DNA of 30,330 nucleotides, taken from positions 1 through 30,330 of IMG/VR virus record IMGVR_UViG_3300043331_000900. One strand, written 5' to 3'. A program made the position numbers and the translations under genes. Numbering within the stretch: the stretch's first letter is position 1; each line of letters opens with the position of its first letter. This DNA comes from a virus. Below the pieces are notes generated by a model. The model worked only from the letters and a program-made list of their open reading frames with translations, was not told the origin of the DNA and searched no databases. Positions 1 through 30,330 of the stretch are shown here, piece after piece.

Positions 1-2
1 AG

Positions 3-1487
3 CTGCGCCAGGTCATCGGGCTCGCCCCGAACCAGGAGCGCGCCGTGCGCAACTTCCGCCGCGCGCTCGAAGGGACGGGCCGGGATCCGCTCTCCTACGA
101 GCTGCGCGATCGCCGCTTCGACCGGGCGCTCCGGGCCGGCCAGCTTAGCGCGGAGCAGATCGAGACCATGACCACAGCCTACCGCCGCCGCTTCCTGGCC
201 TGGAACGCCGAGACGAACGCCCGCACGATGGCGCTTGACGCGGAGAAACTCGGCCAGCGGTTGAGCTGGCAGGACGCGATCGACAAGGGGTTCGTCGAGA
301 GCGGCCGCCTCATGAAACGCTGGGCCGGGGTGTTGGACGATCGCGAGCGGCCCGAGCACGTCGCCATGCAGGGCGAGACGGTCGGCTGGGACGAGCACTT
401 CTCGAACGGGGAGCTGATCCCGGGCGAGAGCACGTTCAACTGCCTCATTGGTTCAGTGCCGACGTTTGCTCCCGATGCGATAGCGGCCACCACGCGGGTA
501 TTCGATGGCGAAGTTGTCACCATTCACACGGCCAGCGGCCACGAAGTCACCTGTACCCCGAATCACCCGGTACTGACGAGTCGCGGCTGGCTCGCGGCGG
601 GCAAACTCCAGGAAGGCGACCAAGTAGTCCACCGCCGCGGCGGTGATTGGTCGCTTGGGATCGCAGCGGATCGTCAGCACATGCCAGCCCGCATCGAGGA
701 TATAGCGAAAGCGTTTCTTCTCGAAGCGGGCGACATCCGGCCGCAGCAGGTGCCAGTGGCCGCCGGCGACTTCCACGGCGACGCGGCCGATAGCCAAGTC
801 GCAATTGTAGGGGCCAATGGCAGCCTGCTTTACGAACGGAATCCCGCGCTGGCGGAGCATGGCGTGCAATCCGGGCTCCCAAGGCGATTGCGTGAACCCG
901 CGGATCTGTCGCGTGCGCGCGCGCTGGATGCGTCGCTCGAGGGGGTCCTTTTGCCCACGTCGCGCTGCATGAGCAGCTGCAACTTGCCGCTTTCGCTGGG
1001 TGAGCGTCATTCGGTGCCACTTCAGTCGCTCGGCGTCGGACTGGCCGCGCCGCTTGACGCGTCCCTCGTCGAGCACGCGATCGATCACGAGTCGGGCGAC
1101 GCCGTACGCCTTCGCGAGTTGGTTGATGCTCTCGCCCTCTCGATAGTGTTGGGTAATCGCGCGAACGTTCATGCCAGGCCATCGAATGCGGGCGTCGATA
1201 CGCTGTACGCCGGCCAACTGGGCCACGCGATAGATGCAGGGGATGCTGACCCTGAACACGTGAGCGAGCTCCGCCGCTCGCTCACCGCGGCGGTAGCGTT
1301 TGACAATGTCTTGAGTATCGCGCGGACTGAGTTTCATGGCTTGGTCTATAACCTCGAAACAAGACGGGGCTGGTATCTAGCCGACAGTGTGATTCTACAC
1401 AACTGCCGGTGTATCGCGGTCTACTTCCTAGCTCGCGACCCCGTGCAGGCCCGGCGGGCTGGCCGTGGGCGTGCGGTCGCCGCCTAG
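3..1487 (+). CDS. MuF-type minor head protein, 5'-truncated, with intein
   Basis: Minor head (morphogenesis) protein of the phage Mu gpF / SPP1 gp7 type, which binds the portal and is packaged in the head. The reading frame is open to the left edge, so the true start lies upstream; the in-frame GTG at 45 is internal. The N-extein carries the family's IGL..NQ..AVRNFRRAL stretch, and the C-extein begins with the family hallmark CRC after an Asn (NCRC), then ends in a short basic tail. Between them, codons 441-1403 encode a 321-residue intein, so the mature extein junction would read STFN/CRCIAVY. A host protein normally has about 170 residues after the first visible residue, as here once the intein is removed. 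The family call rests on motif recall, not a search. It is followed 98 bp later by the scaffold gene. Confidence 0.85.
   Translation: MRQVIGLAPNQERAVRNFRRALEGTGRDPLSYELRDRRFDRALRAGQLSAEQIETMTTAYRRRFLAWNAETNARTMALDAEKLGQRLSWQDAIDKGFVESGRLMKRWAGVLDDRERPEHVAMQGETVGWDEHFSNGELIPGESTFNCLIGSVPTFAPDAIAATTRVFDGEVVTIHTASGHEVTCTPNHPVLTSRGWLAAGKLQEGDQVVHRRGGDWSLGIAADRQHMPARIEDIAKAFLLEAGDIRPQQVPVAAGDFHGDAADSQVAIVGANGSLLYERNPALAEHGVQSGLPRRLREPADLSRARALDASLEGVLLPTSRCMSSCNLPLSLGERHSVPLQSLGVGLAAPLDASLVEHAIDHESGDAVRLRELVDALALSIVLGNRANVHARPSNAGVDTLYAGQLGHAIDAGDADPEHVSELRRSLTAAVAFDNVLSIARTEFHGLVYNLETRRGWYLADSVILHNCRCIAVYFLARDPVQARRAGRGRAVAA
441..1403 (+). other. Intein (Hint domain) in the MuF protein
   Basis: Protein-splicing element of 321 residues. 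Block A starts with Cys1 (CLIGSVPTF, codon 441). Block B contains the TPNH tetrad (HEVTCTPNHPVLTSRGW) followed by GKLQEGDQVV. Block F is GLVYNLETRRGWYLADS and block G is VILHN with terminal Asn at 1401-1403, followed by Cys+1 at 1404. All residues needed for class 1 splicing are present: Cys1, block B Thr and His, penultimate His, terminal Asn and Cys+1. The roughly 240 residues between blocks B and F have no LAGLIDADG or HNH motif in the sense frame; that segment is the complement of a minus-strand endonuclease gene. Sense third-position GC is about 67% by hand count, against about 93% in a capsid-gene sample, suggesting a foreign origin. Confidence 0.9.
453..1337 (-). CDS. Antisense Vsr/DUF559-like homing endonuclease nested in the intein
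   Basis: A 294-residue protein read on the strand opposite the intein. Residues about 1-45 and 56-90 look like two helix-turn-helix modules (AAELAHVFRVSIPCIYRVAQ and INQLAKAYGVARLVIDRVL). A basic linker follows (about 92-145), then a Vsr/DUF559-type PD-(D/E)XK fold: WEPGLHAMLRQRGIPFVKQ (155-171), YNCDLAI with Asp180, VAVEVAGGHWH with Glu189, and RYILDAGWHVLTIRC (211-225). This is the pattern of free-standing Vsr-like homing nucleases. The ATG lies opposite block F and the stop opposite the fifth intein codon, so the last 45 or so residues are the complement of the Hint N-terminal half. A GAGGT lies 13 nt before the ATG, a long spacing. In codons 750-929, third-position GC on this strand is 82% against 68% on the sense strand (hand count), which supports real coding. 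Expression and cleavage are inferred. Confidence 0.75.
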   Translation of the reverse strand: MKLSPRDTQDIVKRYRRGERAAELAHVFRVSIPCIYRVAQLAGVQRIDARIRWPGMNVRAITQHYREGESINQLAKAYGVARLVIDRVLDEGRVKRRGQSDAERLKWHRMTLTQRKRQVAAAHAARRGQKDPLERRIQRARTRQIRGFTQSPWEPGLHAMLRQRGIPFVKQAAIGPYNCDLAIGRVAVEVAGGHWHLLRPDVARFEKKRFRYILDAGWHVLTIRCDPKRPITAAAVDYLVAFLEFARREPAATRQYRVIRGTGDFVAAGRVNGDNFAIEYPRGGRYRIGSKRRH

Positions 1488-1585
1488 CAGTTTTATCGAA
1501 CATTGCGGTTTTCACAGGCCGTCCCCTACCCTTCACCCGTTCGCCCTATACCTCGCGCCGCACGCGCGCAACCTGGGGGTCGCAT

Positions 1586-2260
1586 GTGCCGCTGAAGACG
1601 TACGACAAGCAGGCCGATATTCCGAAGGACCTCGAGGACCTCTACGAGGAGCAGGACGGCAAATTCGTGCCGATCGACTACGCGGCGCGAGCGGCCGCGG
1701 CGCTGAAGGAAGAGCGTGAGAAGCGCGACGCGGCCGAGAAGGCCGCCAACCGGACGGCGCGCGAGCTGGCGGAGCTCAAAGGCAAGTCGGCCGGCGCGGC
1801 CGCCGGCAAGACCGAGGCCGAACTCGCGAAGGCGTACAAGGACATCGAGGAACGCATCCGCGAGGAGTATGCGCCCCAGGTCAAAGAGCTTGAAGGCCTG
1901 CGCGCCGAGAACCGCAGGATCAAGCTGGAGGATCGTGTCAAGGCGGAGCTGCGCAAACAGGGCATGCTGGACAAGCACCTCGACGACTGCTGGAAGCTCC
2001 ACGGGGAGGAGTTCGACCTGTCGACGGACGGCAAGCCCATCGTCAAAGCCGAACCGGGCAAGCCCGTCGATAAACACGTGGGCACGATCATCAAGCAGCG
2101 CGGCGGGTGGGTCCAAGGGTCGCGGGCGTCGGGCGGCGGCGCCGCCGGCGCCACGACGCCGACCGGCGCCTCAGGCGGCTCGGGCCCTGGCGGTCGCGTG
2201 AACTACGAGGATCTGAAAGCGAACCCCGCGGCGGCGATCGCGCAGGCGAACGAAGGCTAA
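1586..2260 (+). CDS. Capsid scaffolding protein
   Basis: Scaffold that guides procapsid assembly and is then lost. The protein has 224 residues: a short N-terminal segment (PLKTYDKQADIPKDLEDLYEEQDGKFVPI), then a long charged, Ala/Lys/Glu-rich region from about residue 35 to 130 expected to form a coiled coil, and a Gly/Ala/Thr-rich flexible C-terminus ending VNYEDLKANPAAAIAQANEG. It lies immediately before the major capsid gene, the usual place for a scaffold. The start chosen is GTG 1586, preceded by a GGGGG run at 1575-1579; the frame is open further upstream to 1409, but that translation is low-complexity Arg/Ser/Pro sequence overlapping the MuF gene. No protease is fused to it. Alternative: a generic capsid-assembly accessory protein. 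Confidence 0.75.
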   Translation: MPLKTYDKQADIPKDLEDLYEEQDGKFVPIDYAARAAAALKEEREKRDAAEKAANRTARELAELKGKSAGAAAGKTEAELAKAYKDIEERIREEYAPQVKELEGLRAENRRIKLEDRVKAELRKQGMLDKHLDDCWKLHGEEFDLSTDGKPIVKAEPGKPVDKHVGTIIKQRGGWVQGSRASGGGAAGATTPTGASGGSGPGGRVNYEDLKANPAAAIAQANEG

Positions 2261-2267
2261 CCGTTAG

Positions 2268-2382
2268 GCCGGGGCGATCCCGGCACCATGTCGGGGTGGC
2301 GCGATGCCACCGAGCTAAACGCAGGGGCAGGACCGTAGGGCCGGAGCGATTCCGGCGCCCGTTGTGACGGGGCGATCCCGTC
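2268..2382 (+). promoter_or_regulatory. Array of four GCGAT-loop hairpins in the capsid mRNA leader
   Basis: Four 17-nt hairpins at 2268-2284, 2295-2311, 2340-2356 and 2366-2382. Each has a perfect 6-bp stem and the same five-base loop GCGAT. The stems differ but keep pairing: GCCGGG/CCCGGC, GGTGGC/GCCACC, GCCGGA/TCCGGC and GACGGG/CCCGTC. The array fills the gap between the scaffold stop and the major capsid start, where I see no coding frame. Conserved loops with compensatory stem changes are the signature of a structure recognised as RNA. The ligand is unknown. Confidence 0.75.
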
Positions 2383-2414
2383 GACCAGGCGCAGAATCCC
2401 TCCGGCCCTACGGT
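2332..2414 (+). repeat. 15-bp inverted repeat overlapping hairpin 3 in the capsid leader
   Basis: ACCGTAGGGCCGGAG at 2332-2346 is perfectly complementary to 2400-2414. The left arm includes the 5' stem of the third GCGAT hairpin (2340-2356), so the two structures exclude each other, while hairpin 4 would sit inside the long stem. The right arm ends 47 nt before the capsid start. There is no T-tract, so it is not a standard terminator. Confidence 0.7.
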
Positions 2415-2461
2415 GTGCGTGGCCTCGAGGGTGACCACAACCCGCTCTCTGAGGACACGCC

Positions 2462-3418
2462 ATGCCTGCGATCTCGATGATGGAAGCGGCGAAGCTGGCG
2501 CTGAACAACGGCGAGACCAAGCGCGCCGGCGTCATCGCCACGTTCGCCCGCGCGTCAGCCTGGCTTGCGAACCTCCCGTTCGCCGACATCCCGGGCAACT
2601 CCTACGCGTACGACCAGGAAGCGGTGCTGCCGGGCATCGCGTTCCGCGGCCTGAACGAGGCCTACATCTCGTCCGCCGGCATTGTCAATCCGCAGGCCGA
2701 GGTGCTGCGCATTGCGGGCGGTGACCTCACCGTCGATCCGGCCAACGTCAAGATGTTCGGGCCGGGCGTGCGGGCGACCCACGAGACGCTGAAGGCCAAG
2801 GCGCTCGCGGCCACCCTGTCCAGCAAGGTGATCAAGGGCGACTCGATCACCGAGCCGCGCGAATTCGACGGCCTGCAGGCCCGCATCCCGTTCGGCTCCT
2901 CGCAGCTCGTCGCGGCGGGCACGACGGACAACGGCGACCCGCTGTCGCTCTTCCTGCTCGACCAGCTGATCGGCAAGGTCAGCGGGCCGAACCGCCAGTT
3001 GTGGATGAACAAGACGATGATCCAGCGCATCACGCAGGCCGCGCGCAAGAGCGACGTCGGCGGCTTCGTGATGTGGCGCCCCGACGAGTTCGGGCGTCAG
3101 ATCCCGACCTACAACGGCCTGCCGATGGTCGAGCCGTACCCGGAGAACGACGGCGTCGAGCCGCTCGCCTTCGACGAGCAGGGCGACGTCGGCGGGACGC
3201 CGGGCGGCACCACGTCGACCTCGATCTACTGCGTGTCCCTCGGGGATGGCTACCTGCGCGGCATCCAGAACGGGGCGATGGACGTGCGCGATCTGGGTGA
3301 GTCGGACCAGTCGCCGCTCCTGACGACCCGCGTTGAGTGGCTGGTGTCGCTCGTCGCCGAACATCCGAAGTGCATCGCCCGGCTGGGCGGGATCTCGAAC
3401 GCGCCCGTGGTGGCCTAA
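2462..3418 (+). CDS. Major capsid protein
   Basis: A 318-residue structural protein, presumably HK97-fold, that forms the head shell. It begins MPAISMMEAAKLALNNGETKRAGVI and continues with the typical N-terminal pattern of this capsid family (a short helix, then WLANLPFADIPGNSYAYDQE). The end is VEWLVSLVAEHPKCIARLGGISNAPVVA, matching the common capsid ending in which a final strand contains ARL.GI. Its position after the scaffold and before the decoration and cement genes supports the call. The start is ATG 2462 with GAGGA at 2451-2455. Codon use is strongly G/C-ending. The 201-bp leader holds the hairpin array, so its translation or mRNA stability may be controlled there. Family assignment is by pattern, not search. 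Confidence 0.85.
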   Translation: MPAISMMEAAKLALNNGETKRAGVIATFARASAWLANLPFADIPGNSYAYDQEAVLPGIAFRGLNEAYISSAGIVNPQAEVLRIAGGDLTVDPANVKMFGPGVRATHETLKAKALAATLSSKVIKGDSITEPREFDGLQARIPFGSSQLVAAGTTDNGDPLSLFLLDQLIGKVSGPNRQLWMNKTMIQRITQAARKSDVGGFVMWRPDEFGRQIPTYNGLPMVEPYPENDGVEPLAFDEQGDVGGTPGGTTSTSIYCVSLGDGYLRGIQNGAMDVRDLGESDQSPLLTTRVEWLVSLVAEHPKCIARLGGISNAPVVA

Positions 3419-3421
3419 GCG

Positions 3422-3772
3422 ATGCCCGTCTCAAAACTCGTTGGCGGCAAGATCACGGGCACCGGTCGTCAGCACTTCGACGACGAGCTCGCGGTCGCGT
3501 ACGGCCAACACACGACCGTCGCCGCGGCCGACACGGTGGTCACCGGCTTGTCGCGGGTGATCCAAGTCGTCGCGACGCTGCAGGACGATCCGATCGACGC
3601 GATCGCGTGGGTCACCGCGACGATCGGCGACCAGGCGGGCACGCCCGCCGCCGGGTCGGTCATCATCAAAGGCTGGAAGCCCACCACGGGCGGCGCCAGC
3701 GGGAATCCGACGCAGGTCGCCGCCACGACGTTCGGCAAAAAGGTCAACTGGTGCGCCATCGGTCTGCCGTAA
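3422..3772 (+). CDS. Small virion protein, probably capsid decoration
   Basis: A 116-residue, mostly beta protein with no signal peptide or membrane segment. Its C-terminal half (residues about 40-116) reads VVTGLSRVIQVVATLQDDPIDAIAWVTATIGDQ, then a Gly/Ala-rich turn, VIIKGWKPTTGG and a final KKVNWCAIG strand. This arrangement recurs in small phage proteins encoded just after capsid genes. It starts 4 bp after the major capsid stop, so it is probably translated from the same message, although the ribosome site is weak (GGTGG). Decoration or stabilisation of the head is inferred from position and size; a head-tail accessory role is also possible. Confidence 0.6.
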   Translation: MPVSKLVGGKITGTGRQHFDDELAVAYGQHTTVAAADTVVTGLSRVIQVVATLQDDPIDAIAWVTATIGDQAGTPAAGSVIIKGWKPTTGGASGNPTQVAATTFGKKVNWCAIGLP

Positions 3773-3798
3773 CCGCGGGACACGCGGGGCTGCAGCGG

Positions 3799-3818
3799 GG
3801 GGCGGCACAAGCCGCCCC
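3799..3818 (+). promoter_or_regulatory. GC-rich hairpin between decoration and cement genes
   Basis: A perfect 8-bp stem GGGGCGGC/GCCGCCCC around the loop ACAA in the 76-bp gap. No T-run follows, so an intrinsic terminator is unlikely; transcript processing or stabilisation of the upstream capsid message would fit. Confidence 0.5.
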
Positions 3819-3848
3819 ACCATCACCCTGGACTGAGGAGATCAACGT

Positions 3849-4286
3849 ATGCCGCGGAATACGATCGACGTCGGCTTCGACGTCAACCTTCGCCTCAAGG
3901 ACGCGGGCCTCGTCGCGGCCGATGCAGCGGCGCAGGTGGGCGGCCAGGATCGGGTGCTCGACCTCGGCGCCGCCCGCGTCGACGGCCGCGTGATCGTCGA
4001 CATCACGGCGATCGAGGTCGCCACGGGCGACGAACGCTACCTGATCAAGACCCAGTTCTCGAACTCGCCGACGTTCGCCTCCGGCGTGTTCGGTGGGCCC
4101 GCGCTCGACGTTGGCGACTCGAGCGTCACGAAGGACTCGGCCGACACGGCGGTGCCGACGCGGCGCGAGTTGCCGTTCTGCAACCAGCTCGACGGCGTGG
4201 TCTACCGCTACCTGCGCCTCTTCACCGAGGTGCAGGGCACGATCGCCGCCGGCATCAACTACAGCGCGTTCGCGGCGCTGCAGTAA
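3849..4286 (+). CDS. Bbp16-like capsid cement protein
   Basis: A 145-residue protein resembling the Bbp16 cement protein of Bordetella phage BPP-1, which staples capsomers together. Family-like features are DVNLRLKDAGLVAADAAAQVGG near the N-terminus, then LGAARVDGRVIVDITAIEVATGDERYLIKTQFSNS (about 38-73), the conserved ELPFCNQLDGVVYRYLRLF (about 112-130), and VQGTIAAGINYSAFAAL at the end. Together these give a jelly-roll-type beta protein. The start is ATG 3849 with TGAGGAG at 3835-3841. It is the third gene of the capsid group. The match is from memory of the family pattern; no alignment was run. Confidence 0.7.
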   Translation: MPRNTIDVGFDVNLRLKDAGLVAADAAAQVGGQDRVLDLGAARVDGRVIVDITAIEVATGDERYLIKTQFSNSPTFASGVFGGPALDVGDSSVTKDSADTAVPTRRELPFCNQLDGVVYRYLRLFTEVQGTIAAGINYSAFAALQ

Positions 4287-4316
4287 GCCGCGGCGGGAAA
4301 GGAACGCACGCTTCCG

Positions 4317-4589
4317 ATGATCAAGACGCCCGATGGCAAGGTGTTGCTCTGGGGTCCGGACAGTCAGCAGCGCGAGCACTGGCCGATCGACGCCCGGGGC
4401 ATGTTGCGCGAACGCACGAAGGACGGCCAGCCGGTCTACTCGACGGAGCCACCGGAGGGCACGGAGCCGAAACTCCCCCCGATGCCTCCCCGGGTCGTCG
4501 GGGCGCCCAAGGTGGCGCGCGCCCAGGTGTTTGAAGCCCCGCCCGAGCTCGCCGCGGACCCGAAGCCGCGGCGAGGGAAGGCTGAATAG
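4317..4589 (+). CDS. Small hypothetical head-region protein
   Basis: A 90-residue soluble protein. The N-terminal 45 residues (IKTPDGKVLLWGPDSQQREHWPIDARGML) look like a small folded unit. From about residue 42 on the chain is Pro/Glu-rich and probably disordered, ending in basic residues (PKPRRGKAE). ATG 4317 is preceded by GGAAAGGA about 12 nt upstream. The stop overlaps the GTG start of the adaptor gene by one base (TAGTG), so the two are translationally coupled. I do not recognise the family. By position it may be a virion or assembly accessory protein. Confidence 0.6.
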   Translation: MIKTPDGKVLLWGPDSQQREHWPIDARGMLRERTKDGQPVYSTEPPEGTEPKLPPMPPRVVGAPKVARAQVFEAPPELAADPKPRRGKAE

Positions 4590-5143
4590 TGGCGATCACG
4601 ATCCAGGCGACGCCGGGCCATGCCCAGGCGAACTCCTACGCGACCGAAGCCGAGTACCTCGCGCGGGCGGAAACCCGGCTCAACCTGCCGTCCTCGGTCA
4701 ATACGACGGGGACGGGCAGTCTCACGGACACCGAAAAGAAAGCGCTGATCGAGGCGCAGCGCGAACTGACCACGATGGTGTGGAAGGGCACGCGCACCAC
4801 CAGTACGCAGGCACTCGCCTGGCCGCGCCAGGACGCCCCGGATCCCGACGCCCCCGGGATCTACGGTCTCACCGATCCCGACGACTTGTACTTCGACGAT
4901 ACCGAAGTCCCGCTCCGCGTCAGGGACGCGCAGCTCGAGCTCGCGTTCGAGTTCCTGCGCGCGGGCACGAGCGACCTCGCGGCGGCGGATCCTAACACCG
5001 GCGTCGCGCAAAAGACGGTCGACATCCTCACGACGCGGTGGTTCGAGCACCAGCGCCCGACTGGGCTCGGGCGGTTCCCCCGGATTCTCGTGCTGATCAC
5101 CCCGCTCCTCGAAGGCACGGGCCTCGAGGTCGTGCGGACCTGA
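4589..5143 (+). CDS. Head-tail connector (adaptor)-like protein
   Basis: A 184-residue protein of the group often labelled DnaT-like or head-tail adaptor in phages. Hallmarks are GHAQANSYATEAEYLARAETRLNL at the N-terminus (the ANSY..AEY pattern), KKALIEAQRELTTMVWKG in the middle, the conserved QALAWPRQDAPDPD, and VPLRVRDAQLELAFEFLRAG toward the C-terminus. In related phages this protein sits under the portal and starts the connector. It uses a GTG start overlapping the previous stop, with GGAAGG upstream. The next connector genes (head closure, neck) are unusually far away, at 11.9 kb. The name DnaT-like does not imply a replication role here. Confidence 0.65.
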   Translation: MAITIQATPGHAQANSYATEAEYLARAETRLNLPSSVNTTGTGSLTDTEKKALIEAQRELTTMVWKGTRTTSTQALAWPRQDAPDPDAPGIYGLTDPDDLYFDDTEVPLRVRDAQLELAFEFLRAGTSDLAAADPNTGVAQKTVDILTTRWFEHQRPTGLGRFPRILVLITPLLEGTGLEVVRT

Positions 5144-5159
5144 CCGAGGAGAGCGACGC

Positions 5160-5588
5160 ATGACGACACCCGCCCCCCGCCCCGATGGCTTCCGCAGCGA
5201 CGCGCACCGAGCGCTGGCCGAACGCGAGCAGCTGATCGCGCAACACCACCAGGTGCGCGGCCAAGACGCCGTCTTCGAGGCGATCGCGGCCGATCGCGCC
5301 TCCCGTTGGGCCGCGCTCCTGAAAGACCGCGAGGAGTCGGCCGAGATCCGGAGCTGGGCCGCGAACATGATGCTGCTGTTCGGCTCGCCTGACCGACCCC
5401 AGCCATTCGTACGCAGTTACCGGACCGTCGTGCCCTGGATCACGGCGCTCTATATCGCGCGCTACGGCGAGGCGGAAGACCACTGGCCCGCGGCGCTGAC
5501 GCACGAGGACTGGCTGCGCGCGCAGCACTGGCTCGAAGGGAAATACAAACCTGACGGCGTCGTCTACCTGCCCCGGGAGGCTGCATGA
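5160..5588 (+). CDS. Hypothetical head/neck-region protein
   Basis: A 142-residue, mainly helical, soluble protein with no recognised domain. The N-terminal half is charged (AHRALAEREQLIAQHHQVRGQDAVF), the middle has EIRSWAANMMLLFG, and the C-terminal half is Trp-rich (VVPWITALYIARYG, DHWPAALTHEDWLRAQHWLEGKY). The start is ATG 5160 with GAGGAG 9 nt upstream; the stop overlaps the next gene (ATGA at 5585-5588). It lies between the adaptor and a tail-fibre-type protein, so a virion assembly role is likely by context only. Confidence 0.6.
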   Translation: MTTPAPRPDGFRSDAHRALAEREQLIAQHHQVRGQDAVFEAIAADRASRWAALLKDREESAEIRSWAANMMLLFGSPDRPQPFVRSYRTVVPWITALYIARYGEAEDHWPAALTHEDWLRAQHWLEGKYKPDGVVYLPREAA

Positions 5589-5995
5589 GTCAGGCGACCG
5601 ACTATCTGGAAGTCCAGATTCGGACCCACCTCTTCCGGACCGGGACGTTCACGAAGCCGACCACGATCTACGTCGCACTCTACACGGCGGCCCCGGGTGA
5701 AACGGGCGGCGGCACGGAGGTCTCGGGCGGCTCGTACGCGCGCGTGCAACGGGATCCGCTGGACGCCAACTGGACGGCGGCAAGCTCGACGGACGGGCTG
5801 ACGGACAATGCGGCCGACCTCACGTTCCCGACCCCGTCGGCGAACTGGGGGACGGTGACGCACTTCGCCATCCTCGACGCGTCCACGTCGGGCAATATGT
5901 GGATCTACGGCGCGCTCGCGCAGTCCAAGACGGTGAACAACGGCGACCCGGCGCCCAAGTTCCTGGCCGGCGCGCTGGACGTCACGATCGCGTAA
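5585..5995 (+). CDS. Virion protein of the common 'tail fibre' beta family
   Basis: A 136-residue beta-rich protein of a type widely annotated as phage tail fibre protein. Characteristic elements in order are TDYLEVQIRTHLFRTGTF, PTTIYVALYTAAPGETGGGTEVSGGSYARVQ, a strand region with NAADLTFPTPSANWGTVTHFAILDASTSGNMWIYGAL, and KTVNNGDPAPKFLAGALDVTIA. The GGGTEVSGG.YAR and W(G)T(V)THF motifs are the strongest clues. It starts at ATG 5585 with GGGAGG upstream, overlapping the preceding stop. It opens a run of adhesin-like genes reaching 11.9 kb. Whether it sits on the tail or the head cannot be told from sequence. Confidence 0.7.
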   Translation: MSQATDYLEVQIRTHLFRTGTFTKPTTIYVALYTAAPGETGGGTEVSGGSYARVQRDPLDANWTAASSTDGLTDNAADLTFPTPSANWGTVTHFAILDASTSGNMWIYGALAQSKTVNNGDPAPKFLAGALDVTIA

Positions 5996-6035
5996 GCGCA
6001 TGCGCTCCGCGCGGCGGGCCTCGGGGCTGTCTGTG

Positions 6036-6068
6036 CCGGCACGGGAGCGGCTCATCCACCCGTGCCGG
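6036..6068 (+). promoter_or_regulatory. 10-bp stem hairpin before the fibre gene at 6087
   Basis: CCGGCACGGG at 6036-6045 pairs perfectly with 6059-6068 around a 13-nt loop. It lies in the short gap after the stop at 5995 and before the start preferred at 6087, without a T-tract. Possible transcript stabiliser or attenuator. Confidence 0.5.
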
Positions 6069-6078
6069 TGCCGTGTCG

Positions 6079-6093
6079 GGGGCGGGATGCCCC
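6079..6093 (+). promoter_or_regulatory. Small hairpin covering the ribosome site and ATG at 6087
   Basis: GGGGC (6079-6083) pairs with GCCCC (6089-6093) around the loop GGGAT. The purine-rich ribosome site and the first two bases of the ATG (6087-6089) are in the loop, while the G of the ATG is in the stem. Translation initiation could be limited by this structure. If the gene starts elsewhere, the meaning is lost. Confidence 0.35.
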
Positions 6094-7196
6094 GGCAGTC
6101 GCCGCGCGTCATGCAGGGCCGGTTCGGGCCCCGGAGCGATGCCGTGGGCGGCGCGAGCGATGTCCCGATGTTCGACGATGAGAATCCCGATCATGTCATG
6201 TCGCTCCGGGAAAACTTCTCGAACTACGCGACACCGAGTGCGATCGGCACCCATGCTCGTGCCGATGGTGGTCAGGCGTGGGCCACAGGGGCGTCGAGCT
6301 TCTGGACGTTCCGCACGTCGGGCGTGCACTTGCACCCGTTCCCGACACCCGCCGGCTCCGGCAAGACGCTGGAGATCGACATGCAGGACGAGCCTTCGCC
6401 GGGGAACGCGCACAACCGCGGGTTGGGGATTCAGGGCAGCAACTATCCGTGGCTGAACGCCCCGACCCTGAACAACAAGGACTGCCTCGTCCAGTACCTC
6501 TGTTTCCGCTCGCTCGGAACCAACTGCTACATCGGGAAGTGGGTGGACTGGAACGTCTTCGTCGGCAATCAGACGTGGCGCTATGACATGGACGGACCTT
6601 GCACCTGCGGCTTTCCGATGGGCGAGCAGGGCGTGGGCTGTCAGAGCACGCCGCTCTGCACTACGTACTGGTCCGGGGCCTGCTCCGGCCCGCGGTTCAG
6701 CGGGGTGCCGCCGAGCTGCGACCCCAACAGCCCGTCGCTCAATCTCTCGACCACCGTCAACGCGCCGGAACTGACGCACTTCTACCGCGACATGATGAAC
6801 TATGTCGCGGACGACGCAGCCCATGATTGGGGCTTCCTAGGAGAACAGACGGTCGCTGACGGCGCGTGGCGGATGGTAGTGCAGCGGTTCACGCGCGGCG
6901 CGGCACGCGGGAAGGGTCGCCTCGAACAGTGGGTCTGGCCCGCGGGCGGGGACGCCGTGAAGACACTGGATCTGAACGGGGCCGATGGCGCGGTCGGGCC
7001 GTATGACGAAACCGGCATGCGGGGCCATGTCCACGTCCAGATGGCCAACCTGGATTGGATTTCTGACATCAACGGGACGAACGGCAACCTTACGTCCTTC
7101 AACCTATGCAACCTGTCAGCGGTGGAGGGGATTTTCCCCGGCGGCGTGACGCTGCAGATCGGTGAGTTCGGGATGTGGGGGCACTCGCCCTCGTGA
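6087..7196 (+). CDS. Putative fibre/adhesin with lyase-like or lectin-like beta domain
   Basis: A 369-residue protein from ATG 6087; the frame is open back to 6000, but the upstream part is low-complexity and contains a 10-bp hairpin, so I prefer 6087, with a GGGGGCGGG ribosome site. Two regions look beta-rich and aromatic: residues about 50-165 (ATGASSFWTFRTSGVHLHPFP, YIGKWVDWNVFVGNQTWRYDM) and about 255-369 (DGAWRMVVQRFTRGAARGKGRLEQWVWPAGG). Both recall the jelly-roll folds of polysaccharide lyases and lectins. Between them is a Cys-rich stretch with seven or so cysteines in 50 residues. A carbohydrate-binding virion role is inferred from fold impression and from its neighbours. Confidence 0.55.
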   Translation: MPRQSPRVMQGRFGPRSDAVGGASDVPMFDDENPDHVMSLRENFSNYATPSAIGTHARADGGQAWATGASSFWTFRTSGVHLHPFPTPAGSGKTLEIDMQDEPSPGNAHNRGLGIQGSNYPWLNAPTLNNKDCLVQYLCFRSLGTNCYIGKWVDWNVFVGNQTWRYDMDGPCTCGFPMGEQGVGCQSTPLCTTYWSGACSGPRFSGVPPSCDPNSPSLNLSTTVNAPELTHFYRDMMNYVADDAAHDWGFLGEQTVADGAWRMVVQRFTRGAARGKGRLEQWVWPAGGDAVKTLDLNGADGAVGPYDETGMRGHVHVQMANLDWISDINGTNGNLTSFNLCNLSAVEGIFPGGVTLQIGEFGMWGHSPS

Positions 7197-7197
7197 C

Positions 7198-7359
7198 CTA
7201 TCCGAGCACCGTGACTGCGAGCAGGGTGAGCGCCGCGACCACGGCCTGCCAGCCGAACGCCCAAACGTATAGCCGTCGGCCTGAGCGCCGGGCGCGCCAT
7301 GCGAAGATCGCGTTCGTCAGGAACACGGCGAGCGCGGCGAGCTGGATCACGGTCTTCAT
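7198..7359 (-). CDS. Tiny two-helix membrane protein on the minus strand
   Basis: A 53-residue frame from ATG 7359 to TAG 7198, in a stretch of about 250 bp with no convincing plus-strand gene. It reads MKTVIQLAALAVFLTNAIFAW (first membrane segment), a strongly basic loop RARRSGRRLY, then VWAFGWQAVVAALTLLAVTVL (second segment) and a terminal Gly. Two hydrophobic helices around an Arg-rich turn is a sensible membrane hairpin with the loop in the cytoplasm, and G/C-ending codons dominate. I see no good ribosome site upstream. It could be a holin-like, superinfection-exclusion or other morphogenetically unrelated (moron-like) gene; function unknown. Confidence 0.5.
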   Translation of the reverse strand: MKTVIQLAALAVFLTNAIFAWRARRSGRRLYVWAFGWQAVVAALTLLAVTVLG

Positions 7360-7445
7360 GGCGTCAATCTACGAGGCCGGGTGATGCGGCGGGCGTTCGC
7401 TCCGTCCTACGGCCCGCGCGTCGGCGTGCGGGAAGGTAGCGTGAT

Positions 7446-8138
7446 GTGGAGACGCGGGCCATGAGGCGCTCCTATGCCGTGCCGCGCCAGCGCGCCCCGA
7501 TGGGCAGCCCGTTCCCGGGCGGCTATTACCACACCCACTTCGACGGCCCGAACATTAACCCGCTCTCCGAGGGCGGGCGGTGGAAGCAACAGGACATCAC
7601 GAACACCAAGGTCCAGACCGTCAGCGGCGTCGCCTACGGGACGATGGCCGGCGGGTCGTTTAACGACTCGCATGCCTACCTGGACGCTGGCTTCGGCCTC
7701 GACTACGAGGTGGAGGCCATCGTCCACAAGCAGGGTGGGCTGTCGGGCGGCCCGCCGTGGGGCGAGGTCGAAATCCTCCTGCGTTACCGCGACAATCTCG
7801 CGCTCCGCTCGACGTCATTCGGCGACACGTACACCCGCGGCTACGAGATCAACATCGCGCACGACGGCGCGTACATGAACCTCGGCCGCTGGAAAGACAC
7901 GCCGGCACTCGTCGAGGTGGGCACGCCGCCGGTCCCCGCGCACGGCGACAAGTTCCGCGCGCGCGTCGTGGGCACCGTCCTCACCTGCTGGTGGAACGAC
8001 AGCCAAGTCTTCTCGTTCGATGACACGGACGCCCAAGAGCAATTACTGCTCGGCTTCCCTGGCATCGGGTTCTTTATCGACTCGGGTTTCAGCAACACGG
8101 CGTTCGGGTTCCAGTCCGTGCGCATCTCGAGGTTGTAG
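7446..8138 (+). CDS. LamG/concanavalin-like adhesin
   Basis: A 230-residue protein starting at GTG 7446, with GGAAGG nine bases upstream. The fold pattern is that of a concanavalin A-like (LamG) sandwich: YYHTHFDGPNINPLSEGGRWKQQ at the start, AYLDAGFGLDYEVEAIVHKQGG, EVEILLRYRDNLALRS, YEINIAHDGAYMNLGRW, KFRARVVGTVLTCWWNDSQVFSFDD, and a final GFFIDSGFSNTAFGFQSVRISRL strand. These are the strand order and the 'FRARVVGTVLTCWWND' ligand-face motif common to such domains. It overlaps the next gene by one base (TAGTG). A receptor- or glycan-binding role on the virion is inferred. Confidence 0.6.
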   Translation: METRAMRRSYAVPRQRAPMGSPFPGGYYHTHFDGPNINPLSEGGRWKQQDITNTKVQTVSGVAYGTMAGGSFNDSHAYLDAGFGLDYEVEAIVHKQGGLSGGPPWGEVEILLRYRDNLALRSTSFGDTYTRGYEINIAHDGAYMNLGRWKDTPALVEVGTPPVPAHGDKFRARVVGTVLTCWWNDSQVFSFDDTDAQEQLLLGFPGIGFFIDSGFSNTAFGFQSVRISRL

Positions 8139-8854
8139 TGGCGTGGTCCTCGATTTACGGCGCCGATGCCTTTACGGTGGGCTCGAACCAGACACTGCAA
8201 GCCTATAACGCCGACTGGTCGAAGTGGATCGGCACAGGCGACGCCGACGTCGTGGCGGCTTCCGATGATGTGCGCCCCAGTGCGCTCACCGACAGCATCG
8301 CCTATCGCTATCTCGGCGCAGGGTCCCCTACCGGGGCGCAGCGCATCAGCGCGACCTGGTGGACGCTGGCAGACAACGGCTTCCCCGGGTTTGTGCTCCG
8401 AGGGAACGGGACCCAAGCCTATATCCTCGCGTGCAACGGCACTAACACGTTCGACCTGTTGGACTACAACGGGGGCGCGTTCGACCTCTTGCACGCGTAT
8501 GGGTTCACCGCGCCCGATCAGACCCTCTTTACGGTGACGGTGGAGGTCACCGGCACGAATCCGGTGTCGATACGGGTGATGCAGGGCGCGAACGACGAGA
8601 CACATCAAACCGTGTCGGTCCATCATGCGTCCGGGCAGTGCGGGTTGTATCTCAACGCCGTGGCCGATGTCGCGAACTGCCGTCAGGACAACGTCCAGAT
8701 TTTCGAGCAGGTCCCCGATCAAGAAGGCGACTACATCCCCGGCGGGCCGCCGTTCCCGATGCCCGTGCTCGGTGGGCTGTTCCGAAACATGGTCGATCCC
8801 TACGTGCGTCGGCCGTCCGGCCTGTTGGTGCCGGTGCCGGCTTTTACCTACTAG
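8138..8854 (+). CDS. Second concanavalin-like adhesin
   Basis: A 238-residue protein with a GTG start overlapping the previous stop. Strands typical of a LamG-like sandwich follow one another: AWSSIYGADAFTVGSN at the start, SIAYRYLGAGSPTGAQRISATWWTLADNGFPGFVLRG, AYILACNGTNTFDLLDYNGG, LFTVTVEVTGTNPVSIRVMQG, and HHASGQCGLYLNAVADVANCRQDNVQIFE. The C-terminal 45 residues (after about 192) are Pro/Gly-rich and may anchor or connect the protein. It shares its architecture, not obvious sequence identity, with the gene before it, so the pair may be an old duplication or a heteromeric fibre. Function inferred. Confidence 0.55.
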   Translation: MAWSSIYGADAFTVGSNQTLQAYNADWSKWIGTGDADVVAASDDVRPSALTDSIAYRYLGAGSPTGAQRISATWWTLADNGFPGFVLRGNGTQAYILACNGTNTFDLLDYNGGAFDLLHAYGFTAPDQTLFTVTVEVTGTNPVSIRVMQGANDETHQTVSVHHASGQCGLYLNAVADVANCRQDNVQIFEQVPDQEGDYIPGGPPFPMPVLGGLFRNMVDPYVRRPSGLLVPVPAFTY

Positions 8855-8864
8855 GAGGCGGCAA

Positions 8865-9626
8865 ATGGGCAAGGTTCTCGACAGCTGGTCCGGTCGCACC
8901 GGCGTCTTCGACGGGCGGCGCCACTTCGAGCATAACGGCGTGTGGCGCCCCGACCACGCGATTTCGAACCCCGGACTCGGCGAGCGCCTGCGCCGCTGGC
9001 TCAGGCCGCAGGTGGTGTTCCGGTCCAGCCGCGACCGGGCGTTCGTGGCGCACCCCGAGCGCGGCGGCTACCAGGCATGGGAAGAGCCGCTCGACGCCAT
9101 CATCTCGGACGGCACGCAGATCTCGAACACCACCACCGAGACGATCGTCTGCCCGGACTACAACTTCCCAGCGAACTACTTCGCGCCGGGCCGCGTGATC
9201 CGGATTTACGCGTGGGGCGTGAACTCGAACGTCGTGACGACGCCTGGCACGCTGATCGTGCGGGTGCGCTGGGGCGGCGTTGCCGGTGTGGTCCTCGTGG
9301 CGTCGGCGGCGCAGGGCCTCGACACCACGGCGCGGACCAACGCGATGTGGTTCCTCGACACGATCGTCGTGTGCCGGGCGCAGGGCAGCTCGGGCACGTT
9401 CCTGTCCGGCGGTCGCTTGGCGCAGCACAACCTCCTGAGTTCGACGGCGGCTAACCTACTGCCTGCCCTGCTCGGCTCGGCTGGCGCCCCGAACGCCAAC
9501 GCCAACGCCGGCGTGTCGGTCGATACCACGACCGCCAAGCTCTTGTCGATCACGGCGCAGTTTTCGGTCACCACGAACCCGACGAACCTGACCTGCCAGA
9601 GCCGCATAATTGAGGCGCTTAACTAG
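8865..9626 (+). CDS. Virion-associated beta protein, probable fibre component
   Basis: A 253-residue protein from ATG 8865, preceded by a strong AGGAGG at 8852-8857. The first 75 residues are basic and aromatic (VLDSWSGRTGVFDGRRHFEHNGVW, RLRRWLRPQVVFRSSRDR). The rest is a beta-sandwich-like domain: AIISDGTQISNTTTETIVCPDYNFPANYFAPGRVIRIYAWGVNS, GTLIVRVRWGGVAGVVLV, NAMWFLDTIVVCRAQG, then SVDTTTAKLLSITAQFSVTTNPTNLTCQSRIIEAL. Domains of this sort recur next to phage tail fibres. A role as a virion-surface or appendage protein is inferred; I do not know the exact family name. Confidence 0.55.
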   Translation: MGKVLDSWSGRTGVFDGRRHFEHNGVWRPDHAISNPGLGERLRRWLRPQVVFRSSRDRAFVAHPERGGYQAWEEPLDAIISDGTQISNTTTETIVCPDYNFPANYFAPGRVIRIYAWGVNSNVVTTPGTLIVRVRWGGVAGVVLVASAAQGLDTTARTNAMWFLDTIVVCRAQGSSGTFLSGGRLAQHNLLSSTAANLLPALLGSAGAPNANANAGVSVDTTTAKLLSITAQFSVTTNPTNLTCQSRIIEALN

Positions 9627-9632
9627 GCGCTG

Positions 9633-11906
9633 ATGGCGGCGCGGTTCGATAGTGCGGCGGAGTCCCACACCGGGACCACGGGCTCAGCGAGCGAGGCATC
9701 GTTCTCCTGGACATTGACGCCCGTAGTCGCGCGTCTCCGCGGTGTCTTGGTCTTCACCTTCGTCAATGCCAACGCCGACGACGCCACCGCTGTCACGGTG
9801 GGTGGCGTCCCCGCGACCGCTGTGGGCAGCGGCCGCGCCGTCGATACGGCGGGCGAGGCAGGCGACTGTAAAGCGTGGTTCGTCGGGAAGGACCTGCCGC
9901 CCGGCGCCCTGTCCATCGTCGTGACGCGCAACAACAACGCCAACGTGATGTACGCGGTCGCGATCGGGATTGACGCCGACCGCGACACGGAGATCAAAGG
10001 CACGCCCTCGCTGATCAGCGAGAACGACACGTTAGCCGAGGTTGCGGTCGATGCGGGCGAGGTCGGGCACGCGTTGCGCTTCGCCGGCGTGAACTCGGGG
10101 CTCTCGGCGGTGCCAGCGGCGGGGGCGAGCTCCACAGCCGTGCTGGGCATCGACTTCGGCCTACGGGTGATCGGCGTCGTGCGGGAGACCAATGGGGGCG
10201 CGGGCTCGCGGAGCGTGGGCTTCTCGTCCGGCACGAGCGACGATCGTGCGGCGGTGCATCTCGCGGTCGGTGAGGTCGTCGAGGCGGCAGGTCTGCGTCA
10301 CGACCGCCCGCAAGGTCGGACGCCAGTCCCGAGTGATGGCGTAGCCCCCGTCGTGGGTCGTCGTCGCCCGGCCCCGATTGGACGGCCGGGCCCGGGCCAT
10401 GTCGGGCTCGGGGTGTTTAATCCGCGCATCGAGGAAGGCGGCTCGCAGGGCCTGAGCGCGCAGGCGGCGCTCTTGGAAGCCAGTGCGACCATCGGTGTCT
10501 CCGCTACGGCAGCGTTGACGACGGAGCTCACGATGGCGGGCGCCGCGTCAGTGGTGTTTACGGGCGCCGCCGCGCTCACGACCGAACAGACGCTGGCGGC
10601 GACCGTCACCGTGGCGCTCAGCGGCGCGGGTGCGCTGACTACGGAGATCACAGTCGCGGCTGGGGCGATGGTGGCACTGTCGGCCACGGCGGCGCTCACA
10701 ACCGAGATCCCCCTCGCTGGGGCGGCGACGGTGGCGATCACGGCGGCGGCCGAACTCACCACCTCTACCGTGACGCATGAGGCCGGCGTTGAGCCCTCGA
10801 TCGGCCGCCGGCCGCCCGGACCGCTGGGGCGTGTTCCGAGTCCCGTCGGGATGGGCTTCCTGACGAAAAATCAGATCCAGAAACGTGGTCTCGATTCAGC
10901 GGCGCAGGCGGCGCTATTTGAAGCGAGTGCCACGATCGCCGTCAGTGCCACGGCAACCCTCACGACCGAGATCGCAATGGCGACGGCGGTCACGGTGGCG
11001 ATCACCGGCGCGGGTGCGCTGACTACGGAGATCACACTCGCGGCTGGGGCGATGGTGGCACTGTCGGCCACGGCGGCGCTCACAACCGAGCTCCCCCTCG
11101 TGGCCAGCGCGACGCTCGCGTTCGCCAGCGTGGGCGACCTGACAGTCCTCTCGAATGATCGCCAAGGCGGCGTCTCGGACGCGCGGAAGTCGCCGCCGAT
11201 CGGCGTCCCGGGCCCGGGGCGGGGCGGCATCGTCACGCTGAACCCAGGCCGCCACTGGAAGATCGCCGCCACCTCGATCGTCAACGACACGACGCTGGCG
11301 GCGGCGGCGCAGATCACGCTCTCCGCGAGTGCCGCGCTCACGACCGAAATCCGGATGGCCGCCACGGCGTCGGTGACGGTGAGCGGTACGGCCGCCCTGA
11401 CGACGGAAATCCGAATGGCTGGCGCGGTGAGCGTCGTCATCACCGGCGCCGCAGCCCTCACCACGGGCAGTGAGCTCAGTGCGGCCACGACGATCGTCGT
11501 CAGCGGGATCGGCACCCTGACGACGGAGATCCGGCTCGCGGGAGCGGCGACCGTGGTCTTCGGCGGGATCGGGTCCTTGGGCCTCGGGGCGGAGTTCGCG
11601 GCGGCGGCGACGGTGTCGGTCACCACGGTCGGCGCGTTGGACACGGCGATCACGCTGACTGGGGCAGCCGCGCTCACGCTGACGGCAGGCGCCGCGCTCA
11701 CGACCGAGATCCGCTTCGCCGGGATCGCACAGCTTGCCCTCGGTGCCACGGGCGACCTGGTGCTCGTGGCGCCGGGCGTGCCGGTCGTGCTCGATGGCAA
11801 GTACCGCGCGGAGCATCGGTCCGCGTTCGCCGACGTCACGGCGGCGCAGGGCTTTGCGGCGGAGCATGCCTCGGCGCTGCGGGACGTGACCGAGGCGGGC
11901 GTATGA
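9633..11906 (+). CDS. Large fibre-like protein with 20-residue tandem repeats
   Basis: A 757-residue protein with three parts. Residues 1-210 form a beta domain (ARFDSAAESHTGTTGSASEASFSWT ... VGFSSGTSDDRAAVHLAVGE). Three modules follow, each opened by an Arg/Pro/Gly-rich linker of similar design (P-IG-PGPG--G---N) at about 243-275, 388-412 and 512-540. After each linker comes an array of 20-residue repeats, typically ALTTEI-LAGAATVA--G-G, with about four, three and six to seven units. Such hydrophobic, Thr-rich beta repeats suggest an extended stack or fibre shaft. The last 40 residues form a separate short tail (YRAEHRSAFADVTAAQGFAAEHASAL). It ends in ATGA overlap with the head-closure gene. 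Function inferred as fibre/appendage. Confidence 0.6.
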   Translation: MAARFDSAAESHTGTTGSASEASFSWTLTPVVARLRGVLVFTFVNANADDATAVTVGGVPATAVGSGRAVDTAGEAGDCKAWFVGKDLPPGALSIVVTRNNNANVMYAVAIGIDADRDTEIKGTPSLISENDTLAEVAVDAGEVGHALRFAGVNSGLSAVPAAGASSTAVLGIDFGLRVIGVVRETNGGAGSRSVGFSSGTSDDRAAVHLAVGEVVEAAGLRHDRPQGRTPVPSDGVAPVVGRRRPAPIGRPGPGHVGLGVFNPRIEEGGSQGLSAQAALLEASATIGVSATAALTTELTMAGAASVVFTGAAALTTEQTLAATVTVALSGAGALTTEITVAAGAMVALSATAALTTEIPLAGAATVAITAAAELTTSTVTHEAGVEPSIGRRPPGPLGRVPSPVGMGFLTKNQIQKRGLDSAAQAALFEASATIAVSATATLTTEIAMATAVTVAITGAGALTTEITLAAGAMVALSATAALTTELPLVASATLAFASVGDLTVLSNDRQGGVSDARKSPPIGVPGPGRGGIVTLNPGRHWKIAATSIVNDTTLAAAAQITLSASAALTTEIRMAATASVTVSGTAALTTEIRMAGAVSVVITGAAALTTGSELSAATTIVVSGIGTLTTEIRLAGAATVVFGGIGSLGLGAEFAAAATVSVTTVGALDTAITLTGAAALTLTAGAALTTEIRFAGIAQLALGATGDLVLVAPGVPVVLDGKYRAEHRSAFADVTAAQGFAAEHASALRDVTEAGV
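10622..11100 (+). repeat. Recent 95-bp in-frame duplication inside the repeat protein
   Basis: Bases 10622-10716 and 11006-11100 match at 93 of 95 positions (differences at 10653/11037 and 10707/11091). The copies are 384 bp apart, exactly 128 codons, and encode the same GAGALTTEIT...ALTTE segment in two different modules. Neighbouring repeats are far more diverged, pointing to recent gene conversion or duplication. Confidence 0.85.
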
Positions 11907-12208
11907 TCACGTTCACCCGGACCCAGCAGGTCGAGAACCAGGTCACGGGCCACGTGACCCCAGTTGTGTCGAGCGTCACGGGATCCGCGATTCAGGTCCG
12001 CCCGAGCCTCCAGCGCTACAAGGCGTTGAACCTGGCGCTCGCTACGACGCCGACCCTCTTCTTCACGCCCATGACCTACGGCGAGGTGCCGCAGCCGGGC
12101 GACGCGGTGACCTGGGCGGGCAAGCCCTACGTCGTGCGCGATGTCGATCCCATCGCGCCCGACGGCGTGGTGATCGCGGCCCGTGTGGCGATCGAGGGGG
12201 GCGCGTGA
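11903..12208 (+). CDS. Head-closure-like protein
   Basis: A 101-residue, mainly beta protein in the position of the head-completion/stopper protein. It starts MITFTRTQQVENQVTGHVTPVVSS and contains ALNLALATTPTLFFTPMTYGEVPQPGDAVTWAGKPYVVRDVDPIAPDG. The pattern 'G-.p.pGd.v.w.g..y.V..v.pi.PdG..i.' is typical of small neck proteins that cap the connector and meet the tail. It is coupled by ATGA overlap to the repeat protein before it and by GTGA overlap to the neck gene after it. The assignment rests on gene order and pattern; there is no catalytic motif to check. Confidence 0.65.
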   Translation: MITFTRTQQVENQVTGHVTPVVSSVTGSAIQVRPSLQRYKALNLALATTPTLFFTPMTYGEVPQPGDAVTWAGKPYVVRDVDPIAPDGVVIAARVAIEGGA

Positions 12209-12570
12209 GCTTCAAGGACGACGTCCACCGGTTCGCCGACAAGGTCGACGTCCTGGGCCAGCGGGTCCATGAGCGCGTCTGTGACCTGGTCTTCGAGTCG
12301 ATCGTTGAAGGCTCCGCCATCACCGGCGCCCCGGGGCAACCCGTGCAAACGGGGCTCTTGAAGGGCAGCTGGCAGCGGCGGATCCTCGGGCCGCTCGCGC
12401 AGATGATCGTCACGAACCTGGTCTACGCGCAGCCGATCGAGGACGGGATCGGCCGCTACGGGCCGCTCACGCTGCGCTCGCAGGTCGGCGGCTTCCACTC
12501 CGTCAAGCTCACCCGCGCGGGGTGGCCACGGGTCGTCGCACACGCGGTGCACGAGGTGGCCGGTGCTTGA
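12205..12570 (+). CDS. Neck protein, HK97 gp10-like
   Basis: A 121-residue protein resembling the HK97 gp10-type head-tail joining (tail completion) family. The N-terminal half is helical (FADKVDVLGQRVHERVCDLVFESIVEGS), followed by the family-like sequence PVQTGLLKGSWQRRI (TG.L..SW), then MIVTNLVYAQPIEDG, where Y-A...E-G is a common motif of this group, and a C-terminal VVAHAVHEVAGA helix. GTG start overlaps the preceding stop. It lies directly before the tail terminator, the standard order. Confidence 0.75.
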   Translation: MSFKDDVHRFADKVDVLGQRVHERVCDLVFESIVEGSAITGAPGQPVQTGLLKGSWQRRILGPLAQMIVTNLVYAQPIEDGIGRYGPLTLRSQVGGFHSVKLTRAGWPRVVAHAVHEVAGA

Positions 12571-13216
12571 TCACGAGCTCGCCTACCTCGCCCTGCGTCA
12601 GCGCCTGGCCACGGTCGTCGTCGCGACGACGGGGACCATGACGTTGACCGCCACCGCCGCCGGCTACACACGCAGTAGCGGCTCGTTCCTCACGGATGGC
12701 TTCGCGGCCGGACAGGAAGTCACGCCGAGCGGCTTTACCCAGACCGACGTCGGCGTCGTCACCCATGTCGATGAGTCGACGCTGACCATCGCGGGCGGCC
12801 GCCAAGCCCAGTCCGCTGGCGCCGGGCGCTCGCTCAGCGTGCAGTTGCCGGCGGTCCGCGTCTGGGAAAACGCCACCACGAAACCCGTTGCTGGCCGGCC
12901 CTACGTCGAGGCCGACTACGTCCCCGCGACGGCGCAGCTGCTCACGGCGCCGGCGGTCGGCGGGATTGTCGAAGAGACCGGGCTTTTTGTGGTGCGGTGG
13001 TTCGGCGTCGGAAACGTCGGCTTTCTCGATCTCAATCGCGCCGCGAGTGCCGTGCTCGAGCTCTTCCGGCCGGGCCAGACGCTGGCGCTGGCGGACGGAT
13101 CCGCGCTCCGGTGGCGCGAGAACCCCGGACCCTTCCGCGGGCAAGTGCGCCCCGACGGCGCCGGCTGGTCGCTCGTGGTGATCACGATTCCGTGGCGTCT
13201 CTACACCCTGAACTAG
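12563..13216 (+). CDS. Tail terminator protein with an inserted beta domain
   Basis: A 217-residue tail terminator-like protein that would cap the tail tube. Residues 1-20 (LDHELAYLALRQRLATVVV) and about 98-217 (VWENATTKPVAGRPYVEADYVPATAQLL, ETGLFVVRWFGVGNVGFLDLNRAASAVLELFRPGQTLAL, DGAGWSLVVITIPWRLY) form the terminator core: family-like VE-DY-P and the final W...V-IP-R. Residues about 22-94 form an extra domain (GSFLTDGFAAGQEVTPSGF ... STLTIAGG ... SLSVQ) that resembles one in the neighbouring tube protein. The start is GTG 12563, overlapping the neck gene. Terminators of this type are usually about 130-150 residues, so the excess length is accounted for by the insertion. Confidence 0.7.
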   Translation: MLDHELAYLALRQRLATVVVATTGTMTLTATAAGYTRSSGSFLTDGFAAGQEVTPSGFTQTDVGVVTHVDESTLTIAGGRQAQSAGAGRSLSVQLPAVRVWENATTKPVAGRPYVEADYVPATAQLLTAPAVGGIVEETGLFVVRWFGVGNVGFLDLNRAASAVLELFRPGQTLALADGSALRWRENPGPFRGQVRPDGAGWSLVVITIPWRLYTLN

Positions 13217-13228
13217 AGGTAACCCCAG

Positions 13229-14434
13229 ATGCCCTTCCAATCCGGCAAAGGCGTTCTCGTCGCGGCGAAGGTCGAGTCCGCGTTCAACACCGCCCCGGGG
13301 GCGACCGGGGCGACGGTCCTCCGGCTGACGGGCGGCGGGCTCACGCTGCGGAAACAGCAGATCCTGTCGAACGAGATCCGCGCCGATGGCCAAACGGCGA
13401 TCCCGCGCCACGGCAGCCGCAACGTCGAAGGCAACTACGCGTGTGAGCTCTCGGTCGGCGGCTTCGATATGCTGCTCGAGGCCGTGATGCGCTCGACTTG
13501 GGTCGCCGCTCAGACGATCACGTTCGACGGCGGCGGCGCGCTGACGAGCCTCGAGGTCCTAACGACCTCGACGCTGCAGTACGCCGGCAGCACGGGCCCC
13601 GTCGGCTCCGGGCTCCGGAACGGTGACGTCTTTCGGCTCGCCAGCATGTCGAATGCAGCGAACAACGGGAAAAACTTCCGGGTCAAGGCGATCTCGGGCA
13701 ACGTCGTCACGGTCCACGGCACGCCGCTGACTGTGCAGGCGGCGGATACCGCGTGCACGCTCACGATCGCCAAGAAGCTGAAGCGCGCCACCGTCCCGAC
13801 CAAGCGGACGTTCTATATCGACGAGTACAACCAGGATATCGACCTGTCCGAAGTGTTCGGCGGCTGCCGCTTCACGTCAGTCAAGATCAACGGCACGCCG
13901 GACGGGATGGCGACGGGCGAGTTCGGCGTGCTGGGGGCGAGTTCCACGGGACTCGCGTCCGGACAGTCCCCCTACTTCACGAGCCCGACCCTCCCCACGG
14001 GGCAGCCGCTGGTCTTTGCCGACGCACTGATTGCGCTGGGAGGGTCCGATGTCGTGGTCGCGACCTCCTTCGAGTTGAACCTGGCGATCACGGCGAAGAC
14101 CGAGCCCGTCGTCGGGTCGTCCATCTCGCCCGACGTCTTCGACAACGACGCGCGGCTGTCCGGGTCCCTGACGCTCCTGCGCCAGGATCTCGTCAACCTG
14201 CAGCGCTACGCCGACGAGACGGATCTCGAGCTACACATCCTGCTGTCCGAGCCCGAGGCCGAGCCCAAGGATCACCTCTCGATCTTCGTGCCGCGGCTGA
14301 AGTTCATGGGTTTGGATAAGCCGATCGGTGGGGACGGCGGCATGATCGAGACCGTGCAGTGGGGCGCCGGCATGAAAGAAGGCGTCACGGGCTACGACGA
14401 CACGATGCTCTCTATCAGCACGTCGGCAGCGTGA
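13229..14434 (+). CDS. Major tail tube protein with inserted beta domain
   Basis: A 401-residue tail tube protein. The N-terminus (PFQSGKGVLVAAKVESAFNTAPGATGATVLRL) and the segment IPRHGSRNVEGNYACELSVGGFDMLLEAVMRSTWV match the common siphovirus tube pattern. Residues about 92-182 are an insertion (TITFDGGGALTSL ... LRNGDVFRLASMSNAANNGKNFRVKAISGNVVTVHG). The tube fold then resumes with KRTFYIDEYNQDIDLSEVFGGCRFTSVKINGTPDGMATGEFGVLG, and ends with a strand LKFMGLDKPIGGDGGMIETVQWGAG. AGAGGT at 13215-13220 precedes ATG 13229. It is followed by the chaperone pair, as in most siphoviruses. The insert likely decorates the tail surface. Confidence 0.8.
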   Translation: MPFQSGKGVLVAAKVESAFNTAPGATGATVLRLTGGGLTLRKQQILSNEIRADGQTAIPRHGSRNVEGNYACELSVGGFDMLLEAVMRSTWVAAQTITFDGGGALTSLEVLTTSTLQYAGSTGPVGSGLRNGDVFRLASMSNAANNGKNFRVKAISGNVVTVHGTPLTVQAADTACTLTIAKKLKRATVPTKRTFYIDEYNQDIDLSEVFGGCRFTSVKINGTPDGMATGEFGVLGASSTGLASGQSPYFTSPTLPTGQPLVFADALIALGGSDVVVATSFELNLAITAKTEPVVGSSISPDVFDNDARLSGSLTLLRQDLVNLQRYADETDLELHILLSEPEAEPKDHLSIFVPRLKFMGLDKPIGGDGGMIETVQWGAGMKEGVTGYDDTMLSISTSAA

Positions 14435-14580
14435 TCAGTAGGACCTCGCCGCGTGCACGCCGCGCGCGAGGGCAGTCCGAGTAGATCGTTCCGCGCGTCC
14501 CTGTCGTTGCCGGTGGTGTCCATAGCGGTACCGGGCGTGCCAGCGGCAGGGCCGCGGAACCATTCGACCAGGAGCACGCC

Positions 14581-15042
14581 ATGGACGGCAACGGACAGCA
14601 ACCGCAGATCGACCTCAGCGCCGCGTCGGCCGAGATCGCGAGCGAGGACGGCGGGCAGATCGTGCATCTGCGGGACCGCAAGCACGACCTCTGCTACTAC
14701 ACGGCGGCCGATGGCTCGACCAAGCCGCAGACGATCATGATCGCCGGCACCTACTCGGGCGTCTATCGCCGCGCCAAACACCGCCACCAACGCACGCTGA
14801 TCAAGCTCAGCCGCGGCGGGAAGCCCGATCCTGCGGAATTGGACCGCGCGCAGATCGAGCTCATCGCCGACTGCGTGCTTGGGTGGGAGGGCATTGTGGC
14901 GCGCCCAGGCGAGCTCTTGCCCTTCACCCGGCCGAACGTCGTGCAGATCCTGACGCACCTGCCGTGGGTCCGGGATCAGCTGGAAGAGGCGCAGAGCGAT
15001 CATGAGGGTTTTTCGACGAGCTCCTCGGGGAGCTCGTCGTAG
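14581..15042 (+). CDS. Tail assembly chaperone, short form (gpG-like)
   Basis: A 153-residue protein in the place of lambda gpG, which with its frameshifted form gpGT loads tail tube subunits on the tape measure. It is acidic and mostly helical after residue 50, with QTIMIAGTYSGVYRRAKHRHQRTLIKLSRGGKPDPAELDRAQIELIADCVLGWEGI as the core and PFTRPNVVQILTHLPWVRDQLEEAQSDHEGF near the frameshift point. AGGAG at 14570-14574 precedes ATG 14581. After the slippery site the zero-frame product ends within 10 codons in a Ser/Gly tail. The 146 bp before it hold no gene that I can support. Confidence 0.75.
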   Translation: MDGNGQQPQIDLSAASAEIASEDGGQIVHLRDRKHDLCYYTAADGSTKPQTIMIAGTYSGVYRRAKHRHQRTLIKLSRGGKPDPAELDRAQIELIADCVLGWEGIVARPGELLPFTRPNVVQILTHLPWVRDQLEEAQSDHEGFSTSSSGSSS

Positions 15043-15386
15043 CGATCCAGCACGAAGCGCGGATGCGCGCACGGGCGAAAGACGGCGCCGCCGTCGGCGC
15101 GCACCTCGCGGCTGCGGCACGCCGCGGCCACGCGGGAGCGGCCGAACTCCTCGAGGGGCCCGAGATCCCCGAGGCGCTCGCGGACTTGGCGGAGTGGTCG
15201 CGCGAGCTCGCGCGGCAGCGGCAGTACCACATGAGCGGGCCGCAGCCGCTCACATATCAGGAAGTCGAGGCGTGGGCGCGGCTCACCGATCGCCAGCCCG
15301 CGCCCCATGAAGTCCGCGCCCTGATGCTGCTCGATCTGGTCTGGGCGCACCCGGAGCCCGAGGAGGAGGACGCGCGTGGCAGCTGA
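14581..15386 (+). CDS. Tail assembly chaperone, -1 frameshift fusion (gpGT-like)
   Basis: Reading slips back one base at 15012, joining codons 14581-15012 to 15012-15386 and giving a 268-residue fusion. The second part begins FDELLGELVVAIQHEARMRARAKD and has a helical T domain, ending LTYQEVEAWARLTDRQPAPHEVRALMLLDLVWAHPEP, the usual 'W..LT....P.EV..L..LD' ending of such proteins. A separate ATG at 15063 is possible, but the frame is open from the slippery site onward and no good ribosome site precedes that ATG. The fusion ends 11 bases inside the tape measure gene. In lambda-like phages the ratio of the two forms matters for tail assembly. Confidence 0.8.
15006..15039 (+). promoter_or_regulatory. 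Programmed -1 frameshift signal
   Basis: The slippery heptamer G GGT TTT (15006-15012) is in the zero frame and fits X XXY YYZ exactly. One base later an 11-bp perfect stem begins: 15014-15024 pairs with 15029-15039 around the loop TCGG. Spacing from heptamer to stem is only 1 nt, shorter than the usual 5-9, so the base of the stem may have to open when the ribosome reaches the site. Confidence 0.85.
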
Positions 15387-17754
15387 GATGACTACGATGG
15401 ATCTGGCGACGCTCGGTCTCGTGGTCGAGAACGGGCAGATCGTCAAGGCGCGCGCGGAGCTCGACAAGCTCGGCGTGGCCGGGGAAGCAGCGGCCGCCCG
15501 GACGCAGCGCGCCTGGCAGGGCGTGGGCACCATCTTCCAGCGCGGTGGCTTCGCGACGGGCGTCCAAGCCCAACAGGAAATCATGCAGGCCATGATCCGC
15601 GACCAGCAGTCGCTGGCGCCAGCGCTGGATCGCAGCACCAAGGCGACGCGACTCCTGCAACAGGGGCTAGTGGGTGTGGCACTCCAGGCAACGGCCACGA
15701 GCGGCCCCGTCGGCCGGCTGGCGCAGTCGGCGCTGCTCTTCGGTGCCGGGACCACGGCGATCATCGCCGTCGCGGCGGCGGTCGGGCTCGCGGCCGCCGC
15801 CTATCGGCTGTGGACCCGTGACGCACGCGAGAACAAGAAAGCCCAAGACGATCTCCGCGCGAGCCTCGACGGGATGGGGACCCACGCGCAGCTGGTTGCG
15901 GCCCGGATCCAGCTCGCCGCGCTCGAGTCGCAGAAGTCCGTCAGCGGCTGGCGTCAGGCGCTCGCCGGGGTGCTGGAGGCCGCCAACCTCGGGTCGCTCA
16001 GTGGGCTCCTGCTCCCGGATCTCGAGAAGATCAATCGCGAGATGGCGAGCGTGCGGACCCGGATCCTGGAGTTGACCAAAGCGTTCGAGGAGCCTTGGCG
16101 CCAGGCGCTGCAGCAGTCAAACGTGGCGCTCGCGGAGGCGCGGCTTCGGATGCAGTTGGTGCACGAGCCGACGGCCGTGGTCGAGGAAGCGGTCCGGGCG
16201 CTGCGGCTTGAGCTGGGCGAGAAGTTTCCTCCTGCTGCCGCCCGCACGATCGCCGCCACCGAGCGACTGACCAGCATGCAGAACAATGCCACGGACCACT
16301 CGCGTCGACTGCGCGAGTGGCACGACCGCCTCGTCGCGACCCACACCCATCTCTGGGGATCGAGCCGGGCTCTCGCCGACGCGCTGCAGGTCCTTGTGCT
16401 CATCCAGCAGGGCTACACCCGGGCTGTCGCGGAATCGCTCGTCGCCGGCGAACGCTGGTACCGGAACCTGCAAGACCTGCAGGAGCAGATCCGGAATGCC
16501 GTGGACGCCATGCAAGGTGCCTTCGCCAACTTCTTCGAGCGCACGTTTCGCGACGGCGTGGCGAGCTTCCGCGAGCTCGCCGACGCTATTCGCCAGATCT
16601 GGTCGCGCCTCGCGGCGGACCTCCTTGCCCAGCGGCTGTTCGAGCGGCTCAGCGCTGGCGCGACCAAAACCATCACGGGCGCAGGGGTCGGGTTCGGCGT
16701 GGGATCGCAAGCGGGTCCCGGGGCTGGGCTCGTCGCCGGCGTCGGCGCAGCAGCCCTCCTGGGCGCCGGTCCGTGGGGCATTGCGATTGCCGGTGTAGCG
16801 GGGCTTGTCGGCGGACTCTTCGGACTCGGCAAGGCGGCGGAGGACGCGCGGCGCCGTCTCCGGGAGGTTGAGCGGAGTCTTGACGCGTTCCGGGCGAGCG
16901 TGACCCCCGGCAACCTGGACGACCAGATCGCCGCCGTGCGCGCGCAAACTGAGGCGCTGCGCCAAACGATTCCGAAGGGCTCGCAATTGCACCACCAGTT
17001 GAACGTCCTTGAGCAGATCCGCATCGCGCAACTGCGTGAAGAGGCAGCGGCACTTCGCCAAGCGCAGCAGGAGGACCTGCGTGTCCGTCTCCTGCGCGCG
17101 AGGGGCAAGGACGACGAAGCCGAGGCCCTGGCGTTCGCGCTCGAGCAGCAGCGCGAATACGCGCGGGCCGTGCGGGAAGGGGCCGACGCGACCTATCTCG
17201 CCCAGCTCGCCCAGGTGCAATACGCCGAGGCGCAGCGCTATGCGGCGGAACGGATCCGCGAGACGATCGGCGGCCTGACGGCCACGATCGACGTCCTGCG
17301 GAGCTTTACTCAGAGCCTCAAGCTCAACACGAGTCTCACCGCGCTCTCGCCCGTGCAGCAGCTCGCCGAAGCGCGCCGACAATACGAGGCCGTGCTCGGG
17401 CGCGCGCAGGCCGGCGACCAGGGCGCCGCGGCGCAACTGCCCGACGTCGCGCGCGCCTTCCTCGAGGCGAGCCGCGCCGTCAACGCGTCCGGCGGGCGCT
17501 TCCAGGTCGACTTCCTCCGCGTACTGCGCGAGACCGAGGCCGTGGCGGCGTTCTTCGAACACCAGCGCTCGCTCGAAGAACAGCACCTCGAGGCGCTTGA
17601 GCGGCTCGCCGAAGAGCAGCAGACCACGAACCGCATTCTCACTGCTGGCTTCAAGGTGCTCATCGGCAAACTGGAAGGCGCGAGCACCGACGTGCAGGCG
17701 CTCGGTCGCCGCCTCGAAGGGGCGCAGCTCGGCCGGAGCGCCGTGCTCAAGTGA
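15376..17754 (+). CDS. Tape measure protein
   Basis: A 792-residue tail length ruler; at roughly 1.5 angstrom per residue (established rule) this would give a tail near 120 nm. The N-terminus MDLATLGLVVENGQIVKARAELDKLG is the lambda gpH-like start. Long helical, Ala/Gln/Arg-rich regions follow. Two hydrophobic stretches lie at about 115-145 (LLFGAGTTAIIAVAAAVGLAAAAYRLW) and 440-495 (GVGSQAGPGAGLVAGVG ... GIAIAGVAGLVGGLFGLG), as expected for a protein that may insert in the host membrane. The last 200 residues are coiled-coil-like. GTG start with GAGGAGGAGG upstream, overlapping the chaperone fusion end. Its stop overlaps the GTG of the hub gene. Confidence 0.85.
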   Translation: MAAEMTTMDLATLGLVVENGQIVKARAELDKLGVAGEAAAARTQRAWQGVGTIFQRGGFATGVQAQQEIMQAMIRDQQSLAPALDRSTKATRLLQQGLVGVALQATATSGPVGRLAQSALLFGAGTTAIIAVAAAVGLAAAAYRLWTRDARENKKAQDDLRASLDGMGTHAQLVAARIQLAALESQKSVSGWRQALAGVLEAANLGSLSGLLLPDLEKINREMASVRTRILELTKAFEEPWRQALQQSNVALAEARLRMQLVHEPTAVVEEAVRALRLELGEKFPPAAARTIAATERLTSMQNNATDHSRRLREWHDRLVATHTHLWGSSRALADALQVLVLIQQGYTRAVAESLVAGERWYRNLQDLQEQIRNAVDAMQGAFANFFERTFRDGVASFRELADAIRQIWSRLAADLLAQRLFERLSAGATKTITGAGVGFGVGSQAGPGAGLVAGVGAAALLGAGPWGIAIAGVAGLVGGLFGLGKAAEDARRRLREVERSLDAFRASVTPGNLDDQIAAVRAQTEALRQTIPKGSQLHHQLNVLEQIRIAQLREEAAALRQAQQEDLRVRLLRARGKDDEAEALAFALEQQREYARAVREGADATYLAQLAQVQYAEAQRYAAERIRETIGGLTATIDVLRSFTQSLKLNTSLTALSPVQQLAEARRQYEAVLGRAQAGDQGAAAQLPDVARAFLEASRAVNASGGRFQVDFLRVLRETEAVAAFFEHQRSLEEQHLEALERLAEEQQTTNRILTAGFKVLIGKLEGASTDVQALGRRLEGAQLGRSAVLK

Positions 17755-20186
17755 ACGCCCCGATCTACACCGTCGAACTACAGGCGTGGGACCCGGCGTC
17801 TGGTGGGCTCGTCCAGCTGCGCTACGCCACGCAGGGATTTGTCACCAGTCCGGGCGACACCCCGCCGAATGTGTTCTTCGACGAGCGACTCGTCCAGCCG
17901 GCGGTGCTCGCGCGTCACCTCTTCAGCGAAGGCACGACGAGCGGCCGGGCCAAAGTGGGCTATGGCGACCTCGTGCTCTTGAATGGGGATGGCGCGCTCG
18001 ACGCGCTCTTGACGTACGGCTTCGACGGGCGGCCGCTTACGATCCGGCGCGGCGTGCGGGGCGCCGCCTTCCCCGCCGGCTTTTCGGTGGTGGCGGAATT
18101 GACGAGTGAACAGGTCGAAGCGAACCTCGATGCGGTCGTGGTGAAAATCCGCGACCGCCAGCGCGAGCTTGAGATCCCCTTGCAGCCGCTCACGTACGCT
18201 GGCGACAACGTCGCCCCGGACGGCCTCGAGGGCACTGCAGAGGATCTTATGGGCAAGCCCAAACCCCGTTGTTTCGGCAAGGTCTACAACGTCCCGGCCG
18301 TGTTGGTCAACGCGGCCAAACTGATCTACCAGGTGAGCGCGGGCCCCGTGCTCGCGATCCCGGCGTGCTACGACCGCGGCGTACCGTTGGAACCGGGCGG
18401 CACGTGGCACTCGCAGAACAGCACCTTCGGGAGTGACGATATCTACGTCGTGACGTGGGGGAACGATCTCTACGTCATCGCGGGCCAAGCGGGCGAAATG
18501 GCGACCTCGCCCGACGGCATCACGTGGACGGCGCGCACGAGCGGCTTTAGTGGGGACGATATCTACGCATTGGCGTATGGCGAAGGGCTGTACGTCGCCG
18601 GCGGTTCGGCGGGGAAGCTTTTCACCTCACCCGACGCCATCACGTGGACAGCGCGCACGAGCCAATTTGGTGCCGAGACAATTCTTGCACTGACATACTC
18701 GCCCGAGCTGGAGATTTTCGTCGCCGTCGGGACGTCGGCGACGATCTCCACCTCGCCCGATGGCATTACGTGGACGGCGCGCACGAGTCCCGCTGTCGGC
18801 GGCGCAGGCGGCCATGAGGCGGTGACGTGGGGCGCCGGACTCGTTGTCGCTGTCGGGTCCGCGGGGTCGATCATCTCGTCACCCGATGGCATTACGTGGA
18901 CGGCGCGCCTGACGGGACCACCGTCGGCGATCTTGGTCTGGCGGGCGGTCGCCTTCGGCAACGGTACGTTCGTGGCCGCCGGGATCCTCACGGACGGCAC
19001 GCAGCGCGTCGCGCTCTCGTTGGAGGGGATCACGTGGTCGATCCTTGAGGTTCCCGCCCTCACTGCCAGCTCCATTACCGGGATGACCTACGCGGGATCG
19101 CACTTTATCGCTGTTGGTGCGGTGGCGCTAATCGCCAGTTCACCCGATGGCCGCGAGTGGACCGTGTACGAGTCCACCCTGGCAGGAAGCCTTCAGACTA
19201 CCGCCGTGGTCTACAATCCGGACGATAACGTGACCGTCATCGTGGGCGCTGAGGGTCTTGTGCTCCGTAGCGCCGTGAGCGCCTACGCTGATCTCGCCGA
19301 ACTCGAGGACGATCGCTTCGCTCCGCGTGCCGGAGAATTCATTCCCTTTCCGGGTGGCGGCTACTTCCGCCTCGGGGCCCCACCCGCGGGCCTCGTCACG
19401 GCCGACGTCACCGCCGGGGACACAGCCGCCGATCGCACGACGGCGCAGATCTTCTCGCAGATCCTGGGCGATCCCCTCGGGGCGCCGCTCGTCGAAGTCA
19501 ACCGCGACGACCTCGCGGCGCTCGACATCGCGAACGACGCCGTCCTGGGTCTCTGGACAGGGCTCGAGGAGCTGACGGTCGCCGAGGCCCTTGACCTCGT
19601 CGCGGGCAGCGTCGGCGCCTGGTGGGGCGTCGATCGCACCGGCGTCTTCCGGATCCAGCAGTTCACCGCCCCGAGCGGCTCGCCGGTCGCGGCTTTCACG
19701 GCCAACGATCTCAAACAGCCGCTCGAGCGCCGCGCGGTCGCCGACGCGTCGCGCGGGCTGCCGTCCTGGCGCACAATCGTCCGCTACGCGCGCAACTATG
19801 CCGTCCAGACGCAGGACGGGCTCGCTGCCGGCGTGGCGGATGATCACCGCGTGTTCGTCGGCCAGGAGTGGCGCGAGGGGACGGCCGAAGATGCCGCCGT
19901 GCAGCTCGCGCACCCGCTGGCGCCGGTCACGATCGAGGACTCGCTCCTCGCCGAGGAAGCGGACGCGGACGCCGAGGCCGTGCGGCGCCAGACGTTGCGG
20001 GGCGTCCTGCGCCAGCGCTTCGTCGCGGTCGTTCCGCTCGACGCCGAGACCGAGCTCGTCGACCTGGGTCAGGTCGTGACGCTCACGCATGCGCGCTACG
20101 GCTTGGGAGCTGGCCCCTCACTGCGGGTGTTAGGCGTCGATCCCGATGTACGCGCGCGGCACGTAACGCTCCATCTCTGGCGCTAG
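17751..20186 (+). CDS. Tail hub/tip protein with an inserted seven-blade beta-propeller
   Basis: An 811-residue baseplate-type protein. Residues 1-213 (IYTVELQAWDPASGG ... GKPKPRCFGKVYNVPAVLVNAAKLIYQVS ... CYDRGVPLEPGG) and about 512-811 (DLAELEDDRFAPRAGEFIPFPGGGYFRLGAPPAGLVTADV ... VVTLTHARYGLG) form the core. Residues about 216-511 are a propeller of seven repeats near 42 residues, most ending SPDGITWTARTS. The entry segment GGTWHSQNS matches that ending, while the last blade lacks it, consistent with closure of the ring by the N-terminal strand. The propeller sits in a loop of the core, right after CYDRGV. In uninterrupted relatives (from memory) the sequence goes on directly to the Y..L..L segment. 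GTG start overlaps the tape measure stop. The insert is a good candidate for receptor binding. Confidence 0.7.
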   Translation: MNAPIYTVELQAWDPASGGLVQLRYATQGFVTSPGDTPPNVFFDERLVQPAVLARHLFSEGTTSGRAKVGYGDLVLLNGDGALDALLTYGFDGRPLTIRRGVRGAAFPAGFSVVAELTSEQVEANLDAVVVKIRDRQRELEIPLQPLTYAGDNVAPDGLEGTAEDLMGKPKPRCFGKVYNVPAVLVNAAKLIYQVSAGPVLAIPACYDRGVPLEPGGTWHSQNSTFGSDDIYVVTWGNDLYVIAGQAGEMATSPDGITWTARTSGFSGDDIYALAYGEGLYVAGGSAGKLFTSPDAITWTARTSQFGAETILALTYSPELEIFVAVGTSATISTSPDGITWTARTSPAVGGAGGHEAVTWGAGLVVAVGSAGSIISSPDGITWTARLTGPPSAILVWRAVAFGNGTFVAAGILTDGTQRVALSLEGITWSILEVPALTASSITGMTYAGSHFIAVGAVALIASSPDGREWTVYESTLAGSLQTTAVVYNPDDNVTVIVGAEGLVLRSAVSAYADLAELEDDRFAPRAGEFIPFPGGGYFRLGAPPAGLVTADVTAGDTAADRTTAQIFSQILGDPLGAPLVEVNRDDLAALDIANDAVLGLWTGLEELTVAEALDLVAGSVGAWWGVDRTGVFRIQQFTAPSGSPVAAFTANDLKQPLERRAVADASRGLPSWRTIVRYARNYAVQTQDGLAAGVADDHRVFVGQEWREGTAEDAAVQLAHPLAPVTIEDSLLAEEADADAEAVRRQTLRGVLRQRFVAVVPLDAETELVDLGQVVTLTHARYGLGAGPSLRVLGVDPDVRARHVTLHLWR

Positions 20187-20389
20187 GTGATATGACTCCA
20201 CGAGCGGCGCGAGCGGATATTGCGAATGGCCCCAGCACTGAGCCCGTATTCCCTAGCGACGATCGCGCTCGACCTAGCGTCACCGCGAATCGCGAGCACG
20301 TCACCATCAGTCAAGGGCCAGCAGTCATCGGGGCCACTCCGCTGAATTCTAGACCACCAACGCTCGATGGGATCCGTCATCGTCAACAT
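20183..20389 (-). pseudogene. HNH homing endonuclease remnant, core deleted
   Basis: A minus-strand frame in the 223-bp gap between two tail genes. From ATG 20389 (or 20380) it encodes 65-68 residues. The first part, DPIERWWSRIQRSGPDDCWP, is the usual N-terminus of phage HNH nucleases (rFW.kV..sg..dCWpW). It runs directly into LTDGDVLAIRGDARSSAIVAREYGLSAGAIRNIRSRRSWSHIT, the usual C-terminal DNA-binding module (LT..dV..IR....I..eygvs...I..I...rsW.hI). The whole catalytic centre that normally lies between them, with the HNH His and Asn, is missing, so the product cannot be an active HNH nuclease. It may be dead or a leftover DNA-binding protein. Confidence 0.65.
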
Positions 20390-20409
20390 ATAGATAGTTG
20401 GAGGACCGC

Positions 20410-21114
20410 ATGAGTCTACGGACCCAATGGCTGGCCGGTGTGCTCCGGTGGTTCGACAGCACCACGGACGAAACGGTCGCCACGTTGGCGTCCGCGCAGT
20501 ACAAAGAGGAGTTCCTTCAAGGCTCACTTGATACAGCGTATTGGGTCGCGCGCGATACCGGCGCGGCCACTGAGGACATGGTCGGCGGCGCCCCGAGCGG
20601 GATTTTCCGCCTCGCCCTCACGAGCGCCAACGAAGCGCAACTCGCCGGCATCGACTATGGGAATCGGCGCTGCTGGCAACTGAACCAAGGCCTCGTCTTC
20701 GAGGCGCGAGTCTGCCTCAACGTGTTGCCGACGGGGGCGGTGGTCGCCGTGATCGGGCTTTGCGGCGATCACAATGCCGCCGTCAACACGGTCGCCGAAT
20801 CCGTCTGGTTCCGGCTCGATGGCTCCGGGGCGGTCACGGTCGAAAACGACGACACCGTCCACGAGACGAGCCAAGTCGCGACGGGCGTCACGGTCGTCGC
20901 GAATCAGTGGGTCACGCTGCGGATTGAGTGCGAGAACCCCGCCGCCATCCGGTTCTACATCAACGGCGCACGCGTCGCGAGCGGCACCACGTTCAACATG
21001 AGTTCGGGCGCCCAGAACCTGCAGCCTGTCATGCGGATCGGGAAAGAGTCTGCCGCCACGACGGTGGGGACGCTCGACATCGACGTCGTGCGGCTCTGGC
21101 AGGCCCGCAGCTAA
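20410..21114 (+). CDS. Concanavalin-like tail protein, probable receptor binding
   Basis: A 234-residue protein from ATG 20410 with TTGGAGGA at 20398-20405. After a short N-terminal anchor (SLRTQWLAGVLRWFDSTTDETVATLA), residues about 35-234 show a lectin-like sandwich: KEEFLQGSLDTAYWVARDTG, GIFRLALTSANEAQLAGIDYGNRRCWQLNQGLVFEARVCLNVLP, ESVWFRLDGSGAVTVEND, WVTLRIECENPAAIRFYINGARV, and a closing TVGTLDIDVVRLWQARS strand. The 'W.tLRI....a.i.FYInG..v' motif is typical for LamG-type phage domains. It is placed right after the tail hub and before a distal tail protein. Binding to a host surface glycan is inferred. Confidence 0.6.
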   Translation: MSLRTQWLAGVLRWFDSTTDETVATLASAQYKEEFLQGSLDTAYWVARDTGAATEDMVGGAPSGIFRLALTSANEAQLAGIDYGNRRCWQLNQGLVFEARVCLNVLPTGAVVAVIGLCGDHNAAVNTVAESVWFRLDGSGAVTVENDDTVHETSQVATGVTVVANQWVTLRIECENPAAIRFYINGARVASGTTFNMSSGAQNLQPVMRIGKESAATTVGTLDIDVVRLWQARS

Positions 21115-21932
21115 TGGCCAACCTCCTGCTCGCCGCGCCGAATTGGGCCGACGTCAGTGTCTTGCACACGCCAGCGCTCTCGGGCGGCAGCTGGAGCGCC
21201 GCCCTGCCCCTGGCGAACCTCCAAGACCGTCGGGTCGCCCGGGTCGCGCGCGCGAGCGACGCGCTGGCCGCGAGCACGCAGTTCAACCTCGACATGGGTA
21301 CGGCGCGCGCCACCCGCGTCGTGGCGCTCGTCGGCCACAACTTCACGAGCGCGGCCACGGTCGAGGTCGACGGGGGCACGAGTGCGGGCGCCTCTGACGT
21401 TTACAACGGCTCCGCCGTCGCGGCCTACCCGGCGGGGGAAACGACCGAGACACTCGAGGGCCTGACCCCGGCCTACCTCCTCGTCCTGCCGTCGGTGCTC
21501 ACGTTCCGGCACCTCACGGTGAAGATCGCGGATACGTCGAACCCGGCGGGCTACGTCCAGGTCGGCCGGCTCTTCGTGGCGAACGCCTACCAGCCCACGA
21601 TTAACGCGCAGTACGGGCTGCAGCAGGGGTTCGACGACGACAGCACGTCGGTCAATGCGGACGGCGGCGCCACGATTCACAGCGAGCGGCGCAAACGCCG
21701 GTGGGCGACGTTCACGCTGCCCGAGATCCCCGCGGCCGAGGCGCTCGCCTCGCTGTTCCCGTTGCTGCACCGCCAGGGCACGACGCGCCAGTGGTACTTC
21801 GTCTTCGACCCGACCGACACGACACACCTCTTCCGCCGGAGTTTCTTGTGCCGCTTCCGCGAGCTCGGCGCGCTGGAGATGGCGACGCTCGAGCGCTACG
21901 GCAAACCCGTAGCCCTCGTGGAGGAATTGTGA
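21114..21932 (+). CDS. Minor/distal tail protein
   Basis: A 272-residue protein whose ATG overlaps the previous stop (TAATG). It starts with MANLLLAAPNWADVSVLHTPALSGGSWSAALPLANLQDRRVARVARA, a pattern common in phage minor tail proteins, in which the first strands describe the LxNL(Q) motif. It continues with TRVVALVGHNFTSAATVEVDGG, LTFRHLTVKIADTSNPAGYVQVGRLFVANAYQPTINAQYG, and a C-terminal half with RRKRRWATFTLPEIPAAEALASLFPLLHRQGTTRQWYFVFDP. This resembles the carbohydrate-binding or gp-type tail tip proteins of siphoviruses, but I cannot name the family. It is the last structural gene before the lysis group. Confidence 0.6.
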   Translation: MANLLLAAPNWADVSVLHTPALSGGSWSAALPLANLQDRRVARVARASDALAASTQFNLDMGTARATRVVALVGHNFTSAATVEVDGGTSAGASDVYNGSAVAAYPAGETTETLEGLTPAYLLVLPSVLTFRHLTVKIADTSNPAGYVQVGRLFVANAYQPTINAQYGLQQGFDDDSTSVNADGGATIHSERRKRRWATFTLPEIPAAEALASLFPLLHRQGTTRQWYFVFDPTDTTHLFRRSFLCRFRELGALEMATLERYGKPVALVEEL

Positions 21933-21957
21933 CGCTTCCCCCACTCGCGAGGTGACG

Positions 21958-22308
21958 GTGGACCCCAACACGATCATTCTGATTCTGGTCACCGTGATCC
22001 AGGGGCTGGTGGCCGTGATCGGCCTGCGGCTCGAGAAGCAGTTGAACGCCAACACGAGAGGCCAGAACGACCTCGCGCGCATGGTGGACAAGCTCACGAC
22101 GGCGGTGCTGGGGATGGAAGGTCAAGGCGGCCTGACGCGACTAGTGGACGAGCTGTGCGACCGCGTGACCGCGCTCGAAAAGCGCCTCGTCGAGGTGGAA
22201 AAGCTGATCCCGCTCTACGCCCAGCACGACGTGACGCTTGCGAAACTCATGGAACGCGTGGACGCGGCCGAGCGCATCCTCGAGCGCGTGCGGGACGTAG
22301 CGCCGTGA
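21958..22308 (+). CDS. Small membrane protein with coiled coil, lysis region
   Basis: A 116-residue protein from GTG 21958; GAGGTGA at 21948-21954 matches the anti-Shine-Dalgarno well and favours this start over the GTG at 21952. Residues 4-24 (NTIILILVTVIQGLVAVIGL) form one membrane helix with a short outside N-terminus. The remainder is a long amphipathic helix (KQLNANTRGQNDLARMVDKLTT ... RVTALEKRLVEVEKLIPLYAQHDVTLAKLMERVDAAERILERV), probably a coiled coil. A GTGA overlap links it to the next gene. It resembles XhlA-type lysis helpers (XkdX/hemolysin-like), which act with a holin; that is inference from shape. Confidence 0.6.
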   Translation: MDPNTIILILVTVIQGLVAVIGLRLEKQLNANTRGQNDLARMVDKLTTAVLGMEGQGGLTRLVDELCDRVTALEKRLVEVEKLIPLYAQHDVTLAKLMERVDAAERILERVRDVAP

Positions 22309-22562
22309 GCGCCCGCGATACGCACGAGATGCGCCTCGCGAAGTGGCCGCGGCTTTCCACGCTGCCAACCACGGCCCTCATCGTCGTGGCGGTGATCGGC
22401 CTTGATTACCTGACGTTCCTGGCCTGGTTCATCGGGAAGCCGGGCCCGGATGGCTGGCTGCTCTTCCTGACAGGCCTGCACGCCGGCGGCATCACCCAAT
22501 TCGGCATCAAGCGGAAGACCCACATTCCGGATAACGGGACGTCCGGAGCACCGGGGGCGTGA
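22305..22562 (+). CDS. Holin-like two-helix membrane protein
   Basis: An 85-residue protein with a GTG start overlapping the preceding stop. Two membrane helices are clear: about 22-44 (TTALIVVAVIGLDYLTFLAWFIG) and about 50-68 (GWLLFLTGLHAGGITQFGI), separated by a short KPGPD turn. The tail is charged and Gly/Pro-rich. It lies directly before the endolysin gene and overlaps it, the usual place for a holin that would make the inner membrane permeable. Small size and two helices agree with class II holins, but no family signature is visible to me. Confidence 0.6.
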   Translation: MSARDTHEMRLAKWPRLSTLPTTALIVVAVIGLDYLTFLAWFIGKPGPDGWLLFLTGLHAGGITQFGIKRKTHIPDNGTSGAPGA

Positions 22563-23104
22563 GCGACTTCGATCGCGCTCTGCCACTGATCCTCCGGGAG
22601 GAGGGCGGGTTTGTGAACGATCCTGACGATCCGGGGGGTGCCACCAACTACGGCATCACCGAGCGCACCTATCACGGCTGGCTCCAGTCGCGGAATCTTC
22701 CGCTCAAGCCTGTGCGAGAGATTCACCCGGGTGAGGTCCACCAGATCTACGAGGCGAGGTTCTGGCTTCGCGCGCGGTGCGACGCTCTGACCTGGCCGCT
22801 CTCATGGGCCTTGTTCGACGCATGCGTAAACCATGGAACGGAGCCGCGAGACGCGCGCGGTACGAAGAAGGTCTCGGGGATCGTGCTGCTGCAACGCGCC
22901 GCCGGCGTGCTCGAGGATGGCATCTTCGGTAAGCAAACTCTCGCCGCGATCGAGTCAATGGGCCCGCGAATCGTGTTCCACCGGCTGCTGCTCGAACGGG
23001 TGTTCCGTTACGATGAGCTCGTCGATCACAACCCCCGGCTCGCAAAGTTCCTCACTGGCGGCTGGCTGACACGGCTCGAGCGTCTGTACCGAGAGGCCGC
23101 GTGA
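22559..23104 (+). CDS. Endolysin, GH108-type N-acetylmuramidase
   Basis: A 181-residue lysozyme of the glycoside hydrolase 108 family. The catalytic region is at the N-terminus: ALPLILREEGGFVNDPDDPGGATNYGIT, where the EGG glutamate (Glu15) is the expected acid and D..GGATNYGI is the family hallmark. The C-terminal half includes the putative peptidoglycan-binding part: LFDACVNHGTEPRDARG, VLLQRAAGVLEDGIFGKQTLAAI, and YDELVDHNPRLAKFLTGGWLTRLERLY. There is no signal peptide, so it needs a holin. GTG start overlaps the holin-like gene. Length is normal for the family. It degrades the cell wall in late infection. Confidence 0.9.
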   Translation: MSDFDRALPLILREEGGFVNDPDDPGGATNYGITERTYHGWLQSRNLPLKPVREIHPGEVHQIYEARFWLRARCDALTWPLSWALFDACVNHGTEPRDARGTKKVSGIVLLQRAAGVLEDGIFGKQTLAAIESMGPRIVFHRLLLERVFRYDELVDHNPRLAKFLTGGWLTRLERLYREAA

Positions 23105-23361
23105 TAGGGGTCTTCGTCTCCGTCGCGACGCATTCCCGCTACGCCTCGCGGTATACGGGCTACGTGATCCAAGAGAATGGTTGCTGGGATTGGATCGGGA
23201 AACGCCTCCAGCGTGGATATGGCCGTATCCACCGGCACGGGCAGTACTATCTCGCCCATCGATACATGTACCGCTGGCGTGGGCAACGCCACTGCCGAGA
23301 GTGCGCAGCCGCAAAAGAGAGACGACGCCGGTGCGCCGGCCATCGATCGAGACGGACGTGA
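23101..23361 (+). pseudogene. HNH endonuclease remnant in the lysis group, core deleted
   Basis: An 86-residue frame whose GTG overlaps the endolysin stop. Residues about 22-60, VIQENGCWDWIGKRLQRGYGRIHRHGQYYLAHRYMYRW, are the N-terminal part of phage HNH nucleases (...GCW.W.G.....GYGRi...g....AHR..Y). Normally a stretch with P.g..ldHlC....CvnP.HLe follows and carries the catalytic His and Asn. Here the chain goes directly to QRHCRECAAAKERRRR, which is the usual C-terminal CREC zinc segment. The core of perhaps 60-80 residues is missing. The frame overlaps the next membrane protein by about 30 bp, and that gene is intact. It may be dead or may still bind DNA. Confidence 0.6.
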
Positions 23362-23624
23362 CCATCCGTCCGGCCGTGCTCGGCTGGTACCTCGTCGTGA
23401 GCCAGGTCCTGGCGTTGGTCGTGATCGTCGTCGGCGGGATTCTCGGCTCGAGCTTCTACACGGCGAAGCGCCAGATCCGCGCCGACGCCGACTCCGCGAT
23501 ACGCCGCCTCGCGAAAGGCCTGCCGATTCTCGCGCCCGACGGGCGCTACCTGTGGTCGATCGATACCACCACGCCGGCGTCGCCACCGCCGGCGGACACC
23601 GTGCGGAGGCCCCCGTGCTGCTGA
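23331..23624 (+). CDS. Small single-helix membrane protein, lysis region
   Basis: A 97-residue protein from GTG 23331 (AGAGAG a few bases upstream); GTG 23358, which overlaps the stop of the HNH remnant as GTGA, is an equally possible start giving 88 residues. One membrane helix, AVLGWYLVVSQVLALVVIVVGGILG, is followed by a helix rich in Arg and Asp (AKRQIRADADSAIRRLAKG) and a Pro/Thr-rich tail. Topology suggests N-in or anchored in the inner membrane with the tail outside. Not recognised as a family; it could be an antiholin, a spanin-like factor or an accessory protein. Confidence 0.5.
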   Translation: MRRPSIETDVTIRPAVLGWYLVVSQVLALVVIVVGGILGSSFYTAKRQIRADADSAIRRLAKGLPILAPDGRYLWSIDTTTPASPPPADTVRRPPCC

Positions 23625-23971
23625 TTGCTTGCTTCTTCGGGATGGCGCTGTTCGCGATCGCGATGCTGCTCGCCGCGGCCCAGGGTCTCGATCGCCGACT
23701 TGGCTCTCATCTCAGGCTTCGCGCGTGGCATCACGCGTACCTCGGCGTGATGCTGTTGCTCGTGTCGTACCTCTGGGGCGGTGTTGGGCTGCGCGCGATC
23801 GCGGCCGTGCTGCTCGTCGACGATGGCTTCCAGCACCTACTCCAGGCCGTCACGGGCGATCTCTGGTTCCGCTCTCCCCTGCACTACTTCTGGTCGAAGC
23901 TCTACGACCGCTACGAGTGGATGCGCGTCGCCGCGTCCTGGCTCGATCGCCGCTTCGGGACGGGCCGATGA
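23615..23971 (+). CDS. Multi-helix small membrane protein
   Basis: A 118-residue protein from GTG 23615 with GGAGG 6 nt upstream, overlapping the previous stop. Helices at about 2-22 (LLIACFFGMALFAIAMLLAAA) and about 43-73 (YLGVMLLLVSYLWGGVGLRAIAAVLLVDDG) cross the membrane, and the segment between (RRLGSHLRLRAWHHA) is basic. The C-terminal part is amphipathic and aromatic (LWFRSPLHYFWSKLYDRYEWMRVAASWLDRRF). I do not know the family. In the lysis group it may work as an antiholin or in exclusion of other phages; both are guesses. Confidence 0.55.
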   Translation: MLLIACFFGMALFAIAMLLAAAQGLDRRLGSHLRLRAWHHAYLGVMLLLVSYLWGGVGLRAIAAVLLVDDGFQHLLQAVTGDLWFRSPLHYFWSKLYDRYEWMRVAASWLDRRFGTGR

Positions 23972-24279
23972 AGCTCATCGAGCTCGATCCGAGCTGGTGG
24001 TCGAATGGTGGCCCGGGCCTCACCGACACGGCGACGGGCTTGCCTGTCCCCGAACGCACGGGTCAGGGCATCACGTTCGACTGCCCGTGCGGTTGCGCTG
24101 ACATCGTCTCGGTGCCGTTTACGAACCCGCTCGACGGCGGTCCGCCGGCGCGCCAGGACGTGACCTGGGATCGGACCGGCGAAACTTTCGAGACGCTGAC
24201 GTTGTCGCCGTCGCTACAGCGGATGGACGGCTGCAAGTGGCACGGCTGGGTCCGCAACGGCGAGGTGATCACATGCTGA
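23968..24279 (+). CDS. DUF6527-like protein
   Basis: A 103-residue soluble protein from ATG 23968, overlapping the previous stop (ATGA). It has a small Cys/His pattern: FDCPCGCADIVSVPF around residue 37-51 and later TLSPSLQRMDGCKWHGWVRNGEV. The order CPCGC ... tLsPSl...GCkwHgwi.nGe is the pattern of the phage/bacterial DUF6527 group, expected to bind a metal ion. Biological function is unknown. It stands between small membrane proteins in the lysis group, and its stop overlaps the next tiny gene (ATGCTGA). The family name is from memory of the pattern. Confidence 0.6.
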   Translation: MKLIELDPSWWSNGGPGLTDTATGLPVPERTGQGITFDCPCGCADIVSVPFTNPLDGGPPARQDVTWDRTGETFETLTLSPSLQRMDGCKWHGWVRNGEVITC

Positions 24280-24335
24280 AGCTCGCCGCCGTCCTCGCCC
24301 TGGCGATCGCATGCCGCGGTGGAGTGCCGTGCTGA
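24273..24335 (+). CDS. Tiny lipoprotein-like peptide next to the spanin gene
   Basis: A 20-residue frame from ATG 24273 to TGA 24335. It reads MLKLAAVLALAIAC then six more residues ending in Cys: a positive start, a hydrophobic run and a Cys in lipobox position (A-I-A-C, an imperfect lipobox). It overlaps the DUF6527-like stop and the GTG of the spanin-like gene, so it is read between two coupled genes. Outer-membrane spanin subunits are lipoproteins, but known ones are longer (about 40 residues or more). It may therefore be a reduced o-spanin, or a leader that couples translation. Confidence 0.35.
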   Translation: MLKLAAVLALAIACRGGVPC

Positions 24336-24865
24336 GCCGCGCCGCGCCGCACCTCTTTTGGGGCGCGCTGCTCGCGGGCGCCGTGTTGTTCCTGCTCCAC
24401 GAGATGGACCAGACGGGCGACGACTGGCGCCAGGATGCCACAGCGCAGCTCGCCACGGCGCGCACCTACCGCGGACGGATCGCGCTCTACGCCCGGGCGC
24501 AGCAGCAGAACGAATCCCGGGCGGCTCGGCTCACCGCCGACTTCCGCGTGCGCGAACGCTGGATCGACTCGGCCAAGCAGGCGCTGCCGCCGGCCGAATC
24601 GCTGCCGGCCAGCGTCGTCACGCTGATGGCTGAGCAGGATACCGCGATGGTGTTGTGTGGGGAGATCATCCCACATCTGCACCGGGCCGTCCTCGCCTGC
24701 AACGCGCGCGCGACGCTGGCGCAGGCGCGGGTCGATACGCTCGAAGCCCTGCTCGCCCGCGGCGTCAAGGAAACCCGCTGCCGCGTGGGAGGATTCCTTC
24801 CTTGCCCAGGGCGCGGGGTGGCGTTCCTCGGGGGCGCGATCCTCGGGGCCTGGCTGGCGCGTTAA
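24329..24865 (+). CDS. Rz-like inner-membrane spanin
   Basis: A 178-residue protein from GTG 24329 with GGTGGAG at 24318-24324; ATG 24311 is an alternative start adding six residues. Residues about 6-23 (PHLFWGALLAGAVLFLLH) form an N-terminal membrane helix. Residues about 25-150 form a charged helical domain with coiled-coil character (DDWRQDATAQLATARTYRGRI ... ARATLAQARVDTLEALLARG). The end (GRGVAFLGGAILGAWLA) is a hydrophobic stretch that could be a second helix or a hairpin. Cys residues are present in the outer part. Position in the lysis group, anchor and coiled coil suit an i-spanin, which joins the outer membrane in the last lysis step; no alignment supports it. Its TAA overlaps the leftward lipoprotein stop (TTAA). 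Confidence 0.55.
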   Translation: MLSRAAPHLFWGALLAGAVLFLLHEMDQTGDDWRQDATAQLATARTYRGRIALYARAQQQNESRAARLTADFRVRERWIDSAKQALPPAESLPASVVTLMAEQDTAMVLCGEIIPHLHRAVLACNARATLAQARVDTLEALLARGVKETRCRVGGFLPCPGRGVAFLGGAILGAWLAR

Positions 24866-25290
24866 GTTTCGGTGCACTTCTCGATGGCGCGCAGAGAGTC
24901 GCGGGGGATCCACAGCGCCACGCCCTCACCCTCTTGCCGCGTGGCCACCAGCCTAAAGTTCGACGTGACCGCGACGGGGCGTCCCGTGATGGCCGTGAGC
25001 AGCAACCCGTTCGCTCCCAACGTCGCCGCTTTCCGTCGTAGGTGCATCGCGACGACCGAATCGGCGGCGTCCCCCGGTGCCTCCACCGTGACGAACGCGA
25101 TCTCGAGGAACGGCGCGCGGATCGCCTCGCGGCTAGCGTAGAGCTGGACCGCCTGCCAGCACGTGGCGGGACGCGCTGAGCCGGCGTCCCCGAGTCGGGT
25201 TGCCTGCGTCGTCACGCACGCAGCGATCAACCCTACGCCAGCAATGAGCCATGTCACATAGTGACGTCTATTGCCACGTTGGCGCATCAC
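24862..25290 (-). CDS. Secreted lipoprotein, probable prophage-expressed gene
   Basis: A 142-residue lipoprotein on the minus strand. The N-terminus (RQRGNRRHYVTWLIAGVGLIAAC) has a basic start, a hydrophobic helix and a lipobox L-I-A-A-C with the acylated Cys near residue 25. The mature part reads ATCWQAVQLYASREAIRAPFLEIAFVTVEAPG and then HLRRKAATLGANGLLLTAI, a pattern like small bacterial lipoproteins in which a KAA.LGAN segment recurs. The start is GTG 25290 (GGAAAGGA 8 nt before) or ATG 25287. The start overlaps the repressor stop (GTGATG), so it is in one operon with the repressor and expected to be made in the lysogen. Superinfection exclusion or another host-surface change is plausible. 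It is convergent with the spanin gene. Confidence 0.7.
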   Translation of the reverse strand: MMRQRGNRRHYVTWLIAGVGLIAACVTTQATRLGDAGSARPATCWQAVQLYASREAIRAPFLEIAFVTVEAPGDAADSVVAMHLRRKAATLGANGLLLTAITGRPVAVTSNFRLVATRQEGEGVALWIPRDSLRAIEKCTET

Positions 25291-25916
25291 GTGAGGAGTC
25301 CTTTCCGTAGCGCGCGAACCGCTTTGGTGATGTCGTGCACGTCGACTCCGCCGTTATCATGAAGATCGTCCGCGAACCGCTCCAAGATATCGGCGAGCGC
25401 GATGCGGCCGGCGCGCGTGCGTGTGGCTTCGTCCTTGGCGAGGGTGGTCTCCAGTGCCTTGGCGAGTGCTCGGTGGATCATGGCGGACACCTCCTGTGCT
25501 AGCGCCGCCACGCCCAACGCCTCCTCGGCCCGGCTAGCAGTCGGTTGGAGCGCGAGAATCGCGCCAGAATGCTCTCGGAGGGCTTCGAATAGTCCTGTAC
25601 CGATCGGTACAGGAGGCGCGCCCGTTTGGCCCACCTTGAAGCCTGGGGGCCAGCCGAAGAGCCACCACGGCGACGTACGCAACAACACAGGGAGCCATGC
25701 CGCGATGTGCCCTCTCGGCTCCCGCCCCCCCGCCCGATAGCGATTCACGGTCTGCGGGGCGACACCCATGAAGTCGGCGAGGTCGCCATCCTTCACGCCC
25801 ATGGCGTCCATCGCCTCCGCAATCCGCTCCCCGGTTAAGCGCTCAGGCTGGAATGACTTAAGCTCTGGGACACCGCCCCCCTTGCGTTCTGTACCAACTG
25901 GTGTATTATTGCTCAC
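25287..25916 (-). CDS. CI-like lysogeny repressor
   Basis: A 209-residue HTH regulator from GTG 25916 on the minus strand. Residues about 26-70 form an HTH of the Cro/C1 type: ERLTGERIAEAMDAMGVKDGDLADFMGVAPQTVNRYRAGGREPRGHIAAWLPVLL. The motif L(A)DFMGVAPQTVNRYRAG is the recognition helix region. The rest is helical, without the Ser/Lys pair of a LexA-type autoprotease that I can see, so inactivation may not be via RecA. A TTG at 25964 in frame would overlap the divergent start and is less likely. Three similar palindromes lie at its promoter and inside the gene, as expected for autoregulation. It is transcribed with the lipoprotein downstream. Confidence 0.75.
   Translation of the reverse strand: MSNNTPVGTERKGGGVPELKSFQPERLTGERIAEAMDAMGVKDGDLADFMGVAPQTVNRYRAGGREPRGHIAAWLPVLLRTSPWWLFGWPPGFKVGQTGAPPVPIGTGLFEALREHSGAILALQPTASRAEEALGVAALAQEVSAMIHRALAKALETTLAKDEATRTRAGRIALADILERFADDLHDNGGVDVHDITKAVRALRKGLLT
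25596..25611. promoter_or_regulatory. Operator-like perfect palindrome inside the repressor gene
   Basis: TGTACCGATCGGTACA is a perfect 16-bp palindrome, extended by CC/GG to a 20-bp one (25594-25613). It has the same half-site TGTACC as the sites at the divergent promoter 290-320 bp away. A distal site inside the gene suggests DNA looping by the repressor. Confidence 0.6.
25890..25905. promoter_or_regulatory. Operator-like site O1
   Basis: TGTACCAACTGGTGTA, a near palindrome of the site inside the repressor gene. It lies within the first codons of the repressor reading frame, 22 bp (about two helix turns) from the next site, start to start. Confidence 0.55.
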
Positions 25917-25927
25917 CGATTGGTACC
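25912..25927. promoter_or_regulatory. Operator-like site O2
   Basis: CTCACCGATTGGTACC keeps the central ACCGATTGGT and one full half-site GGTACC of the operator pattern. It overlaps the -35-like element of the rightward promoter, so repressor bound here would block early transcription. Confidence 0.5.
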
Positions 25928-25948
25928 GTATTGGTCGCGACCTATACC
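25920..25948 (+). promoter_or_regulatory. Candidate rightward early promoter
   Basis: TTGGTA (25920-25925) and TATACC (25943-25948) lie 17 bp apart, four of six matches to each sigma70 box. Predicted start of transcription is only about 7-10 bp before ATG 25964, so the message would be nearly leaderless. O2 and the palindrome at 25928-25947 cover it. Confidence 0.4.
25928..25947. promoter_or_regulatory. Second type of palindrome in the promoter spacer
   Basis: GTATTGGTCGCGACCTATAC is palindromic at 18 of 20 positions (the fifth pair mismatches). Its centre GGTCGCGACC differs from the TGTACC sites, so it may bind another regulator, for example the product of the divergent gene at 25964. Confidence 0.45.
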
Positions 25949-25963
25949 GAGAAACCTGACACA

Positions 25964-26200
25964 ATGACCCGCAAACGCACCTCCGTCAAGAAGCGTAAGC
26001 GCCACCCGCAGGCGAAGGGGAACGACGTGTTTGTGTCCCTGAGCGACCGGGATAGCGCTGATCTCGATGCGGCCGTGGAGATCGAAGCCGAAGCCCGTGG
26101 CGAGCGCGTCTATCGAGCCGGCCTGTTGCGTGAGTTGGCCATGCCGCACGTCCGTGAGATCGTCGCGCGCCGGGTGCAACCCGCGGAGGCGGTGGCCTGA
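25964..26200 (+). CDS. Small ribbon-helix-helix-like regulator (Cro position)
   Basis: A 78-residue basic protein, the first gene of the rightward operon and divergent from the repressor. Residues 1-20 are very basic (TRKRTSVKKRKRHPQAKG). Residues 22-62 (DVFVSLSDRDSADLDAAVEIEAEARGERVYRAGLLRELAMPHV) have the length and pattern of a ribbon-helix-helix fold: a strand V-V-L, helix A, turn G, helix B ending in LRELA. Such proteins bind DNA as dimers and would suit an anti-repressor or Cro-like role here. No ribosome site is evident, in agreement with a short leader. It overlaps the next gene by one base (TGATG). Confidence 0.6.
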   Translation: MTRKRTSVKKRKRHPQAKGNDVFVSLSDRDSADLDAAVEIEAEARGERVYRAGLLRELAMPHVREIVARRVQPAEAVA

Positions 26201-26409
26201 TGATCCGCCCCGGCCATCCCGAGTACGTGACCCGCGACGACTTCGCCAACGACTTGGTCTGCGGGGTCTGCGGCCAGCGCAAGATCGAGTATGACGGCGA
26301 CTGGGTCTGTCCCCACGATGTCGCGTTAGGCATTCCGCCCCGTATCCCGCCGCTCCCGCCGCGCGTGTCCCCGGTCGTGTGGCGCGCGCGCCCACAGCCA
26401 CGCGACTGA
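26200..26409 (+). CDS. Small zinc-ribbon-like protein
   Basis: A 69-residue protein with a Cys pattern VCGVCGQRKIEYDGDWVCPHD (residues 20-40): CxxC plus C..H, a short zinc-ribbon or knuckle. The N-terminal part (MIRPGHPEYVTRDDFANDL) is acidic. The C-terminal 25 residues are Pro/Arg-rich and likely disordered. ATG 26200 overlaps the previous stop and its own stop overlaps ATG 26409 (TGATG both times), so all three are translated in series. Function unknown; phage early regions have many such small metal-binding proteins. Confidence 0.55.
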   Translation: MIRPGHPEYVTRDDFANDLVCGVCGQRKIEYDGDWVCPHDVALGIPPRIPPLPPRVSPVVWRARPQPRD

Positions 26410-26801
26410 TGCGCACCACCCGTGCGGTCGTCAAGACACCGGCCCTGAAGCCCGAGCCGTCGGCGAGCGCGATGGCCGCCTACCTCACGGACCAGGCCGG
26501 GCTCCGCATCATCGCCCTGCATGCCGACTTCGTGATCGCCGAGCGCCCCGTGTTCGGGGTGCGCGGGGCCTACCGGCGGTTCGTGGCCGGGTGGACCCCA
26601 GACCACGGCTGGCGCGTCGGCGCGGCGCTCACGGAGTACGCGCCCCGCGTCAAGGAAGTGACCCGGACGCGCTCGCTCGATCGCACGGCGTTCACGGACT
26701 TTGATGCGTTGGGCCGGTTCGTGGGCGGCTGGAACGCGAAACCGATCGAGGCGTTGGACGAAGCCGCCTTGAGGCACAGCGAGGCGTCGCATGGCGCGTG
26801 A
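26409..26801 (+). CDS. Hypothetical early protein
   Basis: A 130-residue soluble protein. The frame is open to 26379, but ATG 26409 overlapping the previous stop is the better start. The first 25 residues are basic and Pro/Ala-rich. The rest contains AAYLTDQAGLRIIALHADFVIAERPVFGVRGAYRRFVAGWTPDHGWRVGAALTEYAPRVKEVTRTRSLDRTAFTDFDALGRFVGGW, probably an alpha/beta domain. I know no relative. It overlaps the next gene by 11 bp. Position suggests early function. Confidence 0.5.
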   Translation: MRTTRAVVKTPALKPEPSASAMAAYLTDQAGLRIIALHADFVIAERPVFGVRGAYRRFVAGWTPDHGWRVGAALTEYAPRVKEVTRTRSLDRTAFTDFDALGRFVGGWNAKPIEALDEAALRHSEASHGA

Positions 26802-27267
26802 CGCTCGGCACACGGCGGCGCCGGAGCAAGGTGGGATGCACGGCGTCCCGCGTGAGCGGTGGGGTGGCAACGGCCATCGTGACCCGATCTCGAAGTACGT
26901 CGCGACGCGCTTGGGGCTCAAGTCGGCGATCAGGGCGGAGAAGCTCATGCGGTCGGCCCCCCAGGACACCGCCGCCATCATTGAGGAGTTGTTCGCGCGT
27001 GGGGCGGAGTCTCGCGCCCTCCTGACGGGGAGCGTCGTTGTCGCGGCACTCGAGCGCATCCGCCCGCAGTCGGTCGATGCCCTGCTGCAAGTCGCGCAGG
27101 ACGCGGACGCCTTCGAGGAGAGCCCTGAGTCGGCGTACCGGATGCACCGCTGCCGCGAGACACGGCGCGCGTGGCTCCACAAGCTCCATCGCCAGTACAT
27201 CACCACGCTGCAACTGATCGTCGCGCTCAAGGCCGAAGATCAGGCCGACATGGAAGTGCCCGCGTGA
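26791..27267 (+). CDS. Hypothetical helical early protein
   Basis: A 158-residue protein from ATG 26791, within the end of the previous gene. It is helical and charged: DPISKYVATRLGLKSAIRAEKLMRSAPQDTAAIIEELFARGAESRALLTGSVVVAALERIRPQSVDALLQVAQDADAF, then ESAYRMHRCRETRRAWLHKLHRQYITTLQLIVALKAEDQADMEV. No motif is recognised. Its stop overlaps GTG 27264 (GTGA). The compact operon of overlapping small genes is typical for phage early regions. ATG in MHGVPRERWGG (about 26836) is another possible start. Confidence 0.5.
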   Translation: MARDARHTAAPEQGGMHGVPRERWGGNGHRDPISKYVATRLGLKSAIRAEKLMRSAPQDTAAIIEELFARGAESRALLTGSVVVAALERIRPQSVDALLQVAQDADAFEESPESAYRMHRCRETRRAWLHKLHRQYITTLQLIVALKAEDQADMEVPA

Positions 27268-27626
27268 TCGCGTTCGTGGCGGGTGCCGCGCTCGGCGTAA
27301 GCAGTCTCATTGCCCTGACGGTGGTGGGGCTGTGGCTCTGCTACGACGTCAAGCCCGCGCCCTGCGTGCGCCGCGCCCCGCCGGAATTGCCGAGCGAGCG
27401 GGCCGAGCGGCGCCGCAAGATCGAAGCGTCGTTAGGCGACGAGTGCGCCAGCATCATGGGCGAATCAGGCGCGGCGCAGTACACCAAGATGCAGACGCAA
27501 TACGATGCCATGTACGACGAGATCGTGCGGGTGCGGAAGGCGCGCGCCCAGCGGATGGTCGCGCGGCGCATGGCTTGCCAGCGTGCGGTCGACGCCGCGC
27601 GGGCCCGGCTCCGGGCGGTGCGCTGA
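27264..27626 (+). CDS. Membrane-anchored small protein
   Basis: A 120-residue protein from GTG 27264. The N-terminal helix AFVAGAALGVSSLIALTVVGLWLCY (residues 3-27) is a membrane anchor or uncleaved signal. A Pro-rich connector (VKPAPCVRRAPPELPSER) follows, then a long charged helix (AERRRKIEASLGDECASIMGESG ... MYDEIVRVRKARAQRMVARRMACQRAVDAARARLRAV) that may form a coiled coil. Four Cys residues lie outside the membrane helix. Layout resembles spanin or exclusion proteins, but here it stands among early genes. It overlaps the next ATG (TGATG). Confidence 0.5.
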   Translation: MIAFVAGAALGVSSLIALTVVGLWLCYDVKPAPCVRRAPPELPSERAERRRKIEASLGDECASIMGESGAAQYTKMQTQYDAMYDEIVRVRKARAQRMVARRMACQRAVDAARARLRAVR

Positions 27627-27775
27627 TGTTTGAACTCCTGTGCGCATTAGGCGCGCTGGCCATTATCGCGGGCGCCGTGTGGCTGGACCGCTACCTGAAC
27701 CCGGACGAGATCGACGACGCCGTACGGCGCCAGCGAGACCGGATGCTTAACCGGGGCACGGCGTGGAAGCGGTAA
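27626..27775 (+). CDS. Small single-helix membrane protein
   Basis: A 49-residue protein, shorter than usual gene-finder cutoffs, from ATG 27626 overlapping the previous stop. MFELLCALGALAIIAGAVWLDRYL forms one membrane helix; a basic, helical tail follows (DEIDDAVRRQRDRMLNRGTAWKR). Together with the gene before it, it may form a two-component membrane complex. No function is evident. Confidence 0.5.
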   Translation: MFELLCALGALAIIAGAVWLDRYLNPDEIDDAVRRQRDRMLNRGTAWKR

Positions 27776-27930
27776 GCGAGACGTACGTGTGCAGCCGGGC
27801 GGCGTGGTGCTCACGCAAGAGTGCGCCCGCATTGCGCCGCTGGGTGCCCCAAGTCTGTCAGCGCTGTGGGGCGCCGATGGTAGCGGAGCGCAGCGCGGAA
27901 GAAACACCCCCTAGCCGCAAGCACGACTAG
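27763..27930 (+). CDS. Short Cys-rich zinc-finger-like protein
   Basis: A 55-residue frame from GTG 27763, starting 13 bp inside the previous gene. It has VCSRAAWCSRK and VCQRCGAPM: a C-x5-C pair and a CxxC pair, about 20 residues apart, typical of a small zinc ribbon. The tail is acidic then basic (AERSAEETPPSRKHD). The stop codon TAG is part of a strong hairpin (27907-27934). The ribosome site is weak, so I hold this at moderate confidence. Confidence 0.4.
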   Translation: MEAVSETYVCSRAAWCSRKSAPALRRWVPQVCQRCGAPMVAERSAEETPPSRKHD

Positions 27931-27934
27931 GGGG
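27907..27934 (+). promoter_or_regulatory. Hairpin over the zinc-finger gene stop
   Basis: CCCCCTAG (27907-27914) pairs perfectly with CTAGGGGG (27927-27934), 8 bp with a 12-nt loop. No T-tract follows. It could end or stabilise the first early message before the gene at 28008. Confidence 0.55.
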
Positions 27935-27944
27935 CAGTGAGGGC

Positions 27945-27966
27945 GGTCGCGCGAGACGCCGCGACC
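27945..27966 (+). promoter_or_regulatory. Second hairpin before the gene at 28008
   Basis: GGTCGCG (27945-27951) pairs with CGCGACC (27960-27966), a perfect 7-bp stem with an 8-nt loop, 10 bp after the previous hairpin and 41 bp before ATG 28008. Note that its stem repeats the GGTCGCG half of the palindrome at 25928-25947. Confidence 0.5.
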
Positions 27967-28007
27967 ACCTGCAACGGTAGAACCCCGCGTCGGTGAGGGC
28001 AAGAGCC

Positions 28008-28556
28008 ATGACCGCAGTCGAAGCGAAGCCCCTGTCGCTGCACCATGAGATGCTCAGCGCGCTGATCGAGCTGCATCGGTACATCACCGATGATGATTGG
28101 CGCTGCGAGCAGGACGAACTTGCGCGCGTGCATACCGACGGGAACGTCAACATGTACGAACTCGTTACGGACCGCGCCACCGCCGCCATCAAGCGCGCTC
28201 TGCGCGAAGGAGCCCCTCAGGGCAAGCCAGCCACGACGCGTGATCTCATCGCCGAGTTGCTGGAGCTGCGCCTCCAAGTGGCGGATCACAACCGCGAGTT
28301 AGCGGCCCGTGTGTTGTCGGCGCGCACGCTACGGGCGACGCTCGAGCAGGAGCATGCCTGCGGCAACAAGAGCGAGGCCGAGAAGCGCGCCAAGGCGGAC
28401 GAGCGCTATCTCGACCATGAACGCGCCACGGCTCTCGTGGTGCACGCGCGGGACGAGCGCCTCGCGCGCGCCGAGTCCGCGTTCCTTGAGATCGCGGCGC
28501 AGCTGCGGCTCGACGCGGCGTTGCTGTCCCCCGTGATCCCGCCGGAGGACGCATGA
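28008..28556 (+). CDS. Hypothetical helical early protein, coiled coil
   Basis: A 182-residue protein from ATG 28008 (GAGGG about 8 nt upstream). The N-terminal third (LSLHHEMLSALIELHRYITDDDWRCEQDELARVHTDGNVNMYELVTDRATAAIKRAL) is a helical domain. From about residue 75 to 170 it is a long charged helix (DLIAELLELRLQVADHNRELAARVLSARTLRATLEQEHA ... ERLARAESAFLEIAAQLRLDAALL) with heptad character. Its stop overlaps ATG 28553 (ATGA), which suggests joint action with that conserved protein. It may be a DNA metabolism accessory factor. No family recognised. Confidence 0.5.
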   Translation: MTAVEAKPLSLHHEMLSALIELHRYITDDDWRCEQDELARVHTDGNVNMYELVTDRATAAIKRALREGAPQGKPATTRDLIAELLELRLQVADHNRELAARVLSARTLRATLEQEHACGNKSEAEKRAKADERYLDHERATALVVHARDERLARAESAFLEIAAQLRLDAALLSPVIPPEDA

Positions 28557-29347
28557 CGACGGCCGTCGTCAAGGCCGATCCCTACACGGGCGAAGTGCTG
28601 CCCGAGGCGCGGCCCGTCGTGTCGCTCGCGCCGATCGAGACGCCGGCGCACTTGGTCGCGCGGGCGACCGACGTCGCGAACCACCTCGCGGCGGTGATCG
28701 AGAACCAGAAGCTCTACTCGACGATCTCGGGCCGGAAGTTCGTGAAGTGCGAGGGCTGGGTGACGCTCGCGGCGATGATGGGCGTCATGCCGCGCGAGAT
28801 CGCCATGGAATCGCAGGATGGTGTGTACGTCGCCACGGTGGCGCTGGTGCGCATGGCGGACGGCGCCGAGCTGACGCGCGCGTCGGCCGAATGCGGCGCT
28901 CCCGACGAAGTGGACCGCAAGGGCAAGCCCGTGTGGGCGGACCGGCCGCGGTATGCGCGGCGCTCGATGGCCGCGACGCGCGCCACGTCGAAGGCGTGCC
29001 GGCTCGCGTTCTCCTGGGTGATGGCGCTCGCAGGATTCGAAGTGACGCCCCAAGAGGAGATGGCCGGCGAGGAGGCGAAGGGCTCGCTGGACGAGCGGCC
29101 CGCGGCGAGTCGGGACACCGAGCCGCCCGTGATTACGCGGGACACGCCGTTTCCGGGAACCACGGACGGGAAGTATCAGCACGTCGCGCCCAAGGACTTT
29201 AATCTCGGGCTCTTGAAGTGGATCGCAAAAACGCAGCCGCGGCTCGTGGAAGCGCATAACGAGGAGTGGCTAGAGGCGTTCCACGAGGAGTTGAAGCGGC
29301 GCACAGCAGAGGCTGCGCCCGCGACTGGCAGTCCCGCGTCGAGGTGA
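28553..29347 (+). CDS. Conserved phage replication/recombination-type protein
   Basis: A 264-residue protein with a pattern known from many phage early regions: an N-terminal part LVARATDVANHLAAVIENQKLYSTISGRKFVKCEGWVTLAAMMGVMPREIAMES, a strand region VYVATVALVRMADGAELTRASAECGAPDE, and the most conserved stretch RPRYARRSMAATRATSKACRLAFSWVMALAGFEVTPQEEM (residues about 138-177). The C-terminal 85 residues are variable and helical, with the segment KDFNLGLLKWIAKTQPRLVEAHNEEWLEAFHEELKRR. Relatives are often near recombinases or single-strand annealing proteins, so a DNA-binding role is possible. I know no proven activity. ATG overlaps the previous stop. Confidence 0.55.
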   Translation: MTTAVVKADPYTGEVLPEARPVVSLAPIETPAHLVARATDVANHLAAVIENQKLYSTISGRKFVKCEGWVTLAAMMGVMPREIAMESQDGVYVATVALVRMADGAELTRASAECGAPDEVDRKGKPVWADRPRYARRSMAATRATSKACRLAFSWVMALAGFEVTPQEEMAGEEAKGSLDERPAASRDTEPPVITRDTPFPGTTDGKYQHVAPKDFNLGLLKWIAKTQPRLVEAHNEEWLEAFHEELKRRTAEAAPATGSPASR

Positions 29348-29376
29348 ACGCGGCGGGTCGCGGGCCAATGGTTGCA

Positions 29377-29497
29377 GTCCGGGGTGGTAGTGCCTTTGGC
29401 GTAGATGGGCTCCACGTCGAGTGACGCGGTTGGTGGGCTTAGAGGCACACGCGGCGTGAGAGAGCGTCACGGGCTCTACGCCAAGGGAGCCCCGGAC
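29377..29497 (+). ncRNA. Nested three-helix structured RNA candidate
   Basis: In a 403-bp region without a supportable gene, three nested helices close one after another. GTCCGGGG (29377-29384) pairs with 29490-29497, 8 bp without a mismatch. Bases 29393-29405 pair with 29475-29487, 13 bp with one G-T pair. GTGACGC (29421-29427) pairs with 29464-29470, 7 bp. A small CACG/CGTG hairpin (29448-29458) lies inside. Further downstream smaller hairpins follow (29520-29533; 29560-29577), then the tRNA-like element. No T-tract ends it. It could be a phage non-coding RNA or the leader of the gene at 29751. Only pairing supports this; transcription is not shown. Confidence 0.55.
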
Positions 29498-29626
29498 CGA
29501 GCAAGAGAAAAAGGGGCGCGCTCCGTTTGGAGCCGCATACCGGTCAGGAGACAGTACCCCCCGCGGTGACAGGCGGGCCGCCCCGAGTTGGAAGAGCCAG
29601 TAGAGCGAAGCGGAAACATCGCAGTG

Positions 29627-29693
29627 AGCGGGGTTCAGGTGAAACCTCATGGGGTCAGAGCCCTTGGTACCCGTTCGATTCGGGTCCCCGCTT
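29627..29693 (+). tRNA. tRNA-like element, degenerate
   Basis: AGCGGGG (29627-29633) and CCCCGCT (29686-29692) form a perfect 7-bp acceptor stem. ACCCG TTCGATT CGGGT (29669-29685) is a consensus T arm. A 5-bp anticodon stem with one T-T mismatch (29649-29653/29661-29665) has the loop GTCAGAG: T33, anticodon CAG, then A37. Defects are a 3-bp D stem with a 5-nt loop without GG (29637-29647), a 3-base variable region, a total of only about 66 nt, and no encoded CCA. Leucine tRNAs usually have a long variable arm, missing here, so a working tRNA-Leu is doubtful. It may be a tRNA remnant or mimic. Confidence 0.4.
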
Positions 29694-29750
29694 TGGCCTG
29701 GGCGATCCACAGAGTTCTGCACTTCTACACACGCCAGCCGGAGGTAGCGG

Positions 29751-30330
<580 letters not shown>

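Follow-up and report, generated by a model that had tools for sequence, protein, structure and literature searches.

A predicted Vsr-type homing endonuclease gene lies antisense and codon-in-codon within an intact intein of a phage MuF-like head gene

Where does an intein whose own reading frame carries no endonuclease keep its mobility gene? The question is raised by the virus contig IMGVR_UViG_3300043331_000900, all 30,330 bases of which are referred to here as the window, and whose first complete feature is the 3' part of a MuF gene with its intein. An original prediction, made from the letters alone, had placed an intein at 441-1403 and a 294-residue minus-strand frame at 453-1337, coordinates that proved exact, and had interpreted the latter as an antisense homing endonuclease (HEN). 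The results from this study support that interpretation and extend it to overprinted expression signals, a dual constraint opposite intein block B, a wide family and evidence for homing. The following features were identified on the plus strand.

3..1487, plus strand: MuF-like head morphogenesis gene, split by the intein, 5' end beyond the record (phrog_15127 head protein, E 1.2e-41; phrog_3517, E 6.5e-28; Phage_Mu_F, E 4.8e-4)
441..1403, plus strand: intein of 321 residues, Cys1 to His-Asn and then Cys+1, junction TFN/C...HN/CRC (Pfam Intein_splicing, E 1.8e-9; fold matches the Mtu RecA intein)
441..479, plus strand: intein block A with Cys1 (sequence; Pfam and NCBIfam intein models)
537..590, plus strand: intein block B, GHEVTCTPNHPVLTSRGW, residues 33-50 (T39, P40 and H42 invariant in the intein alignment)
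1335..1370, plus strand: intein block F, HGLVYNLETRRG (the minus strand of 1335-1337 is the HEN start codon ATG)
1383..1406, plus strand: intein block G with the C-terminal His-Asn, and extein Cys+1 (sequence)

The sense frame was open from 3 to 1487. Judged from its sequence, the window intein is an intact class 1 intein that is predicted to splice, with a complete set of splicing residues consisting of Cys1, TPNH (residues 39-42), His320-Asn321 and Cys+1. Both profile and fold identified it as a Hint/intein domain. In the structural model, only the two splicing halves were folded with confidence, and the ordered part matched the Mtu RecA intein and others. The sense middle, residues about 124-268, was modelled as disordered (pLDDT 32-50), and profile searches of the sense frame returned no match to a nuclease domain, in agreement with the prediction that no endonuclease resides in the intein's own frame. 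The features of the minus strand were as follows.

453..1337, minus strand: predicted Vsr/DUF559-type HEN gene, 294 residues, codon-in-codon with the intein (frame, profiles, family alignment, model, fold match)
1215..1325, minus strand: first HTH module, HEN residues 5-41 (HTH_28; modelled helices 5-16, 21-28 and 32-41)
1065..1166, minus strand: second HTH module, HEN residues 58-91 (HTH_7/HTH_58; modelled helices 58-66, 71-78 and 82-91)
594..890, minus strand: nuclease core, HEN residues 150-248 (conserved columns; I-Bth0305I fold match)
798-800, 771-773, 750-752 and 711-713, minus strand: core residues Asp180, Glu189, His196 and Arg209, respectively (conserved columns)
456..575, minus strand: C-terminal tail, HEN residues 255-294, opposite intein blocks B and A (hairpin strands 255-260 and 265-270, pLDDT >90; dual constraint)
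1350..1355, minus strand: Shine-Dalgarno-like GAGGTT, reverse of sense Asn304-Leu305 (GAGG 14 nt from the window ATG, about 8 in relatives)
1392..1397, minus strand: weak -10-like TAGAAT, reverse of sense Ile318-Leu319 (in relatives, a TATAAT lies one codon from this position)

The triplet boundaries of the HEN frame coincide with those of the sense frame, such that the first position of each sense codon pairs with the third of an antisense codon and vice versa. As predicted, the frame starts opposite block F, its ATG being the complement of sense His299 (1335-1337), and stops opposite the fifth residue of block A (453-455). Moreover, YRVIRG in the HEN tail is the exact complement of TPNHPV in the intein.

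Profile and structural comparisons agree on what this frame is predicted to encode. The window HEN matched HTH_7 (E 7.5e-6) and HTH_28 (E 5.7e-5), and its residues 158-225 matched REase_MTES_1575 (E 6e-4 as a single sequence, below the curated cut-off), a model that was matched by 52 of 64 family members with a best E of 8.7e-9. Asp180, Glu189 and Arg209, whose catalytic role is putative, were invariant in the alignment of 64-71 members, and His196 was conserved in at least 90%. The two HTH-like modules and the Vsr/DUF559 core with Asp180 and Glu189, all part of the original prediction, are thus borne out. The AlphaFold2 model built with 64 relatives had a mean pLDDT of 90. A structural match of the Vsr type, which the prediction had named as a check, was also present: the top PDB match in Foldseek was the catalytic domain of the Vsr-type homing endonuclease I-Bth0305I (3r3p, E 7e-4, probability 1.0), and the family profile matched 3hrl (2e-6) and 3r3p (1.3e-4) in PDB. 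By these sequence and model comparisons, the minus-strand ORF is an HTH-HTH-Vsr/DUF559-type endonuclease with predicted cleavage activity.

Openness of the antisense frame is not significant by itself, as the GC-rich window has many long antisense ORFs. Two others, of 489 residues (16117-17586, minus strand) and 414 residues (25986-27230, minus strand), are possibly just compositional. The HEN frame stands above chance because of its homology, and a chance antisense ORF was ruled out by homology together with the codon-position test described below. About 190 related phage or prophage loci were examined, and nearly all of them were inteins with an antisense gene; the enzyme was free-standing in only two. 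In tblastn, the antisense protein matched 118 phage records and the sense intein 122; among the best records, bit scores were higher for the antisense protein than for the sense intein. Every occupied locus fetched from these records contained both the intein and the antisense HEN. Among the phages with occupied loci are those of Salmonella, E. coli, Pantoea, Vibrio, Edwardsiella, Klebsiella, Pseudomonas, Aggregatibacter, Idiomarinaceae, Gordonia and Mycobacterium. A search of plasmids gave one weak match.

A first scan of viral contigs, whose pattern was the complement of block B, yielded 80 loci; the bias from this seed was removed by a second scan with patterns of the nuclease core only, which yielded 109 loci, of which 97 were called inteins automatically. 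Eight of the remaining 12 were inspected. Among them, five are inteins, of which L104, L183, L194 and L206 have a variant block B and L195 a broken antisense frame; L211 looks like a spurious match, and in L175 and L192 the enzyme is free-standing. Of the other four, which were read only in part, L116 shares its frame coordinates with L183; L128, L154 and L166, which show the block B motif, escaped the automatic call either through being cut by contig ends or through being missed by the motif rule. Across 88 loci in all, the two frames were always codon-in-codon; throughout the match, no stop interrupted the sense frame at any of the 88, and the antisense frame was open at 86. The predicted need for both strands to stay open holds. 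From extein codon usage, 300 stops would be expected in 20,161 antisense codons (72 related loci), and only 2 of the 88 matched stretches contained one. No close relative that would permit selection on the window copy's own branch to be tested was found, the first-scan matches being at most 44% identical.

The codon positions indicate which strand is under selection. In the nuclease region, antisense wobble positions differed at 0.50 and sense wobble positions at 0.36 (59 pairs). In the nuclease core, antisense wobble was more variable in 17 of 17 independent pairs (Wilcoxon p 1.5e-5), and 0.447 of antisense four-fold sites differed vs 0.190 of sense ones (p 5e-40; 17 independent pairs), where sites are partly non-independent and these small p values, like the others from the selection tests, are to be read as strong rather than exact. 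The alignments were built on the antisense protein, which possibly favours it at high divergence; the nearly ungapped close pairs gave the same pattern, and in 16 close pairs the core antisense four-fold sites changed at 0.35, about the same as extein four-fold sites (0.38). Since antisense wobble is the most variable in the core, it is the antisense protein that is selected there, with the sense chain little more than an open linker. In the homologous inteins, purifying selection thus acts on the antisense frame and the sense middle drifts, which is the reverse of the pattern that would have counted against the original prediction, namely a broken antisense frame with a sense middle conserved as protein.

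Opposite blocks A and B, the order was reversed, with 0.258 for sense and 0.159 for antisense. Moreover, the sense four-fold sites opposite these blocks were less free than the core antisense four-fold sites (p 7e-9), as would be the case if both proteins were of importance. Thus, both frames look constrained in the tail opposite intein block B. In addition, the Glu189 codon (771-773 in the window and its counterparts in relatives) was GAA at 64:7, vs 413:584 for the other Glu codons of the same genes, which suggests a remaining sense constraint under which the sense Phe of DFHGD is also kept. DFHGD was considered as a sense-only motif and rejected, as it is largely the complement of the VAVEV strand of the nuclease.

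Expression signals of the HEN gene are written into blocks F and G. In the family, the HEN start codon is the complement of the block F His codon (HVYNL); His was found at this position in 69 of 72 family loci and in 0 of 48 ordinary inteins, and it was written CAT, which gives ATG on the other strand, in 57 of 69 cases vs 114 of 315 in exteins (p 1e-12). Similarly, the block F Leu was written CTC (complement GAG) in 54 of 71 cases vs 491 of 1814 in exteins (p 6e-17), and together with the neighboring Asn its complement is GGAGGTT, about 8 nt before the ATG in relatives. A Shine-Dalgarno-like sequence was present in 62 of 72 family loci vs 4 of 48 ordinary inteins. In block G, Ile-Ile was written ATT-ATA (complement TATAAT) in 46 of 60 cases vs 4.4% expected (binomial p 4e-50), and the preceding codon ended in CA, corresponding to the TGn of an extended -10, in 52 of 95 cases vs 830 of 5687 in exteins (p 3e-19); the -10 evidence is this position-specific codon bias. 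A -10-like hexamer was found in 2 of the 48 ordinary inteins, a control set of which one, L215, proved to be a family member. The codon usage of the flanking exteins is the better control, because the ordinary inteins differ in genome and in block G residues. Consensus promoter scans found no full sigma-70 promoter in the window or in L002. Taken from these codon choices, the HEN start, its Shine-Dalgarno sequence and a TGnTATAAT-like box are overprinted on intein blocks F and G, from which the gene would be expressed.

In the window copy, the block F His is replaced by Leu; because of this loss the HEN starts two codons later, with a Shine-Dalgarno spacing of 14 nt, and its expression signals are weaker than those of its relatives. 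The window HEN may thus be weakly expressed or starting to decay, though its ORF and putative catalytic residues are intact.

The distribution of the intein supports its mobility. The inteins of E. coli phage Snoke (Kagunavirus) and Salmonella phage PK2 (Jerseyvirus) are 95.6% identical; identity changes at the intein borders and is 66.7% and 79.0% in the flanking exteins. With a query of the joined flanks, 402 of 487 matching records covered at least 80% of the query in one place and were taken as empty sites, counted by this coverage and not one by one, and about 70 records held the intein. One sequenced empty allele is that of Salmonella phage S4lw (L101, HPN/CRSS). A related intein, also with an antisense Vsr-like HEN, occupies a second Cys site in the MuF gene of E. 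coli phage KMB36 (L100:212-2182, TSTT/C ... KN/CRARD). These comparisons support horizontal transfer of the intein with sharp borders, probably by homing.

Two further arrangements were found. The MuF gene of L064 contains two inteins (3898-5037, antisense gene on the plus strand, and 2881-3684), one of which is of the standard type. The one at the upstream Cys site carries an antisense, codon-in-codon protein that combines a DUF559/Vsr-like nuclease region with several zinc-finger-like Cys motifs, identified by reading motifs and not by profile search. The two free-standing HENs, of L175 (2937-3902, plus strand; MuF 3893-4747, minus strand) and L192 (3195-3890, plus strand; MuF 3874-4920, minus strand), are convergent with an intein-less MuF gene and overlap its stop. 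Searches for further relatives of the L064 zinc-finger HEN and of the L175 HEN returned only the query in each case. Both free-standing HENs keep a YRVIRG-like tail (Y-x-V-I/V-x-G) with no intein opposite, which suggests that the tail genuinely belongs to the enzyme. Their position in the tree, among the intein HENs and supported moderately or weakly, makes them look more like escapes than like ancestors.

Given these results, we consider the window element to be a mobile intein with a homing endonuclease gene flipped inside it, a reading to which we assign a probability of about 0.88. The intein would be translated with the MuF head protein and then splice itself out, so that the phage keeps its head protein, and the long sense segment between blocks B and F would serve only as a linker without stop codons. 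On the other strand, the separate HTH-HTH-Vsr endonuclease would be driven by a promoter at block G and the C-extein border, with the Shine-Dalgarno sequence and start in block F. The enzyme's target would be the zinc-knuckle-like Cys site of MuF alleles that lack the intein, and repair of the cut allele would copy the intein in. The codon-in-codon register is the one antisense frame that would allow any protein while the opposite strand stays open, because opposite-strand stops affect only Leu TTA/CTA and Ser TCA, all of which have synonyms. This permissiveness would explain why the register is codon-in-codon in every case. We further hold it to be somewhat probable that such elements form a widespread selfish class in which two protein genes, together with the promoter, ribosome-binding site and start of one of them, are compressed into complementary strands, the TPNH block B and the YRVIRG hairpin being the same DNA, and that this class evolved at least twice (HTH-Vsr, and the zinc-finger-DUF559 of L064).

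Other readings of the locus were weighed against this one. The antisense frame might be a shadow of a selected sense intein, open and seemingly conserved only through complementarity, as might be imagined from the many long antisense ORFs in the GC-rich window, the greater constraint on the sense frame opposite blocks A and B, and the GAA preference at Glu189, which looks as though the sense Phe of DFHGD were also kept. However, the codon-position test ruled this out in the core, where antisense wobble was the more variable in all 17 pairs, and it is partly true in the tail. The nuclease and HTH family matches and the confident fold belong to the antisense protein and not to the sense middle; the codon bias of the start and Shine-Dalgarno positions, for which there is no sense-side reason, also counts against a shadow. 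We therefore regard it as highly improbable. Unlikely as well, if less so, is an antisense endonuclease that no longer or not primarily serves homing, such as a domesticated regulator or an exclusion factor against the MuF alleles of rival phages. The free-standing copies convergent to intein-less MuF genes (L175 and L192) and the DNA-binding HTH modules are in line with such a role, but the patchy occupancy with about 400 empty sites, the transfer borders at the intein edges and the second insertion site in MuF (L100) fit homing.

A further reading, compatible with a mobile intein carrying a flipped endonuclease gene, is that the arrangement is real in the family and the window copy is degenerating and no longer expressed. 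It is the less likely state of the window HEN, yet it deserves appreciable weight: the start-codon His is lost, the Shine-Dalgarno spacing is long and the -10 is weak. The full-length ORF, the invariant Asp180, Glu189 and Arg209 and the presence of His196 speak against it. In a few relatives (L076, L078 and L195), the antisense frame has a stop and the sense intein is open, as would be expected of decaying HENs in a homing cycle.

According to one source, intein HENs all occupy one conserved insertion site (PMC6801210). Similar to the canonical LAGLIDADG/HNH inteins, the HEN found here lies between blocks B and F, the element is mobile and splicing restores the host protein. Different from them, the HEN has a gene to itself on the other strand, whose own expression signals lie on blocks F and G, and it is outside the spliced-out polypeptide, no nuclease match being found in the sense frame of the window intein. 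In the fractured genes that Dassa et al. reportedly described in 2009, a free-standing HEN is located between the halves of a split intein. The EDxHD/Vsr homing endonucleases (I-Bth0305I) share the nuclease fold family with the HEN of the window; here, however, the intein is continuous, with an uninterrupted sense frame in the window and at 88 of 88 loci, and the HEN overlaps it antisense.

Antisense endonuclease genes are already known from group I introns: I-DsqI of the Didymium squamulosum L2066 intron is expressed from the strand opposite the host gene and cuts the empty allele (PMC9548176). That element is an RNA intron of free sequence, in which no open sense frame is demanded and no protein splicing motifs are overlapped codon-in-codon. 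A hidden frame in the same element is also known, from the ShiLan-type insertion, an in-frame, stop-free phage insertion with an HNH homing endonuclease out of frame (Arsenault, Gosselin and Gogarten 2025; PMC11855218). The window element is not of this type: the ShiLan-type gene is in an alternative frame of the same strand, encodes an HNH enzyme and has no splicing domain, whereas the element described here has the opposite strand, a splicing domain and a Vsr-like nuclease. The original prediction had also held the arrangement not to be a described standard form, and our literature search found no description of an antisense homing endonuclease in an intein, though one preprint on actinobacteriophage inteins may cover part of it. 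That preprint reportedly covers the PhagesDB inteins, which would include those of Gordonia MuF phages, and its title is said to contain "Non-Canonical Architecture".

The results thus add an intein arrangement in which a continuous cis-intein carries an independent, antisense mobility gene. With such a gene, expression of the endonuclease could be timed or tuned apart from the late head gene. The family would also be an example from nature of antisense dual coding on a large scale, in which complementary codons hold two functional folds as well as expression signals. It occurs in many unrelated phages, and dozens of independent sequence pairs are available for testing such coding. Moreover, it explains a widespread annotation gap: an unannotated nuclease is hidden in many MuF inteins of public phage genomes, and one deaminase of this set bears the annotation of a head protein. 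The family is a possible source of compact antisense cassettes and new site-specific nucleases.

Finally, several members of the family depart from the common pattern. In a supported clade (L045, L052, L056, L059 and L073), Ala replaces Cys at the intein start (GR/A...), resembling class 2 (Ala1) inteins. In L007:616-1968 (minus strand; KX853510), the family intein is in a dCMP/cytidine deaminase, which is annotated as a head morphogenesis protein, probably owing to the intein. L215, which surfaced in a blind search for intein C-termini, comes from a cyanobacterial genome, in which the MuF intein and the same antisense HEN probably belong to a prophage.

Follow-up and report, generated by a model that had tools for sequence, protein, structure and literature searches.

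Head genes and hairpins of the window

The window, by which we mean the whole stretch of DNA analysed (30,330 bases), is a phage record in which an intein-containing MuF-like head gene is followed by a scaffold gene, a 201-nt leader and the major capsid gene. A PHROG scan of the scaffold protein at E ≤ 0.001 gave no match; its relatives match phrog_206. Four perfect 6-bp hairpins with the loop GCGAT lie at 2268–2382, between the scaffold and major capsid genes. The features are as follows.

1586–2260, + strand: scaffold gene, its GTG start inferred from a conserved N-terminal motif; candidate source of a repressor
2268–2284, + strand: hairpin 1, GCCGGG-GCGAT-CCCGGC, with covarying counterparts in the related loci L037, L024 and L038
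2295–2311, + strand: hairpin 2, GGTGGC-GCGAT-GCCACC
2340–2356, + strand: hairpin 3 (the putative switch hairpin), GCCGGA-GCGAT-TCCGGC, with an alternative partner at 2394–2414
2366–2382, + strand: hairpin 4, GACGGG-GCGAT-CCCGTC, extended to 2365–2383 by a seventh T.G pair and kept inside the long-range helix described below
2417–2460, + strand: predicted hairpin at the capsid ribosome-binding site, from the minimum-energy fold; it pairs GAGGA at 2451–2455, the likely Shine–Dalgarno sequence
2462–3418, + strand: major capsid protein gene (phrog_212 major head protein, E 4.8e-59)

Two neighbouring genes have peculiarities of their own. An intein splits the MuF-like head morphogenesis gene at 45–1487 (Pfam Intein_splicing, residues 153–453), and the gene at 4589–5143 is a DnaT-like ssDNA-binding protein according to Pfam and a head–tail adaptor (Ad1) according to PHROGs; the Pfam name looks misleading.

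The initial annotation had described four 17-nt GCGAT hairpins with 6-bp stems, and this held. A chance origin is excluded by a Markov control: of 300 first-order sequences of the window's composition, none placed three or more hairpins with 6-bp stems and a shared 5-nt loop inside a stretch of 100 nt. No further GCGAT hairpin with a 6-bp stem exists in the window, and the sole additional 5-bp one (10993–11007) is distant from the array. The claim that the four stems are independent held only in part, as hairpins 1, 3 and 4 sit in a degenerate 28-nt direct repeat of 75–82% identity. Because of this shared repeat the array looks, from sequence alone, like a set of old duplicates that have probably diverged with their pairing kept. 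A 21-nt inverted repeat involving hairpin 3 had been missed, and a suggested pairing of the loops with GCGATCGC at the 3′ end of the scaffold gene found no support; GCGATCGC lies within codons and is not kept in relatives.

The window leader folds at −121.5 kcal/mol (z −5.75 relative to shuffles). Looser counterparts of the 2417–2460 hairpin are seen in relatives, by eye only and without a covariation test. A terminator scan found no intrinsic terminator on the + strand of 1500–2600. An Rfam 15 scan of the window gave zero gathering-level matches; at relaxed cut-offs (E ≤ 10 for the window leader, E ≤ 5 for seven relatives), only sub-threshold chance matches fell over the arrays, and the two real Rfam matches in L034 (tRNA and suhB) are both outside its array. 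A blastn search of the window leader against phages returned short chance matches only. That the capsid gene is the one regulated by the array in this phage is an inference, made without regulation data.

Similar hairpins precede head genes in many phages

One long pattern copied from the window matched nothing in IMG/VR. A relaxed pattern of three hairpins with inner GG/CC pairs returned 29 stretches, and real hairpin arrays were present in 4 of these loci (3 distinct), all preceding a scaffold or capsid gene. In L024 and L027 the array is between the scaffold and capsid genes (L129, a Thermosynechococcus MAG contig, has the same sequence as L027), and in L014 and L034, which are identical in sequence, it precedes the scaffold gene. 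The capsid protein of L014 is phrog_247, not phrog_212. A second relaxed pattern returned at least 120 stretches and one new three-hairpin cluster, in L249, which was not counted as the same element because its hairpin arms are nearly identical. This region (L249:4500–4650, minus strand) contains three GTGAT hairpins and two similar units with another loop, and is probably an unrelated repeat.

We then considered a sample collected by capsid similarity, blind to hairpins, and consisting of 80 IMG/VR loci, 36 genome loci and four more, which make 119 since L004 recurs. Removal of duplicates by a 60-nt key left 110 loci; related loci remain among them, so that the counts are not independent events. 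GNGAY hairpins with a stem of ≥ 6 bp numbered 56 in 61.6 kb of leader zones, compared with 17 in 503.9 kb elsewhere, and 33 of the 110 loci had at least one in a leader zone. They peak ∼800–1000 nt before the capsid gene, which is just before the scaffold gene, and at 0–300 nt before the capsid gene; the remaining 100-nt bins hold 0–4 each, and the reverse-complement loop has no peak. As the leader zones were defined on the same 110 loci that were counted, the ratio is descriptive only.

An independent repeat was provided by a second sample of 50 loci, built on the unrelated capsid family phrog_247. Here, GNGA[CTG] hairpins (stem ≥ 5) numbered 49 in 17.0 kb before the scaffold gene vs. 10 in 182.9 kb downstream, and 28/50 loci carried one before the scaffold gene. 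The control loop [ACT]NGA[CTG] gave 6 before the scaffold gene and 55 downstream; [CAG]TCNC gave 8 and 9, some of which may be the same structures seen from the opposite strand.

In general, GNGAN hairpins occur in one to four copies, on the coding strand, immediately before one or both of the scaffold and capsid genes, and low-GC contigs (37–41%) also carry them. Clusters of ≥ 3 GNGAY hairpins numbered 14 and those of the reverse-complement loop 4, a figure that in part reflects the former; such a strand bias is expected if G.U pairs are used. The comparison shows that GNGAN hairpins are kept as RNA structure before head genes across phages. The proposal that selection has kept a repeated RNA structure in the capsid leader as a binding site is thus supported by the arrays found before the capsid and scaffold genes of relatives, although binding itself remains inferred. 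The initial annotation nevertheless drew the element too tightly: GCGAT is only one form of a GNGAN loop, and the array belongs to the scaffold gene no less than to the capsid gene.

Requirements of the loop and the stem

The frequency with which a given loop is closed by a stem of ≥ 5 bp was compared between leader zones and elsewhere. For GNGAY it was 70/500 in leader zones vs. 39/4,682 elsewhere, and for GNGAG 16/274 vs. 15/1,625; GNGAA gave 6/314 and 29/2,285. Loops altered at G1 (22/1,338 vs. 117/13,468), at G3 (GNAAY; 5/450 vs. 23/3,476) or at A4 (27/1,738 vs. 112/13,753) were enriched at most about twofold. The loop enrichment shows that positions G1, G3 and A4 are required. The second loop base tends to be constant within a genome, being GCGAT throughout the window and GTGAT throughout L037.

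Covariation was assessed on 68 of 96 distinct units, most of those excluded having outer pairs that were weak or not formed. Each of the six pairs varies on both sides, with 171 such cells vs. 50.5 in shuffles, and the covariation score was 1.174, compared with 0.233 for shuffled and 0.13–0.22 for slid alignments. All units were preselected for a stem of ≥ 5 bp and are therefore 98.8% paired by construction, so that only the pair diversity and the slide controls are informative. Changes in the stem retain pairing, G.U pairs included. Relatives that keep pairing while the stem sequence changes had been named beforehand as the test of an RNA structure, and they were found.

Hairpins at the scaffold start site

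A recurrent order is seen in scaffold leaders: a TTGAC promoter-like box, a terminator-like hairpin (followed in most by a T run), one or two GNGAY hairpins, a last GNGAG hairpin and the scaffold start. The loop and 3′ arm of the last hairpin constitute the Shine–Dalgarno sequence. Promoter boxes and Shine–Dalgarno sequences were identified by eye. The same order is found in phrog_247 contigs of 37–47% GC. Start-site hairpins, whose stems are very diverse, include the following.

L096: TTGTACACC-GGGAG-GGTGTATGG
L085 and L111: CAACC-GGGAG-GGTTG
L063: CTACC-GGGAG-GGTAG
L073, L084 and L098: CACC-GAGAG-GGTG
L349 (phrog_247 set): TCAGC-GGGAG-GCTGA
L382 group (phrog_247 set): TCAAAC-GAGAG-GTTTGA, then ACATG (two bases before ATG)

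L061 and L107 fit poorly in the scaffold-leader alignment, and in L107 the start codon is inside the hairpin loop. A GNGAN hairpin was located 2–22 nt before a candidate start in 45/90, compared with 6 sites for the reverse-complement loop; this figure is inflated, because GNGAT followed by G supplies an ATG. In the window, there is no GNGAN hairpin over a ribosome-binding site and none in the scaffold leader. In L003 (2055–2100), a terminator-like 16-bp hairpin before the scaffold gene has the loop GTGAG, as if operator loop and terminator had perhaps merged.

The options raised initially for the array included translation control and packaging. The former is favoured, as in many phages the ribosome-binding site of the scaffold gene lies within the last hairpin; a packaging role is less likely because the hairpins track the start sites of two mRNAs.

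A predicted long-range helix in the window's clade

The 21-nt inverted repeat in the window leader is 95% complementary and is composed of two strands.

2332–2352, + strand: 5′ strand of the long-range helix, holding the 5′ arm and loop of hairpin 3
2394–2414, + strand: 3′ strand of the long-range helix, with a conserved GAATCCC core

Their pairing (∼20 bp, −39.6 kcal/mol) encloses hairpin 4, and 0/300 shuffled partners reached so low an energy. A downstream strand of the CGAATCCC type was visible in 11/11 relatives tested. Against shuffled partners the pairing was clear in the window, L037, L040, L041 and L043 (0/300 each) and in L039 (2/300), weak in L057 (9/300), L024 and L038 (13 each) and L042 (32), and no better than shuffles in L036 (60/300) and L044 (153), where the script chose another hairpin as the best arm. 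Directly after the distant strand, L040, L041 and L043 have 5–6 T, which is terminator-like, whereas the window helix has no T run.

Where the 5′ arm changes, the local arm changes with it and so does the distant strand (for example in L036, L039 and L040), which suggests two mutually exclusive states. An exchange between hairpin 3 and the long-range helix may therefore act as a switch in the window's clade; this is a possibility that we infer and have not shown.

Isolated phages and other loop classes

GNGAN hairpins are present in the head leaders of Bordetella phage FP1, Pseudomonas phage Epa5, Gordonia phage Meyran and Bradyrhizobium phage BDU-MI-1, the last with the loop GGGAT. Cyanophage PSS2 has weaker 3–4 bp GTGAT versions and one GAGAG hairpin. 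At the same places, the large siphophages phiCbK, RcXuper, Mwe-JY26, Bajun, Bambus, DSS3P8, Lacusarx and EliS-L02 carry hairpins with a GGT or GGG triloop; phiCbK has two before the scaffold gene and one before the capsid gene. The E. coli phages Seurat and JenK1 have ACGG hairpins on wholly different stems. Each phage has two ahead of the scaffold gene; ahead of the capsid gene, JenK1 has one and Seurat two, of which the script gave the second a 4-bp stem.

Two or more same-loop hairpins within the two 165-nt leader windows were found in 11/28 isolates, where shuffles gave an expectation of 0.12. Chance pairing may account for one or two of the 11 (L301, L295). The 28 do not include P22, nor phiK7B1 (L282), whose annotation is odd. 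Inspection of the leaders of SSU5, BUCTxx99, RHph_Y2_17_1, phiK7B1, Unity, Rowa and Sleepyhead, which have related capsids, revealed no arrays.

The loop class tracks phage lineage, in that cyanophage Mwe-JY26 has GGT like the Caulobacter phages and the cyanobacterial contig L129 has GCGAT. Because it differs by phage lineage and not by host group, the reader of the loop is probably phage-encoded.

Two further structures were noted. A single 8-bp hairpin with an NGG triloop lies ∼37 nt before the scaffold gene in both L299 and L300 (Jersey and Sciku phages); the two stems differ, and this is perhaps a further loop class. In phiCbK (L272), ∼115–255 nt before the capsid gene, there are two near-copies of a 10-bp hairpin, GTCACGAAAC-NCTG-GTTTCGTGAN, 140 nt apart.

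Co-occurrence with a scaffold protein motif

An acidic N-terminal motif of ∼26 residues is present in the scaffold proteins of 52 of the 120 loci tested, these being the loci left after removal of duplicates, loci without a scaffold ORF (8/143) and short-leader loci. A GNGA[CTG] or GGT/GGG hairpin was found in 44/52 loci with the motif vs. 11/68 without it (Fisher p 1.9e-14), and in 12/120 stretches of a same-length capsid-gene control. The p-value is overstated, as the loci are related by descent. The scaffolds of L014, L027, FP1 and phiCbK are all phrog_206, despite the unrelated capsid of L014; a phrog_206 search of 399 genomes of one order gave three matches with E below 1e-10. We favour the scaffold over the capsid protein as the partner of the hairpins because of the motif–hairpin association and because L014, with its unrelated capsid, shares phrog_206.

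Against this link, 8/52 motif-bearing loci have no hairpin, and the phrog_206 scaffold of L027/L129 is without the N-terminal motif. The C-terminal 60 residues of the scaffold are mildly basic in most, whereas the N-terminal motif is acidic. The acidic character of the motif and the lack of a recognised RNA-binding domain, in an analysis that did not extend to folds, leave room for the association to reflect mere co-inheritance of the head module.

A putative translational operator

A loop code and pairing that are both kept, at the starts of two genes whose products assemble together and overlapping the ribosome-binding site, lead us to a translational reading. We lean towards a multi-site RNA operator, bound by a phage-encoded protein and acting on translation of head genes, with both binder and regulation being inferred. 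In this model, the protein would bind GNGAN loops; the upstream hairpins would load or anchor it, and the start-site hairpin, when bound, would block the ribosome. Free, unassembled protein would thereby turn off further synthesis, and scaffold and capsid would be held in proportion. In the window's clade the operator would act before the capsid gene, where protein on hairpin 3 may shift the balance with the 2394–2414 helix and so change capsid output.

The likeliest binding protein is inferred to be the scaffold, in the absence of data on protein–RNA contact or regulation. That the scaffold is itself the reader, in an autogenous control, we offer only tentatively, as binding data are lacking and the case does not yet reach the probable. 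A bolder reading, for which our confidence is likewise limited, is that many tailed-phage lineages share a hitherto unnoticed class of head-gene operators, made of tandem hairpins with a constant, lineage-specific loop (GNGAN, GGT/GGG or ACGG), that through them the scaffold monitors its unassembled pool and adjusts the proportion of scaffold to capsid, that the window's clade has a bistable version, and that loop code and reader coevolve.

Alternative explanations

The same RNA operator might be read by a protein of the host, for example a ribosomal protein or a general RNA binder, through which translation or stability of the head mRNA is adjusted. The hosts are very different (Bordetella, Pseudomonas, Gordonia, Bradyrhizobium, cyanobacteria) and low-GC contigs are also involved, which a conserved host factor could explain. 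We consider this unlikely, because other loops (GGT/GGG, ACGG) occupy the same positions in other phage lineages, in related hosts too. CsrA needs GGA in the hairpin loop, and GCGAT, GTGAT and GAGAT loops contain no GGA, which argues against CsrA/RsmA as the reader. Control of transcription, with the hairpins and the long-range helix forming an attenuator or antiterminator, would fit the T runs after the helix in L040, L041 and L043, the terminator-like GTGAG hairpin of L003 and the terminator-like hairpins upstream of GNGAN hairpins in many scaffold leaders. However, the window helix lacks both a T run and a + strand terminator, and in many scaffold leaders the last hairpin covers a ribosome-binding site. 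Moreover, in scaffold leaders the terminator usually comes first and the hairpins second, so that the hairpins cannot act on it from upstream; this alternative is also improbable.

The hairpins could instead be mRNA stabilisers or nuclease processing sites without a specific ligand. They do precede the genes of the most abundant virion proteins, the low z-score of the window leader is compatible with such a role, and RNase III could cut at the 20-bp helix. Stability alone leaves unexplained the fixed G1, G3 and A4 (GNAAY and the like are not enriched) and the start-site hairpins, and we do not think this explanation likely. Least plausible, and very unlikely in our view, is a DNA-level element, whether operator palindromes, a mobile repeat or a packaging site. 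In its favour are the degenerate direct repeats of hairpins 1, 3 and 4 and the 21-nt inverted repeat; against it, the stem sequence is free while pairing is kept, G.U pairs included, and the hairpins track two gene starts in one strand sense.

It has long been asked how dsDNA phages balance the amounts of scaffold and capsid protein. The hairpins provide a concrete RNA element across distant hosts, present in the testable E. coli phages Seurat and JenK1, and, if the operator reading is true, new RNA–protein recognition pairs with changing loop specificity. Annotation pipelines miss the motif because its stems have no conserved sequence.

Comparison with known systems

No description of these hairpins was found in the literature searched, which was mostly open-access. 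The main text of the phiCbK genome paper contains neither ‘hairpin’ nor ‘stem-loop’ (PMC3556154), and a 2021 paper on structured RNAs of the human microbiome contains neither ‘capsid’ nor ‘hairpin’ (PMC8040213). One study is reported to list more than ten thousand structured-RNA candidates of viral and phage origin, and some of the leaders may be included there.

The free scaffold of P22 (gp8) lowers its own synthesis post-transcriptionally, an effect described decades ago; to our knowledge, no RNA target for it has been identified. The relevant sections of PMC12005531 do not mention this autoregulation. P22 gene 8 starts 13 nt after gene 1, with no hairpin operator visible and no room for an array, and P22 thus failed as a positive control.

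Lambda-type boxB (nut) and HK022 put RNA are small phage hairpin signals, boxB having a purine-rich pentaloop. They act on downstream terminators, whereas the hairpins described here follow a terminator and are located at head-gene starts, so that the likeness to boxB does not extend to position. The MS2/R17 coat protein operator is a hairpin over a ribosome-binding site through which a virion protein controls synthesis. It belongs to an RNA phage and is a single site on the replicase gene with a different loop; here, multiple sites are found in dsDNA tailed phages.

The operator of gene 43 (DNA polymerase) in T4 and RB69 comprises a hairpin of 16–18 bases, ∼40 bases upstream of the start codon, together with the ribosome-binding site, and its loop bases are conserved and varied between relatives (PMC3014915). 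The GNGAN hairpins resemble it as conserved-loop hairpins in the leader of a putatively regulated gene. Overlap with the ribosome-binding site, a trait of the T4 gp43 type, is a less certain likeness, being present in many scaffold leaders and absent from the window. The gene 43 operator is one hairpin on a replication gene; here there are 2–4 hairpins on head genes, with a GNGAN loop, in phages whose hosts belong to several phyla. As far as our searches go, the kind of device is known, and the hairpin family, its breadth and its changing loop appear to be new.
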